From NCBI RefSeq assembly GCF_003052515.2, contig NZ_QARE02000001.1, positions 496,001-560,000 on the forward strand: a stretch of DNA of 64,000 bases, written 5' to 3'. Source of the DNA: Pseudomonas sp. RIT409 (GTDB lineage: Bacteria > Pseudomonadota > Gammaproteobacteria > Pseudomonadales > Pseudomonadaceae). The position numbers were made by a program, and so were the translations under genes. Positions 1 through 64,000 of this stretch are shown here, in pieces. Under the pieces are notes generated by a model. The model did no database searches and had not been told where the DNA came from. It saw only the letters and a program-made list of their open reading frames with translations. Positions within the stretch are counted from its first letter, which is position 1, and each line of letters opens with the position of its first letter.

Positions 1-311
1 GTGGAGAGGCCGAATTCACCGACATAGCCTTGCAGCACGGTGAACAGCGACCAGGTGAAAATGCTCAGTGCGTAGACTTTCTTCGAACCGAAGCGGTCCA
101 GCAACCAGCCGCCGGGAATCTGGCCGGCGACATACGCCCAACCAAAGGCGGAGAAGATATATCCGAGGGTAACGGCATCGATGCCGAGGCTTTTTTGCAG
201 ACTGGAACCGGCGATGGCGATGGTGGCACGGTCGGCGTAGTTGATTGTGGTCACGAGAAACAGCATGAGCAAAATCAAATAGCGGACGTGCGTCGGCCTG
301 GTTTTTTGCAT
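1..311 (-). CDS. gudP: MFS sugar-acid transporter, N-terminal part (GudP-like)
   Basis: The minus-strand frame from an ATG at 309-311 stays open to the window edge, so only about the first 103 residues are present. It starts MQKTRPTHVRYLILLMLFLV and continues with the INYADRAT segment and a GWLLDRFGSKKV loop, the layout of the anion:cation symporter branch of the MFS that carries glucarate, galactarate or galactonate in proton symport across the inner membrane. It lies downstream of kdgD on the same strand, and a terminator-like hairpin separates the two. The substrate is inferred from kdgD; the fold is clear. Confidence 0.8.
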   Translation of the reverse strand, partial: MQKTRPTHVRYLILLMLFLVTTINYADRATIAIAGSSLQKSLGIDAVTLGYIFSAFGWAYVAGQIPGGWLLDRFGSKKVYALSIFTWSLFTVLQGYVGEFGLS

Positions 312-485
312 GTTCGAACTCCCACTCATTATTTTTTTACGCGGGTTAAACGATTTTCAGGTGTGTGTGCTGCTCGCCTCTGCCTTCACTCAGACGCGTT
401 GGAAATCGGTGGAGCGAGGGCACGACGTGTCAGCGCAAGGGAGCCTGGGACGGCGCCGTCCGGATGTTGAAAGAAAGCCCCGATG

Positions 486-515
486 GCAAAAAACCGCTGA
501 TCACTCAGCGGTTTG
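486..515 (-). terminator. Rho-independent terminator after kdgD
   Basis: The arms at 492-500 and 505-513 (AACCGCTGA / TCAGCGGTT) form a 9-bp perfect stem with a 4-base loop. On the minus strand it is followed by a run of six T. It lies just after the kdgD stop and before the gudP-like gene, so those two genes may be transcribed separately. Confidence 0.8.
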
Positions 516-528
516 CGGGACGTCACGG

Positions 529-1440
529 TCATTGCCGGCCTTGTTTGTCCATAAGCGCAGCGAGCATTTCGAACTCTTCGGACGTGAGGTCAGTGAGCGG
601 CGCGCGGACCGGACCGGCGTCGTAGCCGGCAATTTTCGCTCCGGCTTTGACGATGCTCACAGCGTACCCGGCTTTGCGATTGCGGATGTCGAGGTAAGGC
701 AGGAAGAAATCGTCGATCAGCTTGCCTACGGTGGCGTGATCGTCTTTGGCAATCGCGTGGTAGAAATCCATGGCCAGCTTCGGCACGAAGTTGAACACCG
801 CCGAAGAATAGACAGGCACGCCCAGTGCCTTGTAGGCGGCAGCGTAGACTTCCGCAGTCGGCAGCCCACCCAGGTAGGAGAAACGGTCACCCAGGCGGCG
901 GCGGATCGACACCATCAGTTCGATATCGCCCAGGCCGTCCTTGTAGCCGATCAGGTTCGGGCAGCGCTCAGCCAGTTGCTCGAGCAGAACCGGGGTCAGA
1001 CGGCAGACGTTGCGGTTGTAGACCACCACGCCGATCTTGACCGATTTGCAAACCGCTTCCACATGCGCCGCCACGCCGTCCTGGCTCGCCTCAGTCAGGT
1101 AATGAGGCAACAACAACAGGCCTTTGGCGCCCAGCCTTTCAGCTTCCTGAGCTTGTTGAATGGCCTGGCGGGTAGGCCCGCCCACGCCAGCCAGAATCGG
1201 CACGCTCTTCTCACAGGTGTCGACGGCCGTCTTGATGATTTCGGAATATTCGCTGCCAGACAGGGAAAAATACTCACCCGTGCCGCCCGCAGCGAACAGC
1301 GCCGAGGCGCCATAGGGGGCCAGCCACTCCAGGCGCTTGATGTACCCGGCACGATGGAAATCGCCCTGCGCATTGAAATCGGTGACCGGGAAGGACAGCA
1401 GACCGTGGGAGAGGATGGACTTCAGTTCTTGTGGATTCAT
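529..1440 (-). CDS. kdgD: 5-dehydro-4-deoxyglucarate dehydratase
   Basis: This 303-residue member of the DHDPS/NAL class I aldolase superfamily converts 5-keto-4-deoxy-glucarate to 2-oxoglutarate semialdehyde, CO2 and water in glucarate/galactarate catabolism. The start [10 protein letters not shown] at 1440 gives the usual length; an upstream in-frame ATG at 1515 would overlap the operator-like site at 1507-1517. Visible features are the [11 protein letters not shown] loop near residue 55, the Schiff-base lysine about K167 in IGYKDG, and the conserved tyrosine about Y141 in VVYNRN. The neighbouring gudP-like gene and the GntR regulator at 4.2-4.9 kb support the pathway. A shared AGTTGTACGAT element in front of kdgD and gntR suggests joint repression. 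Confidence 0.93.
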
Positions 1441-1503
1441 TATTCGAACACCCTGGGGAGCCAATTGTGTGAAAAGCGCACCAGCCATAGGCCGATGTCG
1501 TAG

Positions 1504-1520
1504 GTCATCGTACAACTAGG
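1504..1520 (-). promoter_or_regulatory. Putative GntR/FCD operator upstream of kdgD
   Basis: Read on the minus strand, 1507-1517 is AGTTGTACGAT, identical over 11 bases to 4951-4961 in front of the gntR gene. The core TYGTACRA is palindromic, which suits a dimeric GntR-family repressor. It lies about 67 bp upstream of the kdgD ATG. Confidence 0.6.
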
Positions 1521-1706
1521 AATGACATCACTCAATACGGCGAGCGAATTTTTTATGTGACAAGGAGATGAGTGGTGATAGAGCCGGGAAACGGGCGCGA
1601 GCGTCTGTGATTCTCGTAGCAGTCGAATGGTCGGCGGTGGCGTCATTTAGAAGCTGCCGTCGGCCAGCGGAACGCCGCCCGGCCATGCATGGGATGCTAC
1701 GTTTGA

Positions 1707-1897
1707 GACACACGATAAACCTTGTAGGAGCCGACTTGCCGCCCCCTACAGAAACATGTGATCGGCACTTACGAGTGCTCAATTCATAGAAAAGGTCGAT
1801 TCGATGTCACCCGAATGGGTAATTAGGTCGTACAACCTCAAGCCCGACGCGATTCCGCCTTTTCATCGGCTGACGCAGCCAGTCACGGTCGTTGGTC
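1707..1897. repeat. Left copy of imperfect direct repeat flanking the T6SS cassette
   Basis: This segment is collinear with 3957-4213. Both begin GACACACGA(T/C)AAA(C/T)CTTGTAGGAGCC, continue with CTACA(G/A)AAACA and GATGT, and end in a stretch of about 48 bases near 80% identity (GTAAT(T/C)AGGTC(G/A)TACA(A/G)CCTCAAGCCCG, then GATTCYGCC). In the right copy this last part is the 3' end of the gntR gene plus its downstream sequence. The left copy has lost one base relative to that gene end and half of the REP pair, so it looks like a decayed duplicate. Confidence 0.65.
1825..1838. promoter_or_regulatory. Palindromic GntR-type operator-like site
   Basis: AGGTCGTACAACCT is a near-perfect 14-bp palindrome that shares the TYGTACRA core with the sites before kdgD and gntR. 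A weaker version, AGGTCATACAGCCT, sits in the right repeat copy at 4139-4152. Whether it still works here is unknown. Confidence 0.4.
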
Positions 1898-2107
1898 AAC
1901 TGGCGACACAGCCCCAAATAGGCCTTCGCACGTCGCGTCCTTACATCTCAGAACTTTCTGTCAGACCACACCGTCGCGGCTGTAGGACCGTTCTGAAAAT
2001 GATTTCGAGCCCCCCCTTCCAAACCTATCGAGCACGCAATCGACCCTTTAGAGTTTTCTGCGAGGTCTGAACACCTCATCTATCAACCATCAAGGAAAGA
2101 ATCTGAA

Positions 2108-2608
2108 ATGGCCATCGATGCATTTTTGAAGATCGAAGACATCCCGGGCGAGTCACTTGACGCCCAGTTCAAAGACTGGATTGAGCTGGAAGATTTCGAC
2201 GTGGGCGCCAGCCAAAGCGCCTCAACAACCAAGACCAGCGCCGGAGGCGCGTCCAGCGGTCGAGCTCGCATGAGCGACCTTTACTTTCGTAAGGCGGTAG
2301 ACAAAGCGACGCCCAAACTCCACGAAGCCTGCTGCAGCGGGAAACACCTTAAAGAAGTGACCATTGCACTTAACCGTGCGGGTGACAACCGGGTGAAGTA
2401 CATGGAAATCAAACTCGAAGAAGTCATCGTCTCGTCCGTATCCCTGACCGGGAATGGCAGTGTGGACAGTGGGTTTCCGAGTGAGATCGTCCGCCTCAAC
2501 TACGCAAGAATCAAGATGACCTACATCCAGCAAAAGCGCTCCGACGGCGCGGGCGGCGGGCAGATTGTGGGGGGTTGGGATGGTGTGGCGAATAAGGTTT
2601 ATGCCTGA
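2108..2608 (+). CDS. hcp: Hcp family type VI secretion protein
   Basis: A 166-residue Hcp protein, the hexameric ring subunit that stacks into the T6SS inner tube and acts as chaperone/carrier for small effectors. It begins MAIDAFLKIEDIPGESLD and has the typical LYFRKAVDKATPKLHEACCS and YMEIKLEEVIVSSVS segments, with a YIQQKRSD strand before the C terminus. The length is usual for the family. It stands away from any T6SS structural cluster and is followed within 25 bp by a toxin-like gene on the same strand, the classic orphan hcp-effector-immunity layout. A good ribosome-binding site (AAGGAAAG) precedes the ATG. Confidence 0.95.
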   Translation: MAIDAFLKIEDIPGESLDAQFKDWIELEDFDVGASQSASTTKTSAGGASSGRARMSDLYFRKAVDKATPKLHEACCSGKHLKEVTIALNRAGDNRVKYMEIKLEEVIVSSVSLTGNGSVDSGFPSEIVRLNYARIKMTYIQQKRSDGAGGGQIVGGWDGVANKVYA

Positions 2609-2632
2609 TCGCGAACATAAGGAGCGTCCCCC

Positions 2633-3166
2633 ATGGCAAACGAGAAAAAAACAGACTTAGATCTCGCATATTGTACCTACGTATTGAATGGCGAGCCTAT
2701 CAGCCGGTTGGTGTGTGACGGCATATCCTACGAAGCTTTCTCCGGCGATAGTGCGAGTTACGTGAATGACGTTCGCTTCCAGGACGTCGTAAAAAAGGGG
2801 CCTCTACCACTTGGAAAATATTATATTTTAGACAGAGAGTCCGGAGGACTAATGGGAGTTGCTGGGCAATCTCTAAACGATTTCTTCGCCGGAACCAACA
2901 GAAGCACATGGTTAAGCCTGTACCGTGATGACGGAGTTATCGATGACCAAACAATTATTAACAACACTCAAAGAGGCGCATTCAGGATTCATCCAGTGGG
3001 CCCCCGAGGCATCAGCGAAGGCTGTGTGACATTGACATCCGGAATTGGCTTCGAGGAACTTAGGCGCAACATCCGTAACAGGTCTGGGGCAATAATACCG
3101 GGCCGAGACATTCGATACTACGGCATTCTGGAAGTCATCGAGGAAAAAGTGATCACAACTCAATGA
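2633..3166 (+). CDS. Tlde1-like T6SS effector (DUF2778, L,D-transpeptidase fold)
   Basis: This 177-residue protein has the N-terminal YVLNGEPISRLVCDG strand pattern and the catalytic motif of DUF2778 proteins: H120-P-V-G, then SEGC with the nucleophile C131, in the context GISEGCVTL. Members of the Tlde1 family are periplasmic T6SS toxins that damage peptidoglycan cross-linking or tetrapeptides of competitors. No signal peptide is visible, consistent with delivery on Hcp, encoded 24 bp upstream. The codon use is clearly more AT-rich than hcp and the flanking genes, a sign of transfer. The next gene overlaps it by 4 bp (ATGA), as expected for a toxin-immunity pair. The fold is well supported; the exact cell-wall activity is inferred. 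Confidence 0.85.
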   Translation: MANEKKTDLDLAYCTYVLNGEPISRLVCDGISYEAFSGDSASYVNDVRFQDVVKKGPLPLGKYYILDRESGGLMGVAGQSLNDFFAGTNRSTWLSLYRDDGVIDDQTIINNTQRGAFRIHPVGPRGISEGCVTLTSGIGFEELRRNIRNRSGAIIPGRDIRYYGILEVIEEKVITTQ

Positions 3167-3462
3167 AGGCATTCTCGATCTTAGCCATCAAAGCCATCTT
3201 CGTTATAATCACGACCATCGCCCTCGGTTATTGCGTGATGAATTTTGGACCTGCCACATGGATACTGGAGAATGAGACGGGAAGAAGCGTTTTTTATTGG
3301 ATATTTGGCCTAGTGGACTGGCAAGGCACAGAAGGCGCGGAAGACTTAATTAGCTTGCTTTCACTGAGTTCGATGCTAATTCCCTCTATTTTTATATGCG
3401 AGGCAATGACCCGACTGTTTCGATCGCTAAGGACAGCCATGAGAAAATGCCCATGTAAGTGA
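3163..3462 (+). CDS. Small membrane protein, candidate immunity protein for the Tlde1-like toxin
   Basis: A 99-residue protein whose ATG overlaps the toxin stop (ATGA), so translation is probably coupled. It has an N-terminal hydrophobic segment (about residues 9-28, IKAIFVIITTIALGY), a middle aromatic stretch (VFYWIFGLVDW) and a second hydrophobic segment (about 63-83, LLSLSSMLIPSIFICEAM), then a basic tail. That suits an inner-membrane protein exposing a domain to the periplasm, where the toxin acts. I recognise no named family; the immunity role is inferred from position only. Confidence 0.7.
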   Translation: MKAFSILAIKAIFVIITTIALGYCVMNFGPATWILENETGRSVFYWIFGLVDWQGTEGAEDLISLLSLSSMLIPSIFICEAMTRLFRSLRTAMRKCPCK

Positions 3463-3490
3463 CTCAACCTCATCGCCTGATCAGGAGAGT

Positions 3491-3520
3491 TAAAAATGGG
3501 GAGTGCCCAACACTCCCCAA
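3491..3520. terminator. Hairpin after the immunity gene
   Basis: GGGGAGTG (3498-3505) pairs perfectly with CACTCCCC (3511-3518) around a 5-base loop. There is no T run on the plus strand, while the minus strand has ATTTTTA after the stem. It may end transcription from either side. Confidence 0.5.
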
Positions 3521-3956
3521 CCACCTCAGACAGACCGCTACCGCATATTACATTACAACCATCCAAGATAAATATTTACACACCCAAAACCATGACATCT
3601 AGTGATACCCCCTAAATCACATGCCATATCTATATTAACAATCTCCGCGAGAACCATTTCCTCGTCCGGTCTTAGAATACTGCTTGGCTACTTCATGTTT
3701 CAATCTGGGGCGGACCCACTGGATAATACATACTAAGACAGGCAGCGATGCCTTCGGCTGGTTGCTGACGCAGGTGGACATGGAGGGTATCGAATCCACA
3801 ACGTATGAGTGACCCATTATTTGGAAGGCGTCTCCGATGCAAGTCTGACAAAAGACAAAGCCCGCAGCAGCACGGCTTGCCGACCGGGGCGCCGTTTAAA
3901 TCGCTACCGCGGGCCAGCCCGGCTGCTACAGGGATGTGGTTCACCGATACCTCTCC

Positions 3957-4213
3957 GACACACGACAAATCTTGTAGGAGCCCGCTTGCTGGCGAAAGCG
4001 GTGGTTCAGTCATCAATGGGTTGACTTACGGGCCCCTTCGCCGGCAAGTCGGCTTCTACAAAAACAGCGTGTAGACATCAACGATGTGTGCACGAATCAG
4101 TCCGGCGCTCGGTTCGATGTAGCACCAAACAAGTAATCAGGTCATACAGCCTCAAGCCCGCTGTGATTCTGCCTCTTCATGAGCATGGCGCAAGCGCTCG
4201 CGGCTGTTGGTCA
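3957..4213. repeat. Right copy of imperfect direct repeat flanking the T6SS cassette
   Basis: Partner of 1707-1897. It includes a full REP pair, the sequence downstream of gntR and roughly the last 60 bases of the gntR coding region. The two copies bracket the hcp-toxin-immunity genes, about 2.2 kb apart. Confidence 0.65.
3972..4062. repeat. REP inverted pair
   Basis: TTGTAGGAGCCCGCTTGCTG at the left and an inverted CGCCGGCAAGTCGGCTTCTACAA at the right form a Pseudomonas-type REP doublet. Confidence 0.8.
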
Positions 4214-4910
4214 GGTGCAGGCGCATGGCAGCACGCGCGGCGTCGGCGTCCTGGCGGGCGATGGCATCGTAGATTTCTTCGTGCTCACGGCTCAGACGAC
4301 TCATGTAGTGCTGTTGATCGTCGTGGGCCAGGCGCGCTGAGTTCAAGCGGGTCCGCGGGATGATGCTGGTGCCCAGGTGATTCATGATGTCGGTGAAGTA
4401 GCGGTTGCCAGTGGACAGCGCAATCGCCATGTGGAATTGGAAATCGGCTCCGACGGCATCGGTCGCATGGGCAGCGCTTTCGTTCAAGGCATCGAGGGCG
4501 GCCCGCATATCGGCCAATTGCTCGGCAGAACGACGTTGTGCGGCAAGACCGGCGGACTCCACTTCGAGGCTGATGCGCAATTCGAGAATTGCCAGCACAT
4601 CGCGGAGGGTGACGATGGTCGCAGGGTCGATGCGGAACCCACTGGCGCTCGGCACATCGAGAACGAATGTGCCGATACCGTGGCGGGTCTCCACCAGCCC
4701 TGACGCCTGCAGCCGGGAAATGGCCTCGCGCACTACCGTGCGACTGACGCCTTGCTCTTCCATGATGGCGGACTCGGTGGGCAGTTTGTCGCCACGCTTG
4801 AGCTCGCCGCTGCGGATGCGCTCGGAGAGTTCAGTGACCAGTTCCTGCGCCAGGCTGCGGTGCTTTCGACGTGCGCGGGGCGGAGCACTCTGATTTTCCA
4901 TATCCAACAT
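4152..4910 (-). CDS. GntR/FadR-family (FCD) regulator of sugar-acid catabolism
   Basis: A 252-residue regulator with an N-terminal winged helix (LAQELVTELSERIRSGELK, GDKLPTE, SRTVVREAI, about residues 18-70) and a C-terminal FCD effector-binding domain (LRISLEVESAG, DFQFHMAIALST, HEEIYDAI). FCD regulators of this type usually respond to sugar acids. Position next to kdgD and gudP, and shared AGTTGTACGAT elements before kdgD and before this gene, point to repression of glucarate/galactarate genes plus autoregulation. The extreme C terminus lies in the direct repeat that flanks the T6SS insertion. A second possible start, MENQ at 4901, would shorten it by three residues. Confidence 0.88.
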   Translation of the reverse strand: MLDMENQSAPPRARRKHRSLAQELVTELSERIRSGELKRGDKLPTESAIMEEQGVSRTVVREAISRLQASGLVETRHGIGTFVLDVPSASGFRIDPATIVTLRDVLAILELRISLEVESAGLAAQRRSAEQLADMRAALDALNESAAHATDAVGADFQFHMAIALSTGNRYFTDIMNHLGTSIIPRTRLNSARLAHDDQQHYMSRLSREHEEIYDAIARQDADAARAAMRLHLTNSRERLRHAHEEAESQRA

Positions 4911-4947
4911 GCGTCTCTAAATGCCGTGAAAAGCTCATGATAGCTCA

Positions 4948-4965
4948 CCGAGTTGTACGATCACA
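4948..4965 (+). promoter_or_regulatory. Putative GntR operator upstream of gntR
   Basis: AGTTGTACGAT at 4951-4961 is identical to the element upstream of kdgD (1507-1517). It lies about 41 bp before the gntR start, suiting autorepression. Confidence 0.6.
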
Positions 4966-5018
4966 TAACAAACCCGGCGAGTTCATAGGTTTTTGCGGCA
5001 CGTTGACGCTACAGCAGC

Positions 5019-6755
5019 TCAGGAGACTGTTTCGGCCAGGGGTTGCTCCTGCAATTTGCCAGCGTCAATACGCACGTAACGGCGATGGAAACGCTTGAGG
5101 CTGCTGCGGTGGCCAATGCTGAGCAGCGTCACACCCGGTAGCTCATCGAGCAACGCCTGGTACAGCGCAGCCTCGTCTTCTTCGTCCATCGCCGACGTGG
5201 CTTCGTCGAGGTAAAGCCAGTCCGGCGCGAACAACAGCGCCCGGGCAAAGGCCACGCGTTGCTGCTCGCCGGGCGAGAGCATCCGCTGCCAGTGATTGCT
5301 TTCATCCAGGCGCGGCACGAGCGTGTTCAGCCGGCAGGTTTCCAAGACCTGAGCGAAGCGTTCGGCAGGGTAGACCTCGGGGGGCTGGGGGTAACTCAAC
5401 GCTTCGCGCAAGGTGCCGATCGGCAGGTAGGGCTTTTGTGGCAGGAAGAAAGCGCGCCGCGCAGGCAACCTCACCGCGCCATGGCCCTCGTTCCACAGGC
5501 CGCCCATGGCGCGCAGCAACGTACTCTTTCCGCTGCCGGAACGCCCGCCGAGCATGACTTTCTCGCCGGCCGCGATGTCGATGTTGGCGTTGTCCAGCAA
5601 GTGACGCCCGCCCACCAGCGACAGCGCCAGGTCCTGCACATGCAGGGCATCGCTATCGTGGGTGATCTGGATGGACGGAATGCGCGCCTCGTTTTCGTCC
5701 ATGGCCTGGCGAAAGCTGAGCAGGCGATCGCAGGTGGCGCGCCAAGACGCCAACTGGGTATAAGCGTCGATGAACCAACTGAAGTTTTCCTGCACGTTGC
5801 CGAACGCCGAGTTGATCTGCATCAGTTCGCCTAACTCGATCTTGCCCGCGAAATAGCGTGGCGCGGCAACGACGAAGGCGAAGACGATGGCGATCTGAGA
5901 ATAGCCAGCGGTGAAAAACGTCAGGCGTTTCTGCACCTTCATGATGGTCCAGAAGTTGGACCAGACCATGCCAAAGCGCGCACTCAGACGCTGGTTTTCG
6001 TTGGCCTCGCCGCCGGACAGCGCAATGCTCTCAGCGTTTTCACGGACCCTCACCAGCGAGAAACGCATGTCCGCCTCGTAGCGTTGTTGTTGGTTGCTGA
6101 GGCCGATCAACCGCCTGCCGATCACATGGGTCAGCCAACTGCCCACCGCCGCGTAGAGCAACGCGGCCCAGAACATGTAGCCGGGAATCGTCACGCCAAA
6201 CAGTTCGATACTGCCTGAGACGCCCCACAGGATGATCGAGAAGGAAACCAGGCTGACGACTGTACGCAGCAGCCCCAGACTCAGGCTCAGCGTGTCGGAC
6301 GTAAAGTTGTTGAGGTCTTCGGACAGACGCTGGTCAGGGTTGTCGGTGTAACCGCCCTGCTCCAGCCGATAGTAGTTCTTGTGCGACAGCCACTTGGTGA
6401 AATGCTGCTCCGTGAGCCAGCGGCGCCAGCGTATGGTGAGCATTTGCGTGAGGTAAAGCCGGTACACCGCCCCCAGAATCGCGATGGCGGCGATGCCACA
6501 GAAATAGAGGATGAGGTGGGTGAACGCCGCCAGGTTTTTCTCCTGAAGCGCATTGTAGAAATCCCGGTACCAACTGTTGACGAGCACGGAAATGAAGACA
6601 CTGAACAGCGAGAGAATGATCACGGCGATCAGCAGTACCCACGCCATGCCCTTCTCTTCGCTACGCCAGTAGGGCGTCACCAGCTTCCAGACGCGGGAAA
6701 AAAAATTCCCGGTCACCGTGTCATTGACCCTGGATTCATCGATATCGACATTCAT
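5019..6755 (-). CDS. ABC transporter, fused permease/ATPase (YddA/SbmA-like, ABC_membrane_2)
   Basis: A 578-residue half-transporter. The membrane half (about residues 1-330) has the NSWYRDFYNALQ segment and GGYTDNPDQRLSEDL typical of the ABCD/YddA/SbmA family. The ATPase half carries Walker A GGRSGSGKST, the signature LSPGEQQR and Walker B WLYLDEATS. It should act as a homodimer in the inner membrane. Substrates of this branch in bacteria are poorly known; SbmA and BacA import peptides but lack the ATPase. It stands between gntR and roxR with no clear operon partner. Confidence 0.85.
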   Translation of the reverse strand: MNVDIDESRVNDTVTGNFFSRVWKLVTPYWRSEEKGMAWVLLIAVIILSLFSVFISVLVNSWYRDFYNALQEKNLAAFTHLILYFCGIAAIAILGAVYRLYLTQMLTIRWRRWLTEQHFTKWLSHKNYYRLEQGGYTDNPDQRLSEDLNNFTSDTLSLSLGLLRTVVSLVSFSIILWGVSGSIELFGVTIPGYMFWAALLYAAVGSWLTHVIGRRLIGLSNQQQRYEADMRFSLVRVRENAESIALSGGEANENQRLSARFGMVWSNFWTIMKVQKRLTFFTAGYSQIAIVFAFVVAAPRYFAGKIELGELMQINSAFGNVQENFSWFIDAYTQLASWRATCDRLLSFRQAMDENEARIPSIQITHDSDALHVQDLALSLVGGRHLLDNANIDIAAGEKVMLGGRSGSGKSTLLRAMGGLWNEGHGAVRLPARRAFFLPQKPYLPIGTLREALSYPQPPEVYPAERFAQVLETCRLNTLVPRLDESNHWQRMLSPGEQQRVAFARALLFAPDWLYLDEATSAMDEEDEAALYQALLDELPGVTLLSIGHRSSLKRFHRRYVRIDAGKLQEQPLAETVS

Positions 6756-6854
6756 GTATAGGCTCGGACGCAGGTAATGATGGGCGTTGGCACCAATGTG
6801 CCAGACGCCACGCGCGGTCTTCCATGAATAAATCTTTAACTGGCCTTCCTCTGC

Positions 6855-7415
6855 TCAGCGGCGGACCGGGCGCTTCTGCAACTTGCGCTGAAGCGTTCTG
6901 CGATGCATCCCCAACGCCCGCGCCGTGGCCGAAATATTGCCCTCGTGCTCGGTCAGTACCCGCTGGATGTGTTCCCACTGCAAGCGGTCGACAGACATCG
7001 GGTTTTCCGGCACCAGCGTGTCCAGATCGGCGTGTTCAGACAACAAGGCGGCCAGCACATCGTCCGCGTCAGCCGGTTTGCACAGGTAGTTGCAGGCCCC
7101 GCGTTTGATGGCTTCGACGGCAGTGGCGATGCTCGAATAACCGGTCAGTATCAGGACTCGCATTTCCGGGTCCAGTTCCAGCAGTTTGGGCAGCAGCACC
7201 AGTCCGGAGTCGCCTTCCATCTTCAAATCGACGGTCGCGTAGTCGGGAATGTCCTGCTGCGCCAGGGCCAGGCCCTCTTCGGCGGAGCCGGCCGTGCTGA
7301 CCCGAAAGCCGCGGCGCGCCATGGCGCGGGCCATGACGCGGGTGAAGGTGGCGTCGTCGTCCACCAGCAACAGGTGCGGCAACTCTTCGCCTTCGACCTG
7401 GTTTTCGTCAGTCAT
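6855..7415 (-). CDS. roxR: Response regulator RoxR (RegA/PrrA/ActR family)
   Basis: A 186-residue two-domain regulator. The receiver domain has the acidic pair DD near residue 19, the phospho-acceptor D63 in YATVDLKM, a switch threonine in LTGYSS and the lysine in LCKPAD. The C-terminal Fis-type helix-turn-helix (GNISATARALGMHRRTLQRKL) is nearly invariant in the RegA/PrrA/RoxR group. RoxR controls terminal oxidase genes and other redox-linked genes in Pseudomonas. It overlaps roxS by 4 bp and the two form one operon. Confidence 0.95.
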   Translation of the reverse strand: MTDENQVEGEELPHLLLVDDDATFTRVMARAMARRGFRVSTAGSAEEGLALAQQDIPDYATVDLKMEGDSGLVLLPKLLELDPEMRVLILTGYSSIATAVEAIKRGACNYLCKPADADDVLAALLSEHADLDTLVPENPMSVDRLQWEHIQRVLTEHEGNISATARALGMHRRTLQRKLQKRPVRR

Positions 7416-8668
7416 GCTTCATCTCCTGTTGCGTTCCGGGGTAGACGCAGCTCGGTGAGCGTGCCGCCTTCCTCGTGAGGATAGAGTTTTACCGAGCCGC
7501 CCGCGCGGGTCACGCTGGCCTTGCTCAGAAACAGGCCCAGACCGAAGCCTTTGCCTTTGGTGGTGAAAAACGGTTTGCCTATCTGTTCAGCCACGGCCAA
7601 CGGCACCCCAGCACCATGGTCGCGTATGGTGATGCTGATCTCGGCGATGTCCCAGTCCAGCGTCACCTCCAGACCGTCCGGGCAGGCGTCCGCTGCGTTG
7701 TTCAGCAAGTTCAGCAGGGCCTGGGTCAGATCGGGAGGTGGCGCGACCATCGGTACATCGCCCTGCCCCAGCCGCTGGAAACGGTAAGTCGCTTCGGGGC
7801 GCATCAGGTGCCAGCGGTCCAAGGCCTGGTCGAGCCAGCGGCTCACCGTCTGTTCCTCGACCGCCATTCGCCGATTGGCCTCTGCAGCGCGTACCAATTG
7901 CTGGAGCGTTTCCTTGCACAGCTTGACCTGATCCTGCAGCACGGCCAGGTCTTCCTTCAAGGCGGGGTCCTTGTTGTCCTGCTGCATCTCCTTGAGCAAC
8001 ACGCTCATGGTCGCCAAGGGTGTACCCAGTTCGTGGGCGGCCCCCGCCGCTTCAGTGGCCACGGCGAGCAGTTGTTTGTCCCGCGCGCCCTCTTCGCGGC
8101 GCAGAGCGCGCATCTGCTCCTGACGCCGCAGTTCTTCGGCCATGCGCGCGGCGAAGAACGTAATGACCCCAGCCGCCAGAGCGAAGCTCAACCACATGCC
8201 ATAAATCTGCATCTTTTCGCGGGCGATGGCGAAGGTCGCGACCGGGTAAAAATTGGCGAGCATCAGGCTGTAAAGCGCCAGCGCGATCCCCGACAGAATC
8301 AGCGAATAGCGCCAGGGCAGCGTCACGGCGGCGATGGTGAGCGGTACCAGATAGTAGGAGACGAATGGGTTGGTCGAACCGCCGGAAAAGTACAGCAAGG
8401 CACTGTGGATAAACAGGTCGAACGCCAGTTGCACGGCGTATTCAAGTTCGGTGACGGGCCACGAAGTGCGCAAGCGGATCGCCGTCAACAGACAGACAAT
8501 GGCTGAAAAACCGAGCGTGATGTCCAGTTGCAGCCACGGCAGGGACAGCAAGTTGAACAGGTATGCGAAGCCCACGGAACCGGCTTGGGCCCCCAGGACC
8601 AGGATGCGGATGAAGGTCAATCGCCAGAGGTTCTGGCGCGTGGCTGAGGTCAATTGTACGGCGAGCAT
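7412..8668 (-). CDS. roxS: Sensor histidine kinase RoxS (RegB/PrrB family)
   Basis: A 418-residue membrane kinase starting MLAVQLTSATRQN; the start at 8668 is preceded by AGGAGAG. About six membrane segments occupy residues 20-190, followed by the H-box GAAHELGTPLATMS, the N-box LLNLLNNAADACPDG and the G boxes DHGAGVP and KGFGLGLFLS. RegB-type kinases sense the redox state of the quinone pool and respiratory flux. The gene overlaps roxR by 4 bp. Confidence 0.93.
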   Translation of the reverse strand: MLAVQLTSATRQNLWRLTFIRILVLGAQAGSVGFAYLFNLLSLPWLQLDITLGFSAIVCLLTAIRLRTSWPVTELEYAVQLAFDLFIHSALLYFSGGSTNPFVSYYLVPLTIAAVTLPWRYSLILSGIALALYSLMLANFYPVATFAIAREKMQIYGMWLSFALAAGVITFFAARMAEELRRQEQMRALRREEGARDKQLLAVATEAAGAAHELGTPLATMSVLLKEMQQDNKDPALKEDLAVLQDQVKLCKETLQQLVRAAEANRRMAVEEQTVSRWLDQALDRWHLMRPEATYRFQRLGQGDVPMVAPPPDLTQALLNLLNNAADACPDGLEVTLDWDIAEISITIRDHGAGVPLAVAEQIGKPFFTTKGKGFGLGLFLSKASVTRAGGSVKLYPHEEGGTLTELRLPRNATGDEA

Positions 8669-8901
8669 GAGCTCTCCTGATGAGCGCTCCAGGCGGATCC
8701 GAGCGAGTATAACCAATGGCGTGCGGCTTTCCGCTAAAGTGCGTCAAACCGCCACAGCAGAATGTGTATGGGGACGTCCGGATGCCCTACAGACGCGCAT
8801 GCGGCATCAGGAACAAGATCCCGGGATCACAGTCTGATGGGCATCCGTCCGACAACGCGCATCACTGCATACCGGGCGGCTCGCCAAACAAGGAGTTTCA
8901 C

Positions 8902-9618
8902 ATGCTCAGCCTTCGCTCCACCGTTTCTCTCCTCGCCCTCGGTGCCACAGCGCTGACCAGCGTCTCCGCGCTGGCTGAAGACGTTCATTACAATCAGGTA
9001 TCCGTTCGCGCCGAGGTCAATCAGGACGTCCAGCGCGACCTGATGAACGTCACTCTGTACACCGAATCGCAGGACACCGACCCGGCGAAACTGGCCGCCG
9101 GCATTACCGAATCCCTCAATAAGGCACTGGGCGAAGCACGCCAGGTCAAGGATGTGACCATTCGCCAAGGCAGCCGCAACAGCTACCCGATCTATGACGA
9201 TAAAGGCCAGAAAATCACCGGCTGGCGCGAGCGCGCCGAGCTGCGCCTGGAAAGTCCGAACTTTGCCGCCTTGTCCAAACTGACCGGCGAGTTGTTGGGC
9301 AGCGATATGAAGATGGGCGGCATGGACTTCTCCATTTCTGACCCCGCTCGCAAAGCCAGTGAAGACACTCTCCTGAAAAGTGCCGTCACGGCCTTCAAGG
9401 CCCGTGCGCAATTGGTCACCGAGGCCCTGGGTGGCAGCGGCTACAAGCTGGTCAACCTCAACCTGAACACCTCCGGCTATCCTCAGCCTTACCTGCGAGC
9501 GCCGGTGATGATGATGAAAGCGGCACGCGCCGATGCCGCGCCCACCCCTGATGTCGAGGCCGGCACAAGCCAGGTCAGCGTCACCGCGGACGGTGTCATC
9601 GAAGTCGCGATCCCTTGA
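8902..9618 (+). CDS. Periplasmic SIMPL-domain (DUF541) protein
   Basis: A 238-residue protein with a clear signal peptide (MLSLRSTVSLLALGATALTS, cleavage after ALA near residue 25) and a SIMPL domain (VSVRAEVNQDVQRDLMNVTL, ending QVSVTADGVIEVAI). E. coli YggE of this family lowers oxidative stress. AGGAG lies 6 bp before the ATG at 8902. It is divergent from roxS, the same order I recall for P. aeruginosa PA4495. Confidence 0.88.
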   Translation: MLSLRSTVSLLALGATALTSVSALAEDVHYNQVSVRAEVNQDVQRDLMNVTLYTESQDTDPAKLAAGITESLNKALGEARQVKDVTIRQGSRNSYPIYDDKGQKITGWRERAELRLESPNFAALSKLTGELLGSDMKMGGMDFSISDPARKASEDTLLKSAVTAFKARAQLVTEALGGSGYKLVNLNLNTSGYPQPYLRAPVMMMKAARADAAPTPDVEAGTSQVSVTADGVIEVAIP

Positions 9619-9629
9619 TCCTTTTGCCC

Positions 9630-9655
9630 GCGGCAGCCTGAAGCTGCCGCTGTTT
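9630..9655 (+). terminator. Terminator after the SIMPL gene
   Basis: GCGGCAGC (9630-9637) and GCTGCCGC (9643-9650) form a perfect 8-bp stem with a 5-base loop, followed by TGTTT. Confidence 0.7.
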
Positions 9656-9863
9656 CCCGGCTTGCGATGTGCCATTCCCTTCTTGGCACATCCTCCTTCT
9701 CACACTAATGCCCTCGCCGGTTCTTACGCCCCAAACTGACATGGCTGATTCCCGGCTATCTCTCCGCAGACCAGTATAAGCACCGCAGTACACCCCACGA
9801 CGACACAGGGATCGCGCTTTCGCGAGCACGACGTGTCGCCCATTTTCACGGAAGAAATTTGAA

Positions 9864-11486
9864 ATGAAACTAGACAAGACGCTGAACGCCCCCGCCCACC
9901 CTTCGGACAGTGTGGACGATGACGTGGAAATTCTGTTCCCGAACCCCGACACCCCGCCGCTCGCCCGTTTCGAAGCGGGTCACGGCGATGCCCAGCATCA
10001 GACTCACCAGCAGATTGAACGCGCACTGCTGGAGCTGGACCTGAGCCGATACGAACTGGACGCCATCTATTTTGGCAACTGGCTGCGAGATTATTCGCAG
10101 TTGGTCGATCCGAAAGTCGTTCGCGCCCCCGGCATGGACAAGCATTTTCCAGAGGTCCTGTCACGGGAAGCGCTGACACGTATCGTCGACGTTCTGTCGA
10201 TCAAGCATTTCCCGCAACTGCGCAAGAACGCGGCGCTTCACCACACGGTCACGCCGGAAAAGCTAGGTGTCTACCGTCCCAGCGAACACCTCGACAACCC
10301 CAGGACGGACGACCTCGACACCCCGGATCCTAGACTTCGCGATCCGCAATTCGAAGCGCTGGTGTTTCCCGGCGATCCGCTGCTGGACATCGATTACGAT
10401 ACCTCCATGAAGCGTTATCTGGCGCGCTCGGTGGATTTCATGACAAGCGAGTTGCAACGGGCCATGACGCTGAAAAGGTCCCCGGCGGGGCTGAGCGCAT
10501 TCGGTTCGGCACTGCATGTACTCGAGGATTTCTTCGCCCATTCCAACTTCGTCGAATTGGCGCTGATCAAGAATGGGCACGAGGCCGTCCTGCCGTGGAC
10601 CTCTCCCGCCCACTGCAAGGCCGGCTTGCCATTGGTCACCGGGACCTTCGGCGCCTCGGACACGCTGGCCAGCCTGATCGGGCCACTGGGAGCGCTTCTC
10701 TTCTCGCCACGCGACCTGATCTACCAGCCGACGAAGGCTGGGGACCGTAGCGAACGCGAGCAAATTCTGCTGATCCTCCTGGCCGAGCATCAGAACCCCC
10801 GCTACCTGGACATTTACCAGACCTATCTCGAGACACGAGATCAGTGGGTAGAGCTGCCCTTGGTTGAGTTTTTCCAACGCAGTGCGAAATACCTGGAAGG
10901 CTTGTACGCGGTGGTAGGCAATGCGACCGGCATCGTCATGAAGGATCTGTTGATCCAGTTCAGCGAGAACATCGATGACTGGCAGACCCGCTACGGAGCA
11001 GACCCGCACGAGAACGGCTCCACCGACCCGACGCATTCGCAATTGGCGAAGGATCATGCAGAACATCCCTTGCACTCGATTGCAGCCGCGCTCGCATTTG
11101 AAGCGGTCAGAAAAGTCGGTGAAGCCATGGTGGCCTACTGGAACGGCGACGCCGAAGCCGACCCGATCGCCACCGCCGTCTCCTACTTCACTCATCCCCA
11201 GAACAGCGACTGGCAGGATGCACAGGTGACCGACTGGGCCGCCGCTAACCCGGAAGCGGTGAGATTCAGCACGTCCAAAGAGGAAATGCTGAGCATCAGT
11301 GAAAAGGTCGCTCAATCTGGACGCCGGGCATTGAACCAAATGGAAAAAGATGGTGCCGCTTACCTGGATTTCCTGCGCGGCGAAATCATGGATCCCCATT
11401 CGCCTTACTGGGTGTTACTCAACCTGACGCCACAGGGGTCGTTACTTAGACTGGCGCTGGAAAAGCTGGGCTTCTTCCGCAAGTGA
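9864..11486 (+). CDS. HET-C related protein (possible secreted toxin)
   Basis: A 540-residue protein whose central region matches the HET-C family: FGNWLRDYSQLVDPKVV near residue 70, RYLARSVDFMTSELQRA, and ALHVLEDFFAHSNFVELAL near residue 220. The last resembles the metal-binding HxxxDxxxHSNF helix of zinc-dependent phospholipase C-like folds. Fungal HET-C governs incompatibility and cell death; bacterial members are thought to be effectors, but the activity of this one is unknown. There is no signal peptide and no obvious immunity gene next door. It interrupts the order SIMPL-dppA known in P. aeruginosa, so it is probably accessory. Confidence 0.75.
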   Translation: MKLDKTLNAPAHPSDSVDDDVEILFPNPDTPPLARFEAGHGDAQHQTHQQIERALLELDLSRYELDAIYFGNWLRDYSQLVDPKVVRAPGMDKHFPEVLSREALTRIVDVLSIKHFPQLRKNAALHHTVTPEKLGVYRPSEHLDNPRTDDLDTPDPRLRDPQFEALVFPGDPLLDIDYDTSMKRYLARSVDFMTSELQRAMTLKRSPAGLSAFGSALHVLEDFFAHSNFVELALIKNGHEAVLPWTSPAHCKAGLPLVTGTFGASDTLASLIGPLGALLFSPRDLIYQPTKAGDRSEREQILLILLAEHQNPRYLDIYQTYLETRDQWVELPLVEFFQRSAKYLEGLYAVVGNATGIVMKDLLIQFSENIDDWQTRYGADPHENGSTDPTHSQLAKDHAEHPLHSIAAALAFEAVRKVGEAMVAYWNGDAEADPIATAVSYFTHPQNSDWQDAQVTDWAAANPEAVRFSTSKEEMLSISEKVAQSGRRALNQMEKDGAAYLDFLRGEIMDPHSPYWVLLNLTPQGSLLRLALEKLGFFRK

Positions 11487-11514
11487 CCTGTGTGCCCCGT
11501 CATTAACCCTCGAC

Positions 11515-11573
11515 AGTACGGCATTTTCCCTGGTTATCATCGTCCGATGATTTCCAGGCATGAATGCCGTACT
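11515..11573. promoter_or_regulatory. Compound stem-loop and palindrome upstream of dppA1
   Basis: Three nested pairings: 11515-11525 with 11563-11573 (11 bp, AGTACGGCATT), 11529-11533 with 11554-11558 (CCTGG/CCAGG), and 11536-11542 with 11545-11551 (ATCATCG TC CGATGAT). It ends 14 bp before the dppA1 ATG. It could end the HET-C transcript, fold in the dppA1 leader, or be a repressor operator at its centre. Confidence 0.6.
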
Positions 11574-11587
11574 TGCAAGAGGTCGAC

Positions 11588-13186
11588 ATGGAGAACACCT
11601 TCAAACCCCTGCTTCTGGCTGCTGCGATGGCCCTGTGTGCGCCATCGGTACAGGCAGCCAGCACGCTGGTGTACTGCTCTGAAGCGAGCCCGGCGGGGTT
11701 CGACCCGAGCCAGTACACCAGCGGCACTGAGTTCGACGCGTCAGCCGAGACCGTCTTCAACCGCCTGACGCAATTCAAACGGGGCGGCACCGAAGTCGAA
11801 CCTGGACTGGCGACGAAGTGGGAAGCTTCCGATGATGGCTTGACCTACACGTTCCATCTTCGTGAAGGGGTGAAATTCCACACCACTGACTTTTTCACAC
11901 CCACCCGAGATTTCAACGCCGACGATGTGCTGTTCACGTTCAATCGCCTGCTCGATCCCGAAGATGCGTTCCGCAAGGCTTACCCGTCCGAATCGCCCTA
12001 TTTCAGCGACATGGACATGAACAAGACCATCAAGCGAGTGGAAAAGGTGGACGACCAGACCGTTCGTTTTCACCTGAACAACATTGATGCAGCGTTCATT
12101 CAAAACCTCGCGATGAGCTTCGCGTCCATCCAGTCTGCCGAATATGCGGCGCAGTTGCTCAAGGAGGGCAAAGCAGCCGAGATCAATCAGAAACCTGTCG
12201 GAACGGGCCCCTTTGTGTTCAAGCGCTACCAGAAGGACGCGCAGATTCGCTTCGTTGGCAACAAGCACTACTGGAAACCTGAGGATGTGAAACTCGACAA
12301 CCTCATCTTTTCGATCACTCCCGATGCGGCCACGCGCTTGCAGAAACTCAAGGCGGGCGAATGCCAGATCAGCGGCTACCCTCGCCCGCAGGACATCGAA
12401 GAGGCTCAAAAGGACCCTCATCTGAAAGTGATGAGCCAGCCAGGATTCAACTTGGGTTTCCTGGCCTACAACGTCACGCACCCGCCGCTGGATCAGCTCA
12501 AGGTACGGCAGGCACTGGACATGGCCATCGACAAACCCGCCATCATCAAGGCGGTGTATCAAGGGGCGGGCCAGTTGGCTCAGAACGCCTTGCCCCCAGC
12601 GCAATGGGGCTTCGACCCCTCCATCAAGGACGCGCCCTACGATCCGGAGAAGGCCAGGCGTTTGCTCAAGGAGGCCGGCGTTGCGCCGGGAACACAGCTC
12701 AATCTCTGGGCGATGACCGTACAGCGCGCTTCCAACCCCAACGCGCGCATGTCCGCGCAAATGATCCAGTCCGACTGGGCAAAAATCGGCATCGAAGCCA
12801 ACATCGTCAGCTATGAGTGGGGGGAGTACATCAAACGCGCCAAGGCTGGCGAACACGACGTCATGATCTATGGTTGGACAGGCGACAACGGAGACCCGGA
12901 CAACTGGCTCGGCGTGCTCTATAGCTGTGCAGCGGTCACGGGGAGCAACTACGCCAAGTGGTGCAACCCGAGCTACGACAAGCTGGTGACTCAGGCCAAG
13001 GTGACGACGGATCGTGACGAGCGCATCAAGCTCTACCGCCAGGCCCAGAACATCTTGAAAAACGACGTGCCAATCACCCCGATCGCCAACTCGAAGGTGT
13101 TCCAGCCAATGCGCAAGGAGGTGCAGGACTTCAAGCTCAGCCCGTTCGGCCTGACGCCGTTTTACGGGGTAAGCCTGGCCCCGTGA
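11588..13186 (+). CDS. dppA1: Di/oligopeptide ABC transporter substrate-binding protein, copy 1
   Basis: A 532-residue SBP_bac_5 protein with signal peptide (MENTFKPLLLAAAMALCAPS, cleavage near VQA). Mature features include LVYCSEASPAGFDPSQYTSG, the GLTYTFHLREGVKFH strand and a disulfide-type cysteine pair. It is the first of four dipeptide-binding paralogues feeding DppBCDF. I chose the ATG at 11588, with AGAGG upstream, rather than the in-frame ATG at 11564 because the signal peptide then begins at residue 1. Each copy probably widens the range of peptides bound. Confidence 0.92.
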   Translation: MENTFKPLLLAAAMALCAPSVQAASTLVYCSEASPAGFDPSQYTSGTEFDASAETVFNRLTQFKRGGTEVEPGLATKWEASDDGLTYTFHLREGVKFHTTDFFTPTRDFNADDVLFTFNRLLDPEDAFRKAYPSESPYFSDMDMNKTIKRVEKVDDQTVRFHLNNIDAAFIQNLAMSFASIQSAEYAAQLLKEGKAAEINQKPVGTGPFVFKRYQKDAQIRFVGNKHYWKPEDVKLDNLIFSITPDAATRLQKLKAGECQISGYPRPQDIEEAQKDPHLKVMSQPGFNLGFLAYNVTHPPLDQLKVRQALDMAIDKPAIIKAVYQGAGQLAQNALPPAQWGFDPSIKDAPYDPEKARRLLKEAGVAPGTQLNLWAMTVQRASNPNARMSAQMIQSDWAKIGIEANIVSYEWGEYIKRAKAGEHDVMIYGWTGDNGDPDNWLGVLYSCAAVTGSNYAKWCNPSYDKLVTQAKVTTDRDERIKLYRQAQNILKNDVPITPIANSKVFQPMRKEVQDFKLSPFGLTPFYGVSLAP

Positions 13187-13228
13187 GGCAGCAGCCGATC
13201 AACAGCGAAGTAACAGTTGAGGCACAAA

Positions 13229-13259
13229 CGGGTGCATTCGCAACGGGCCCATGCACCCG
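13229..13259 (+). terminator. Hairpin after dppA1
   Basis: CGGGTGCAT (13229-13237) pairs with ATGCACCCG (13251-13259) across a 13-base loop. There is no strong T run, so it may be a processing or stability stem rather than a full terminator. Confidence 0.5.
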
Positions 13260-13470
13260 AATTGCGCACTAAACATGCCGATATGCGACACGCAAACGTT
13301 CAACTCCGCCAGGAATTATAGTTTTGCGACATTCGTGTACGTTCGTGCCACGCTTTGCCACTTGTTTGGCGCCAGCATCTTGCTTTGGGTATGGCGCCTG
13401 CATAAGTATCCCCGGGATTGGCCCACAAGGCCGTATCCTCAATTAAAAAATGACAACAACTGAGGCCACC

Positions 13471-15099
13471 ATGCTCAAAAAAGCGGTCATTCCGTTTCTT
13501 CTCGGCGCAGGTTTGATCGCCAGCGCTCCCTTCGCTCATGCAGCATCGAATCTGGTGTTCTGCTCCGAAGGCAGCCCTGCTGGTTTCGACCCAGGTCAGT
13601 ACACCACCGGCACCGACTTCGACGCTTCGGCCGAGACCGTATTCAACCGTCTGAGTCAATTCGAACGTGGCGGCACCGCCGTCATTCCAGGTCTGGCTAC
13701 CAGTTGGGACGTCTCGGCAGACGGCCTGACCTACACCTTCCACCTGCGCGAAGGTGTCAAGTTCCACACCACGCCTTACTTCAAGCCGACCCGCGAATTC
13801 AATGCCGATGACGTGCTGTTCACGTTCAACCGCATGATCAACAAGGACGACCCGTTCCGTAAGGCTTACCCCACCGAATTCCCTTACTTCACCGACATGG
13901 CGATGGACACCAACATCACCAAGATCGAGAAACTCGACGACCACACCGTCAAAATGACGCTGGGCACTGTCGACGCGGCATTCATTCAGAACCTGGCGAT
14001 GAGCTTCGCGTCGATTCAGTCCGCCGAATACGCCGCCCAGTTGCTCAAGGAAGGCAAACCGGAAGACATCAACCAGAAGCCGATCGGCACGGGTCCGTTC
14101 GTCTTCAAAAGCTACCAGAAGGATTCCAATATCCGTTTCACCGGAAACAAGGATTACTGGAAGCCTGAAGACGTCAAAGTCGACAACCTGATTTTCGCCA
14201 TCACCACCGATGCATCGGTCCGTGCGCAAAAGCTCAAGAAAGGCGAGTGCCAGATCACTGCCTATCCCCGTCCGGCCGACCTCGCTCCGCTGAAGGCCGA
14301 TCCGGCGCTGAAGATGCCCGACCAGGCAGGCTTCAACCTGGGCTACATCGCCTATAACGTGATGCCGACCATCAAAGGCGAAACCAAGCCCAACCCGCTG
14401 GCCAAGCTGGAAGTGCGCCAGGCGCTGGACATGGCTGTCGACAAGAAAGCGATTATCGATGCGGTCTATCAGGGCGCTGGCCAACTGGCCGTCAACGCCA
14501 TGCCGCCGACCCAGTGGTCTTACGACACGACCATCAAGGACGCCCCGTACGACGTGGCCAAGGCCAAGGAACTGCTGAAAAAGGCAGGCGTGGCCGAGGG
14601 TACCGAAATTACCCTGTGGGCGATGCCGGTTCAGCGTCCGTACAACCCCAATGCCAAGCTGATGGCTGAAATGCTCCAGAACGACTGGAAGAAGATCGGC
14701 ATCAACGCCAAGATCGTTTCCTACGAGTGGGGCGAGTACATCAAGCGTGCGAAAAACGGCGAAAACGGCGCAATGCTGATCGGTTGGAGCGGCGACAACG
14801 GTGACCCGGACAACTGGCTCGGCACCCTGTTTGGCTGCGACGCGATCAACGGCAACAACTTTGCCAAATGGTGTGACAAACCGTTCGACACGCTGATTCA
14901 CCAGGCCAAGGAAACCACCGACCAGGCCAAGCGCACCGAGCTGTACAAACAGGCTCAGCACTTGCTCAAGGCAGCGGTTCCAATGACACCGATTGCGCAC
15001 TCGACTGTTTACCAGCCAATGCGTAAAGAAGTTCAGGACTTCAAGATCAGCCCATTCGGTCTGAACTCGTTCTACGGCGTGAGCGTCAGCGGTAAGTAA
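13471..15099 (+). CDS. dppA2: Di/oligopeptide-binding protein, copy 2
   Basis: A 542-residue paralogue of dppA1. It has the signal peptide MLKKAVIPFLLGAGLIASAP ending in AHA, then LVFCSEGSPAGFDPGQYTTG and the shared YTFHLREGVKFHTTPYF block. It carries a short insertion (PTIKGETKPNPLAKLE) relative to copies 1 and 3 before the RQALDMAVDKKAIIDAVYQG motif. The ATG at 13471 is preferred over 13450 because of the signal peptide. A strong terminator follows, so it need not be co-transcribed with copy 3. Confidence 0.92.
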   Translation: MLKKAVIPFLLGAGLIASAPFAHAASNLVFCSEGSPAGFDPGQYTTGTDFDASAETVFNRLSQFERGGTAVIPGLATSWDVSADGLTYTFHLREGVKFHTTPYFKPTREFNADDVLFTFNRMINKDDPFRKAYPTEFPYFTDMAMDTNITKIEKLDDHTVKMTLGTVDAAFIQNLAMSFASIQSAEYAAQLLKEGKPEDINQKPIGTGPFVFKSYQKDSNIRFTGNKDYWKPEDVKVDNLIFAITTDASVRAQKLKKGECQITAYPRPADLAPLKADPALKMPDQAGFNLGYIAYNVMPTIKGETKPNPLAKLEVRQALDMAVDKKAIIDAVYQGAGQLAVNAMPPTQWSYDTTIKDAPYDVAKAKELLKKAGVAEGTEITLWAMPVQRPYNPNAKLMAEMLQNDWKKIGINAKIVSYEWGEYIKRAKNGENGAMLIGWSGDNGDPDNWLGTLFGCDAINGNNFAKWCDKPFDTLIHQAKETTDQAKRTELYKQAQHLLKAAVPMTPIAHSTVYQPMRKEVQDFKISPFGLNSFYGVSVSGK

Positions 15100-15438
15100 C
15101 ACCTCTCCATGACTTCACGGTCGCGTTACCTTCGGGTACCGCGACCGTGTCGTTGTACGTGCACTATTGAAATGAAAATGACTATCGTTAGATGAGTAAT
15201 CCGTACCGGAAAGAATTTGCCTACTAACGATAAGCACTTTTCCTACAAATATTGAATCAACTGGAAGTCTTTACTGGAGCGCTTGGCGGACATACCGTCA
15301 TATGCACCCGAACCTGAGATTTCTAGATATATCGGTCGGTCGGGTATTCCTGTCTGAGAGAGTCTGTTTGCGCAAACGATTGCCACGGAGTTTCCCGCAT
15401 CATTCAGGCCATTCGAGTCCCAAGCGATAAGGATCGTC
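15100..15438. other. 339-bp gap between dppA2 and dppA3
   Basis: It holds the UUCG-loop terminator of dppA2 (15116-15150) and then AT-richer sequence that must carry the dppA3 promoter. A loose Fur-like stretch at about 15168-15190 (ATTGAAATGAAAATGACTAT) is too degenerate to call. No gene seen. Confidence 0.5.
15116..15153 (+). terminator. Terminator after dppA2 with UUCG tetraloop
   Basis: CACGGTCGCG (15116-15125) pairs with CGCGACCGTG (15140-15149). Inside it TACC-TTCG-GGTA adds 4 bp capped by a stable UUCG loop; T26/C39 is the only mismatch. Confidence 0.8.
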
Positions 15439-17043
15439 ATGCGTAAAACAAATAAAGTCATTTCCACCTTGTTCACTGCAGGGCTATTTGCCACTATTCA
15501 CACGACCCAAGCAGCGACAAAGAGCCTGGTGTTTTGTTCTGAAGGCAGTCCCGCCGGATTTGATATCGCGCAATATACCTCCGGCACCGATAATGATGCC
15601 GCCGAGCCCATTTACAATCGCCTTGTCGAATTCGAGCGCGGCCAGACCCAAGTGGTGCCTGCATTGGCCACCCGCTGGGAGGTCTCTGCGGACGGACTGA
15701 CTTACACCTTTCATCTGAGGGAGGGCGTGAAATTCCATAGCAGCAAGACGTTCACGCCAACACGGGATTTAAATGCCGACGACGTGCTCTTTACTTTCAA
15801 TCGAATGTTGAATAAAGAGCACCCCTTCCGCGTTGCCTATCCTACAGAATTCCCCTACTTCACCAGCATGGGTCTGGACAAGAACATCAAGGCGGTCGAA
15901 AAAACCGACGCTATGACCGTGGCATTTACACTCAATCATGTCGACGCTGCCTTTATTCAAAACATTGCCATGAACTTCGCGTCGATTCTGTCGGCCGAAT
16001 ATGCTGCCAAACTAATGGCATCCGGTAATGTTCGCGATATCAATCAAGCGCCCATCGGCACCGGCCCCTTCGTCTTTCAGCGTTATCAGAAAGATTCGCA
16101 GATTCGCTACTCCGCCAATAAACAGTTCTGGGATCCGGCACGTGTAAAAGTCGATCAACTGATTTTCGCGATCAATACCGATGCTTCGGTGCGCGTGCAG
16201 AAACTCAAGAAGAACGAATGTCAGGTCACCTCCAACCCGCGCCCGGCGGATGTCGAGGCCTTGAAAGCCGACCCACAGCTACGGGTCATTCAGAAACCTG
16301 GCTTCAACCTCGGCTACATCGCCTATAACGTGCGCCATGCGCCGCTGGACAAGCTGCAAGTGCGTCAGGCACTGGACATGGCCGTGGACAAGAAAGCGAT
16401 CATCGATGCGGTGTATCAGGGTGCGGGTCAACTGGCTCAGAACGCCATGCCACCGACCCAGTGGTCCTACGATGAAACCGTCAAGGATGCACCTTACAAC
16501 CCCGACAAGGCCCGTGAGCTCCTGCGCGCTGCCGGCGTCAAGGAAGGGACCGAATTGACCCTGTGGGCCATGCCCGTCCAGCGCCCTTACAACCCCAACG
16601 CCAAGCTGATGGCGCAGATGCTTCAAGCAGACTGGGCCAAGGTCGGCATCAAGGCGACCATCGTCAGTTACGAATGGGGCGAATACCTCAAGCGCTCGAA
16701 GAACGGCGAGCACGACATCTCGCTGATTGGCTGGACCGGGGACAACGGTGACCCGGACAACTGGCTCGGCACGCTGTACAGCTGCGCGTCCATTGGCGGC
16801 AACAACTACTCGATGTGGTGCGATGAAAAATACGATGCGCTGATCAAAGCGGCCATCGCCACAGCCGACAAAGACCAGCGCATCGGCCTGTACAAAGAGG
16901 CGCAGCACTATCTCAAACAACAGGTTCCGATCACGCCCGTGGCCCACTCGACCGTCAGCCAGCCCCTGAGGGCCAGCGTCAAGGGCTTCGAAGTCAGCCC
17001 GTTCGGCCGCAACAATTTCTCCGGCGTCACCCTCGCCGACTAA
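15439..17043 (+). CDS. dppA3: Di/oligopeptide-binding protein, copy 3
   Basis: A 534-residue SBP_bac_5 protein with signal peptide (MRKTNKVISTLFTAGLFATI, cleavage near TQA). It is very like copies 1 and 2 (LVFCSEGSPAGFDIAQYTSG, RQALDMAVDKKAIIDAVYQG, MPVQRPYNPNAKLMAQML). The first third uses more A/T-ending codons than the rest of the gene. It is followed by its own terminator and then the porin gene. Confidence 0.92.
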   Translation: MRKTNKVISTLFTAGLFATIHTTQAATKSLVFCSEGSPAGFDIAQYTSGTDNDAAEPIYNRLVEFERGQTQVVPALATRWEVSADGLTYTFHLREGVKFHSSKTFTPTRDLNADDVLFTFNRMLNKEHPFRVAYPTEFPYFTSMGLDKNIKAVEKTDAMTVAFTLNHVDAAFIQNIAMNFASILSAEYAAKLMASGNVRDINQAPIGTGPFVFQRYQKDSQIRYSANKQFWDPARVKVDQLIFAINTDASVRVQKLKKNECQVTSNPRPADVEALKADPQLRVIQKPGFNLGYIAYNVRHAPLDKLQVRQALDMAVDKKAIIDAVYQGAGQLAQNAMPPTQWSYDETVKDAPYNPDKARELLRAAGVKEGTELTLWAMPVQRPYNPNAKLMAQMLQADWAKVGIKATIVSYEWGEYLKRSKNGEHDISLIGWTGDNGDPDNWLGTLYSCASIGGNNYSMWCDEKYDALIKAAIATADKDQRIGLYKEAQHYLKQQVPITPVAHSTVSQPLRASVKGFEVSPFGRNNFSGVTLAD

Positions 17044-17052
17044 ACGAAACCG

Positions 17053-17085
17053 TGCCACCGATGACCTTCATCGTGGCATTGCTTT
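17053..17085 (+). terminator. Terminator after dppA3
   Basis: TGCCAC-C-GATGA pairs with TCATC-GTGGCA (17053-17078) with one bulged C and a 3-4 base loop, followed by TTGCTTT. Confidence 0.7.
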
Positions 17086-17195
17086 AGCCGCAATCCGCGG
17101 AGCGAGCGAAAAATGGCCCAAAAGGCTGCGACACCAAAGCCGGTCAACCCATAAAAGCCGGCCTCTATAAAAGCTGTATTCGGGAGCTATAAGAC

Positions 17196-18578
17196 GTGAA
17201 AAAAGCCAGCACTGCTGTATTCGCCTTCTCCGCCCTCGCCTTGAGCGTGGCGGCCCAGGCAGAGCCGACCAGTCAGGAATTCGTTCCAACGACCTTGGCG
17301 CCTTCCAATCTGCAGAGTGAAGCCAAGGGCTTTCTGGAAGATATGAAAATCACTGGTTCAACCAGGAACTGGTACTCCAACGAGTTGCTGCGCCGCGGCG
17401 CGACTTGGTCGCGTAGCGAAAACGGCGTTGTCGTCGATCGCGATCCTCGCCGCATCAACTGGGTGCAAGGCACCATCGTCGACTTCAGCTCGGGTTTCAC
17501 CCAGGGCACGGTAGGGTTTGCCTCTGAAGTGGCGGTCTATAACGCGGTGGCGCTGGACCGAGACAAAGACGATGTCATGGGTGGCGGCAACCGCACCCTG
17601 ACTGAAAACAACGGCGACCCGGTCGGCCAATGGAGCAAGTTGGGCCTGGCCAACGTCAAGGCACGCATCTCCAACACCACGCTGACCGCCGGCCGCCAGT
17701 CGCTCAACACCCCGGTTCTGGCCTACATCGGTAACCGTGCACTGCCTTCCAGCTTCGAAGGCGTGAGCATCGACAGCAAAGAATTCAACAACCTGTCGTT
17801 CACCGCTGGCAGCTTCGACCGCGTATCCCCGCGCTCCGAACAGAGCCTGACCAAATTCCGCTCCGAGTACACGGCCAACGCCAACGTCGAAGCCGACCGT
17901 GTGGACATCGCCGGTGTCGACTACACGCCATTCAAGAGCCTGACCACCAACTTCTACGTCTCGAACGTCGAGGACTTCTGGCACCAGTACTATTTCGCGT
18001 TCCTGCACGAAATGGGTGACACCGACGTCCTGGGGCTGTCCACCAACCTGAACTACTACAAGACCAAAGATTCGGGCCAGAAGAAAATGGGCCCGATCGA
18101 CAACGACACCTACTCCCTGTCGTTGACCGCGACCCACAAGGCGCACAGCTTCAGCATTTCCTATCAGGAAGTGGAAGGCGACACCTACTTCGACTACATC
18201 CACGACAGCAACGCCATCTTCCTGGCCAACTCCCTGCTCTCGGACTTCAACGGCCCGAACGAGAAGTCGGTCCAGTTGAGCTACCTGTTGAACATGGCTG
18301 ACTACGGTGTACCTGGGTTGAAATTCAACATTTACCAGGCACGCGGCTTCGACATCGACGGCACGCATTACAAGGGCACTGCATACGATGTCCGCAGCAT
18401 GGATGGCGAGACCCACTACGAATACGGCGTCGGCGCAACTTACACCGTACAGAACGGCCCACTGAAAGCCTCGACCATGCGCGGTACGTACACCACGCAC
18501 CGTGCGAGCGAATTCCAGGCAGATGGCAACATCAACGAGTTCCGCCTGGTCACCACGATCCCGTTCAACATCCTGTAA
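17196..18578 (+). CDS. opdP: OprD-family outer-membrane porin (OpdP/OpdD-like)
   Basis: A 460-residue OprD-family porin with GTG start, GGGAG ribosome-binding site and signal peptide (KKASTAVFAFSALALSVAAQ, cleavage near AQA). Typical signs are FLEDMKITGSTRNWYSNELL at the first strand, the GRQSLNTPVL segment and a terminal aromatic/hydrophobic strand ending in PFNIL. In P. aeruginosa the porin at the same place admits small peptides such as Gly-Glu. It should supply peptides to the DppA proteins in the periplasm. Confidence 0.92.
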   Translation: MKKASTAVFAFSALALSVAAQAEPTSQEFVPTTLAPSNLQSEAKGFLEDMKITGSTRNWYSNELLRRGATWSRSENGVVVDRDPRRINWVQGTIVDFSSGFTQGTVGFASEVAVYNAVALDRDKDDVMGGGNRTLTENNGDPVGQWSKLGLANVKARISNTTLTAGRQSLNTPVLAYIGNRALPSSFEGVSIDSKEFNNLSFTAGSFDRVSPRSEQSLTKFRSEYTANANVEADRVDIAGVDYTPFKSLTTNFYVSNVEDFWHQYYFAFLHEMGDTDVLGLSTNLNYYKTKDSGQKKMGPIDNDTYSLSLTATHKAHSFSISYQEVEGDTYFDYIHDSNAIFLANSLLSDFNGPNEKSVQLSYLLNMADYGVPGLKFNIYQARGFDIDGTHYKGTAYDVRSMDGETHYEYGVGATYTVQNGPLKASTMRGTYTTHRASEFQADGNINEFRLVTTIPFNIL

Positions 18579-18599
18579 TCACTGACCCGTGGATGGTTT

Positions 18600-18632
18600 C
18601 GGACCCCGGTTCCAAAAAAACCGAGTGGTCCG
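18600..18632 (+). other. Imperfect hairpin between the porin gene and dppA4
   Basis: CGGACC (18600-18605) pairs with GGTCCG (18627-18632), and CGGTT (18607-18611) with AACCG (18619-18623). No T run follows, so it may be a processing stem or a partial attenuator in the opdP-dppA4 transcript. Confidence 0.5.
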
Positions 18633-18677
18633 ATACCCCACTCATACATGGCTTCATCACTTGCGGAGGGCGTTCAC

Positions 18678-20297
18678 TTGAAATCGACATTCAAACTCGC
18701 AACATTGCGCAACGCAGTCGCACTGGCGCTAGGACTGACACTGCTCAGCACAGCCGTCGGCGTCTCAGCCAAACCTCTGGTGGTCTGCACCGAAGCCAGC
18801 CCGGAAGGGTTCGATACGGCGTTGTATACCACCGCTGTCACGGCAGACGCTGCGGCGGAAACCATTTACAACCGACTGGTGGACTTCAAGCCTGGCACCA
18901 CCGACATCGAGCCAGCACTGGCGGAGTCCTGGGAGATCAGCGACGACGGTATTCATTACACGTTCCACCTGCGCAAGGGTGTCAAATTCCACACCACCGA
19001 CTATTTCAAACCCACGCGTGACATGAACGCGGACGATGTGGTCTGGAGCTTCCAGCGCCAACTGGACCCTAATCACCCGTGGCATAAACAGTCCACCGTC
19101 GGTTTCCCTTATTTCGAGAGCATGGGTTTCAAGGAACTGCTCAAGAGCGTCGAAAAAGTGGACGACAATACGGTCACCTTTACGCTGACCCGCCGTGAAG
19201 CACCGTTTCTCGCTGACGTGGCGATGGCGTTCGCTTCCATCTACTCGGCCGAGTACGCCGACCAACTGCTCAAGAGCAACAAGCTCGACGGTTTGAACAG
19301 CCAGCCGATCGGCACCGGGCCCTTCATCTTCCAGCGTTACGCAAAAGACGCTCAGGTGCGCTTCAAGGCCAACCCGGAGTATTTCCGTGGCAAGCCGCCG
19401 GCCGACACGCTGGTCCTGGCGATCGCCACTGACAACAACGTCCGTCTGCAGAAGCTCAAGGCCAACGAATGCCAGGTCGCGCTGTATCCCAAGCCCGACG
19501 ACATCCCAAGCATCAAGAAAGACCCGAACCTGAAGGTCGACGAATTGAACGCGATGACCACGGCGTACATCGCAATGAACACCACCCACAAATACATGAG
19601 CGACGTGCGGGTGCGCAAAGCCATCGACATCGCCTTCGACAAAGAGGCCTACGTCAACGCGCTGTTCGGCAAAGGCAATGCCACTGTGGGCGTCAACCCT
19701 TATCCGGACACCCTGCTGGGCTATAACAAGCAGTTGAAAAACCCGGCGCACGATCTGGACAAGGCACGCGCCTTGCTCAAGGAAGCAGGCGTACCGGAGG
19801 GCACCACGTTTACCCTGTTCACCCGCAACGGTGGCGGACCGACCAACCCCAACCCGATGCTGGGGGCGCAAATGATGCAAGCCGATTTGGCAAAAGTCGG
19901 CATTAAGTTAGATATACGCGTCATGGAATGGGGCGAAATGCTCAAACGGGCGAAAAACGGCGAACACGACATGGTGTCGGCGGGCTGGGCAGGTGACAAT
20001 GGCGACCCTGATAACTTCCTGACGCCGAACCTCAGCTGTGAAGCCGCCAAAAACGGTGAAAACTACGCACGCTGGTGCAATGAGAAGTTCCAGGCACTGA
20101 TCGATCAGGCACGGGAAAAAACCGACCCGGCCGAACGCGCTGCGCTGTATGAGCAGGCACAGGTGATCTTCAACCAGGATCAGCCGTGGATCAGCATGGC
20201 GCACACAAAAATGTTCACCGCCATGCGCAAAAACGTAGAGGGCTACCAAATCAGCCCTCTGACTACCAATAACTTCGCTACCACCCAAGTGAAGTAG
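18678..20297 (+). CDS. dppA4: Di/oligopeptide-binding protein, copy 4
   Basis: A 539-residue SBP_bac_5 protein. I start it at TTG 18678 because GCGGAGGG (18663-18670) lies at ideal distance and the frame then opens directly with a signal peptide (LKSTFKLATLRNAVALALGL, cleavage near VSA). An ATG at 18648 would add ten residues with no such site. It is the most divergent of the four copies (VVCTEASPEGFDTALYTTAV, FTLFTRNGGGPTNPNPMLGA) and lies nearest to dppB. Confidence 0.9.
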   Translation: MKSTFKLATLRNAVALALGLTLLSTAVGVSAKPLVVCTEASPEGFDTALYTTAVTADAAAETIYNRLVDFKPGTTDIEPALAESWEISDDGIHYTFHLRKGVKFHTTDYFKPTRDMNADDVVWSFQRQLDPNHPWHKQSTVGFPYFESMGFKELLKSVEKVDDNTVTFTLTRREAPFLADVAMAFASIYSAEYADQLLKSNKLDGLNSQPIGTGPFIFQRYAKDAQVRFKANPEYFRGKPPADTLVLAIATDNNVRLQKLKANECQVALYPKPDDIPSIKKDPNLKVDELNAMTTAYIAMNTTHKYMSDVRVRKAIDIAFDKEAYVNALFGKGNATVGVNPYPDTLLGYNKQLKNPAHDLDKARALLKEAGVPEGTTFTLFTRNGGGPTNPNPMLGAQMMQADLAKVGIKLDIRVMEWGEMLKRAKNGEHDMVSAGWAGDNGDPDNFLTPNLSCEAAKNGENYARWCNEKFQALIDQAREKTDPAERAALYEQAQVIFNQDQPWISMAHTKMFTAMRKNVEGYQISPLTTNNFATTQVK

Positions 20298-20496
20298 AAG
20301 AAGAATCCGGCGGGCCTACAGGCATTGTTCAGAACGTTTTGACGCGAAGGTGAGGCAAAGCGAAAACAGTCGAGGAAGCGGAGTTTACGAATTGTAAATG
20401 AGCAGTCCGAAGCGGCTTTCAATGCAGCATCACCGAGTGTCAGGACGTTTTGACCCGTCGGCATACGCCTAACCGGCAGATGAGGTACACGAGAAG
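20298..20496. repeat. 199-bp dppA4-dppB gap with internal direct repeat and small palindrome
   Basis: CAGAACGTTTTGACGCG (about 20329-20345) and CAGGACGTTTTGACCCG (about 20441-20457) are direct repeats. Between them TTTACGAATTGTAAA forms a 5-bp stem. The block looks like a dispersed intergenic element inserted in the dpp operon rather than a plain leader; that is my inference. Confidence 0.45.
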
Positions 20497-21507
20497 ATGT
20501 TTAGTTTTATCGCCCGCCGAGTGGGGTTGCTCATACCCACCTTCTTCGGCATTACCTTGCTGACGTTCGCACTGATTCGCCTGATTCCGGGTGACCCGGT
20601 CGAAGTCATGATGGGGGAACGCCGGGTCGATCCGGAAATGCACGCCCAAGCCATGGAACGTCTTGGCCTGAACAAACCCTTGTATGCGCAGTACCTCGAT
20701 TACGTCGGCAAGCTCGCCCACGGCGACCTCGGCGAATCGCTGCGCACGCGTACCAGCGTGTGGACCGAATTCACTTCGCTGTTTCCGGCGACTCTGGAAC
20801 TGTCGATTGCGGCGCTGATCTTCGCTGGCATCATCGGGCTGCTGGCGGGCGTCATCGCCGCCTTGCGACGAGGATCCCTGTTCGACCACGGCGTCATGGG
20901 GGTCTCACTGGCGGGCTATTCGATGCCGATCTTCTGGTGGGGCCTGATTCTGATCATGTTCTTCTCGGTGTCCCTGGGCTGGACCCCGGTCTCGGGACGG
21001 ATTGACCTGTTGTACGACATTCCTCCCAAAACCGGCTTCATGCTGATCGATACCCTGCTCAGCGATGAGGAAGGCTCATTCATGGACGCCTTGCGCCATC
21101 TGATCCTGCCTGCCATCGTGCTCGGCACCATTCCGCTGGCGGTGATCGCTCGGATGACGCGCTCCTCGATGCTCGAAGTGTTGCGTGAAGACTATGTGCG
21201 CACCGCTCGCGCCAAAGGGCTCTCGCCAGCCCGCGTGGTGTTCGTCCACGGCCTGCGCAACGCGCTGATTCCGGTCCTGACCGTGTTCGGCCTGCAAGTG
21301 GGCACCCTGCTCGCCGGCGCCGTGCTGACCGAAACGATTTTCTCCTGGCCGGGCATCGGCAAATGGCTGATCGAAGCCATCGGCGCCCGTGACTATCCCG
21401 TCGTGCAAAACGGCATCCTGTTAATCGCCTGCCTGGTGATTCTGGTGAACTTCGTGGTGGACATCCTCTACGGCTTCGCCAACCCACGCATTCGTCACCA
21501 GCGCTGA
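20497..21507 (+). CDS. dppB: Dipeptide ABC transporter permease DppB
   Basis: A 336-residue BPD_transp_1 permease starting MFSFIARRVGLLIPTFFGIT with six membrane helices. The EAA loop (REDYVRTARAKGLSPARVVF) binds the ATPases. Its partner dppC starts 10 bp after the stop. Confidence 0.96.
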   Translation: MFSFIARRVGLLIPTFFGITLLTFALIRLIPGDPVEVMMGERRVDPEMHAQAMERLGLNKPLYAQYLDYVGKLAHGDLGESLRTRTSVWTEFTSLFPATLELSIAALIFAGIIGLLAGVIAALRRGSLFDHGVMGVSLAGYSMPIFWWGLILIMFFSVSLGWTPVSGRIDLLYDIPPKTGFMLIDTLLSDEEGSFMDALRHLILPAIVLGTIPLAVIARMTRSSMLEVLREDYVRTARAKGLSPARVVFVHGLRNALIPVLTVFGLQVGTLLAGAVLTETIFSWPGIGKWLIEAIGARDYPVVQNGILLIACLVILVNFVVDILYGFANPRIRHQR

Positions 21508-21517
21508 GATCACGACC

Positions 21518-22429
21518 ATGAACACACCCGCTCCCGTAACGGCAGTCGATCAAAGCCTGCTGTACCCCTCTGTCTACAAAGAGTTCTGGCAGCATTTCGC
21601 CAAGAACAAAGGCGCTGTCGCCGGCCTGGCCTTCATGGCCTTGATCGTCTTCTGCGCCATCTTCGCCCCATGGGTCGCGCCCCATGATCCAAGCGAGCAA
21701 TACCGCGACTTCCTGCTGACTCCGCCGGTCTGGCTGGAGGGCGGCCAATGGCAGTTCATCCTCGGCACCGACGAACTGGGACGCGACTTGCTGTCGCGCC
21801 TGATTCAAGGCTCGCGGCTGTCGTTGCTGATCGGTCTTTCGTCGGTGGTAATGTCGCTGATTCCCGGCATCCTCATGGGTCTGCTGGCCGGTTTCTTCCC
21901 CAAGATTCTCGGTCCGACCATCATGCGCCTGATGGACATCATGCTGGCCTTGCCATCGCTGCTGCTGGCCGTGGCCATCGTCGCCATCCTTGGCCCAGGC
22001 CTGATCAACACGGTGATCGCCATCGCCATCGTGTCGCTGCCGTCCTATGTGCGGCTGACCCGTGCAGCGGTGATGGGTGAGCTGAACCGCGACTACGTGA
22101 CCGCGGCCCGTCTGGCCGGTGCCACACTGCCGCGCCTGATGTTCATTACCGTGCTGCCGAACTGCATGGCACCGCTGATCGTTCAGGCCACCTTGAGCTT
22201 TTCTTCGGCGATTCTCGACGCCGCGGCGCTGGGCTTTCTCGGCCTGGGCGTCCAGCCGCCAACGCCTGAGTGGGGCACTATGCTCGCTTCGGCCCGCGAT
22301 TACATCGAACGCGCCTGGTGGGTCGTGAGCCTTCCGGGGCTGACCATTTTGCTCAGCGTGCTGGCAATCAACCTGATGGGCGACGGCCTGCGCGATGCGC
22401 TGGACCCGAAACTCAAGAACGCCGCCTGA
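21518..22429 (+). CDS. dppC: Dipeptide ABC transporter permease DppC
   Basis: A 303-residue permease with the OppC N-terminal region ([20 protein letters not shown]), the [19 protein letters not shown] motif and an EAA loop ([20 protein letters not shown]). Followed by dppD after 10 bp. Confidence 0.96.
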
Positions 22430-22439
22430 GGACGCCAGA

Positions 22440-23408
22440 ATGTCATTGTTAGAAATCAAGAATCTGAACGTGCGCTTCGGCGACGCCAACGCCACCCCGG
22501 TGGTCGACGGCCTGAGCCTGAGCGTGGACAAAGGCGAAGTGTTGGCCATCGTGGGCGAGTCCGGCTCGGGGAAATCCGTGACCATGATGGCGCTGATGGG
22601 TCTGATCGATCACCCCGGCATCGTGACCGCCGATGCCCTGAGCTTCGACGGCAAGGACATGCTCAAGCTGTCCCCGCGCCAGCGTCGCCAGATCGTGGGC
22701 AAGGACCTGTCGATGGTCTTCCAGGACCCGATGACCGCCCTGAACCCGAGCTACACCGTGGGGTTCCAGATCAAGGAAGTCCTGCGTCAACACTTGGGTC
22801 TGAAAGGCAAAGCCGCTCATCAACGCGCGCTGGAACTGCTGCAAAAAGTAGAAATTCCCGGCGCAGCCCAACGGCTGGAAGCCTATCCGCACCAACTGTC
22901 TGGCGGGATGAGCCAACGCGTGGCTATCGCCATGGCCATCGCCGGTGAGCCGAAGCTGCTGATCGCCGACGAACCGACCACGGCCCTCGACGTGACCATT
23001 CAGGCGCAAATCATGGACCTGCTGCTGGCCCTGCAAAAAGAGCAGGATATGGCGCTGGTGCTCATTACCCATGACTTGGCTGTGGTGGCCGAAACCGCGC
23101 AACGGGTGTGCGTGATGTACGCGGGACAGGCGGTTGAAGTCGGTCAGGTGCCCGCGCTGTTCGACGTCCCGGCGCACCCATACAGCGAGGCGCTGCTGGC
23201 CGCGATTCCCGAACACAGCATGGGCGCCGAACGTCTGGCGACCCTGCCCGGCATCGTCCCAGGCCGCTATGACCGTCCGAGTGGCTGCCTGCTGTCGCCG
23301 CGCTGCCCGTACGTCCAAGACAAATGCCGTCAACAGCGCCCGACACTGGACCCACAGGTCCACGGTCTGGTGCGTTGCTTCTACCCGCTGAATCAGGAGG
23401 TGGCGTGA
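22440..23408 (+). CDS. dppD: Dipeptide ABC transporter ATPase DppD
   Basis: A 322-residue ATPase with Walker A GESGSGKS, signature LSGGMSQR, Walker [14 protein letters not shown], and the C-terminal oligopeptide-transporter domain ([15 protein letters not shown]). Its cysteines could hold an iron-sulfur cluster as in other DppD/DppF proteins. The ATG at 22440 is chosen; its stop overlaps the dppF start (TGATG). Confidence 0.96.
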
Positions 23409-24382
23409 TGAGCGAGATCGTACTGACCGCCCGTGACCTCACCCGTCACTACGATGTATCCCAAGGCTTGTTCAAACCCCACGCGACCGTACGCGCCCTC
23501 AACGGGGTATCGTTCGAACTGGAAGCGGGCAAGACGCTGGCGGTGGTCGGTGAATCCGGCTGCGGCAAATCCACCCTCGCCCGCGCCCTGACGCTGATTG
23601 AAGAGCCGTCTTCCGGCTCGTTGAAAATCGCAGGCCAGGAAGTGGCGGGTGCCACCAAGGCGCAACGCAAGCAACTGCGCAAAGACGTGCAGATGGTGTT
23701 CCAAAGCCCATATGCCTCGCTCAACCCCCGGCAGAAGATCGGTGACCAACTGGCCGAACCGCTGCTGATCAACACCGGCCTGTCGGCGGCTGAACGTCGT
23801 GAGAAAGTGCAGGCGATGATCAAGCAAGTGGGTCTGCGCCCAGAGCACTATCAGCGCTATCCGCACATGTTCTCCGGTGGTCAGCGTCAACGTATCGCGC
23901 TGGCGCGCGCCATGATGCTGCAACCGAAAGTGTTGGTGGCGGACGAACCGACCTCTGCACTGGATGTGTCGATTCAGGCGCAGGTGCTGAACCTGTTCAT
24001 GGACATGCAGCAGGAATTCAACACCGGCTACGTGTTCATCTCCCACAACCTGGCGGTGGTACGTCACGTCGCCGACAGTGTGCTGGTGATGTACCTGGGT
24101 CGCCCTGCGGAAATGGGGCCGAAGGAAGAAATCTACAGCCGCCCGCTGCATCCATACACTCAGGCGCTGCTGTCGGCGACCCCGGCGATTCACCCGGACC
24201 CGCTGAAGCCGAAGATCAAGATCGTCGGCGAGCTTCCCAACCCGCTCAACCCGCCCTCAGGTTGCGCGTTCCACAAGCGCTGCCCGTACGCGACCGAGCG
24301 TTGCAGCACCGAAGTCCCTGAGCTACGGCCGGTCGATAACCGTCAAGTGGCCTGCCACTACGCTGAGCAGTTCGTGGCTTAA
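23408..24382 (+). CDS. dppF: Dipeptide ABC transporter ATPase DppF
   Basis: A 324-residue ATPase starting [20 protein letters not shown], with Walker A GESGCGKST, signature FSGGQRQR, Walker B VLVADEPTSALDV and the C-terminal PSGCAFHKRCPYATERC domain. It overlaps dppD by one base and is the last gene of the dpp operon; large palindromes follow. Confidence 0.96.
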   Translation: MSEIVLTARDLTRHYDVSQGLFKPHATVRALNGVSFELEAGKTLAVVGESGCGKSTLARALTLIEEPSSGSLKIAGQEVAGATKAQRKQLRKDVQMVFQSPYASLNPRQKIGDQLAEPLLINTGLSAAERREKVQAMIKQVGLRPEHYQRYPHMFSGGQRQRIALARAMMLQPKVLVADEPTSALDVSIQAQVLNLFMDMQQEFNTGYVFISHNLAVVRHVADSVLVMYLGRPAEMGPKEEIYSRPLHPYTQALLSATPAIHPDPLKPKIKIVGELPNPLNPPSGCAFHKRCPYATERCSTEVPELRPVDNRQVACHYAEQFVA

Positions 24383-24390
24383 GAGGGTAA

Positions 24391-24475
24391 TGATCGTGCC
24401 CACGCTCCGCGTCACCGCCAAAACGGACGCGGATCGCCCAGAGCGGCATTACCACGCGGAGCGTGGGAACGATCA
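24391..24475. repeat. Large imperfect palindrome after dppF (Pseudomonas intergenic element)
   Basis: The arms at 24391-24412 and 24454-24475 are 22 bp with one mismatch (core CCCACGCTCCGCGT). A related but shorter palindrome sits after prfC at 41780-41810. It probably also serves as the dpp terminator. Confidence 0.75.
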
Positions 24476-24497
24476 ATCGGACTTACCGCCTACCCTT

Positions 24498-24556
24498 AGC
24501 AGTCCGGCTTGTCGGCGGCGATCACCCAGACGTCACCGTCGGCAAGCCGGACTGCT
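24498..24556. repeat. REP-like inverted repeat
   Basis: AGCAGTCCGGCTTG (24498-24511) is a perfect inverted match of CAAGCCGGACTGCT (24543-24556), with TCGGCGGCGAT/CCGTCGGC extending the stem. Confidence 0.75.
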
Positions 24557-24571
24557 ACGGGGCCAGCAACA

Positions 24572-27142
24572 TCAGTACACGTCGCGGCGATAGCGCCCTT
24601 GCTCAATCAGGCGTTGCACGACGTGTTCGCCCAACACTGCTTTCAACACCTCATCCACGCCGCCAGCCATCCCTTCCAGACTGCCGCAGATGTAAATCGC
24701 TGCGCCTTCATTGATCCAGACACGCAATTCATCTGCCGCTTCGCGCAACCGATCCTGGACATAGACCTTCTGCGCCTGATCACGGGAGAACGCCAGGTCC
24801 ATTCGCGCCAGATCACCGGACGCCAACCAGTTATTCAGCTCATCGCCGCAATGGAAATCGTGAGCCACGTTTCGCTCGCCAAACAGTAGCCAGTTACGCG
24901 GTTCGCCTTGGGCGATACGCGCCTTGAGCAAGCTGCGCAGCCCCGCCAGCCCGGTGCCGTTACCGATCAGAATCAGCGGCGCAGGCTCACTTGCCAGATG
25001 GAAACTGCTGTTGCGACGAATGCGCAGGCTAATCGTATCGCCTACTGCCGCATGCTCGGTCAACCAGCCAGACCCCAGGCCCAGGCTGCCGTCCGGGTGC
25101 ACTTCCTGTCGCACGATCAGTTGCAGCGTGCCGTCTTCGGGAATCGATGCAATCGAGTATTCACGCATGGCCAATGGCACCAGCGCATCCACCAGCGCTT
25201 GCGCATGCAAGCCCACCAAGTGGCTACGGTTGGCAGGTAACTGACGGCCGCCCAACGCTTGCGCAAGCGTTTCATGCAGACCATCGACCTTGACCTGTGT
25301 ATCCGCAGCAATGCCCAGCCCGGCGAGGAACTGCTCGACGGCAAACATCCCATTACGCGGCAACACTTCGATCAAGTCCCCCGCCTGCCATCGGGTGTCG
25401 GAAGCTGAAATCAGGCCCAGCAAAAACACCTTCGAGCCCATGCTGTCGGGGTTCAACCAATCTCGCTGGGACAGCACCCAATTCTCGTATTCCGGCGCTT
25501 TCCAAGGGCTGGCTGGCGTCGAACCAGTCAGTTCACCCAACTGTTGCTGCCAGTGTTGAAGCGCGGCACTGTCCCCACTGTCCACTTCCACTGGCGCGAA
25601 CAGCGTGCTTGCGCCACGCTCGGCCAACCAGTCGTGCAACCTGCGGGCGAATCCACAGAACTGCGTGTATTGACGGTCACCCAGGCCCAGAACCGCGTAG
25701 TTGAGGTGCTGCAGCGACACCGCCCGTCCTAGCAGCCGGCGCTCGAACCCTCGTGCACTGTCGGGTGCTTCGCCATCGCCGAACGTACTGACGACAAACA
25801 GCGCATGCTCGCTCTGTTGAAGTTCATGCTCCGTCATGTCGGCCAATCGTTGCACCCGCACGGGCAAACCGGCGGCCTGCAATTGCCCTGCGGTCTGCCA
25901 CGCCAATTGCTCGGCGAACCCACTCTGACTGGCAAAACCGATCAACCACGCAGGCCCTTGAGTGCCGGAGGTGCTGGAACCGGCTTGACCGACTTCACCA
26001 CGGGCCGTGCGAATCTCGCGCTTCTTGCGACGACGATCCAGGTACAGCAACCACCCGGTGATGAAGAACAACGGCATCAGGATGGCCGCAAGGGTTACCA
26101 CGATACGACCGGTGATGCCCCAGTAGCTGCCAGTGTGCAGCGCGTAGTTGCTGATCAACAGTTGCGCCCCATAACCCTTGTCGGCGTAGCGTGAGATGGC
26201 CTTGAGATTGCCATCGGCCGGGTCGAGGGTGATCTGGTTCAGCGCGCGAGGGTGCGGTGCGTCGTTCAGGAGGTAGAACACCGTTGCCATTTGACCGGCT
26301 GCCTGAGGCAGGCGCAGGTTATAAGCTTTCAGCCCCGGCCCGGCCGTTTTCTCGATGGTGTTCTGGATGGCGGCGTAATCGACGACCACGGGCTGCTCCG
26401 GCGCCGCGTCGCGAGTGCCTGCAGCCGGGCGCGGGCCTGGGCCACGGCGTTGTTCGCCCGCGACCGGCGGATCTCCGATCAGTTTGTTCATGCCGTTGCT
26501 GAACCAGTCGTAGGACCACATCAGCCCCGTGCCAGCCAGCAGCAGATACACGATGAGGCACCAGGTCCCGAATACCGAATGCAGATCCCAATTGAAACTC
26601 CGGCCCTTCTTGGCCCAGTCCAGTGTCAACCAGACACGCCAGTTCAGTGCCTGCCTTGGCCAGCGCAGATAGAGCCCGGACAGGCAGAAGAACACCAGGA
26701 TCAGGGTACAGGCGGCGGTGACCTGCTTGCCGTACTCACCCGCCGCAAGGAAACGGTGCAGGTTGAGGATGAAGCCAAACACGTCCTGGCCTGTCGCGTC
26801 CGGCTTGAACTCACCGGTGTAGGGGTCGAAATTGTGCATCTCGCCGCGGCGCTCGCCCGGTGCAGGCTTGAACCAGACTTGAGCGGCCCGGTCCCCGGCG
26901 ACTTCGATGCGGAACATGGCCACCTTGTCCTGGCCCTGTGCTTCGAGTCGGCTGACCATTTCGCCGAGCGACAGTTGATGCTCACCAGGTTGGACGAACA
27001 GCGCCTCAGGGTTGAGCGCGTCCAGGATTTCGTCCTCGAAAGAGTACAACGCACCCGTGATGCCCATCAGGGCCAGCACCAGGCCCGCTGTTATCCCGAA
27101 GAACCAATGCAGTTGAAACAGGACTTTCTTCAACACCCTCAT
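24572..27142 (-). CDS. piuB: PepSY membrane protein fused to a flavodoxin/FNR-type reductase (PiuB)
   Basis: A fusion of 856 residues. The N-terminal third is a PepSY-associated membrane unit (LHWFFGITAGLVLALMGITG, NLHRFLAAGEYGKQ, NWDLHSVFGTW, NYALHTGSYWG, whose histidines could bind haem). After a TM helix near residue 370 and a basic linker come a flavodoxin domain (IGFASQSGFAEQLA, FVVSTFGDGEAPDSA) and a ferredoxin-NADP reductase domain (REYSIASIPEDG, LIGNGTGLAGLRSLL, IYICGSLEGMAGGV). Such fusions probably pass electrons from NADPH to periplasmic ferric siderophore. A Fur-like box lies upstream and the receptor gene piuA is next. Confidence 0.9.
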   Translation of the reverse strand: MRVLKKVLFQLHWFFGITAGLVLALMGITGALYSFEDEILDALNPEALFVQPGEHQLSLGEMVSRLEAQGQDKVAMFRIEVAGDRAAQVWFKPAPGERRGEMHNFDPYTGEFKPDATGQDVFGFILNLHRFLAAGEYGKQVTAACTLILVFFCLSGLYLRWPRQALNWRVWLTLDWAKKGRSFNWDLHSVFGTWCLIVYLLLAGTGLMWSYDWFSNGMNKLIGDPPVAGEQRRGPGPRPAAGTRDAAPEQPVVVDYAAIQNTIEKTAGPGLKAYNLRLPQAAGQMATVFYLLNDAPHPRALNQITLDPADGNLKAISRYADKGYGAQLLISNYALHTGSYWGITGRIVVTLAAILMPLFFITGWLLYLDRRRKKREIRTARGEVGQAGSSTSGTQGPAWLIGFASQSGFAEQLAWQTAGQLQAAGLPVRVQRLADMTEHELQQSEHALFVVSTFGDGEAPDSARGFERRLLGRAVSLQHLNYAVLGLGDRQYTQFCGFARRLHDWLAERGASTLFAPVEVDSGDSAALQHWQQQLGELTGSTPASPWKAPEYENWVLSQRDWLNPDSMGSKVFLLGLISASDTRWQAGDLIEVLPRNGMFAVEQFLAGLGIAADTQVKVDGLHETLAQALGGRQLPANRSHLVGLHAQALVDALVPLAMREYSIASIPEDGTLQLIVRQEVHPDGSLGLGSGWLTEHAAVGDTISLRIRRNSSFHLASEPAPLILIGNGTGLAGLRSLLKARIAQGEPRNWLLFGERNVAHDFHCGDELNNWLASGDLARMDLAFSRDQAQKVYVQDRLREAADELRVWINEGAAIYICGSLEGMAGGVDEVLKAVLGEHVVQRLIEQGRYRRDVY

Positions 27143-27182
27143 GACCTCGATAACCCGCTGCTGCGCGCATTATGCGCATAAA

Positions 27183-27206
27183 CGGATGCATTCTCATCCG
27201 TATCTG
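27183..27206 (-). promoter_or_regulatory. Putative Fur box upstream of piuB
   Basis: GATGCATTCTCATCCGTATC (27185-27204) resembles Pseudomonas Fur boxes (ATCATTCTCAT core). It lies about 45-60 bp before the piuB start. Confidence 0.45.
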
Positions 27207-27290
27207 ATTCTTTATTGGGAGCTGCTGCGCCCATTGCGCCATAACCCGCTTCGCAAACGGGCTCATACCACCCTGCGCGCCTCATGCACA

Positions 27291-27324
27291 AAAGCCCCAC
27301 TCGCCCGAAGGCAGGTGGGGCTTT
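27291..27324 (-). terminator. Terminator after piuA
   Basis: AAAGCCCCAC (27291-27300) and GTGGGGCTTT (27315-27324) form a 10-bp stem enclosing a second GCC-CGAA-GGC stem. The minus strand ends in a T-rich tail. Confidence 0.85.
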
Positions 27325-27341
27325 GCGCTCTCACTTGATGG

Positions 27342-29594
27342 TCAGAAGTGGAAGTTCGCACTCATCAGTGCGGTACGGCCGGCGGCCATGTGGGCGTAGT
27401 GCGTGGTGAAGACCTGATCGTAGTAACGCTTGTCGGTCAGGTTTTGCACGTTCAATTGCAGGTCTACGTTCTTGGTCAGGGCATAGGTGGCCATCGCGTC
27501 GTAGCGCCAGTACGACGGTACTTCCACGGAGTTCGCTTCGTTGCCGAAGCGAGAATCCACGAACGTGGCACCACCGCCGACCGTCAGCTTGGGCATCAAC
27601 TCGTAGGTCGACCAAAAGTTGAACGTGTTACGTGGCGTGCTCGGCATGTGGTTGCCTTCATCGGCAGCGTTGCTGGCCTTGACGATTTCGCTTTCCATAT
27701 AGGTGTACCCGCCGTACACCTTCCACTTGCTGGTGAGGTTGCCGCTGTACGTCAACTCGAGGCCATCGACCCGCTGCTCGCCATCGAGCACCTGGAAAGT
27801 GGCGTTGTCAGGGTCAGTGATCCGCGCATTGGTTTTCTCGGTGCGGAACAGGGCCGCCGTCAGCGACAGGTTGTCATCGAAGAAGTCCCACTTGGTGCCG
27901 ATCTCGTAGTTGCGGTTCTTTTCCGGATCGAGGTCGGTGTTGTTGGCCGCAAGCTCCAGGCCACCGTTGCCGCTCGTCTCCCCTGACGGGTTGCTGGAAG
28001 TCGACCAGGCGGCGTAGATGCTCCCGTTCGGCAATGGCTTGTAGGTCAGCCCGACTTGGTAGTTCCACAGTTGGCTGGTGTTCTCGCGCTTGAACGGCCC
28101 GGCGACCGAACCACGGCCCCCCGTGCTGTAACCGCTGGATTCGACATCGTAGTCGTCGTAACGCAGGCCAAGGTTCAACGACCACTGTTCATTGAATTTG
28201 AGCGTATCGAATACGTAGGCCGCGCTGGTCTTGGTATCGGTATCGGTGTAGGCCAGGCTGTCGGTGATGGTCCCGTTCCAGGCATCTTTCGGTGTCGGAT
28301 CGTAAAGGCTGGTGCAGTCGCCTGAACGAATCAGCGCTGCGTTACAGGTCGAGCCGATGGTTCCGCCGCTGGCCGACAGGACGTTGTAGGCCCGGTTGTG
28401 CGTGTCTTGGTAGGAAAATTCGACACCGGTGACCAGGCTGTGCTCGACGAACCCAGTGTTGAACTTCGCTTGCAGGTCCGTCTGGTTGATGAAACCGCTG
28501 GAGGTCGAGTTGCGGCTTTTCGCCGAGCGAGACACCAGGCCACGGGCGACGTTGCCACGGCTGTCATCGGGGTTGGTGACGATGTAGTCCAGCGTCGACC
28601 GGGACATGCGGAAGCTGTTGGACAGGGTCAGGTTTTCGTTCAGGTCGTGCTCGATCCGGAACGTGCCGCTGTCGTTGACGCTCTTGCGGTAGTCACGATC
28701 GGTCAGGCCATAGAAATTGTTTTCATTGACGTGAGCCGGCTTGTCGACCACGTATTTGCTCCGCCCCGGTGTGTTGGTCAGCGGGATGCCATAGTCGGGC
28801 ATGTCATCGGTCGACAGGTGGTAATAGTCGACTTTGACGCGGGTGTCGGTGCCCAGCCCGAAAGCGAAGGACGGCGCAAAGCCCCAGCGGCTGACGTCCA
28901 CGTCGTTGCGACCGGCCACATTGGCGTCATGCTTCATCAAGTTCAGGCGAACGGCGGAGGTGTCGGTCATCTGCTTGTTCAGGTCCAGCGTATAACGCTG
29001 AGTCTGATCGGAGCCGAAGGTGTAGCCACCGTTGTAGGCGTCGCCCAAATGAGCGCCCTTGGTGATCAGGTTCAGGCTGCCGCCGGTGGAACCGGCACCG
29101 GTGAACGCAGAGCCGGGGCCTTTGCTGACCTCGACCGACTCGACATTGAAAATTTCACGGTTCTGCGCGGCGATGTCGCGCATGCCGTCGATGAACACAT
29201 CGCTTTCGGCGTTGAAGCCACGGATGATCGGACGGTCGGCGTTCGGGTTTCCCCCCTCTCCCGCACCGAAGGTGATTCCCGGCGTGGTCCGCAATGCATC
29301 GGCAAGGCTGGTCGCCGCGGTGTCACGGATCACTTGCTGCGGAATGACGGTGACACTCTTCGGTGTCTCGCGCAAAGGGGCCGTGTATTTTTTCGAAGCC
29401 GACTCTTCGGTTCGATAGGTCGTGTCGGCGCGCTCGCCATCAATGGTGGTGGCGCCGATGTTCAGCGCGGTGTCCGAAGACGTGTCTGCTGCCTGCGCCG
29501 CATGGGCCGCTGACATCGCGGCAATGGCGACCCCGACGGCACCCGCGATGGAGCGCTGGGCAAAAACGGATGATGGTTGTGATGAGCGCGACAT
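27342..29594 (-). CDS. piuA: TonB-dependent siderophore receptor PiuA
   Basis: A 750-residue outer-membrane receptor. The signal peptide (RSIAGAVGVAIAAMSAAHAA) precedes a plug domain (RETPKSVTVIPQQVIRDT, NVESVEVSKGPGSAFTGAGS), and the barrel ends with KRYYDQVFTTHYAHMAAGRT and terminal F-H-F. The start at 29594 has GGAAGGAAA upstream; the longer frame to 29690 would bury the signal peptide. In P. aeruginosa PiuA takes up siderophore-antibiotic conjugates and catecholate iron. Fur control is supported by a box 44 bp upstream. Confidence 0.94.
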   Translation of the reverse strand: MSRSSQPSSVFAQRSIAGAVGVAIAAMSAAHAAQAADTSSDTALNIGATTIDGERADTTYRTEESASKKYTAPLRETPKSVTVIPQQVIRDTAATSLADALRTTPGITFGAGEGGNPNADRPIIRGFNAESDVFIDGMRDIAAQNREIFNVESVEVSKGPGSAFTGAGSTGGSLNLITKGAHLGDAYNGGYTFGSDQTQRYTLDLNKQMTDTSAVRLNLMKHDANVAGRNDVDVSRWGFAPSFAFGLGTDTRVKVDYYHLSTDDMPDYGIPLTNTPGRSKYVVDKPAHVNENNFYGLTDRDYRKSVNDSGTFRIEHDLNENLTLSNSFRMSRSTLDYIVTNPDDSRGNVARGLVSRSAKSRNSTSSGFINQTDLQAKFNTGFVEHSLVTGVEFSYQDTHNRAYNVLSASGGTIGSTCNAALIRSGDCTSLYDPTPKDAWNGTITDSLAYTDTDTKTSAAYVFDTLKFNEQWSLNLGLRYDDYDVESSGYSTGGRGSVAGPFKRENTSQLWNYQVGLTYKPLPNGSIYAAWSTSSNPSGETSGNGGLELAANNTDLDPEKNRNYEIGTKWDFFDDNLSLTAALFRTEKTNARITDPDNATFQVLDGEQRVDGLELTYSGNLTSKWKVYGGYTYMESEIVKASNAADEGNHMPSTPRNTFNFWSTYELMPKLTVGGGATFVDSRFGNEANSVEVPSYWRYDAMATYALTKNVDLQLNVQNLTDKRYYDQVFTTHYAHMAAGRTALMSANFHF

Positions 29595-29632
29595 TTTCCT
29601 TCCCCAAGGAACGTTTGAGGTCGCGGAATATA

Positions 29633-29656
29633 GATGGGAATCATTTGTATTCGCAG
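29633..29656 (-). promoter_or_regulatory. Putative Fur box upstream of piuA
   Basis: GATGGGAATCATTTGTATTC with GC following closely matches the Pseudomonas Fur pattern AATGAGAATCATTTGCATT. It shares GAATCA-N-T-N3-ATTCGC with the site before piuC. Confidence 0.7.
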
Positions 29657-29741
29657 AAAACTTACATTCTTTACATTTTTCGGGTTCCACTTCTTGCCCG
29701 TCTCATCCGTGCCGGTGCGCACCAGGTTTTACACAGGCAAT

Positions 29742-29762
29742 AAGAATCACTAACATTCGCTA
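29742..29762 (+). promoter_or_regulatory. Putative Fur box upstream of piuC
   Basis: GAATCACTAACATTCGC (29744-29760) matches 12 of 17 bases with the piuA box core and lies 30 bp before the piuC ATG. Confidence 0.55.
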
Positions 29763-29789
29763 CCTTTTCCGCTGCCGAGTGGCCACGCC

Positions 29790-30470
29790 ATGCTCTTACA
29801 CATTCCCGGTTTGTTCACCCGCGAGGAAGTGCTGCGTATCAGGGAGGCACTGGAGCGGACCGAGTGGGCGGACGGCAGAATCACGGCCGGCCATCAGTCG
29901 GCCAAGGCCAAGCACAATCTGCAGTTGCCCGAAGGTCACCCCCTTGCAGCCGAGATAGGCACCGCATTGCTGGAGCGTTTGTGGCAGAACCCGCTGTTCA
30001 TGTCCGCCGCGCTGCCGCACAAGGTATTCCCCCCGTTGGTGAACTGTTACACCGGAGGCGGCAGTTTCGATTTCCACATCGATAACGCCGTGCGCCAGGC
30101 CAGAGGCGGCGTCGAACGCGTGCGCACCGACCTGTCATCGACGCTGTTTTTCAGCGACCCAGATGACTACGACGGCGGTGAACTGGTCATTCAAGATACC
30201 TTCGGCACGCGCTCGATCAAGCTGCCGGCCGGCGACATGCTGCTTTACCCTTCCACCAGCCTGCACAAGGTCAACCCAGTGACGCGCGGCGCTCGCTATG
30301 CGTCGTTTTTCTGGACCCAAAGCCTGGTGCGTGACGACGGTCATCGCACGCTGCTTTTCGAAATGGACACGGCGATCCAGCAACTGACCCGCGATGTGCC
30401 CGAGCACCCGGCGCTGATTCAGCTCACCGGCACGTATCACAACCTGTTGCGACAGTGGGTAGAGGTCTGA
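29790..30470 (+). CDS. piuC: PKHD-type Fe(II)/2-oxoglutarate oxygenase PiuC
   Basis: A 226-residue dioxygenase. The iron ligands are visible as H96-x-D98 in SFDFHIDNA and H159 in TSLHKVNPV, with the 2-oxoglutarate-binding R169 in GARYASFFW. PiuC is co-regulated with the PiuA receptor, and its substrate remains uncertain. Divergent from piuA, with a Fur-like box between, and followed 3 bp later by the Sel1 gene. Confidence 0.94.
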
Positions 30471-30473
30471 CCG

Positions 30474-31271
30474 GTGAACTGGACGCTGCGACGCGAAGAT
30501 GTACTGGACGGCGAGCACCTGCGGGCCATGCTCAATGACAATCCGGCGAGCGCGGCACGAGCCATTCTGATCGCGGCGCAGCAAAACATAGTCGACGCTC
30601 AAGCACTGCTTGGCCAGATTCTGCTGGATGGCAGTGGCATCGAGCAGGACGCGGCGCTGGCACTGACCTGGTTTGAGATCGCCGCGCGCAACGGCCACGC
30701 CATGGCCTCCAACATGGCCGGACGTTGCCATGAGCACGGCTGGGGTTGCAAGCCCGACGCTGCCAGGGCCGCCGAACACTATCGACGCGCTGCCGAGGCC
30801 GGGCTCGACTGGGGGTTCTACAATTACGGCAATCTGCTCGCCACGGGGCGAGGCGTGAACAAGGACCAGGCTCGCGCACTGGCCTGCTATCGCAAAGCAG
30901 CGCATCTGGGCCACGCAAAGTCCATGAACATTCTGGGCCGTTATCTGGAACAGGGGTTGTGCTGCGAGCGAGACCTGTCGGGCGCTCATGAGTGGTATCG
31001 GCGCTCCGCGGAAGGAGGAGACTTCCGCGGGCAATTCAGCCATGCGGGCGTACTTGCCGATCAAGGGCGCATCACACAAGCCATTCACTGGTTCGAAGCC
31101 GCTCTGCATGTTGGCAACCTCAATTTTTTGCGGGTCAGCCGCAAGGCACTCCTGGACGCCTCTCACCCGGACATTCGCTCACTGGCCCTGGCTTACCATC
31201 AGCGCGCAGCGCAGTTGGGTAATGATGAGGATATCGCCGAATACCAGCGGATCATCCGCTCACGCCGTTGA
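30474..31271 (+). CDS. Sel1-repeat (TPR-like) protein
   Basis: A 265-residue protein with GTG start, made of Sel1-like repeats: DAQALLGQILLDGSGIEQDA, AMASNMAGRCHEHGWGCKPD, WGFYNYGNLLATGRGVNKDQ and AKSMNILGRYLEQGLCCERD. It lies 3 bp after piuC, so it is in the same transcript, the order known in P. aeruginosa (PA4515-PA4516). Such repeats mediate protein-protein contacts; no enzymatic motif is seen and no signal peptide is obvious. Confidence 0.88.
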   Translation: MNWTLRREDVLDGEHLRAMLNDNPASAARAILIAAQQNIVDAQALLGQILLDGSGIEQDAALALTWFEIAARNGHAMASNMAGRCHEHGWGCKPDAARAAEHYRRAAEAGLDWGFYNYGNLLATGRGVNKDQARALACYRKAAHLGHAKSMNILGRYLEQGLCCERDLSGAHEWYRRSAEGGDFRGQFSHAGVLADQGRITQAIHWFEAALHVGNLNFLRVSRKALLDASHPDIRSLALAYHQRAAQLGNDEDIAEYQRIIRSRR

Positions 31272-31546
31272 TCAACGAGCAAACCTCCCTTTTTCGCCAG
31301 TCGACTGCACATCTTCGTTCAGGATTAGATGAGCGCATATTTCACCACCTCTTACATACACTTAAAATACAAAGACTTAGCATTACGTAAAAAATAGTAT
31401 TGGAAAGTTCCTACAGCTAAAGTTCGCATTTCCACTTTGACGCCTTCAGCCTAGATACCTAATCTTCCCTCCCGTGCAGCGCAGTTTTAAAAGGACGCCG
31501 CGCGTGCACTTTCACAGGCAATTAATTACATATCATTAAAGGATTA
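31272..31546. other. AT-rich gap upstream of the xaxA-like gene
   Basis: No gene. From about 31330 the sequence is strikingly AT-rich (ACATACACTTAAAATACAAA, GTAAAAAATAGTATTGGAAA) against the GC-rich surroundings. It marks the left border of the acquired toxin locus and must contain its promoter. AAAGG precedes the first ATG by 4 bp. Confidence 0.5.
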
Positions 31547-32743
31547 ATGATCATGCCTCAAAGCATTAAATCTTTACCCGAGAGTGCCGCCACTGATCCG
31601 GCACTGTTGTTTCACTCTTCCGTTGGTGAAGAAAGCGACACCACGCGCAGTGGTGGTTTGATTCTGACGAAAGATCAAATCAAGCATCTAAAACACTATG
31701 AAATCAAAGGGCTGGCGCTTCCCACGCAACTCGATGACGTGATTGCCTACCTCGGGTATGAGACCGGGGCCGGCCGAGGACTCGAAGCAGTCGACTTTCA
31801 AGGCTCATTTACCCTCATCCATGATCATGCCAGTTTATGGAACCCATTGAGGACGGACTTGCTGACCGTTAGTGACAAACTCGTCGTGTTTGCAGGTTTA
31901 ATGCAAGTCTACGGCGACAGCATGATGGAAGTGTTTGATGATGTCCGAGCGCTGGGCCTGGTCGAAAAATACGATATCAAAACCCTCGAAGAGCTGCGCA
32001 AGGTTGAACTGCAACTCGGCCATCGATTCCCAGGCATCGAACAAGCTGACCGAGAGGATCTTGGATATTTCCTGAACCGAATTCTGGAGAAGGTCCGCGA
32101 ACGAGAGTCTGAGGCGAATGCCATCAAAAACCGCCTGGATGACTTCGGAAAACAACTGGCCAATCGCGTGGCGCCGGAAATAAAACTGCGATTGGCTTGC
32201 ATTGACAATAACGCGCTGAACACTGAAATCGCGGCATTGCAAAAGAAAATCGATGAGCGCGCCACCGCCATCGAGGAAAAGAACAAAGAGTACAAACAAC
32301 TGGTCAAGGAAGCGATCGGAAGTGTAGCCGCGGGCGGCTTGATCTTGATGATCTACACCAGCGTGCAAGCTGAAAAAGTGCGCAAGGAACGCAATAAATT
32401 GCGGAGTGAGCAACAAGCCGATATTGCCTTCATGGAACAGAAAAATCGGATTCTGGCGTCGCTGGGCCGGGTACGCATGGATTTGCAAGACCTTGACCTG
32501 ATCGTGATCGATGCGGATATCGCCACCAAGAACCTGATTACCGTCTGGAACAAGCTTGCCACTTTCATTGCCGAGTCCAGCATGCAGGTCAACGGAATCC
32601 ATGACGGGCTGTCCATGCGCCGCTTCAAGAACCAATTCAACCTCGTGGTCACGCCGTGGGCGACTATCGAAGTCGATGCCAAAAAATTACTGAACGTGTT
32701 TGCAGAAGCAGACCGTGAATTCAGAGCCGAATACGGAGTTTAA
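31547..32743 (+). CDS. xaxA: XaxA/YaxA-like subunit of a binary alpha-pore-forming cytotoxin
   Basis: A 398-residue protein of the alpha-xenorhabdolysin A family. It has an N-terminal GGLILTKDQIKHLKHYEIKG block, long helices (EKVRERESEANAIKNRLDDF, EIAALQKKIDERATAIEEKN) and one hydrophobic stretch at about 256-275 (AIGSVAAGGLILMIYTSVQA) inside a coiled-coil rod, as in XaxA and YaxA. It has no signal peptide. Together with XaxB it should assemble on target membranes into a pore; known homologues kill insect and mammalian cells. A second start (MPQS) at 31553 is equally possible. The gene ends 1 bp before the xaxB start. Confidence 0.88.
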   Translation: MIMPQSIKSLPESAATDPALLFHSSVGEESDTTRSGGLILTKDQIKHLKHYEIKGLALPTQLDDVIAYLGYETGAGRGLEAVDFQGSFTLIHDHASLWNPLRTDLLTVSDKLVVFAGLMQVYGDSMMEVFDDVRALGLVEKYDIKTLEELRKVELQLGHRFPGIEQADREDLGYFLNRILEKVRERESEANAIKNRLDDFGKQLANRVAPEIKLRLACIDNNALNTEIAALQKKIDERATAIEEKNKEYKQLVKEAIGSVAAGGLILMIYTSVQAEKVRKERNKLRSEQQADIAFMEQKNRILASLGRVRMDLQDLDLIVIDADIATKNLITVWNKLATFIAESSMQVNGIHDGLSMRRFKNQFNLVVTPWATIEVDAKKLLNVFAEADREFRAEYGV

Positions 32744-32744
32744 A

Positions 32745-33743
32745 ATGAACAGCATTACTTACCTGCCCGCCAGCATCGAGTATCCGGCATTGGACGCCGT
32801 CACGCTTCGCCTATCTTCGAATGGCGCACGCGATGCCACCGTTACCGTTAAACATCTTTTCCTTCAGACCGACTACTTGCCCACCCTTCACAATAATGTG
32901 GTTCGGGTCGACACAGCCATACGCGAAGCGCATTTCAAAGCACGGGAGGTCGTGCTGGAGTTGAATACCAAGATCGGTATCAATGTACCGGTGCTCAGGG
33001 AGTATCAACAGGAGTTGCAGGATGCTAATGGTGTGGACGAAGCTGAAATTCGCGAGGACATCCAACATCAGCTCGATAAAATCCTGGCTGCAGTGGCTAA
33101 GGGGGGCGCCGTGCTTGGTCGCCTGCACTCGCCCTTGACAGCGTCACCTGTCCCCGACGCCACGGAACAATACATGTCGCAATTGGCAGCGGATCAGGAG
33201 CGCCTGCCGGCTGAAATCCAGGAGATCAAGCAACGACAAGCGAATCTGGAACAGAAGCGGCAGACGCTGACCGAAGCCATGGCGCTGATCGAGTCCAAAA
33301 GTTTCGCTCAGGTCGGCAAAGAGACGATGCTGGACGCCAAGGCAATTTCGCAGTTGGCCATGGCGACGCCAGAGGTTGCAGTCCTGGATCAAGCGATTGA
33401 ACTGGCCCGACAAACCATGGAGAAAATCGAGTCGCTGGTGAATTACCTGGGGCTGATGGAAGCACGCAACACCATTCGCAGACAAATTACCGGTTTAGTG
33501 AACGATATCGCGGCCAAACAAAGTGAGCTCCGCCTGACGGTGCTCAAAGGTGACCTGATCAACGCCAGCCTTGGATTTGAAACCCACCGTGTTCGGTTCG
33601 TCGGCGAACTGGAAAAAATCATCGTGTCCGTTGACACCTTTCTTGCGGCATACAACAAAATCAGCACAGCGGACAGCAGCCAGGTGGCGCAATTCGGCGT
33701 GGACGCCGAAGCGCTGGCCAAGCATTTGTACGTGATGGGCTGA
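32745..33743 (+). CDS. xaxB: XaxB/YaxB-like subunit of the binary cytotoxin
   Basis: A 332-residue, mostly helical protein matching the XaxB partner: a long coiled coil (LAADQERLPAEIQEIKQRQA, NLEQKRQTLTEAMALIESKS) and no signal peptide. GGAG near 32735, inside the end of xaxA, is its ribosome-binding site, so the two subunits are translated together in equal amounts. A 14-bp hairpin follows the stop. Confidence 0.87.
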   Translation: MNSITYLPASIEYPALDAVTLRLSSNGARDATVTVKHLFLQTDYLPTLHNNVVRVDTAIREAHFKAREVVLELNTKIGINVPVLREYQQELQDANGVDEAEIREDIQHQLDKILAAVAKGGAVLGRLHSPLTASPVPDATEQYMSQLAADQERLPAEIQEIKQRQANLEQKRQTLTEAMALIESKSFAQVGKETMLDAKAISQLAMATPEVAVLDQAIELARQTMEKIESLVNYLGLMEARNTIRRQITGLVNDIAAKQSELRLTVLKGDLINASLGFETHRVRFVGELEKIIVSVDTFLAAYNKISTADSSQVAQFGVDAEALAKHLYVMG

Positions 33744-33758
33744 TGTTCTGACAAACGA

Positions 33759-33788
33759 ATACCGGAACGACAACTGTCGTTCTGGTAT
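33759..33788 (+). terminator. Hairpin between xaxB and the third gene
   Basis: ATACCGGAACGACA (33759-33772) pairs with TGTCGTTCTGGTAT (33775-33788), 14 bp with one G-T pair. It has no T tract, so it may only partly stop transcription and so lower the third gene's dose. Confidence 0.6.
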
Positions 33789-33807
33789 CCCCTTATCGAG
33801 ACACTGT

Positions 33808-34611
33808 ATGACCATCACTTCTATCAGCCAGACTCAACTGGACGATATTGACGCCTGCATGGTGTACCTCGCTACGCTGAACGCGAAACTCAGGGACTTC
33901 AGTTTCCACCTCGAATCGGGCTCGAATTACCGAGTCAAACGGGCCGTTGTGTTGCCGGTAAGAAAACTGGAAAGACTCAACACTTCATGGAACATGAAGG
34001 CAAGCCCGGGGCTGTTCAGGCACATGCGAGATTTTGTGCAGGAGGGATTGGATTTTCTCAACTATTTGGTCGAGCAAAGTGCAATAACAGGCGGCTCCCG
34101 TACCGAGGCTGCAGCCCACAGATGGAACAATATTCCCTCGCCCCCCCTTCCTTTGCCCCAATATGCCAGTGGGTCCATGGACAACTGCCTGGCGTGGCTG
34201 GAGCACCATAGGCATTGGGTCTGGCAGCTTGCAGAGATAAGTCAATTCGCCCTGTCGACCTACCAAGGCATGCGAACCACCCTCTACAGCAGCCTGACGC
34301 GGGTGATCGACTTCATGTCGCTTAATCGGCAACTGGCTGTTTTGAACAATCCGGCGCATCAGGGCATTGCACGAGCAGCCGCAATTGAAGCAGAAGCGCG
34401 TCGGCATTACGCATTTGCCATGAGCGGCATTGCCGATTTTCTCGTAATGAACCAGCGCATTACCCTCCTGCTCAATCAGGCCCATAAGTCGTTCAATGTT
34501 CTCGACGGCCAAAGTAGCGTAATCAGAGCGGTCGCCCATCTCCGGCTGATCATGATTGAACTTGAACAAGCACGTCGCCATTGTGATGAGGTCGCCAGCC
34601 TTCGAGGCTAG
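33808..34611 (+). CDS. Unrecognised helical protein encoded with XaxAB
   Basis: A 267-residue protein without signal peptide, probably all-helical (ISQTQLDDIDACMVYLATLN at the N terminus; HLRLIMIELEQARRHCDEVA at the C terminus). The middle has a proline-rich stretch (IPSPPLPLPQYASGS). I recognise no family. It shares strand and spacing with xaxAB and is bounded downstream by a terminator, so it belongs to the toxin locus. Options are an immunity or neutralising protein, a chaperone, or an extra toxin subunit. The predicted helical content would suit a protein that packs against the XaxB rod. Confidence 0.75.
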   Translation: MTITSISQTQLDDIDACMVYLATLNAKLRDFSFHLESGSNYRVKRAVVLPVRKLERLNTSWNMKASPGLFRHMRDFVQEGLDFLNYLVEQSAITGGSRTEAAAHRWNNIPSPPLPLPQYASGSMDNCLAWLEHHRHWVWQLAEISQFALSTYQGMRTTLYSSLTRVIDFMSLNRQLAVLNNPAHQGIARAAAIEAEARRHYAFAMSGIADFLVMNQRITLLLNQAHKSFNVLDGQSSVIRAVAHLRLIMIELEQARRHCDEVASLRG

Positions 34612-34625
34612 ATCGAACCCAATAA

Positions 34626-34652
34626 AAAAGCCCGCGATCAATCGCGGGCTCC
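34626..34652 (-). terminator. Terminator after speC
   Basis: AGCCCGCGAT (34629-34638) pairs perfectly with ATCGCGGGCT (34641-34650), followed on the minus strand by a T run. It may also stop transcripts coming from the toxin locus. Confidence 0.85.
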
Positions 34653-34670
34653 TCGGTACCTCGATCCGTC

Positions 34671-35834
34671 TCAGATGTAGAAAGACTTCAACGGCGGGAA
34701 GCCATTGAACTCAACAGCGCTGTAGCTGGTGGTGTAGGCACCTGTGGAGAGCCAGTACAGGCGATCACCGATGGCCAGGTTCAGCGGCAAGCCGTATTTG
34801 TAATTTTCGTACATGATATCGGCGCTGTCGCAGGTTGGGCCGGCGATGACCACTTCTTCGACCTCACCCTTCTTCTCAGTCCAGATCGGAAACTTGATGG
34901 CTTCGTCCATGGTTTCGATCAGGCCAGAGAACTTGCCCACATCGGTGTAAACCCAACGCTCGACGGCGGTGCGGGATTTGCGGGCGACCAGCACCACTTC
35001 ACTGACCAGGATACCGGCGTTGGCGATCAACGAACGGCCCGGTTCCAGAATGATTTCCGGCAGGTCATCGCCGAAGTCTTCTTTCAGGAAGCGAATGATT
35101 TCTTCCGCGTAGGTTTCCAGGCTGTTGGTACGGGTGATGTAGTTGGCCGGGAAGCCGCCACCCATGTTGATCAGCTTCAGTTCGATGCCGTCTTCTTCTT
35201 TCAGACGCTCGAAGATCACCTTCACTTTGGCAATCGCGGCGTCCCATACGCTGATGTCGCGCTGTTGCGAACCGACGTGGAAGGAGATCCCATAAGGCAC
35301 CAGGCCCAGGTCACGCGCCAGGATCAGCAGGTCCATGGCCATGTCGGTCTGGCAACCGAACTTGCGTGACAGTGGCCAGTCGGCAGTGGTCGAGCCTTCT
35401 GTCAGGATGCGTACGTAGACTTTCGAGCCCGGCGCGGCCTTGGCGATGTTGCGCAGGTCGGCTTCGGAGTCGGTCGCGTACAGGCGCACACCCTTGTCGT
35501 AGAAGTAACGGATGTCCTTGGATTTCTTGATGGTGTTGCCGTAGCTGATGCGTTCCGGGCCAACGCCGCGGCCCAGCACTTTGTCCAGCTCATAGATCGA
35601 GGCGATGTCGAAGCTCGACCCTTTCTCTTTGAGCAGGTCGATGATTTCGACGGCCGGGTTGGCCTTGACTGCGTAGTAAACCTTGGCGAATTCGAAACCG
35701 GCGCGCAGGTCATCGTAGGCCTGGGCGATCATCGCGGTATCGATGAGCACGAACGGGGTTTCTTGCTTGTCGGCGAACGCCTTCATTTTGGCGAAGGTGT
35801 TTTTCTCGAAATAGTCTTCGACCTGAATCGACAT
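34671..35834 (-). CDS. speC: Ornithine decarboxylase (fold III)
   Basis: A 387-residue PLP enzyme of the alanine-racemase-fold decarboxylases, making putrescine from ornithine. The PLP lysine is K57 in YYAVKANP. Also visible are SFHVGSQQRD, INMGGGFPANY (PLP phosphate site), LEPGRSLIANAG and the catalytic-cysteine motif GPTCDSADIMYENY. The length and motifs fit speC (PA4519 in P. aeruginosa), which lies at the corresponding place. Confidence 0.95.
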   Translation of the reverse strand: MSIQVEDYFEKNTFAKMKAFADKQETPFVLIDTAMIAQAYDDLRAGFEFAKVYYAVKANPAVEIIDLLKEKGSSFDIASIYELDKVLGRGVGPERISYGNTIKKSKDIRYFYDKGVRLYATDSEADLRNIAKAAPGSKVYVRILTEGSTTADWPLSRKFGCQTDMAMDLLILARDLGLVPYGISFHVGSQQRDISVWDAAIAKVKVIFERLKEEDGIELKLINMGGGFPANYITRTNSLETYAEEIIRFLKEDFGDDLPEIILEPGRSLIANAGILVSEVVLVARKSRTAVERWVYTDVGKFSGLIETMDEAIKFPIWTEKKGEVEEVVIAGPTCDSADIMYENYKYGLPLNLAIGDRLYWLSTGAYTTSYSAVEFNGFPPLKSFYI

Positions 35835-35952
35835 GCGGCGGGTACTCCTGTTGGCAAACGGATTAAAACAATGGGTGCGAGCCTCGAGCTCATGAACGTC
35901 CTCCGTATCCCCACTTTGGTTCGCCTACTTCCCAAGGCCGTTGACCGAAAGC

Positions 35953-35988
35953 AAAAAGGCCATCCGGTGGTGCACCCCCGGTGGCCTT
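35953..35988 (-). terminator. Terminator after the opuC operon
   Basis: AAGGCCA-T-CCGG (35957-35967) pairs with CCGG-TGGCCTT (35978-35988) and leads into TTTTTGC on the minus strand. It lies about 300 bp after opuCA and 120 bp before the speC ATG, so a role as speC leader attenuator is a second possibility. Confidence 0.65.
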
Positions 35989-36186
35989 GCTGTCTCGTCG
36001 TCAGTACTTGAGCCGGATGGATCGTTTCCAGCATGGACGTTCGGCGCGAACTTTAGGACCTGAGGGGCTGGAGATCAACAAAAAATGTCGCGTTTCTGCC
36101 CGTTTTTGCCAGACGGACAGGCGTGCTCGTTCACTCACCCTGTAGTAACCGACCGATATGACAAAACGATGTTCCCGCAGATCCCA

Positions 36187-36279
36187 ATTGTAGGAGCGCG
36201 CTTTCCCGCGATTGCGGTGTGCCAGACAGAACATTCGTCACAGGCAAAATGCAATCGCGGGCAAGCGCGCTCCTACAAT
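36187..36279. repeat. REP inverted pair
   Basis: ATTGTAGGAGCGCGCTTTCC at 36187 is mirrored by GCAAGCGCGCTCCTACAAT ending at 36279. Confidence 0.85.
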
Positions 36280-36293
36280 ATATTGGCGTCACA

Positions 36294-37460
36294 TCACACC
36301 GATGCCTGCTCCGCCACCTCCGCCGGAGAAACGATGTTTGTCTTCTTGCCTCGCGACTGCCCTGAACTCAGGTAAGCGGCAATCGACTCCTGTGTCACTT
36401 CACCCAGGAACACATTCTCAGCATCCAGCACCGGCAGCCAGGCACGATTGAATTCGTACATGCGCGACAGAAGAATCCGCAAATGCTCGTCGTAGGCAGC
36501 AGTGGCGTTGAACGGGCGCAGAAATTGGTCGCAGGTGCCTGCCTGGCGATGCAGGTCGCGGCGCCGTACATAGCCTTTGGCCTTGTTCTGCGCGTCGGTC
36601 ACGACCACATACCGGCGGTCGTTCTCATCCATGATTTCGAGCGCATCGGCCACAGGGGTTTCCGGGCTGACCGAAGGGGCGTTGTCTGCGGCGTCTTCGG
36701 CCTTGACCAGCAGCAGGCGCTTGAGGGTGCTGTCCTGGCCAACGAAGTTGCTGACGAAATCGTCCGCAGGATGGGCCAGCAAGGTATCCGGGTGGTCGAT
36801 CTGCAACAGCTTGCCTGCGCGGAAGATCGCGATCTTGTCGCCCAGTTTGATCGCCTCGTCGATGTCGTGGCTGACCATGATCACGGTCTTGTTCAGCGCC
36901 CGCTGCATCTCGAAGAATTCGTTCTGGATCATCTCGCGGTTGATCGGGTCGACCGCACCGAACGGCTCGTCCATCAACAGCAGCGGCGCGTCGGCGGCCA
37001 GCGCGCGTATGACGCCAATGCGCTGTTGCTGGCCGCCGGACAGCTCTCGTGGGTAGCGATGCAAGTACTGCTTGGGCTCCAGCTTGATCATGCTCATCAG
37101 CTCGCGGGCCCGGTCGTGGCACTTCTGCTTGTCCCAACCCAGAAGTTTGGGCACGACCACAATGTTTTCCTCGATGGTCATGTTCGGGAACAACCCGATT
37201 TGCTGAATCACGTAGCCGATGTTGCGGCGCAGGGTCACTTCGTCCAGTTGCGTGGTGTCCTCGCCGTTGATCAGGACTTTGCCGGAGCTCGGCATGATCA
37301 GGCGGTTGATCATTTTCAGCGTCGTACTTTTGCCGCAACCGGACGGCCCGAGGAACACGCAGATCTCGCCTTCGTTGACAGTCAGGCTCACCGAGTCGAC
37401 GGCCTTCACTTCCTTGCCGTTGCTTTGAAAAGTCTTGGAGAGGTTCTGGAGTTCAATCAT
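36294..37460 (-). CDS. opuCA: Osmoprotectant ABC transporter ATPase
   Basis: A 388-residue ATPase of the glycine betaine/proline family, starting MIELQNLSKTFQSNGKEVKA. Walker A GPSGCGKST, signature LSGGQQQR and Walker B LLLMDEPFGAVDP are followed by two CBS domains (VADALEIMDENDRRYVVVTD, AWLPVLDAENVFLGEVTQES) that can sense ionic strength. The start at 37460 overlaps opuCB by 4 bp. Confidence 0.93.
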   Translation of the reverse strand: MIELQNLSKTFQSNGKEVKAVDSVSLTVNEGEICVFLGPSGCGKSTTLKMINRLIMPSSGKVLINGEDTTQLDEVTLRRNIGYVIQQIGLFPNMTIEENIVVVPKLLGWDKQKCHDRARELMSMIKLEPKQYLHRYPRELSGGQQQRIGVIRALAADAPLLLMDEPFGAVDPINREMIQNEFFEMQRALNKTVIMVSHDIDEAIKLGDKIAIFRAGKLLQIDHPDTLLAHPADDFVSNFVGQDSTLKRLLLVKAEDAADNAPSVSPETPVADALEIMDENDRRYVVVTDAQNKAKGYVRRRDLHRQAGTCDQFLRPFNATAAYDEHLRILLSRMYEFNRAWLPVLDAENVFLGEVTQESIAAYLSSGQSRGKKTNIVSPAEVAEQASV

Positions 37461-38110
37461 TTCAGGAGTCCTTTTGGAGTCAGCGAGCGTTGCAGCCACT
37501 GCAGAAGCAGGTCAGCGAAGATGGCCAGGATGCTGACCAATACAGCGCCGACGATCAGCATCGACATGTCGCTGCGGCTGATGGAAGCGAGGATGAGCAC
37601 GCCCAGACCACCGGCGCCAATGGTCGCGGCGATGGTCATGACGCCGATGTTCATGACCACAGCGGTGCGCACCCCGGCCAGGATCACTGGAACCGCGATG
37701 GGCAACTCGACCATCCGCAGGCGCTGACCGAAGGTCATGCCAATGCCGCGGGCCGCTTCACGAATGCCGGGCTCGACACCCGTAAGGGCGAGGTAGGTGT
37801 TGCGCATGATGGGCAACAGTGAATAGAGGAATACGGCGGTGATCGCGGGCAACGGCCCAAGCCCTTGGCCAAATTTCGAGTAGAACGGCAACAGCAGGCC
37901 GAACAGGGCAATCGATGGCACGGTCAGCAGCACCGTGGCGCTGGCTTGCAGCGGTCCGGCGAGGACTGGAAAGCGCGTCATGAATACGCCCAGCGGCACC
38001 CCGACGAGAATCGCCAGCGACACGGCGATACCGACAAGGGTGATGTGTTGCAGCGTCAGATGAAGCACCTGCTGCCAGTCCAGATGAGAAAACGCGCTGA
38101 GGAAGCTCAT
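37457..38110 (-). CDS. opuCB: Osmoprotectant ABC transporter permease
   Basis: A 217-residue BPD_transp_1 permease (LTLQHITLVGIAVSLAILVG, EAA-type loop EAARGIGMTFGQRLRMVELP, TIGAGGLG). It overlaps both neighbours by 4 bp. Confidence 0.93.
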   Translation of the reverse strand: MSFLSAFSHLDWQQVLHLTLQHITLVGIAVSLAILVGVPLGVFMTRFPVLAGPLQASATVLLTVPSIALFGLLLPFYSKFGQGLGPLPAITAVFLYSLLPIMRNTYLALTGVEPGIREAARGIGMTFGQRLRMVELPIAVPVILAGVRTAVVMNIGVMTIAATIGAGGLGVLILASISRSDMSMLIVGAVLVSILAIFADLLLQWLQRSLTPKGLLK

Positions 38111-39087
38111 GGTGTCTCCTCCTGTTGGCCTACCGGATCAAGCGCCGGGGTCTGCTTGACCGGCACGCTTTCGGAAGATGGATGGATCGGATGGCTGCGC
38201 AGGAAATCCGCGGCAACGACAGTGGGACTCTCGTGGTCGACGTCGACGCGAGCGTTGAGGTCGATCATCGTCTGGTTATCCAACAGCGCCGCCAAGGGCT
38301 TGAGCAGGTCAGCCAATTGCGGGTGCTTGTCCAGATACTCCTTGCGAATGACCGGTGCAGCGGTGTAGTCCGGAAAGTAGTGTTTATCGTCATCCAGCAC
38401 TTTGAGTTTGAACGCGTTCAACCGACCGTCGGTGGTGTACACCAACCCGGCGAATACCTGGCCGTTCTTCAACGCGGTGTAGACCAGGCCGGCGTCCATC
38501 TGCCGGGTGTTCTCGCGGCTCAGGTTCATGTCGTAGTGCTTGACCAGCCCCACGAGGCCGTCGGAGCGGTTGGCGAACTCGGTGTCCAGCGCCACGATAT
38601 GACCTTCCCCGACTTCATCCTTGAGCAATGCGGTCAGCCCGGAAATGGTGGAAATCTGCGGATACTGTCTGGCGATCTTTTCCGGCAGGGCCAATGCATA
38701 GGTGTTGTTGAACTTGGACGGCGAGAGCCAGACCAGACCTTTCTTGGCGTCCAGCTCCTTGACCCGCTGGTAAGTCTGTTCACTGTCGAGCCTTTCATCG
38801 ACGTGGTTGTAAGACACCAGCGAGACCCCGGTGTATTCCCAGAGCATGTCCAGCTGTCCACTTTCCTGGGCACTGCGAGCCAGGTTACTGCCCAGGCCAC
38901 CGGTGATCTGGACTTGGTAACCCTTGTCACGCAGGTACTGGGCGGTGAGCTCGGCGAGGATGGTCTGTTCGGTGAACACCCGCGCGCCGATGCGCAGGAC
39001 AGGACGTTCGGCGGGCGCTTCGGCCGCCTGGGCAAATCCGGCCAACAGCAAGCCTGCGCCCATGATGAATGTGCAGAGTTTTTTCAT
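38107..39087 (-). CDS. opuCC: Osmoprotectant-binding periplasmic protein (OsmF/YehZ-like)
   Basis: A 326-residue OpuAC-type binding protein with signal peptide MKKLCTFIMGAGLLLAGFAQ. It begins its mature fold with LRIGARVFTEQTILAELTAQ and has LDMLWEYTGVSLVSY and FAGLVYTTDGRLNAFKLKVL. It should bind choline, betaine or related compounds in the periplasm. A 27-bp gap separates it from opuCD, also on the minus strand. Confidence 0.93.
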   Translation of the reverse strand: MKKLCTFIMGAGLLLAGFAQAAEAPAERPVLRIGARVFTEQTILAELTAQYLRDKGYQVQITGGLGSNLARSAQESGQLDMLWEYTGVSLVSYNHVDERLDSEQTYQRVKELDAKKGLVWLSPSKFNNTYALALPEKIARQYPQISTISGLTALLKDEVGEGHIVALDTEFANRSDGLVGLVKHYDMNLSRENTRQMDAGLVYTALKNGQVFAGLVYTTDGRLNAFKLKVLDDDKHYFPDYTAAPVIRKEYLDKHPQLADLLKPLAALLDNQTMIDLNARVDVDHESPTVVAADFLRSHPIHPSSESVPVKQTPALDPVGQQEETP

Positions 39088-39114
39088 GAAAATTCCTTTC
39101 TCTCGGCCACTCGC

Positions 39115-39828
39115 TCAGCGAGCCAGCCCTCGTTCCAGCCAGAGGCGGCTCATCAGGGTCACGGCGCCATCGAGCAACAGCGCGAGCAGCGCTGTGCAGG
39201 CTGCACCCAGGACCAACTGGGGCTGATTGTTCAGCGCAATACCGGGGAAAATCAGGCTGCCGAGGCTGTTGGCACCGATCAGGAACGCGAGCGGTGCAGT
39301 ACCGACGTTGATCGCCAGCGCGACCCGAACGCCGCCGACGATGATCGGCACAGCGTTGGGCAACTCGACACGCCACAAGACCTGGCGAGGTGTCATGCCG
39401 ATGCCGGTCGCGGCTTCTTTGAGCGAACCCTGAACGTTTTTCAGGCCTTCATAAGTGTTGCGCACGATGGGCAACAACGAAGCGAGGAACAGCGCGAAGA
39501 TGGCAGGCCCACTGCCGATGCCCAGAATGCCCAGGGCGATGGCCAATACGGCCAGAGGAGGAACGGTGTTACCGATGTTGAAGATCTGCATGAAACGTTC
39601 GGCGCGGCCAACCATGTTCGGTCGGCTGAGCACAATGCCGGTCGGGATTCCGACCACCAGTGCCGCCAGCATCGATGCCAGTACCAGCATCACATGGGCT
39701 TGCAGATAAAACAGCAGATCGTCCTGATACTGCTTGATTGTGTCGATGCCGATCCATTGGACCAGCAGGGCCAGGAGCACGATAGCGATCGCACCTCCCA
39801 TCAGCCCCTTGCCATAGCGATTAGCCAC
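39115..39828 (-). CDS. opuCD: Osmoprotectant ABC transporter permease
   Basis: A 237-residue permease with GTG start and AAGGAGT 6 bp upstream. First gene of the opuCD-CC-CB-CA operon. It has the EAA-like loop EAATGIGMTPRQVLWRVELP and the IGANSLGSLIFPG segment. Confidence 0.92.
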   Translation of the reverse strand: MANRYGKGLMGGAIAIVLLALLVQWIGIDTIKQYQDDLLFYLQAHVMLVLASMLAALVVGIPTGIVLSRPNMVGRAERFMQIFNIGNTVPPLAVLAIALGILGIGSGPAIFALFLASLLPIVRNTYEGLKNVQGSLKEAATGIGMTPRQVLWRVELPNAVPIIVGGVRVALAINVGTAPLAFLIGANSLGSLIFPGIALNNQPQLVLGAACTALLALLLDGAVTLMSRLWLERGLAR

Positions 39829-40161
39829 GGGCGGACTCCTTATTTCAGTCGGCGAACACCTCCCGTGACGGGCCTTTTCAGGCCGCCCGCGAAGGGTCGC
39901 GAAGAGCAGCGGGTGGGTCGCCGATAAGCGGCGAAAACACGAGCCATGAGCGCAGCTTCGTCAAGCTGACTTGCAGATAGTGCGTCCCCTGGCAACGCTT
40001 GCCGCGTCATGGGCAGCAGGGGAATGGACGTCTCCGGAACCGCAAAGGTTCCCACGTGAGATGCTACTTGGCCACCCCTGATTGACTGAACGGTTCGGAT
40101 ATTGCGTTCGTTTGGGCTATAATCGCCGCCCTTTTTTGAATCACCTCTCGGGCGATTTCCC
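39829..40161. promoter_or_regulatory. 333-bp divergent promoter region of opuC and prfC
   Basis: A consensus TATAAT at 40118-40123 lies 39 bp before prfC and is the probable -10 box; a -35 is weak (TTCGGA near 40094). The opuC promoter must lie in the left half but has no recognisable box. No gene seen. Confidence 0.5.
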
Positions 40162-41745
40162 ATGACCAGACAGGCCGCCGAAGTCGCGAAGCGCCGCACT
40201 TTCGCCATCATTTCTCACCCCGACGCCGGTAAGACCACCATCACTGAAAAGCTTCTGTTGATGGGCAAGGCCATTGCCGTCGCCGGTACGGTGAAATCCC
40301 GCAAGTCCGATCGCCATGCCACATCCGATTGGATGGAGATGGAGAAACAGCGGGGTATTTCCATCACCACGTCGGTCATGCAGTTCCCCTACCGCGAACA
40401 CATGATCAACCTGCTCGACACCCCCGGCCACGAAGACTTCTCGGAAGACACCTACCGTACCCTCACCGCAGTGGACTCGGCCTTGATGGTGCTTGACGGC
40501 GGTAAGGGTGTCGAACCGCGGACCATCGCGCTGATGGATGTCTGCCGCCTGCGCGACACGCCGATCGTCAGTTTCATCAACAAACTGGACCGCGACATTC
40601 GCGACCCGATCGAACTGCTCGACGAAATCGAAGCCGTCCTGAAGATCAAGGCGGCGCCCATCACTTGGCCCATCGGCTGCTACCGTGACTTCAAGGGCGT
40701 GTACCACCTGGCGGGCGACTACATCATCGTCTACACGCCCGGTCATGGCCATGAGCGCACCGAGACCAAGATCATCCAGAAACTGGACTCCGACGAAGCC
40801 CGGGCTCATCTGGGCGACGAGTACGAGCGCTTCCTCGAACAGCTCGAACTGGTTCAGGGTGCCTGCCATGAGTTCGATCAACAGCAATTCCTCGACGGCC
40901 ACATGACGCCGGTGTTTTTCGGCACTGCACTGGGCAACTTCGGTGTCGATCATGTACTGGATGCGGTCGTGGACTGGGCGCCGCAGCCACTGGCCCGGGT
41001 TGCCCATGAGCGTACGGTCGAGCCGGTCGAGGAGAAGTTCAGCGGGTTCGTGTTCAAGATCCAGGCGAACATGGACCCCAAGCACCGTGACCGCATCGCG
41101 TTCATGCGCATCTGTTCAGGCAAGTACGACAAGGGCATGAAGATGCGTCATGTGCGGACCGGCAAGGACGTCCGAATCGGCGATGCACTGACGTTCTTTT
41201 CCAGCGAGCGCGAGCAGTTGGAAGAGGCCTATGCCGGCGACATCATCGGCCTGCACAACCACGGCACGATTCAAATCGGCGACACGTTCACCGAAGGGGA
41301 AGGTCTCGGCTTCACCGGTATCCCTCACTTTGCCCCGGAACTGTTCCGTCGCGTGCGTCTGAAGGATCCACTGAAATCCAAGCAACTGCGCCAAGGCCTG
41401 CAGCAACTGGCCGAAGAAGGTGCAACGCAGGTGTTCTTCCCAATGCGCAGCAACGACATCATCCTGGGCGCGGTGGGTGTGCTGCAGTTCGACGTGGTGG
41501 CCAGCCGATTGAAAGAGGAATACAAGGTGGAATGCTCCTACGAGCCGATCACCGTGTGGTCCGCGCGCTGGATCGACTGCGCCGACAAGAAGAAACTCGA
41601 GGAATTCGAAAACAAGGCGGTGGAAAACCTTTCAGTGGACGGCGGCGGTCACCTGACCTATTTAGCGCCGACACGGGTCAACCTGAGCCTGATGGAAGAG
41701 CGCTGGCCAGATGTCAAATTCCGCGCGACGCGGGAGCATCATTAA
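40162..41745 (+). CDS. prfC: Peptide chain release factor 3
   Basis: A 527-residue translational GTPase that recycles RF1/RF2. P-loop SHPDAGKTT, switch [17 protein letters not shown] and NKLDRD are intact. The C-terminal RF3 domain ([20 protein letters not shown]) is full length. Confidence 0.97.
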
Positions 41746-41779
41746 TAGCTGATAGCGCCGCCCCCCGGCCCGGCGCCTT

Positions 41780-41810
41780 GATCGTTCCCACGCAGAGCAT
41801 GGGAACGATC
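41780..41810. repeat. Palindromic element after prfC
   Basis: GATCGTTCCCA (41780-41790) pairs with TGGGAACGATC (41800-41810). Same family as the 24391-24475 palindrome; it may terminate prfC. Confidence 0.75.
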
Positions 41811-41825
41811 ATTCAACGTGATATC

Positions 41826-41913
41826 TGTAGGCGCGCGCTTGCCCGCGAGTGCGTTTGGTTGACCGACAGCACTGTGTCAGAAAGGACGCCATCGCGGGCA
41901 AGCGCGCGCCTAC
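41826..41913. repeat. REP inverted pair
   Basis: TGTAGGCGCGCGCTTGCCCG at the left and CGGGCAAGCGCGCGCCTAC at the right. Confidence 0.85.
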
Positions 41914-41922
41914 CACCGCAAC

Positions 41923-42821
41923 TCAGTTCTTGATCATGTCGTGTTTGATCCAGTCGATCACCGAGGTGGTTTTCGGAGCCCAGCCCAACAATTCCCGTGC
42001 ATGCTTGCCACGCACGCGGCTGTTGGAGCCCAAGCCATAATTGGCCATCTCGTAACCCCACTCGGCTTCAGCGTCTTTGAGCGGCCAGTCCTGCGCCTTG
42101 CCAAGCCCCATGGCCTGTGCGATGGCATTGCTCATGTCCAGAAATGACGCTTCGCCGCTTTCAACGAAATAGAAGGTGCCAGCCGGGTCTTTTCCAGCGC
42201 CAGTGCGTAAAGCTCGACCACATCGTCGATGTGCACATTCGACCAGATATTGCCACCGCTGCCGACGTGCCGGACGACCCCGCTCTTGCGAGCCTTTTTG
42301 ACCAGACTTGGCAGTTGCACGCTGTCGCGGTTCACGCCCAGGCTGTGGCCGTAGATCAAGGTGTTGCAGAGCACGGCCGAGCGCACGCCCTCTTGGGCAG
42401 AGGCGATCACCCGATCATCGATGGCGACGCGAGCCGCTTTGTCGGAGGTCGGCGCTGGCAGGTTGTCTTCGTAATAGATCACGTCAGAGTGCTCGCCGCC
42501 CGAAGCATCGCCGACGATGCTGGAGCCGCTGGTGTGCAGCAACGGCTTGTCAGAACCTTCGAGCCCTTCGATCAGCGCTAGGACCGCGCCCAAGTGATCA
42601 CTGCTGGCGGCATTGATCACCGCATCAGCCCGGCGTGCCTGCTCGATCAGCAAAGCCTTGTCGTCGAGCGTCCCGACGACCGGGACAATACGCAACGCCG
42701 TTAATTCTTCCGCCTGTTCGGCACTGCGCACCAGACCCGTAACGTGATGGCCTTTCTGGACCAGACCCGTGGCGATGGAACCGCCGATGAAACCCGCCGC
42801 GCCGGTAATGAAAACGTTCAT
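41923..42821 (-). pseudogene. NAD(P)-dependent epimerase/SDR-like gene with a frameshift
   Basis: The 5' part (42821 to about 42190) encodes an extended-SDR fold: MNVFITGAAGFIGGSIATGL with the GxxGxxG nucleotide site, then ASAQEGVRSAVLCNTLIYGH. The 3' part (41923 to about 42185) continues the family in another frame (PAGTFYFVESGEASF, ARELLGWAPKTTSVIDWIKH). The switch is at the G run 42185-42187 on the plus strand (CCC in the gene); one more base would join the frames as EKTPAGTFYF. Loss of one base in a homopolymer could be a true recent mutation or a sequencing error. If real, the protein ends after about 229 residues without its C-terminal domain. Confidence 0.8.
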
Positions 42822-43000
42822 GAATGCCTCCGTTGAATCGAATGGAATGCGCCCATGGAACTACGGCCCCACTGTTGAAAAAAACCAGCATCGAACCAAA
42901 TGACCTTTGCGTGTGTGGCAAAGATCGCTTCCTCCCTTGTCCAGAGGTCATCGCACGGCGTGATCGCACGAGACGCCGTTGAAGGCGCAAACCGTGAAAC

Positions 43001-43903
43001 TCACGCCGCGTACCGCCGCAACTTCTGCTGGATAAAGTCCAGAAAGCACTGAATTCTCAGCGCCAATTGGGAATTGCGGTAATAAACCGCGTGGATAGGC
43101 TGACGGTAGCCATTGTTCGCGTCGGGCAATACGACCTCCAGGCGCCCCTGACGAATGTCTTCATGGGTCATGAAGTGCGACAGGCAGACGATGCCTTCGC
43201 CCGCCAGCGCCAGGTGGCGCAGGGTTTCACCGCTGGAGGCTGCCACGGTGGGCCGAATGAGAAACTGCTCGCCATCGGCATGTCGCAACGGCCAGTGGTT
43301 GAGCGTTTCGGTCTGGGTGAAACCCAGCAAGGCGTGCCCGTTCAAGTCATCGACTGTCCTGGGTGTGCCGTGTTTTTTCAGGTACTCGGGGCTGGCCAAG
43401 ATGTTCAGTGGGCTGGTGCCCAGGGAGCGCGCGTGCAGCGTCGAGTCGGCCAGGTCTCCGATACGAATGGCGACGTCGGTGCTCTGCTCCAGCAGGTCGA
43501 TGATCACGTCGTTGCTGTTCAGCTCCAGCTGAATTTCTGGATACAACGCCCGAAACTCTGCCACGTACGGAACGATGGAATGCAGCACGAACGGAAATGC
43601 TGCATTGATTCGCAAACGCCCGGAGGGCGTCTGTTGCCGAAGAGACAGGCGCTCTTCCAGGTCTTCCATCTGCGCCAGGATCTGCCGCGCCCGCTCGAGA
43701 AAGAATTTGCCTTCCTCGGTCAGGTCCATCCGCCGAGTCGTACGGTTGATCAATGTCGTGTCGAGCTTGTTTTCAAGACGGGACAGCGTGCGGCTGATCG
43801 CCGACGGCGTCTGGTTCATCTGTTCGGCAGCAGCGGAGATAGAGCCGCTTTCGATCACAGACACGAACACCTGCAGCTCATCGGATCGGGCTTTCAAGGT
43901 CAT
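43001..43903 (-). CDS. LysR-family transcriptional regulator
   Basis: A 300-residue LysR protein (MTLKARSDELQVFVSVIESG, HTH SISAAAEQMNQTPSAISRTL, co-inducer domain from about residue 90). Divergent paralogues often regulate a neighbouring SDR gene, and the frameshifted epimerase lies next to it on the same strand. A TTG at 43945 would extend it by 14 residues; the ATG at 43903 fits the family N terminus. Confidence 0.88.
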   Translation of the reverse strand: MTLKARSDELQVFVSVIESGSISAAAEQMNQTPSAISRTLSRLENKLDTTLINRTTRRMDLTEEGKFFLERARQILAQMEDLEERLSLRQQTPSGRLRINAAFPFVLHSIVPYVAEFRALYPEIQLELNSNDVIIDLLEQSTDVAIRIGDLADSTLHARSLGTSPLNILASPEYLKKHGTPRTVDDLNGHALLGFTQTETLNHWPLRHADGEQFLIRPTVAASSGETLRHLALAGEGIVCLSHFMTHEDIRQGRLEVVLPDANNGYRQPIHAVYYRNSQLALRIQCFLDFIQQKLRRYAA

Positions 43904-43957
43904 TCTCCGTTGTACGTCGTGGCTGTGGAAACGCGGCGCCAGCAAACACCATCCGCA

Positions 43958-44521
43958 TCACGGCAGCAGCCCTGCAGTTCGATAGGCCTGGATCGTGGTA
44001 TCGAAGACGGCGATATCGCCACGCCCGCGAGCCACCAACTGTGCCCCTTCCACCGCTGCGTAGATCGCCAGCGCCTGGCTCAATCGCTCATCGTCGGTCA
44101 ACTGAGGCCGACAGACCGAAAGCACGTCGTTCAACCAACGCACGTTGACGTCCGTGAAGTTGTCGACTTCAACCCGGACTTCGGGGGGAAGATCGTCGTA
44201 CTCGGCGGCCATGATGCCGCATAGACACATCCGATTATCGTTGACCAGCGCCATGCGAAAAATTTCGGTGTAGCCCTTCATCCAGAGGTTCAGGTCGTCG
44301 GAGTCCTCGCGCAGACCGCTCAGATAGGCGATGCCGTCTTCGGTGTAGCGTCGGGCCAACGCGCTGCCCAGATCCCCCTTGGTAGGGAAATGGTAGTGAA
44401 TACTCGCACTTTTGATGCCCACTTCCTTGGCCAATTCGCGAAAGCTCAGGCCATTGTAGCCGCGGGTTTGAACCATTTTCCGGGCGACCGTCATGATCGT
44501 TTCCCGAGTATCCATCGTCAT
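43958..44521 (-). CDS. TetR-family repressor
   Basis: A 187-residue regulator with HTH YNGLSFRELAKEVGIKSASI and HYHFPTKGDL, typical of TetR repressors of redox/electrophile response (cysteines at MCLCGIM near residue 98). Divergent from the glutathione transferase gene; two repeated boxes between them are candidate operators. Confidence 0.9.
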   Translation of the reverse strand: MTMDTRETIMTVARKMVQTRGYNGLSFRELAKEVGIKSASIHYHFPTKGDLGSALARRYTEDGIAYLSGLREDSDDLNLWMKGYTEIFRMALVNDNRMCLCGIMAAEYDDLPPEVRVEVDNFTDVNVRWLNDVLSVCRPQLTDDERLSQALAIYAAVEGAQLVARGRGDIAVFDTTIQAYRTAGLLP

Positions 44522-44533
44522 AAATTTACCTTC

Positions 44534-44600
44534 CTATCGATAGATAGACGTTGACAGGCGAAATCATCTCAGCGCAGTGTATACCTACCGATAGATAGAC
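44534..44600. promoter_or_regulatory. Candidate TetR operators and gst promoter
   Basis: CTATCGATAGATAG (44534-44547) and CTACCGATAGATAG (44585-44598) are near-identical boxes, 51 bp apart, in the divergent tetR-gst gap. TTGACA at 44551-44556 could be a -35 box of gst. Confidence 0.6.
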
Positions 44601-44615
44601 AGCTATGGAGCTCGC

Positions 44616-45260
44616 ATGAAAGTTTTCGATATTCCCGGTTTTCCCAATCCTTTGCGCATCCGAATCGTTCTTGCGGAAAAAGGTCTGGCGTCGAGCGTGG
44701 AGTTCATCAAGGTGGACTTGCCCGCCGCCGAACACAAACAGCCGCCGTTTCTGGCGATCAACCCCACCGGGACCGTCCCCGTATTGCAACTGGATGACGG
44801 GACATACATCTCCGAATGCACGGCCATTACTGAATACCTCGATAATCTCGACGGCAACCCGACGCTGACCGGTAAGACGCCGAAGGAAAAAGCGGTCATT
44901 CACATGATGCAGAAACGCGCCGAGTCCGAGCTTGCCGACCCGGTCGGCTTTTACTTCCACCACGCGACGCCTGGCCTGGGTGCTGCGCTGCAACCGTACA
45001 AGAGCCCTGAGTGGGAAGGCCGCGTCGAGTGGGGCAACCGCCAGCGCGACAAGGCAGTGGCCGGGATGAAATATTTCGACCACGTGCTGCGCAGCCAGCC
45101 CTACGTTGCCGGGGATCACTTCTCGATGGCCGACATTACCGTGCTCGGGGGCCTGATCTTCGCCGGTTTCGCCAATATCGACATTCCGGATGAATGCACC
45201 GCGCTGAAATCCTGGCAAGCCAACGTACAGCAGCGTCCGAGCGTGCGTAATCCGGCTTGA
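44616..45260 (+). CDS. Glutathione S-transferase family protein
   Basis: A 214-residue GST: thioredoxin-fold N-terminal domain (MKVFDIPGFPNPLRIRIVLA, INPTGTVPVL, SECTAITEYLD for glutathione binding) and helical C-terminal domain with FSMADITVLGGL. Likely detoxifies an electrophile and is controlled by the divergent TetR. Confidence 0.92.
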   Translation: MKVFDIPGFPNPLRIRIVLAEKGLASSVEFIKVDLPAAEHKQPPFLAINPTGTVPVLQLDDGTYISECTAITEYLDNLDGNPTLTGKTPKEKAVIHMMQKRAESELADPVGFYFHHATPGLGAALQPYKSPEWEGRVEWGNRQRDKAVAGMKYFDHVLRSQPYVAGDHFSMADITVLGGLIFAGFANIDIPDECTALKSWQANVQQRPSVRNPA

Positions 45261-45331
45261 TTCTTCCCGCCATGAGCGGCACAGCATCAGGGCACCCCAC
45301 CCCTTCATCTCACGCTTTGAAGAGACTGTTC

Positions 45332-46303
45332 ATGACCGTTTACACCCCTAGTCGTGCGTTGCGTCACGCCCTGACCATCGTCGCGCTCACCTCCGCCTGC
45401 ACGCTGATGACGGCTCACGCCGATACCACCCGCGTAGCTGGCAAAGCAGGCAGCCATTACACCCATCAGACCGCCCCGACTCAATTCGTCAATGTGGACG
45501 GCGCCCAACTCGCCTACCGACGTTTCGGCAAAACAGGGGGCGTGCCATTGGTGTTTCTTCAGCACTTCGTCGGCAATCTGGACAGCTGGGACCCCGAAGT
45601 CATCGACGGCTTCGCCCGTGATCGCGAAGTCATTCTCTTTGACAACGCAGGCGTTGCCAGCTCGAGCGGCCAGGTGCCGAACAACATCCAAGATATGGCC
45701 AAATACGCCGCTGGCCTGCTCCAGGCGCTGGGCGTGAAAAAAGCCGACTTGCTGGGGTTTTCGATGGGCAGTCTGATCGCTCAGCAGGTGGCGCTCGATC
45801 ATCCTGATTTGGTGCGTCGCCTGATTCTGGTCGGTTCATCCCCTCGCGCGGGTGTAGGGATGGCTTCGCTCACACCGGAGTTTCAGGGGTATCTGGCCAA
45901 GAAACGCGAAGTGCCGGACGAACTGTTGCTCGACGTATTCTTCACCCAAAGCGCCGAAAGCCAGGCATCGGGGCGGGAATTCCTGACGCGGCTGCGGGCG
46001 CGCAAGGTTAACCGCGACGTCGACGTCAACGACAAGACGGCCCCCGCGCAAGCCGCCGCGATCGCCGGCTGGGGCACTCCAGCGGAGCATGCCAACGACT
46101 ACCTCAAGAACATTCATCAGCCTACGCTGGTGGTGGCCGGCAGCAACGACATCGTGTTCTACACGGTGAACGACGTGACGCTGCAACAGAACCTGCCGAA
46201 CGCCCAATTAGTGATCTACCCGGATTCGAATCACGGCGCGATCTATCAATATCCGGAACTGTTCGTCAAACACGCCACCCTGTTTTTGAACGGCGTGAAG
46301 TGA
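45332..46303 (+). CDS. Secreted alpha/beta hydrolase
   Basis: A 323-residue hydrolase with a signal peptide (about residues 1-30, TIVALTSACTLMTAHA). Catalytic motifs are LLGFSMGSLIAQQ (nucleophile S), a central D in VVAGSNDIVF and H in PDSNHGAI. The ATG at 45332 gives the signal peptide directly; the frame runs further upstream to 45257, overlapping gst. It follows gst by 71 bp and may be in the same TetR regulon. Confidence 0.85.
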   Translation: MTVYTPSRALRHALTIVALTSACTLMTAHADTTRVAGKAGSHYTHQTAPTQFVNVDGAQLAYRRFGKTGGVPLVFLQHFVGNLDSWDPEVIDGFARDREVILFDNAGVASSSGQVPNNIQDMAKYAAGLLQALGVKKADLLGFSMGSLIAQQVALDHPDLVRRLILVGSSPRAGVGMASLTPEFQGYLAKKREVPDELLLDVFFTQSAESQASGREFLTRLRARKVNRDVDVNDKTAPAQAAAIAGWGTPAEHANDYLKNIHQPTLVVAGSNDIVFYTVNDVTLQQNLPNAQLVIYPDSNHGAIYQYPELFVKHATLFLNGVK

Positions 46304-46343
46304 GGCCCGGTGTGCCGTGCGGCGAAACTCCGCACGACACGTT

Positions 46344-46928
46344 TCAGACGCCGAACACCGAGGCGAGGTGAGCCTCGTAGCGCTTCACATCGTGTTCGAT
46401 GTTCGGCACTTTCATCACGTCCACAGCCAGGAAGGACGGCAAGCCGGTCATGCCCAGGAACTGGTTGGCCTTGTGGAACGGAAAGTAAACGGCGTCTACA
46501 CCCTTGGCTTCGAAGAAATCGGTCGGGTCGTCGAATGCCTGCTGGGGAGCGTTCCAAGTGGCCGAGATCATGTACTGTTTGCCATGAAGCAAGCCGCCGC
46601 TGCCGTACTTCTGGGAACTGTCGGAGCGGGTACGGCCGTCGTTGGCGTACAAGCTTCCGTGGCCCTCTGTGAAGACTTCGTCGATGTACTTCTTCACGGT
46701 CCAGGGCGCGCCCATCCACCACCCCGGCATTTGCCACACGATGACATCGGCCCAGAGGAATTTCTGCACTTCCTCGGCGATGTCGTAGCCACCGTCGATG
46801 AAGGTCTGCTTCACGTCGAATCCGGCACGGTCCATGAAAGCGATGCCCGCTTCGTGCAAGGTCGCGTTGTAACGGCCATCGGAGTGAGCGAACTGCTTGC
46901 CGCCATTGATGAAGAGTATTTTTTTCAT
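46344..46928 (-). CDS. mdaB: NAD(P)H-dependent quinone reductase, MdaB-like
   Basis: A 194-residue flavodoxin-fold reductase (MKKILFINGGKQFAHSDGRY, ADVIVWQMPGWWMGAPWTVK, RTRSDSSQKYGSGGLLHGKQ), the E. coli MdaB pattern. It gives two-electron reduction of quinones, protecting against redox stress. Convergent with the hydrolase, with a hairpin between. Confidence 0.9.
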   Translation of the reverse strand: MKKILFINGGKQFAHSDGRYNATLHEAGIAFMDRAGFDVKQTFIDGGYDIAEEVQKFLWADVIVWQMPGWWMGAPWTVKKYIDEVFTEGHGSLYANDGRTRSDSSQKYGSGGLLHGKQYMISATWNAPQQAFDDPTDFFEAKGVDAVYFPFHKANQFLGMTGLPSFLAVDVMKVPNIEHDVKRYEAHLASVFGV

Positions 46929-47334
46929 GAAAGCACCTCGTCACTGCCCAAGCGCTGGCCGACTCAAAGTGGGCCATGCGGGGGATCAGTCAGGGAGAAT
47001 GGATAGGGAATGGACGGCAGGATAGCGGTTCAACACGCGTTGAATAACCTGCGTCAGAGCAAAAAACATTTGCGTTAAAGTCACGAATCTCTAAGTCATT
47101 ATTGCCTTCAGAATCCGAACCGAACTGTAAGGGTGGCGTGGGCAGGCCGGTTGCGACCGTCATCCCCTGCTCGCTGGGAGGGGTAATCAACACGTCACTC
47201 CCGGCCGACAACGGCGAGCACCGTTGCGCTTCCAGACACCCCGATGTCGAGCACAGACAACTGAGCGCCCACCGGGCCCCCTAAGGTGTGCGAGCGCCAT
47301 TCACCCCTCTTTCGCCACCTCGTATGGAGCTTTC
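46929..47334. other. 406-bp gap between mdaB and the cupin gene
   Basis: No convincing gene. It must hold both promoters. I see no clear LysR gene or remnant that often accompanies mdaB, and no REP. Confidence 0.5.
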
Positions 47335-47679
47335 ATGAGCGACTCGATCATTGTTCTTCGCGATACCACACCGGTGCCCGTCGTCGACGCGTGCAAATGG
47401 GAACGCATCGGCGGCGACCCGCATACCGTCAACCTCAACGCCTACACCAGCGCCGACGGCCAGAAAATCATGGGCACTTGGATCTGCACGCCGGGCAAGT
47501 GGTATGTCGAGTATGTGAAGTGGGAGTACTGCGACTTCCAGGAAGGCTATTGCATCATCACGCCGGAAGGCAAAGAGCCCATTCACCTGCGAGCCGGTGA
47601 CAAGTTCATCGTCGAGCCCGGAATGAAAGGCACGTGGGAAGTGGTTGAGACCGTGCGCAAGTACTTCGTGTTTGCGTAA
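47335..47679 (+). CDS. Cupin-domain (DUF861-like) protein
   Basis: A 114-residue single cupin: WICTPGKWYVEYVKWEYCDF, GYCIITPEGKEPIHLRAGDK and FIVEPGMKGTWEV, as in the (S)-ureidoglycine aminohydrolase-like Cupin_3 group. Function not predictable. ATG 47335 with GGAG upstream. Confidence 0.85.
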   Translation: MSDSIIVLRDTTPVPVVDACKWERIGGDPHTVNLNAYTSADGQKIMGTWICTPGKWYVEYVKWEYCDFQEGYCIITPEGKEPIHLRAGDKFIVEPGMKGTWEVVETVRKYFVFA

Positions 47680-47725
47680 AGGCCGAAGCGGGTCCCCTAC
47701 AGTGGATCAGCCGCCACGGTAGCCA

Positions 47726-47759
47726 CCCATCCTGCGCAACCACGCTTGCGCAGGATGGG
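47726..47759. terminator. Hairpin between cupin and PEP-mutase genes
   Basis: CATCCTGCGCAA (47728-47739) and TTGCGCAGGATG (47746-47757), extended by two C-G pairs, 14 bp in all. It lies between convergent genes. Confidence 0.7.
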
Positions 47760-47764
47760 GCCGG

Positions 47765-48583
47765 TCAGCGCATTATTTTTTCAAGATGCCCGGGCGCCAA
47801 CGCCCGCTGCATGTAATCCATTCCGGTGACCTGATCCAACTCCGCCAGGACCATTGCGATCTGTTTGTAGGCCGCACGAAACAATGAGCTGCCGAGGCTC
47901 ACGCGCTGAACGCCCGCCGCGCGCAATCGATCGAGGGTCATGCGTTTGGCAGGGAGCACGTTGATCGGCTTGCTCAGTTCGCTTTGCACCGTCTTCAAAT
48001 CCTCCATGCTGCGCAGACCCGGCGCGAACAGGCAGTCGGCACCCGCTGCTTCGAAAGCGGTGAGGCGCCTGATGACTTCGCTCAACGAATATTCATGAGA
48101 CCCGAGCAAGTAGTCAGTTCGCGCCGTGACCACAAAATGCGGATTGCGGGTGCGCACCGCTTCACACGCCGCAATCACCCGCTCGCTGGCCTGTTCGACG
48201 CTGAAGAAAAGCGGGCCCTGCGGCGAGCTGTAATCGGCGATGTCTTCGATGGAGGCACCGCCACATCCCATATCGGAAACCTGTCGGAAGTTGCTCTCCA
48301 CCCCTTCGGCGGTTTTCGCCAGACCGTTTTCCAGGTCCGCGCTGACCGGAATCCGCACGGCGCGCACGATGCGGTCGATGGCGTCGAAACGAAACTGGTT
48401 GTCCATCGTCACCGATGAGTCGCCGTACCCGTGGGCATAGGCAATCCCTGCGCTGGTGGTCCCCAGGGTGGGGTATTCCAGTTGTTCGATCAGTCGCGCG
48501 CTGCCCTCGTCCCAGGCATTTGGCATCACAAACATGGGGCTACCGGGCCTGTGCAGATCGTTGAAGCGCTTGCTTGCATTCAT
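47765..48583 (-). CDS. Isocitrate lyase/PEP mutase family enzyme
   Basis: A 272-residue TIM-barrel protein. Start MNASKRFNDLHRPGSPMFVM. Family motifs: PNAWDEGSARLIEQL, SADLENGLAKTAEGV, ASIEDIADYSSPQGPLF and TARTDYLL (metal-binding acids). Usually a C-C lyase or oxaloacetate-type decarboxylase. Substrate unknown. Divergent from the biosynthetic cluster. Confidence 0.85.
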   Translation of the reverse strand: MNASKRFNDLHRPGSPMFVMPNAWDEGSARLIEQLEYPTLGTTSAGIAYAHGYGDSSVTMDNQFRFDAIDRIVRAVRIPVSADLENGLAKTAEGVESNFRQVSDMGCGGASIEDIADYSSPQGPLFFSVEQASERVIAACEAVRTRNPHFVVTARTDYLLGSHEYSLSEVIRRLTAFEAAGADCLFAPGLRSMEDLKTVQSELSKPINVLPAKRMTLDRLRAAGVQRVSLGSSLFRAAYKQIAMVLAELDQVTGMDYMQRALAPGHLEKIMR

Positions 48584-48633
48584 GAATGGCGTCCTCCTGG
48601 GTGCAAGACTAAAGCGCCTCGCGCCGGTACCCC

Positions 48634-48660
48634 ATTCAAAAAAATTGAATCGATTTCAAA
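48634..48660. promoter_or_regulatory. Inverted-repeat operator-like site in the divergent promoter
   Basis: ATTCAA-N5-TTGAAT (48634-48650) overlaps TTGAA-N5-TTCAA (48645-48659). Both are perfect inverted repeats, as expected of a LysR or similar dimer site, and lie between the PEP-mutase gene and the biosynthetic operon. Confidence 0.5.
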
Positions 48661-48728
48661 AATCATGAAAAGACAGCGCGGAACGATCATGAAAGTCTTG
48701 CCCCACCTTTTGCCTTGGACGCACTTTC

Positions 48729-49835
48729 ATGAAACGGACCGTAACCGCTTTATTGCTTTCGCTCGCCTGTACAACTGCATTTTCCGAACAAGTAACGCAA
48801 AACACTCACTCAACTCACTCGCCGCCCGAAACAGCACTTAGCACATTCAATCTGCCGGGCACTTCAATGAAAGTTGCGCTATGGCACGACCCCGCCACGG
48901 GCCCGCAACAGTCGGTACCCAAACAATCTCAAATTGTACTTTTCGTTCACGGCGCCACGATCTCCGGCAAGTTATCGGCGGGTTATCCCATCGACGGTTA
49001 TTCGTGGTCGAAGGATGTCGCCAATTCCGGGCGGGACGCCTGGGTGATCGACCTGCCCGGTTATGGCCGCTCGGACGACTACCCCGAAATGCGCAAGTCC
49101 GAGGCCCAGACCACGGCCGATCCCGTGGGCAATGCAAAGAGCCTGGTGCCGGTGCTGGACGCTGCGGTCGACTTCATCCTCAAGCAGAGCGGCGCCACCC
49201 AACTGACCCTTATCGCAACCTCGCGCGGTGCGATTCCAGCGGGCTACTACGCCACCGCCCACCCCGAAAAGCTGGAGAAGGTGGTGTTCAACTCGCCCAT
49301 CGTGCGAAGGGACAACATCGATCCAGCGATCATCAAAAGCCTGTTCGGCAGCGCCGACAGACCGAGCCAGAACTTCTACGAGATCCCCATGGACAAGCGC
49401 CTGGCGATGCTCACCGACGACCGACCGCCAGGCACCGAGGTACAGCTGGAAAAGGACTTCATGACTCAGTGGCCAAAAGACTCGCTCTCCGAGCGCGGCA
49501 CGCCACAGGGCACGATCAAAGTTCCGGGCGGATTCGCCCAGGATATTTATGACGCGTGGCACGGTACTTATTGGGACCCGGCAACTATCACAGTCCCGGT
49601 ATTAATTATCCGCGGTGATTACGACCATGTATTGACCCCTCGCGAAGATACGGACTGGCTATACAGCCATTTAGTAAATGCCCCCAGCAAGCGCTCGGTA
49701 CTTATTGATAAAGGCACCCACGCCATGTTGTTCGAAAAAAAGCGTTTTGAACTGTACCGCGAAGTTCAACTGTTTCTGGACGGCACGTATACCCCACTGG
49801 CATTGACCTGCAGTTTTTGCGGCGGCCGCAATTGA
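48729..49835 (+). CDS. Alpha/beta hydrolase, first gene of a biosynthetic cluster
   Basis: A 368-residue protein with an N-terminal signal-like segment (MKRTVTALLLSLACTTAFSE). Core: IVLFVHGATISGKL, AWVIDLPGYGRSDD, nucleophile in LTLIATSRGAIPAGYY (A-T-S-R-G, first Gly of GxSxG replaced by Ala), acid in IRGDYDHVL and histidine in KGTHAMLF. An unusual C-terminal tail ends TCSFCGGRN. It lies 16 bp before the ThiF-like gene. Its role in the pathway is unknown. Confidence 0.8.
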   Translation: MKRTVTALLLSLACTTAFSEQVTQNTHSTHSPPETALSTFNLPGTSMKVALWHDPATGPQQSVPKQSQIVLFVHGATISGKLSAGYPIDGYSWSKDVANSGRDAWVIDLPGYGRSDDYPEMRKSEAQTTADPVGNAKSLVPVLDAAVDFILKQSGATQLTLIATSRGAIPAGYYATAHPEKLEKVVFNSPIVRRDNIDPAIIKSLFGSADRPSQNFYEIPMDKRLAMLTDDRPPGTEVQLEKDFMTQWPKDSLSERGTPQGTIKVPGGFAQDIYDAWHGTYWDPATITVPVLIIRGDYDHVLTPREDTDWLYSHLVNAPSKRSVLIDKGTHAMLFEKKRFELYREVQLFLDGTYTPLALTCSFCGGRN

Positions 49836-49851
49836 GAAAAGGAGCACCATC

Positions 49852-50781
49852 ATGCTGAAGAAAGCACGCATCGTTACGCTGCAAGGCGTCCTCAATGAAC
49901 AGGTGTACCAGGAGCGCGTCTCGCGCAGCGGTTGTTTTCTGGGAAATACGCCCGAGCAACAGGTCGCGAACCAGGCCAAGCTCTCCAACGCCGTAGTGGG
50001 CGTGGCAGGGGCTGGCGGCATCGGGGGCGCTGTAGCGCTGGGGCTGGCGCGTCTGGGAGTGAGGCACATCAAGATCGCCGATCCGGACTCGTTCGAGATC
50101 AGCAACATCAACCGTCAGTTTGGCGCTTCGGTTTCCACCGTAGGCCGCAACAAGGCCCTGGTGGTGGCCGAAGAAGTCCACAAACTGGCCGGTGACGTGA
50201 CGCTTGAGGTCTATCCCGAGGGCATTCAAAAACACACCGCGGATGCCTTCGTCGACGGCTGCGATCTGGTGCTGGACCAGATGGACTTCTACAGCATCGG
50301 CGAACGCTACGCCCTGCATCGCGCCTATCGCAAATCGGCGAAATGCAAAGGCATGTTGGCCTCTTCCGTCGTGGGCTGGGGCGCCAACATCTACAAGTTC
50401 GAGAAGGACGGTCTCACGCTGGAAGACTTTTATGGCGTTCCTGAAGACGTGCAGATGACGCCTGACCTGGTGGATAAGCTCGTGAAGCTACAAGCGTCCT
50501 ACCAGCCGCGCTTCCCGAGCATCCCCGACATCTACGGCTGGATGCAGGACACCGGCAATGTGCCGATCCTGTCGATCGCGCCTACCGCGTCTCACTACCT
50601 GATCCTGTGCCGTTCGGCGCTGATGCTCTGCGACCTGGAAGGCGCCCCTTACAGCACACCGCTGCCGGCCATGCCCAAGTATTACTGGTTCGACGGTTCG
50701 ACCTTCGACAACGGCATCTTCGAGTTCGATGGGCAATGGGCCAACCCGGACGAACACCAAAAACACTTCCACGTCGCCTGA
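49852..50781 (+). CDS. ThiF/MoeB-like E1 adenylyltransferase family protein
   Basis: A 309-residue protein with the E1-like nucleotide fold: VVGVAGAGGIGGAVALGLAR, then IADPDSFEISNINRQFGAS (the D...N..R motif) and KALVVAEEVH. There are no zinc CxxC pairs in the C-terminal half, so it is a short E1-like enzyme of the kind found in small-molecule and peptide biosynthesis. Such enzymes adenylate a carboxylate. AAAGGAG ribosome-binding site 8 bp upstream. Confidence 0.87.
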   Translation: MLKKARIVTLQGVLNEQVYQERVSRSGCFLGNTPEQQVANQAKLSNAVVGVAGAGGIGGAVALGLARLGVRHIKIADPDSFEISNINRQFGASVSTVGRNKALVVAEEVHKLAGDVTLEVYPEGIQKHTADAFVDGCDLVLDQMDFYSIGERYALHRAYRKSAKCKGMLASSVVGWGANIYKFEKDGLTLEDFYGVPEDVQMTPDLVDKLVKLQASYQPRFPSIPDIYGWMQDTGNVPILSIAPTASHYLILCRSALMLCDLEGAPYSTPLPAMPKYYWFDGSTFDNGIFEFDGQWANPDEHQKHFHVA

Positions 50782-50826
50782 CGTGTCACGGCCCTCGCTC
50801 GCGGGGGCCACACCGAGGTCAGCGTC

Positions 50827-52050
50827 TTGAACATCACCCCTTCACTCGGAGCAACCCGCGATATCGCGCTGTTCCTTGGCGGCTCCGGCCTGTGGTTCAT
50901 CGGTGTCGGCATCCACAGCATTTTTTTGCCGTGGGTCTTGCTCAGCGAGCTTCGCGTCTCGCCCTTTCAGTTCGGTATCGCGCAGATGTGCCTGATGCTG
51001 CCCGTGTTGTTGCTGGTGATTTACGGGGGCTATCTGGCAGACCGGCAGCCCTTGCGTCGTTGGCTGGCGCGGATCTACCTGTGCGCCGGACTGCTCGCGC
51101 TCGTGTTCGCCGCTGGAGTGGCACAGGGCTGGTTGAGCTATCCGATGGTGCTGATGTACTCGTTGCTGTTCGGCGCATTGTCGGCTTTTTGCGCCCCGGC
51201 GAGGGAAGCCTGGTTGAACCTGCTCGGGCAGCACCAGTTGCAGAAGTGGGTCACGCTCAACATCGGCATCGAATTCGGCATTCAGATCGTCGGTTACGCC
51301 CTCGGCGGACAGGCGCCTGAGCTCGGCATCGGATGGATGTTCGTCTTGTTGGCACTGCTGTTCGTGACCGCTTCGCTCAGCGTGTCGCGCATCTCCACCA
51401 GCACGCCCACCAAGCCTCGCTCGGCCGTGCTGGACGAAACGCGCGCGGCCTGGCGCTACTCGACACACCATCCGGTGGTCTTTCCCGTGCTCTTGATAAA
51501 CGGCCTGATCGGGGTCTTTTTCCTCGGTTCGTATTTCGTCGTCATGCCGTTGCATGTCTCGCAGTTGGCAGGCGGCGACGCCTCGCTGCTGGCCACTGCG
51601 AACACCGTGTTCATGATCGGGCTGATCGCTTCAGTCGTGACGCTGGTGGTCACGGGCGGCCTTCGCCACAAACCGCGCGCGTTGATCGCTAGCTGCCTGT
51701 TGGCGGCGCTGTTGCTGGCTGCCCTGCCGTTCGTGTTCAACCGTGGGCTGCTGCTCTCGCTGCTGTTTGGCTGGGGGTTCCTCGGTGGCGTCGCGCTGAG
51801 CATGGGCCAGACCCTGATCCAAGAACATGCGCCGCCACGCAACAGGGCCCAAGTGTTGGCGCTACTGATGCTGTTCTTCATGGGCGGCAATCCCCTTGGG
51901 TCGTTGCTGCTCGGCACCCTGCTCGAATACCTGGACGCAACCATCGTGAGCCTAGGCAGTGCGCTGGCCATGACGGCGGCCCTCGTTTTCATTTCCTACA
52001 CCCATCGTTTCTGGAGTCTGCACCATGCGCCGCTCAACACATGCGCTTGA
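50827..52050 (+). CDS. MFS transporter (export candidate)
   Basis: A 407-residue twelve-helix MFS protein starting at TTG 50827 with GAGG upstream (NITPSLGATRDIALFLGGSG). Conserved YGGYLADRQPLRRWLAR between TM2 and TM3. In this setting it probably exports the product. It overlaps the next gene by 26 bp. Confidence 0.85.
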   Translation: MNITPSLGATRDIALFLGGSGLWFIGVGIHSIFLPWVLLSELRVSPFQFGIAQMCLMLPVLLLVIYGGYLADRQPLRRWLARIYLCAGLLALVFAAGVAQGWLSYPMVLMYSLLFGALSAFCAPAREAWLNLLGQHQLQKWVTLNIGIEFGIQIVGYALGGQAPELGIGWMFVLLALLFVTASLSVSRISTSTPTKPRSAVLDETRAAWRYSTHHPVVFPVLLINGLIGVFFLGSYFVVMPLHVSQLAGGDASLLATANTVFMIGLIASVVTLVVTGGLRHKPRALIASCLLAALLLAALPFVFNRGLLLSLLFGWGFLGGVALSMGQTLIQEHAPPRNRAQVLALLMLFFMGGNPLGSLLLGTLLEYLDATIVSLGSALAMTAALVFISYTHRFWSLHHAPLNTCA

Positions 52051-52690
52051 CTTCCCTATGCCGAACCGGTGCACCAATCGGGTCATCATCGCCCAGAGCG
52101 AAGACGATCTGGCCAAGGTCCGCACGGTCTGGGAAGAAGTCTACAAAGAAGAACTCGGCTGGCTCGACGAGCACCACACCAACCCGTGCACCGACCGTTA
52201 TCACGCCACTTCAGTGTACTTGCTGGCCACCGGGCCTGACGGTGAACCGGTGGGCGTGATGCGCATGGTCATCGACGGTGATCAGGGCCTGCCGGTGGAG
52301 AACTTCATCGACATCGCCGCCCTTCGCCAATCAGCACAAGGCCGGCTGGTGGAATGTGCGCGCCTGATGGTTCCGGCTCGATACCGCGACCAGAAATTCG
52401 CCGCCTACCCTCATGGCGTATTCGCCGCGCTGGTCAAGGCCGCGCTGCACCACTGCCTCAGGGAGAAGAACTACAACGTGCTGGCCAACTGTTTCGTCGA
52501 AACCCGCACCACACCGATCAAGGCCCTCACTCATCTGGGGTTTCGTGACCTGAACATCCGCTTTCGGGATGAGCTGAACGAAGCGTCGGAATGCACCGTG
52601 CTGCACCTGGACATCAAAGACATGCTGTCGATCTTTTATGGCCAGGAAGACGGGCTGGGCAACTACATCATGATGCGCAACGCCGGCTGA
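52025..52690 (+). CDS. GNAT/FeeM-like N-acyltransferase (acyl-homoserine-lactone synthase fold)
   Basis: A 221-residue protein of the autoinducer-synthase-like GNAT group. N-terminal VRTVWEEVYKEELGWLDEHH, central TGPDGEPVGVMRMVIDG and VECARLMVPARYRD, then VFAALVKAALHHCLREKNYN. FeeM-type enzymes join an acyl-ACP to an amino acid. The start at 52025 has GGAG 8 bp upstream; a later ATG at 52061 has none. Lies directly before the aminotransferase gene. Confidence 0.8.
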   Translation: MRRSTHALDFPMPNRCTNRVIIAQSEDDLAKVRTVWEEVYKEELGWLDEHHTNPCTDRYHATSVYLLATGPDGEPVGVMRMVIDGDQGLPVENFIDIAALRQSAQGRLVECARLMVPARYRDQKFAAYPHGVFAALVKAALHHCLREKNYNVLANCFVETRTTPIKALTHLGFRDLNIRFRDELNEASECTVLHLDIKDMLSIFYGQEDGLGNYIMMRNAG

Positions 52691-52711
52691 CGCCGCGCAG
52701 GACGGACCCTT

Positions 52712-54007
52712 ATGAACACACCGACTTCCATTTACCGGCTCGAATCCAATGTGCGCGCCTACTGCAGGAGCTGCGACGTGGTATTCGCCACCGCATCTGG
52801 GGCAACCCTGACGGACATCGAAGGCCAGCCCTACATCGACTTTTTTGCCGGCGCCGGCTCGCTGAATTATGGCCACAACAACCCTTACCTGAAAAAGCAC
52901 TTGCTGGCCTACATCGAACAGGATGGCGTGACCACCACGCTGGATTTTCACAGCGATGCCAAGTCGCGCTTCATCGAACGCTTCGAACAAGTGATCCTCG
53001 CGCCGCGAGGCATGCGTTACCAATTGCAATTCACCGGCCCCACAGGCACCAACGCCGTTGAAGCAGCGCTGAAACTGGCGCGCAAGGTCACCGGCCGCTC
53101 GAGCGTCGCGGCCTTTACCCATGGTTTTCATGGTGTGTCTCTGGGTGCGCTGGCTGCCACCGCCAACGCGGACAAACGCGCCGTCGCGGGGGTCGAGCTT
53201 TCCAACGTCGTGCGCCTGCCCTACGACGGTTTTTTTGGCCCGGACATCGACAGCGCCGAAATCATCGCCTCGCTCTACCAGACCGCGGGCAGCGGTTATG
53301 AGGCGCCCGCCGCGATCATCCTGGAGACGGTGCAGGGCGAAGGCGGCCTGAACTGCGCGCAACCGGGCTGGCTGCAACGCATCGAGCGTTTGTGCCGGGC
53401 GCTGGGGGCGCTGCTGATTGTCGATGACATCCAGGCAGGGTGCGGGCGAACGGGCACCTTTTTCAGCTTCGAACAGGCCGGTTTGTCTCCGGACATCATC
53501 TGCCTGTCGAAGTCCATCAGCGGCTACGGTCTGCCGATGTCGCTGGTGCTGATCAAACCCGAGCACGACTGCTGGGAAGCGGGCGAGCACAACGGCACCT
53601 TTCGCGGCAACAACCCAGCGTTTGTCACCGCCTGTGCCGCCTTGGACTATTGGCAGAACAGCCAACTGCAGGACGCCATCGCCGAGCATGCGTCGCTGAT
53701 GCGCACCGCGCTCGAAAGGATCCTCTCCGGCTTTCCATCGGGCTACGCGCACGTCGTCGGGCGCGGGATGTTCCTGGGCCTGAGGTTCCGGGACGCCAGC
53801 GTCGCCGGCGCATTGGTCGGTGCCTGTCTCGAACAGGGTCTGCTGGTGGAAACCTGCGGCCCGCAGAACGAAGTCCTCAAGCTGATGCCGCCACTGACCA
53901 TCGACACGGCCACCTTGCAACAGGGCCTGGACACGCTTGAACGCGCCTGCCTCAGCACCATGGCCTTTGACACCCCACTCACCCACTCGCTGCGAGGAAT
54001 TGCCTGA
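52712..54007 (+). CDS. Class III aminotransferase, EctB-like (diaminobutyrate transaminase)
   Basis: A 431-residue PLP enzyme closely resembling EctB and DABA transaminases: QFTGPTGTNAVEAALKLARK, LETVQGEGGLNCAQPGW, VDDIQAGCGRTGTFFSFEQ (D239) and the PLP lysine K267 in CLSKSISGYGLPM. EctB makes L-2,4-diaminobutyrate from aspartate semialdehyde. No ectA/ectC is nearby, so the product is presumably a building block for this cluster. It ends on a TGATG overlap with the next gene. Confidence 0.9.
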   Translation: MNTPTSIYRLESNVRAYCRSCDVVFATASGATLTDIEGQPYIDFFAGAGSLNYGHNNPYLKKHLLAYIEQDGVTTTLDFHSDAKSRFIERFEQVILAPRGMRYQLQFTGPTGTNAVEAALKLARKVTGRSSVAAFTHGFHGVSLGALAATANADKRAVAGVELSNVVRLPYDGFFGPDIDSAEIIASLYQTAGSGYEAPAAIILETVQGEGGLNCAQPGWLQRIERLCRALGALLIVDDIQAGCGRTGTFFSFEQAGLSPDIICLSKSISGYGLPMSLVLIKPEHDCWEAGEHNGTFRGNNPAFVTACAALDYWQNSQLQDAIAEHASLMRTALERILSGFPSGYAHVVGRGMFLGLRFRDASVAGALVGACLEQGLLVETCGPQNEVLKLMPPLTIDTATLQQGLDTLERACLSTMAFDTPLTHSLRGIA

Positions 54008-54717
54008 TGAACACCCTGATTCAACCGCTCGACACACCAATTGCTCACTGGAACCCCAGCGCCCACGTCCTTCAAGACCTGGCTGCCCTGAAGCAGGCAT
54101 TGATCTCGCAGATCACCAGCCATCCTTTTCTGACCGGATGCCGCAACGGCGACGTGTCGCTGGAGCGGCTCAAGGGCTTCCTGGTGCAGCAGGGCAAGTA
54201 CAGCCGACACTTCACCCGCTACATCTGCCAGCTAATGGTCAATCTGGAGTCCAGTGAGGACGTGCTCGAGGTGTTCGACAACCTGTTCGAGGAGCTGGGT
54301 TTCGGCGACGTGACCGAGCCACCTCATTCGCAGATCTACCGCGACATGCTGCAAGACTTCGATTTGCAACTCGATGCACATCCAACCCATCTCGCGACTC
54401 AACGGCTGATCGACAGCATGATGAACTTCTGCAAACAGCCCGAAGCTGCCTACGGCCTGGCGGCACTGTGCCTGGGCGCAGAAGCCATTGTGCCTGCCAT
54501 CTACAGCGACATCGTCAGCGGTTTCGTGCAGCAGGGCATCGACCGGCAAAGGCTGCGATTCTTCACCCTGCACATCGAATGCGATGATGGACACGCCGAC
54601 ACGCTGTTGGCCATCCTGGCGCGACAGGTCGACCAACACCCGGCGCGTTCAGAGGTGGTGCGCCACGCAGCGTTTCAGATGATTCAAGCGCGCCTGGCCT
54701 TTTTCGACGCGTTATGA
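54007..54717 (+). CDS. Haem-oxygenase-like diiron oxidase (iron-containing redox enzyme family)
   Basis: A 236-residue helical protein of the HDO/TenA-like fold. Ligand pattern is visible: E95/E96 and H107 in LFEELGFGDVTEPPHSQIYR, E159 in CLGAEAIV, and H189-x3-D193-x2-H196 in TLHIECDDGHADTL. Enzymes of this family do oxidative C-C or C-N cleavage and N-oxygenation in natural-product pathways. It overlaps the aminotransferase gene by one base, so the pair likely acts together. Confidence 0.88.
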   Translation: MNTLIQPLDTPIAHWNPSAHVLQDLAALKQALISQITSHPFLTGCRNGDVSLERLKGFLVQQGKYSRHFTRYICQLMVNLESSEDVLEVFDNLFEELGFGDVTEPPHSQIYRDMLQDFDLQLDAHPTHLATQRLIDSMMNFCKQPEAAYGLAALCLGAEAIVPAIYSDIVSGFVQQGIDRQRLRFFTLHIECDDGHADTLLAILARQVDQHPARSEVVRHAAFQMIQARLAFFDAL

Positions 54718-54724
54718 ATCACCC

Positions 54725-54752
54725 GGCAGGCCGGATGCTTTCGGCCTGCCCG
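54725..54752 (+). terminator. Hairpin after the biosynthetic operon
   Basis: GGCAGGCCG (54725-54733) and CGGCCTGCC (54742-54750), 9 bp perfect stem with 8-base loop, no long T run. Confidence 0.65.
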
Positions 54753-54975
54753 CCTCGGCGAGCCACGGCGCGCCATGGTATGAAACACGACCAAATGCGC
54801 TTCCTCCCGTCTTGCTAGCACTTGCACATCACCAATCATTCGGCCCACCATGGAAGTGCTGAACCTCACGACCAAACGCCCTGCGCAGGCTTGCGCGATC
54901 ACCATTACCTTTATACGAACGCGGGTAGTGAACTGATTTCAACCGCCGAAATCAGCCACTTCAGGAAAGAACTGC

Positions 54976-55899
54976 ATGTCTCGAATTTTCGATGTTGATA
55001 CCAACCTCTGGCGCACATTCAAGTCGGTCAGCGAAACCCGGAGCATCACTCGCTCTTCCGCTGTGCTGTGCAAGACGCCACCGGCCATCAGCATGCAAAT
55101 CAAAAAACTGGAAGAACTGCTCGACCTGCAGTTGTTCATTCGGGGGGACCATGGATTCAGGCTGACGCCCATCGGCGAAGAAGTTCTCATGACCGCCGAG
55201 AAGATCCTGACCATGAACGACAACCTGTTCAGGCTCAAGGACAAGGTCAACTCCTACGAATTACGTCTTGGATTACCCGATGACTATTCTCTGTTCTTTC
55301 TCCACGACATCATCCGCGCGCTGAACACGCTCGAACCGACGATCCACCTGAACGTCACCTGCAAGACGTCGCAACTGCTGATCACCGATGTCGAACACGG
55401 GAATCTGGATCTGGTGATCATCGCCACACCCGAAGGGCAAACCCTCGCCAACGCGGAGCACATTCGCTACGAGGAACTGAACTGGATCGGTGACCAATCC
55501 CTGATGCAACCCGGGCAACCCCTGCCGTTGGTGCATTTTCCCGAAGGCTGCATTTGCCGCGAGATTTCGGTGAACGCGCTGCGCATGGCCGGGATCGAAG
55601 CGCGTGTGAGCTTCAGTTCCGATTCGAACTTCTCGGTGTTCAACGCCATCAATGCCGGTGCTGGCATCGGCTTGAGCGAGCGCTCGCTGATTCCGAAAAC
55701 CACGCCGATCATCGACAGCCCACTACTGCCTTCACTGCCGCGCATCGAGCTGCGCACGGTGGCCAACTACGAACGCATCCCGCGCTTCACCCTCTCTCAG
55801 GTGTCCGCCAAGATCCAAGGCGCCATCAACGAGGCCTGCGAGGCACTCAATGCCGCGCGGGATGAACCCGAACTGCGCCTGCGCCAGCACCAGGTTTAA
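54976..55899 (+). CDS. LysR-family regulator following the biosynthetic operon
   Basis: A 307-residue LysR protein (NLWRTFKSVSETRSITRSSA, TPPAISMQIKKLEELLDLQL, GFRLTPIGEEVL). It lies 258 bp after the diiron oxidase on the same strand. A role in control of the cluster is inferred from position and from the operator-like site at 48634-48660. Confidence 0.88.
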   Translation: MSRIFDVDTNLWRTFKSVSETRSITRSSAVLCKTPPAISMQIKKLEELLDLQLFIRGDHGFRLTPIGEEVLMTAEKILTMNDNLFRLKDKVNSYELRLGLPDDYSLFFLHDIIRALNTLEPTIHLNVTCKTSQLLITDVEHGNLDLVIIATPEGQTLANAEHIRYEELNWIGDQSLMQPGQPLPLVHFPEGCICREISVNALRMAGIEARVSFSSDSNFSVFNAINAGAGIGLSERSLIPKTTPIIDSPLLPSLPRIELRTVANYERIPRFTLSQVSAKIQGAINEACEALNAARDEPELRLRQHQV

Positions 55900-55985
55900 G
55901 ACCTTCCACACATTCATCACGTCGCGCGACATGCGGCCGCCGAAACCTGAGCAAATGAGGATAGTATGTAAACCGTCATGAAATC

Positions 55986-56015
55986 CGCCGCCACTTGCGG
56001 CGCCTTTCCTTTTCT
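55986..56015 (+). terminator. Terminator after the LysR gene
   Basis: CGCCGC (55986-55991) and GCGGCG (55997-56002) stem with 5-base loop, then CCTTTCCTTTTCT. Confidence 0.7.
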
Positions 56016-56057
56016 GCCCAAGGCTGTCTGTCCGCAGCCACTCCGGAGCGTTCGATC

Positions 56058-56312
56058 ATGTCTGAAGTCACCTTGTACACCACCCAAACCTGCCCCTACT
56101 GCGTAGCGGCGAAAAACCTGCTCAAGGCCAAGGGCGTGAGTTACCGCGAGATCAATGTCCAAGCCTCGATGGAACAGCGCAGCATCATGATGGAACGCAG
56201 CGGTCGCCGGACCGTGCCGCAGATTTTCATCGGTGAGCACCACGTCGGCGGATTCGATGACATGGCTTTGCTCGAACGCAAAGGCGAACTGGATGCGCTG
56301 TTGGCGGCTTGA
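56058..56312 (+). CDS. grxC: Glutaredoxin
   Basis: An 84-residue GrxC with the CPYC active site (TCPYCVAAKNLL) and the conserved TVPQIFIGEHHVGGFDDM. It reduces protein disulfides with glutathione. ATG at 56058 with GGAG upstream. Low-molecular-weight redox partner of many enzymes. Confidence 0.96.
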   Translation: MSEVTLYTTQTCPYCVAAKNLLKAKGVSYREINVQASMEQRSIMMERSGRRTVPQIFIGEHHVGGFDDMALLERKGELDALLAA

Positions 56313-56333
56313 CGGATAAGCGATGGCAGCCCT

Positions 56334-56368
56334 CGCTGTTGGCGTGCGGGTAAGACGCCAACAGCGTC
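56334..56368. terminator. Terminator between grxC and mmsB
   Basis: CGCTGTTGGCGT (56334-56345) and ACGCCAACAGCG (56355-56366): 12-bp perfect stem, 9-base loop, then TCTT. Serves convergent genes. Confidence 0.75.
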
Positions 56369-56381
56369 TTCGGCCGAACGG

Positions 56382-57269
56382 CTAATCCTTCTTCAAATAG
56401 CCCTCGATCACTGCCGAGAAGTCCTTCCCGCCATCTCCGCGCAGGCTCATGGCCTGGTAGAGCTGCTGTGCCAGCGCACCCAGAATCACGGGCTGTTTCA
56501 CCGCCTTGGCGGCATCGGTGGCCAGCCCGAGATCCTTGAGCATCAACTCCGCGCCGAAGCCTCCGGTGTATCCACGCGAAGCCGGGGCAGTGTCGACGAC
56601 GCCCGGCCAGGGGTTGTACATCTCCGAGCTCCAGCAGCGGCCCGTCGAACTGTTGATGATGCTTGCCAGCACGCCGGTATCGATACCCAGGCGATCGCCC
56701 AGCGCCATGGCTTCGGCGACGCCGATCATGGAAATGCCCAACAGCATGTTGTTGCAGATCTTGGCGATCTGCCCGGTGCCGACATGGCCGCAGTGCACGA
56801 TGTTGCGCCCCATCTGCGCGAGGACCGGCTTGAGGACGGTGTAGTGTTCAAGGCTGGCACCGACCATAAAGGTCAGGGTTCCGGCCTGAGCACCACCGGT
56901 CCCCCCGGACACCGGGGCGTCGCCCACCACCACACCCTGCTTGGCCGCCGCCGTCGCCACGTCACGAATGGTCTGTGGATCGATGGTGCTGCAATCCACC
57001 GCGGGTACTCCGGCTGAAATCCCCGCCAGTACGCCGTCGTCATTCAAATAGACCGCTCTGACGTGTGCAGCCGCCGGCAACATGGTGATGACCATCTCCG
57101 CACCTTGTGCAGCGTGTTTAGGCGATTCGCTGATGCGACTGCCCAATTCGGCGAGTTCGGCCAGCACCTGCTTGTTGAGGTCGAACAGGTGCAACTGATG
57201 CCCGGCCCGGATGAGGTTGCGCGCCATTGGCGCCCCCATGTTGCCCAGACCGATGAATGCGATTTTCAT
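56382..57269 (-). CDS. mmsB: 3-hydroxyisobutyrate dehydrogenase
   Basis: A 295-residue enzyme (GLGNMGAPMA nucleotide site, DAPVSGGTGGAQAGTL substrate loop and active lysine in GQIAKICNN). It oxidises 3-hydroxyisobutyrate to methylmalonate semialdehyde in valine degradation. Downstream of mmsA, with a REP pair between them. Confidence 0.95.
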   Translation of the reverse strand: MKIAFIGLGNMGAPMARNLIRAGHQLHLFDLNKQVLAELAELGSRISESPKHAAQGAEMVITMLPAAAHVRAVYLNDDGVLAGISAGVPAVDCSTIDPQTIRDVATAAAKQGVVVGDAPVSGGTGGAQAGTLTFMVGASLEHYTVLKPVLAQMGRNIVHCGHVGTGQIAKICNNMLLGISMIGVAEAMALGDRLGIDTGVLASIINSSTGRCWSSEMYNPWPGVVDTAPASRGYTGGFGAELMLKDLGLATDAAKAVKQPVILGALAQQLYQAMSLRGDGGKDFSAVIEGYLKKD

Positions 57270-57302
57270 GGTGTTTTCCTTTTCAGCTTCAAGGGCACCG
57301 CC

Positions 57303-57392
57303 TGTAGGAGCGCGCTTGCCCGCGAATGCATTCGTTCAGACACCTCCTCGTTATCTGACCCGACGCGTTCGCGGGCAAGCGCGCTCCTACAA
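57303..57392. repeat. REP inverted pair between mmsA and mmsB
   Basis: TGTAGGAGCGCGCTTGCCCG at the left and CGGGCAAGCGCGCTCCTACA at the right, inside the mmsA-mmsB gap, where it may protect or end part of the transcript. Confidence 0.85.
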
Positions 57393-57419
57393 GGGGTGCG
57401 TTAATCGCGCGTGATTGCC

Positions 57420-58946
57420 TTAACGCAAATTGATCGTCGTGTTCACGCCGTCATTCACGCTGTCGTCATCGAACCAACGGCTGGTGACGGTCTTGGTCTG
57501 AGTGTAGAACTGCACCACCTGTTTGCCGTAAGGCCCCAAGTCGCCGAGCTTGGAACCCCGGGAACCGGTGAAGCTGAAAAACGGCACCGGCACCGGAATG
57601 GGAATGTTGATGCCCACTTGGCCCACGTCGATTTCATTCTGGAATTTACGCGCCGCAGCGCCGCTCTGAGTGAACAGCCCAACGCCATTGCCGAACGGGT
57701 TGGCATTCACCAGCTCGATGGCCTGATCCAACGTGTCGACTTCAATGACGGACAACACCGGGCCGAAAATTTCCTGGGTATAAATCTGCATCTGGGTCGA
57801 CACACCGGTGAACAAGGTAGGGCCGACGAAATTGCCGTCTTCGTACCCAGCCACTTCGATGGCCCGGCCATCAAGCTCCAGCGTAGCCCCTTCGCGGATG
57901 CCACTGTCGATCAGGTCGAGAATCCGCTGCTTCGCACGTTTGGAAATCACCGGCCCGACATCGGTGCCCGGCTCGCTTCCAGCGTTGACCTTGAGCTTCT
58001 GTGCCAACGCTTTGAGGTCCGGAGTCCACTGCCTGGCTGCTCCAACCAGCACCACCACCGAGGTTGCCATGCAGCGCTGCCCTGCCGCGCCGAAACCGGC
58101 GCCCACCAGTGCGTTGAGCGTTTGCTCGCGATTGGCATCCGGGAGCACGACTGCATGGTTCTTCGCGCCCATCATGGATTGCACGCGCTTGCCGTGTTGA
58201 CCGGCCAGGTCATAGACATGGGTGCCCACTGCGGTCGAGCCGACGAATGAAACGGCTTTGATGTCCTTGTGGGTACAGATGGCATCGACCACCGCTTTGC
58301 CCCCGTGGACGACATTTAATACGCCCGCTGGTACACCTGCCTCGACGGCCAATTCGACCAAAAGCATGGTCGACATCGGATCCTGCTCGGAGGGCTTGAG
58401 CACGAAGGTGTTGCCGCAAGCGATGGCCATGGGGAACATCCACAGCGGAATCATGGCTGGGAAATTGAACGGGGTGATGCCCGCGCAGACGCCGATGGGC
58501 TGGCGCAGCGTGTAAGTGTCGACGCCGCCGGCCACGTTTTCGGCGAACTCGCCCATTTGCAACGTGCCGATGGAGCAGGCGTGCTCCACCACCTCCAGGC
58601 CGCGAAAAATATCCCCCTCGGCGTCGGCGAGGGTCTTGCCCTGTTCGGCGCTGAGCACGCTGGCGATCCGCTTGGAGTGTTCGCGAATCAGCGCCTGCAA
58701 CCTGAGCATGATGCGCATCCGGGCCCCGATGGGGGTGTCGCGCCAGGTCTTGAACGCCTGCTGTGCCGACGCCACGGCAGCGTCGACTTCCGCTGGAGTG
58801 GCGAAGGGGACTTTGGCGAGGACTTCCTGTGTTGCAGGGTTGACCACGTCCAGCCATTCACTCGTCTGCGATTCGACCCACTCGCCGCCGATCAGCATCT
58901 TCACGCGGGCGACAGTCGTATTGTTTTTGTTGAGGGACACGTTCAT
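57420..58946 (-). CDS. mmsA: Methylmalonate-semialdehyde dehydrogenase
   Basis: A 508-residue ALDH-family enzyme (MNVSLNKNNTTVARVKMLIG). Catalytic cysteine in GFGAAGQRCMATS, NAD site VGSTAVGTHVYD, CoA-type dehydrogenase. Converts methylmalonate semialdehyde to propionyl-CoA. Start 58946 with GGAG 8 bp upstream. Upstream are an MHS transporter and LysR. Confidence 0.95.
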   Translation of the reverse strand: MNVSLNKNNTTVARVKMLIGGEWVESQTSEWLDVVNPATQEVLAKVPFATPAEVDAAVASAQQAFKTWRDTPIGARMRIMLRLQALIREHSKRIASVLSAEQGKTLADAEGDIFRGLEVVEHACSIGTLQMGEFAENVAGGVDTYTLRQPIGVCAGITPFNFPAMIPLWMFPMAIACGNTFVLKPSEQDPMSTMLLVELAVEAGVPAGVLNVVHGGKAVVDAICTHKDIKAVSFVGSTAVGTHVYDLAGQHGKRVQSMMGAKNHAVVLPDANREQTLNALVGAGFGAAGQRCMATSVVVLVGAARQWTPDLKALAQKLKVNAGSEPGTDVGPVISKRAKQRILDLIDSGIREGATLELDGRAIEVAGYEDGNFVGPTLFTGVSTQMQIYTQEIFGPVLSVIEVDTLDQAIELVNANPFGNGVGLFTQSGAAARKFQNEIDVGQVGINIPIPVPVPFFSFTGSRGSKLGDLGPYGKQVVQFYTQTKTVTSRWFDDDSVNDGVNTTINLR

Positions 58947-59070
58947 TGCAGGTTCTCCATTCGAAGCGACGTCCTGTTCGTGACGTCGCGTGCCTCGTTC
59001 GAGCCGTCCAGCGGGCAGGGGCTTCAAGGCTCACCACTGCCCCACCGTGCAGCCACGGGTAAGGGGTGCT

Positions 59071-60402
59071 TCAGACCAGGCGATGACGAGCGGGATCGCG
59101 CTTCATCAGGGCAGTGCAGACCAGCGCCACCAGTGCCATGGCGATCAGATAAACGATGACGTAACGAGGGCTGCCATCGCCCATCGCCAGTAATTGGGTG
59201 GCAATCATGGGCGCGAAACCGCCGCCCAGCACACCGGCCAACTGCACCGACACCGAGATGCCGCTGTAGCGGATTTCAGCGGGGTACTGCCGGGCAAAGA
59301 GCAGCGATTCCGGGGCATACAGGATCGGAAACACCACGCCAACAGCCAGCACCATCGCCCACCACACCAGGACGGGGTCGCGTGTGCCGAGCATGGCGAA
59401 GAAGGGGTAGACAAAGGCGCAAAGCAGCAACAGCCCCGTGAAATAGAGACGCTTCTGACCGACCCGGTCGGAGATGTGCCCGCACAAGGGCATGGTCACC
59501 AGCGACAGCGCCGCCCCGGCGGTGATTGCGCCCAGGACGTCGGCGCGGGGAATCTGCAGTTGGTTGGCGGCATACGCCAGCGCGAACGTCACCGACATGT
59601 AGAACCACGCATTCTCCGCAGTGCGCGCGCCGATGATGGTCAGGGTTTCCTTCGGGTGATCGCGGAACACCTTGAACAGCGGCACCTTGACCGCAATGTT
59701 GGCTTTCTTCAACTTCTCGAAATCAGGGGATTCGGGCACCTTCATGCGGATCAGCCAGCCAACCCCGAGCAATGCGACGCTGGCCAGAAACGGAATGCGC
59801 CAGCCCCAGCTCAGCATGTCGGCTTCCGGCAGCCTGGCGACCAGCGCCATTGCCAGTGACGCCAGCACCAGCCCCGCACCCACGCCGGTTTGCGGCAGGC
59901 TGCCATAGAAGCCCTTCTTGCCTTCGGGCGCATGCTCGACCGCCATCAGCACCGCGCCGCCCCACTCGCCGCCGACTGCCATGCCCTGCAGAAAACGCAT
60001 CGCCACCAGAATCACAGCCGCCCAGTAGCCAATCTGTTGATAGGTGGGAATCAAGCCGATGATGATGGTGGGAATCCCCATCAGCATCAGGGTGAACAGC
60101 AGCATCGATTTGCGGCCGATTCTGTCGCCAAAGTGGCCAAACACAATGCCGCCCAATGGCCGTCCGAGAAAACCCACCGCGTAAGTGGCGAACGCTGCCA
60201 GCACGCCGATGATCGGGTCCAGTGCCGGAAAAAAGATCTTGTTGAAAATCAGAGCGGCCGCGGTGCCGTACAGGAAAAAGTCATACCACTCGATGGTGGT
60301 GCCTGCCATGCTCGCCGCACCGGCAAGCCGATAGGCCTTGGTCTTTTGACGGGCAGCGCTGGCATCGAGTGCGCCGGCGTTCGCCGTAATAGCGTTCTTC
60401 AT
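59071..60402 (-). CDS. MHS-family metabolite:H+ symporter
   Basis: A 443-residue MFS protein of the metabolite:H+ symporter group (TTIEWYDFFLYGTAAALIFN at TM1, GRPLGGIVFGHFGDRIGRKS between TM2 and TM3, RFLQGMAVGGEWGGAVLMAVE). It is on the same strand as mmsA-mmsB and may import a branched-chain or hydroxy-acid substrate. Confidence 0.9.
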   Translation of the reverse strand: MKNAITANAGALDASAARQKTKAYRLAGAASMAGTTIEWYDFFLYGTAAALIFNKIFFPALDPIIGVLAAFATYAVGFLGRPLGGIVFGHFGDRIGRKSMLLFTLMLMGIPTIIIGLIPTYQQIGYWAAVILVAMRFLQGMAVGGEWGGAVLMAVEHAPEGKKGFYGSLPQTGVGAGLVLASLAMALVARLPEADMLSWGWRIPFLASVALLGVGWLIRMKVPESPDFEKLKKANIAVKVPLFKVFRDHPKETLTIIGARTAENAWFYMSVTFALAYAANQLQIPRADVLGAITAGAALSLVTMPLCGHISDRVGQKRLYFTGLLLLCAFVYPFFAMLGTRDPVLVWWAMVLAVGVVFPILYAPESLLFARQYPAEIRYSGISVSVQLAGVLGGGFAPMIATQLLAMGDGSPRYVIVYLIAMALVALVCTALMKRDPARHRLV

Positions 60403-60490
60403 AAACTCCTCCGCTTATTTATTGTTGTGCAGGGTGTTATGGCGTGTGGGTGTGTCGGTTGAGGGGTGAGTCTCCGGTTTGATTGAACAC

Positions 60491-60582
60491 TGCAGGCGCG
60501 CGCTTGCCCGCGCAGGGTCCGTACGGGCGATACAGATGTACTGGATGTAGCCACGTCATTCGAGGGCAAGCGCACTCCGACG
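60491..60582. repeat. Degenerate REP pair
   Basis: TGCAGGCGCGCGCTTGCCCG and the decayed mirror GAGGGCAAGCGCACTCC. Confidence 0.65.
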
Positions 60583-60663
60583 TAAGTAGATTCGCGTTAT
60601 AGCCCGCTTCGAAGTATAGATGTGCAAACTTCTAACAAGAACGCACATAAAAGCAGGTCCAAC

Positions 60664-61611
60664 ATGCAAAAAAGCATCACGTCTCTGAGCGCACTGAACT
60701 GGGATGACTTGAAGTTTTTTCTGGAAGTGGCGCGCACGCGTAAAGCCAGCTCGGCAGCCAAACGGCTGGGGGTGGACTACACCACGGTGTCGCGACGCAT
60801 CAACTCGCTGGAAGCCTCTCTCGGCACCTTGCTGTTCGAAAAGTCGCGCAACAACGGCTTCGTGCTGACCGCCGAGGGTCAGCGTCTGCTGAGCTCGGCA
60901 GAGTCCATCGAAAGCACCCTGCACATCGCTTGCGAACAGGTCTCAGGCTCCGGCGTCGCATTGTCCGGGCATGTGCGCATGGGCTGCACCGAAGGGTTCG
61001 GCAGCTTTTTCATCACCCCGCAGCTCAGCCATTTCATCGACCTCTACCCTGCCATCTCGGTGGATATTCTGCCGCTGCCGCACTTCATCAGCCTGTCCAA
61101 GCGCGAAGCAGACATTGTCATCGCCCTGGAGCGCCCCGAACATGGCCCTTACGTCTGTTGCAAACTGTGCGACTACACCCTGCGGCTGTACGCGACGCGG
61201 GAATACCTCGATGCCCACCGCCCCATCCAACGCGTTGAGGATCTGGCCGATCACCCCTTCATCAGTTATGTCGACGACCTGGCGTTCAGCTCCGAACTGC
61301 TCTACCTGAATAACCTGGTGCCCGCAGCGCACGCCCATTTGCGCAGTACCAGCGTCATCGCCCAGTACGTCGCCGCGCTGCAAGGCCGAGCGTTGGCAAT
61401 CCTGCCCTGCTTCCTCGCCGCGCAAAACCCGCGATTGCTCCCGGTGCTGGAAAGCGATGTCAGCATCACGCGGCAATTCTGGATGTACTGCCGGGAAGAT
61501 TTGAGGAAGCTCAAGCGGATTACCCTGCTGTGGGATTACATCCGAGGGGTGACCGAACAGAATCAGGCGTTTTTGCTGGGGAGTACGAAGGTGATGACGT
61601 TTATCGACTAA
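60664..61611 (+). CDS. LysR-family regulator
   Basis: A 315-residue LysR protein (LNWDDLKFFLEVARTRKASS, AAKRLGVDYTTVSRRINSLE). Divergent from the MHS transporter and mmsAB, so it probably regulates them. Typical Pseudomonas mmsAB is governed by an AraC-type MmsR, not seen here. ATG 60664 chosen over an upstream start at 60622 because the HTH then sits at the usual position. Confidence 0.88.
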   Translation: MQKSITSLSALNWDDLKFFLEVARTRKASSAAKRLGVDYTTVSRRINSLEASLGTLLFEKSRNNGFVLTAEGQRLLSSAESIESTLHIACEQVSGSGVALSGHVRMGCTEGFGSFFITPQLSHFIDLYPAISVDILPLPHFISLSKREADIVIALERPEHGPYVCCKLCDYTLRLYATREYLDAHRPIQRVEDLADHPFISYVDDLAFSSELLYLNNLVPAAHAHLRSTSVIAQYVAALQGRALAILPCFLAAQNPRLLPVLESDVSITRQFWMYCREDLRKLKRITLLWDYIRGVTEQNQAFLLGSTKVMTFID

Positions 61612-61956
61612 CCCGGTAGGAACGGGTTTGCCCGCGAAGGGCCGGCACACAGGGCGAAAATGTATCAGGCAGGCGAGCGCAGTCGCGGGCAAGCGCGCGC
61701 CCCTACATGGGCGTGAATGTCTAGATCGCACCTCGCCACCATAGTTTAGAAATCTCTGAACTATGCATTTGAGCTTTACTATTTTTTCCGCTCACGGGGC
61801 GAACCTAACATCCCCCTCAACAAGGAGCCCGTCCAGTAAGAGACCCGGCCCGAAGATTGCCTTTTCAGTTGTGACTGCCGTTGTATCCCGTTCCGGCCCG
61901 CGCCGCGGCGGAGCCATGTCTTGAGTCGCGCTTGATGCAATCTTTGGGGACGTTCG
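61612..61956. other. 345-bp gap holding a REP pair and the promoter of the next operon
   Basis: A REP pair lies at 61615-61707. The rest must contain the promoter for the isomerase-oxygenase operon; no gene. Confidence 0.5.
61615..61707. repeat. REP inverted pair
   Basis: GGTAGGAACGGGTTTGCCCG at the left, CGGGCAAGCGCGCGCCCCTAC at the right. Confidence 0.75.
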
Positions 61957-62808
61957 ATGAAACTGGAAATCTTCCGCACGATGTGGGGCTACACCGCCAG
62001 CAAGGCTCAGGCGCTCGATGAGCTGCTGGACGCCGGCTTCGACGGCATGGAAGCGCGTCTGCCGTTGACGCCGGTCGAACGCGCGGAATTCAGTGCTTTC
62101 CTGCGGGCCAACCAACTGCCGTACATCGCCACCGTTTTCACCGCCTATGACGTGCTCCCCGAGCAGTCGGCCACCGTCACCGAGCACCTGAACGACCTTG
62201 AAAAGAAGCTCGCTTGGTCCAGCGAACTGGCACCGCGCTTCGTCAACGTACTGGCCGGTAATGACCGCTGGCAGTTACCGCAGCAAGTCGAGTTCTTTGG
62301 CCAGGCGCTTGAACTGGCGCGCAAGCACGGCCAGCCCGTCACCTTCGAGACTCACCGCGCCCGCTCGCTGTTCAACCCGTGGGTCACGCTTGAACTGATC
62401 CGCCAGTTGCCCGACCTGCGCTTTACCAGCGACATCAGCCACTGGATCGTCACCTGCGAGCGGCTGCTCGACGACCCGGAAGACGACTTGAGCGCCTTCG
62501 TCGAACGCGTTCATCACATTCAAGCCCGGGTCGGCTACGACCAGGGTCCGCAAGTGCCGCACCCTGCCGCCCCCGAACGCGCCGCCGAGCTCGCGTTCCA
62601 TCAGCAGCACTGGGAGGCGGTCTGGAAATCCCAACAGGCGCGGGGCTATGAAGCCACGACGCTGACTCCGGAATTCGGCGCAGACGGTTATCTCCATCAC
62701 CTGCCCTTCACCAACGTCCCGGTGGCCGATCTTTGGTCGCTGAACACCTGGATGGGCCAAGCCGAGCGAGAGCACTTTCAGCGCTTCATCCACACAACAA
62801 GCCGATAA
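61957..62808 (+). CDS. Sugar-phosphate isomerase/epimerase-like TIM-barrel protein
   Basis: A 283-residue AP_endonuc_2-type barrel. [38 protein letters not shown], metal-site E in [13 protein letters not shown] and H in [14 protein letters not shown]. Usually metal-dependent isomerases; the substrate is unknown. It precedes the oxygenase gene by 14 bp. Confidence 0.82.
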
Positions 62809-62822
62809 GGAGCGTTTCCGCC

Positions 62823-63899
62823 ATGGTTGATCAGTCTCGCCCGGATGCCGCAGCAGCCGAACCCAGGGTCGCCAACTTCAACAGCATTCCGGTGGTGGAC
62901 ATCGCCGGCCTGTACAGCGCCGACATTGCCGATCGTCAGGCCGTGGCCGACGAGCTGGGCAAGGCCGCTCGGGAGGTCGGCTTCCTCTACGTCAAGAATC
63001 ACGGTATCGACCCAGCGTTGATCGCCGGACTGCGTCAGGCGGCCAAAGACCTGTTCGCCCAGTCCCTCGACTACAAGATGCAGCATTACATCGGCACATC
63101 CCGCAGCCACAAAGGCTTCGTGCCCGAGGGCGAAGAGGTGTATGCCAAAGGCAAGCCGGATCACAAGGAAGCCTTCGACATCGGGTTCGAGGTAGGCGAT
63201 GAGGACCCGCTGGTGATCGCCAAAACGCCGTTGATTGGCGCCAACGAGTGGCCTGACCTGCCTGGCTTCCGTCCAGCCGTCGAAGCCTACTACGCAGCGG
63301 TCTTCGCGCTGGGCCGACGGCTGTTCGACGGCTTCGCCCTGGCGTTGGGGCTGGAAGAAGGTTACTTCGACGCGATGGTCACCCGGCCGCCGTCCAAGCT
63401 GCGTCTGATTCACTACCCCTTCGATGACGCCGCGCAGGACGCGCCCGGTATTGGTGCACACACCGATTACGAATGCTTCACCATGCTTCTGGCCGACAAG
63501 CCGGGGCTTGAAGTGATGAACGATCTGGGCCAATGGATCGATGCGCCACCGGTGGAGGGCGCCTTCGTGGTCAACATTGGCGACATGCTGGAGGTGATGA
63601 CCGCTGGTACGTTCGTTGCTACGGCTCACCGGGTACGAACGGTCAGCGAAGAACGCTATTCGTTCCCGCTGTTCTTCGCCTGCGATTTCCACACGCAGAT
63701 CAAGCCGCTGCCTCAATTCGACAACGGCAATCAGGAATATGAAGCGATCACCATTGGTGAACACATGTTCGGCCAAGCCCTGCAGACCTACCAGTACCTG
63801 CGGCGCAAGGTCGAAAGCGGCGAGCTGAAACTGTACGAAAAGGCCCGCAAGCCTTCGAGCTTCGGCCACTTGAAAAACCAGGCACAGGACGCGTCCTGA
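62823..63899 (+). CDS. Isopenicillin-N-synthase-like Fe(II)/2-oxoglutarate oxygenase
   Basis: A 358-residue DIOX_N/2OG-FeII_Oxy protein. N-terminal [20 protein letters not shown], iron ligands H-x-D in [15 protein letters not shown] and H in [10 protein letters not shown], and the R-x-S cosubstrate motif [14 protein letters not shown] precedes the ATG at 62823. It shares an operon with the isomerase-like gene. Confidence 0.9.
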
Positions 63900-63958
63900 T
63901 GCCCCCCAGCACCTCTCACTACACCGTGCCTTACTTTCCTGACGTGGAGTCACCGACG

Positions 63959-64000
63959 ATGCGCAACACTTTGAACACTGCTGTTCGCCTGAGCGTTCTG
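63959..64000 (+). CDS. Start of a further gene, cut by the window edge
   Basis: ATG at 63959 with GGAG 9 bp upstream opens MRNTLNTAVRLSVL, like the start of a signal peptide. The same frame also opens at 63899, overlapping the oxygenase stop (TGATG). A periplasmic binding protein of an ABC importer is plausible but unproven. Confidence 0.5.
   Translation, partial: MRNTLNTAVRLSVL

Follow-up and report, generated by a model that had tools for sequence, protein, structure and literature searches.

The operon at positions 48729-54717 of the window, the 64,000-nucleotide stretch of the Pseudomonas sp. RIT409 genome analyzed herein, is a new variant of the acyl-oxazolone pathways, not a member of them. 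The initial annotation could not match the gene set to a named pathway. However, its core resembles the acyl-oxazolone systems OxzAB, TyzABC, and TrzAS. We give a probability of approximately 50% to the reading that an acyltransferase and ThiF core of the acyl-oxazolone kind was joined to EctB and a diiron oxidase, and that the operon makes an N-acyl-2,4-diaminobutyrate, which is adenylated and ring-closed by ThiF. The literature searched gave no published cluster that matches this one in both genes and product.

Organization and conservation of the operon

The six genes lie on the plus strand with gaps of 16, 45, and 21 bp and overlaps of 26 and 1 bp, and are followed by a LysR gene (ORF coordinates):

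47765..48583, minus strand, PEP-mutase/isocitrate-lyase-family gene, divergent from the operon
48729..49835, plus strand, alpha/beta hydrolase, operon gene 1 (Pfam Abhydrolase_1, 56 bits)
49852..50781, plus strand, stand-alone ThiF/E1-like adenylating enzyme of 309 aa (Pfam ThiF, 115 bits)
50827..52050, plus strand, predicted MFS exporter, TTG start (Pfam MFS_1, 83 bits)
52025..52690, plus strand, N-acyltransferase of the FeeM/LuxI type and predicted N-acyl amino acid synthase (PF21926, 34.6 bits)
52712..54007, plus strand, EctB-type diaminobutyrate--2-oxoglutarate transaminase (Aminotran_3, 248 bits; TIGR02407, 592 bits)
54007..54717, plus strand, haem-oxygenase-like dimetal oxidase, HDO (PF14518, Haem_oxygenas_2, 85 bits)
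54718..54975, no strand, gap without a cupin gene (a cupin gene of approximately 148 aa lies here in seven other genomes)
54976..55899, plus strand, LysR-type regulator (Pfam LysR_substrate, 68 bits)

The family scan covered nine genes (47338-55899), and the Pfam families from the hydrolase through LysR were all above their own cut-offs. These coordinates and families agree with the initial annotation, which described six co-directional genes with gaps of at most about 45 bp or overlaps and a LysR gene after them. The divergent PEP-mutase-like gene and the cupin gene of the other genomes were additions to what that annotation listed.

When the set was sought in other Pseudomonas genomes, as the initial annotation had proposed, it was found in the same order in seven, one of which (L012) has a hydrolase gene broken near its end. 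Several of the Pseudomonas relatives carry names pointing to plant association. In a genus sample of 398 genomes, the ThiF gene was present in four and HDO matches in seven, the best four of which are closely related to the window HDO. ThiF and the close HDO occur in the identical four genomes, which are kin and do not count as four independent events. In a phylum sample, also of 398 genomes, ThiF was found nowhere except in the window's own genome. Since gene order is kept in seven genomes and ThiF and HDO share the same four, the operon is confirmed as real and more than a chance grouping; the refuting case named in the initial annotation, unlinked homologues without any co-occurrence, is thereby excluded.

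Comparison with acyl-oxazolone systems

The characterized acyl-oxazolone systems are OxzAB from Pseudoalteromonas rubra and TyzABC and TrzAS from mycobacteria and Rhodococcus. In each, a FeeM/AHL-synthase-class enzyme that makes N-acyl amino acids feeds a ThiF-type, ATP-dependent cyclase encoded by an adjacent gene, which forms a ring; all three systems are reported to yield oxazolones, with O2-dependent desaturation (PMC10404671, PMC12856293). The window operon similarly places a predicted synthase, which matches this class weakly (PF21926), beside a predicted ThiF-type cyclase with the adenylation-motif aspartate. However, the known substrates are Tyr, Phe, and Trp, the window ThiF belongs to a separate stand-alone clade, and the window operon has EctB and the HDO but no nitroreductase-family flavin oxidase, which in these systems is fused to the cyclase or encoded next to it. 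We classified the operon as a variant rather than a member because this flavin oxidase was sought and was missing from the nine genes scanned. A synthase beside a ThiF-family gene is also found in the NasY clusters for stieleriacine, thalassotalic acid, and kyonggic acid (NasY, ThiF, and a nitroreductase); these make N-acyl (dehydro)tyrosines, and neither EctB nor an HDO is reported there in the part of the source available (PMC12479983).

The window ThiF is predicted to be a cyclase. D142 (the adenylation-motif aspartate) and R88 were invariant in 37/37 aligned proteins, and K101 was present in 36/37. In TrzS, cyclization requires a conserved aspartate of this motif (PMC12856293), and the alignment compares the window protein with relatives other than TrzS itself. 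The structure model (pLDDT 93.5) had AclA, ThiF, MoeB, PaaA, and MccB as structural kin. The best profiles were PRK08223 (141 bits) and then PRK14851 (106 bits), both below their cut-offs, and the same two were the top models for L118, in which ThiF is fused to a nitroreductase, and for L119, whose ThiF adjoins a FeeM protein. In the tree, the stand-alone ThiF proteins formed a clade of 25 rows (support 100/99), sister to 20 rows of PRK14851-type ThiF domains (96/81); the branch leading to the stand-alone clade is long, and the program flagged long-branch joining. A narrow acyltransferase profile found such a gene beside only 1 of 20 PRK14851-type loci (approximately 1.5 kb of flank each). A sulfur-carrier ThiF/MoeB system was considered and rejected: no ThiS/MoaD-like carrier or rhodanese gene was present among the nine genes scanned, and the window ThiF was far below the cut-offs of the ThiF and MoeB family models.

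The ThiF fold and adenylation residues are shared with MccB of microcin C7 and PaaA of pantocin A, which act on ribosomal peptides (PMC12250964), and an HDO co-occurs with an MccB-like ThiF at four loci (L069, L073, L092, and L093). A RiPP-type pathway, in which ThiF would modify a ribosomal peptide as in these systems, is nevertheless extremely unlikely. MccB and PaaA are longer than the window ThiF, whose ThiF domain begins at residue 37 versus 106-117 in the longer MccB-like proteins. Four such MccB-like rows, which stand for this group in a tree built from proteins other than E. coli MccB and PaaA themselves, fell apart from the window clade. The acyltransferase and EctB suggest a free amino acid as the substrate. 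The only candidates for a precursor peptide gene are mechanical ORFs of 28-136 aa at the two intergenic gaps.

The acyltransferase and EctB

The acyltransferase is weakly FeeM-like, with 34.6 bits against PF21926 (FeeM; cut-off 27). Among its 24 homologues, all seven with an organism name were from Pseudomonas, and two were annotated at source as 'N-acyl-L-homoserine lactone synthetase'. Its structure model was poor (pLDDT 49), and no PDB kin was found by sequence. EctB matched TIGR02407 at the equivalog level (592 bits; cut-off 552) and was the sole copy above this cut-off found in the genome, the runner-up scoring 352. EctB may, however, serve some other amino acid.

As in ectABC, the transaminase is of the EctB level. 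In contrast to ectABC, neither EctA nor EctC was present among the nine genes, in which no ectoine synthase (PF06339) was detected, and the partners of EctB are ThiF and an acyltransferase that belongs to a different class. A genome-wide search for EctC gave no match, and no control gave a match either.

A related cluster on a Rhizobium plasmid

A plasmid of Rhizobium etli IE4771, of bean nodule origin and predicted to be conjugative, carries together LysR, hydrolase, ThiF, N-acyltransferase, exporter, EctB, and acyl-CoA ligase genes. Four of the six operon genes have relatives in this cluster, as does LysR. Identity to the window proteins is 57% for ThiF, 52% for EctB (TIGR02407, 556 bits; cut-off 552), 41% for the hydrolase, 33% for the adjoining LysR, and 32% over 195 aa for the acyltransferase, which is below the FeeM cut-off (20.4 versus 27 bits). 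In contrast to the window, the exporter is an unrelated DMT/EamA protein rather than an MFS protein, and the acyl-CoA ligase is extra. No oxidase is annotated in the cluster, and neither an HDO nor a cupin was found in the 19 kb around it. Since no HDO lies nearby, the hydrolase, ThiF, acyltransferase, and EctB are taken as the older core.

This evidence from outside the class of Pseudomonas is a single Rhizobium locus. Relatives of ThiF were present in 19 plasmid records, and five of their neighborhoods were examined. EctB was present only in this one of the five; in the other four, ThiF adjoins a GNAT and a methyltransferase, or a formyl- or carbamoyltransferase. Because these neighbors differ, the ThiF family need not use fatty-acyl amino acids.

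The diiron oxidase and the missing cupin

The last operon protein fits the HDO superfamily by its PF14518 match and by a predicted set of three His and three Glu/Asp ligands. These predicted metal ligands, E96, H107, E159, H189, D193, and H196, were assigned by eye on an alignment with BesC 7twa, the closest solved chain by sequence (E 1e-13), and were invariant in 27/27 proteins. BesC, CADD, MboA, and PolF share a set of three His and three carboxylates. However, the window protein was rejected as a BesC 4-chloro-allylglycine synthase (NF042919; 44 bits versus a cut-off of 500) and as a CADD (TIGR04305; 51 bits versus a cut-off of 200). The reaction of the HDO cannot be read from its sequence.

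Across 79 HDO loci, eight of which were under 12 kb long, the HDO family was found mostly with other partners, and the full gene set was present in 0 of 73 other loci. Because of these other partners and the lack of an HDO near the Rhizobium cluster, the HDO looks like an add-on rather than the heart of the pathway. In all seven other Pseudomonas genomes of the set, a cupin gene follows the HDO gene. In the window, it is absent from this position, and none was found genome-wide, which is a weak negative. The HDO-cupin pair was present at 28 of the 79 loci, 22 of them outside the present gene set. The cupin, although missing from the window, is a possible dedicated partner of many uncharacterized diiron oxidases.

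The cupin also bears on an alternative in which the operon makes an acylated ectoine: EctB would supply diaminobutyrate, the acyltransferase would replace EctA on the gamma-amine, and the relatives' cupin would replace ectoine synthase. The ectoine synthase EctC has a cupin-type fold, and both the ectoine-type transaminase and the cupin gene of the seven other genomes are in line with this idea. However, the four relatives' cupins scanned matched Cupin_2 without an Ectoine_synth match, neither the window nor the Rhizobium stretch contains the cupin gene, and an EctB match (E 1e-5) was found at only six of the 28 HDO-cupin loci, all in the Pseudomonas set. Since it also leaves ThiF without a job, we consider an acylated ectoine very unlikely.

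The hydrolase, exporter, and neighboring genes

The window hydrolase begins with a hydrophobic stretch resembling a Sec signal, MKRTVTALLLSLACTTAFSEQ (read by eye), and is probably periplasmic. An alignment covered this protein, its Rhizobium relative, and five further copies from Pseudomonas; a likely Ser-Asp-His set was read by eye in ATSRGA, RGDYDH, and KGTHAM. The signal-like start is common to the window protein and the five other aligned Pseudomonas copies. The Rhizobium hydrolase has none, either as annotated or in frame upstream.

In pyoverdine and colibactin maturation, an acyl guard is removed. The acyl group of the present pathway may similarly be a removable guard, with cytoplasmic work on an N-acyl-diaminobutyrate, export by the MFS protein, and release of a small modified amino acid by the periplasmic hydrolase. 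The hydrolase heads the operon with its signal-like start in these Pseudomonas copies, and exporters of two unrelated kinds accompany the Pseudomonas copies and the Rhizobium cluster. However, the Rhizobium hydrolase lacks such a start, and the alpha/beta hydrolase family serves many other functions; a guard role for the acyl group is thus doubtful, and we regard it as distinctly unlikely.

The LysR gene, which runs in the same direction as the operon, is conserved alongside it. The PEP-mutase/isocitrate-lyase-like gene is kept beside the operon in seven other genomes, and no relative was found in the 19-kb Rhizobium stretch; its tie to the pathway is uncertain. On a Salmonella plasmid, a relative of this gene (35%) is the second gene after that of a related ThiF.

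Proposed pathway

We infer the substrates, ring type, order of steps, and export from the genes, families, linkage, and active-site residues observed. The likely first step is the formation of L-2,4-diaminobutyrate from aspartate semialdehyde by EctB, and the FeeM/LuxI-type enzyme likely N-acylates this amino acid from an acyl-CoA or acyl-ACP donor. ThiF would then adenylate the carboxylate of the acyl-diaminobutyrate with ATP. The initial annotation had this carboxylate activated, which most likely would mean that a ring is closed, because ThiF-type cyclases close rings on N-acyl amino acids in the acyl-oxazolone systems. If the side-chain amine is free, its attack on the activated carboxylate would give a 3-acylamino-2-pyrrolidinone, which corresponds to an N-acyl homoserine lactone with an amide in the ring; the ring formed first may alternatively be an oxazolone. 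The HDO likely oxidizes the acylated diaminobutyrate in place of the flavin desaturase of the known systems. Export likely depends on the MFS protein, and the hydrolase, which is probably periplasmic, may trim or open the product. The initial annotation gave the order as diaminobutyrate formation, acylation, activation of the carboxylate, remodeling by the diiron enzyme, and export. This order is compatible with the present findings, and the Rhizobium cluster pairs EctB with an acyltransferase and ThiF; the chemistry of the initial annotation is partly supported, with the ring closure and the add-on character of the diiron enzyme as the two changes.

In general, an activated diaminobutyrate carboxylate readily forms a five-membered lactam when the gamma-amine next to it is free. 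We consider the most likely final ring to be an acylamino-pyrrolidinone, which is the lactam equivalent of an AHL signal. The product may instead be an acyl-oxazolone (azlactone) proper, its side chain derived from diaminobutyrate, the HDO acting as a desaturase that replaces the OxzB/TyzC/TrzS flavin oxidase; a lactam would not form because the side-chain amine stays protonated, or is removed or oxidized. The three characterized systems set the precedent for such a ring, the HDO is the sole oxidase among the nine genes scanned, and HDOs are known as desaturases and C-C cleavers (review, PMC13108848). However, no oxidase is annotated in the Rhizobium cluster, yet desaturation belongs to the known pathways. 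Together with the ready closure of the lactam, this makes an oxazolone product fairly unlikely.

Implications

If the lactam reading is right, the still young acyl-oxazolone kind of pathway is not limited to aromatic amino acids but includes a diamino acid, from which the same ThiF chemistry would give a lactam rather than an oxazolone. The enzyme set is also compact enough for an in vitro search for a new reaction of an HDO with an acylated amino acid. A signal, an antimicrobial, or a plant-active product is plausible because the core is on a bean-nodule Rhizobium plasmid and several of the Pseudomonas relatives are plant-associated to judge by their names. We tentatively speculate, although we consider it fairly unlikely, that Pseudomonas and Rhizobium share an N-acyl-homoserine-lactam signal system in which a LuxI-like synthase acylates diaminobutyrate, ThiF closes the ring in place of the lactonization of LuxI chemistry, the added HDO decorates the product in Pseudomonas, and LysR reads it. 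If true, AHL signals would have in this system their first lactam counterpart made by a ThiF enzyme and driven by ATP.

Results
The initial annotation described six biosynthetic genes and a following LysR gene, and all seven were present at the reported coordinates on the + strand. Their order is alpha/beta hydrolase, ThiF-like protein, MFS protein, FeeM-like acyltransferase, EctB, haem-oxygenase-like dimetal oxidase (HDO), and LysR. The features of the window are as follows.

47765-48583, - strand, divergent PEP-mutase-like gene
48687-48732, perfect 10-nt inverted repeat (TCATGAAAGT / ACTTTCATGA, 26 nt apart), preceding and overlapping the hydrolase start; a possible operator
48729-54717, + strand, six-gene operon
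54007-54717, + strand, HDO gene
54725-54750, 9-nt hairpin 3' of the HDO stop; a possible terminator

The genes of the operon are spaced by gaps of 16, 45, and 21 bp and overlaps of 26 and 1 bp, and LysR starts 258 bp beyond it. EctB scored 592 bits against an equivalog cut-off of 552 and was the single copy above this cut-off found in the genome. The FeeM match to the acyltransferase was weak, yet above the cut-off (34.6 vs 27). A signal-like hydrophobic N-terminal stretch was noted by eye in the hydrolase and in five further aligned Pseudomonas copies.

Among 398 Pseudomonas genomes, HDO had seven matches (E <= 1e-20), four close (100, 66, 66, and 65% identity) and three distant (33-39%). ThiF was detected in 4/398 (E <= 1e-60), and these were the identical four genomes that carried the close HDOs. 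A scan of named genomes with the HDO alignment yielded 79 loci. At six of them (L009-L013 and L052) the complete six-gene set appears in unchanged order, accompanied by LysR and the divergent PEP-mutase-like gene; the other 73 did not show the full set, eight of the 79 being shorter than 12 kb. L089, from the genus sample, also carries the set, which gives seven other genomes; L088 and L090, which duplicate the DNA of L011 and L013, were left out of this count. The six genes are open across the matched length in these seven genomes, except for the hydrolase of Pseudomonas sp. KUIN-1 (L012:4734-5846), which is broken close to its end; the L089 copy is fully open. Since the window, L009, and L052 have common flanks and L010-L013 share a different left flank, the operon occupies two or more different genomic sites. 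The highest conservation is seen in ThiF (93% vs L009 and 83% vs L010), and HDO and MFS are the least conserved between the window and L009 (70 and 71%).

A cupin follows HDO in 7/7 other genomes of the set, for example:

L009:10721-11167, cupin after HDO
L010:10692-11138, cupin after HDO
L011:10719-11165, cupin after HDO
L012:10719-11165, cupin after HDO

The cupin is absent at window 54718-54975, its site in the relatives, and none was found elsewhere in the genome (a weak negative). Because L009 and L052, the nearest relatives of the window, have Gln at what we take to be the first His of the cupin metal motif, it looks as if the cupin was already failing in this lineage. Across the 79 HDO loci, a cupin starts within 400 bp downstream of HDO in 28 (22 outside the Pseudomonas set) and lies farther away in nine; no cupin was found in 42, and in three of these (L021, L071, and L087) the downstream sequence is shorter than 3 kb. 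Related cupins, directly after HDO or in one frame with it, occur in various genera (Paraburkholderia, Lysobacteraceae, Pseudomonas, and Chromobacterium; e.g., L051, L058, L060, L064, and L085). HDO-cupin is a widespread module.

None of the six predicted HDO ligands varies among 27/27 aligned relatives, and by eye each aligns with a His or a carboxylate residue in BesC. The predicted set is three His and three carboxylates, named 3H/3C in a review (PMC13108848) and canonical in MboA. The HDO scores were far under the cut-offs of both the BesC and CADD models.

HDO also occurs with an MccB-like ThiF in clusters separate from the operon in Pseudomonas and Photorhabdus (L093:1107-10340, - strand, and L073:9902-14442), in one frame with a cupin in L093 and with EctB in L073. 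The L093 EctB is fused to a weak glutathionylspermidine-synthase-like part, and TauD, GNAT, and ATP-grasp genes are also present there. A further Pseudomonas cluster (L069:7502-12664 and L092:8152-12592) contains MccB-like ThiF, MFS, HDO, and DUF3182, with an alpha/beta hydrolase in the L069 version.

ThiF relatives were present in 19 plasmid records, and five neighbourhoods were examined. On a predicted conjugative plasmid of Rhizobium etli, the relative (57%) lies in the order LysR / hydrolase - ThiF - N-acyltransferase - EamA exporter - EctB - acyl-CoA ligase. The hydrolase (41%), acyltransferase (32%, E 5e-37), LysR (33%), and EctB (52%; TIGR02407 556 bits, cut-off 552) are homologous to those of the window. 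Relatives of HDO, the cupin, MFS, and the PEP-mutase-like protein were not found in the 19 kb around this cluster (tblastn, E 1e-3). On the other four plasmids (Salmonella, Lactiplantibacillus, Staphylococcus epidermidis, and Corynebacterium), tblastn found no EctB or acyltransferase of the operon kind beside ThiF. Salmonella enterica p28NP2 (L095:8426-11626) carries a row of GNAT, ThiF relative (44%), carboxyl-methyltransferase-like, and PEP-mutase-like genes; a PEP-mutase-like gene (35% identity) also lies beside the window operon. A formyl- or carbamoyltransferase with an MFS exporter is a second setting for ThiF relatives:

L096:8959-12060, Lactiplantibacillus plasmid, ThiF relative (42%) beside these two genes
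L097:518-4632, Staphylococcus epidermidis plasmid, ThiF relative (42%) beside these two genes
L098:6662-9560, Corynebacterium plasmid, ThiF relative (42%) beside these two genes

Discussion
Because the Rhizobium homologues are present and relatives of HDO, the cupin, MFS, and the PEP-mutase-like protein were not found in those 19 kb, the hydrolase, ThiF, acyltransferase, EctB, and LysR appear, on the basis of one Rhizobium locus, to be a core common to Pseudomonas and Rhizobium. On the same basis, export is a replaceable function of the cluster, with EamA in R. etli and MFS in the window, and HDO is probably an addition in Pseudomonas.

We infer all substrates and the step order of the following pathway, which we consider the most likely. 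EctB would supply diaminobutyrate, which the acyltransferase would acylate; ThiF would then adenylate the carboxylate, followed by ring closure. With a free gamma-amine, lactam closure is chemically the easiest outcome, and the product would be a 3-acylamino-2-pyrrolidinone, the amide counterpart of an AHL. An oxazolone as the ring product is the main rival. The operon would work like the acyl-oxazolone systems (OxzAB, TyzABC, and TrzAS), in which an N-acyl amino acid synthase acts with a ThiF-type cyclase. However, we do not count it among them, since a search of the nine window genes scanned (47338-55899) found no counterpart of the flavin oxidase present in those systems. In the preferred lactam pathway, HDO would oxidize the molecule either before or after ring closure, the MFS protein would export the product, and the hydrolase would work outside the cytoplasm.

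No published description of this gene set was found in the literature searched, the coverage of which excluded most subscription journals. The linkage is well conserved, the core recurs in a second bacterial class, and the chemistry is directly testable.
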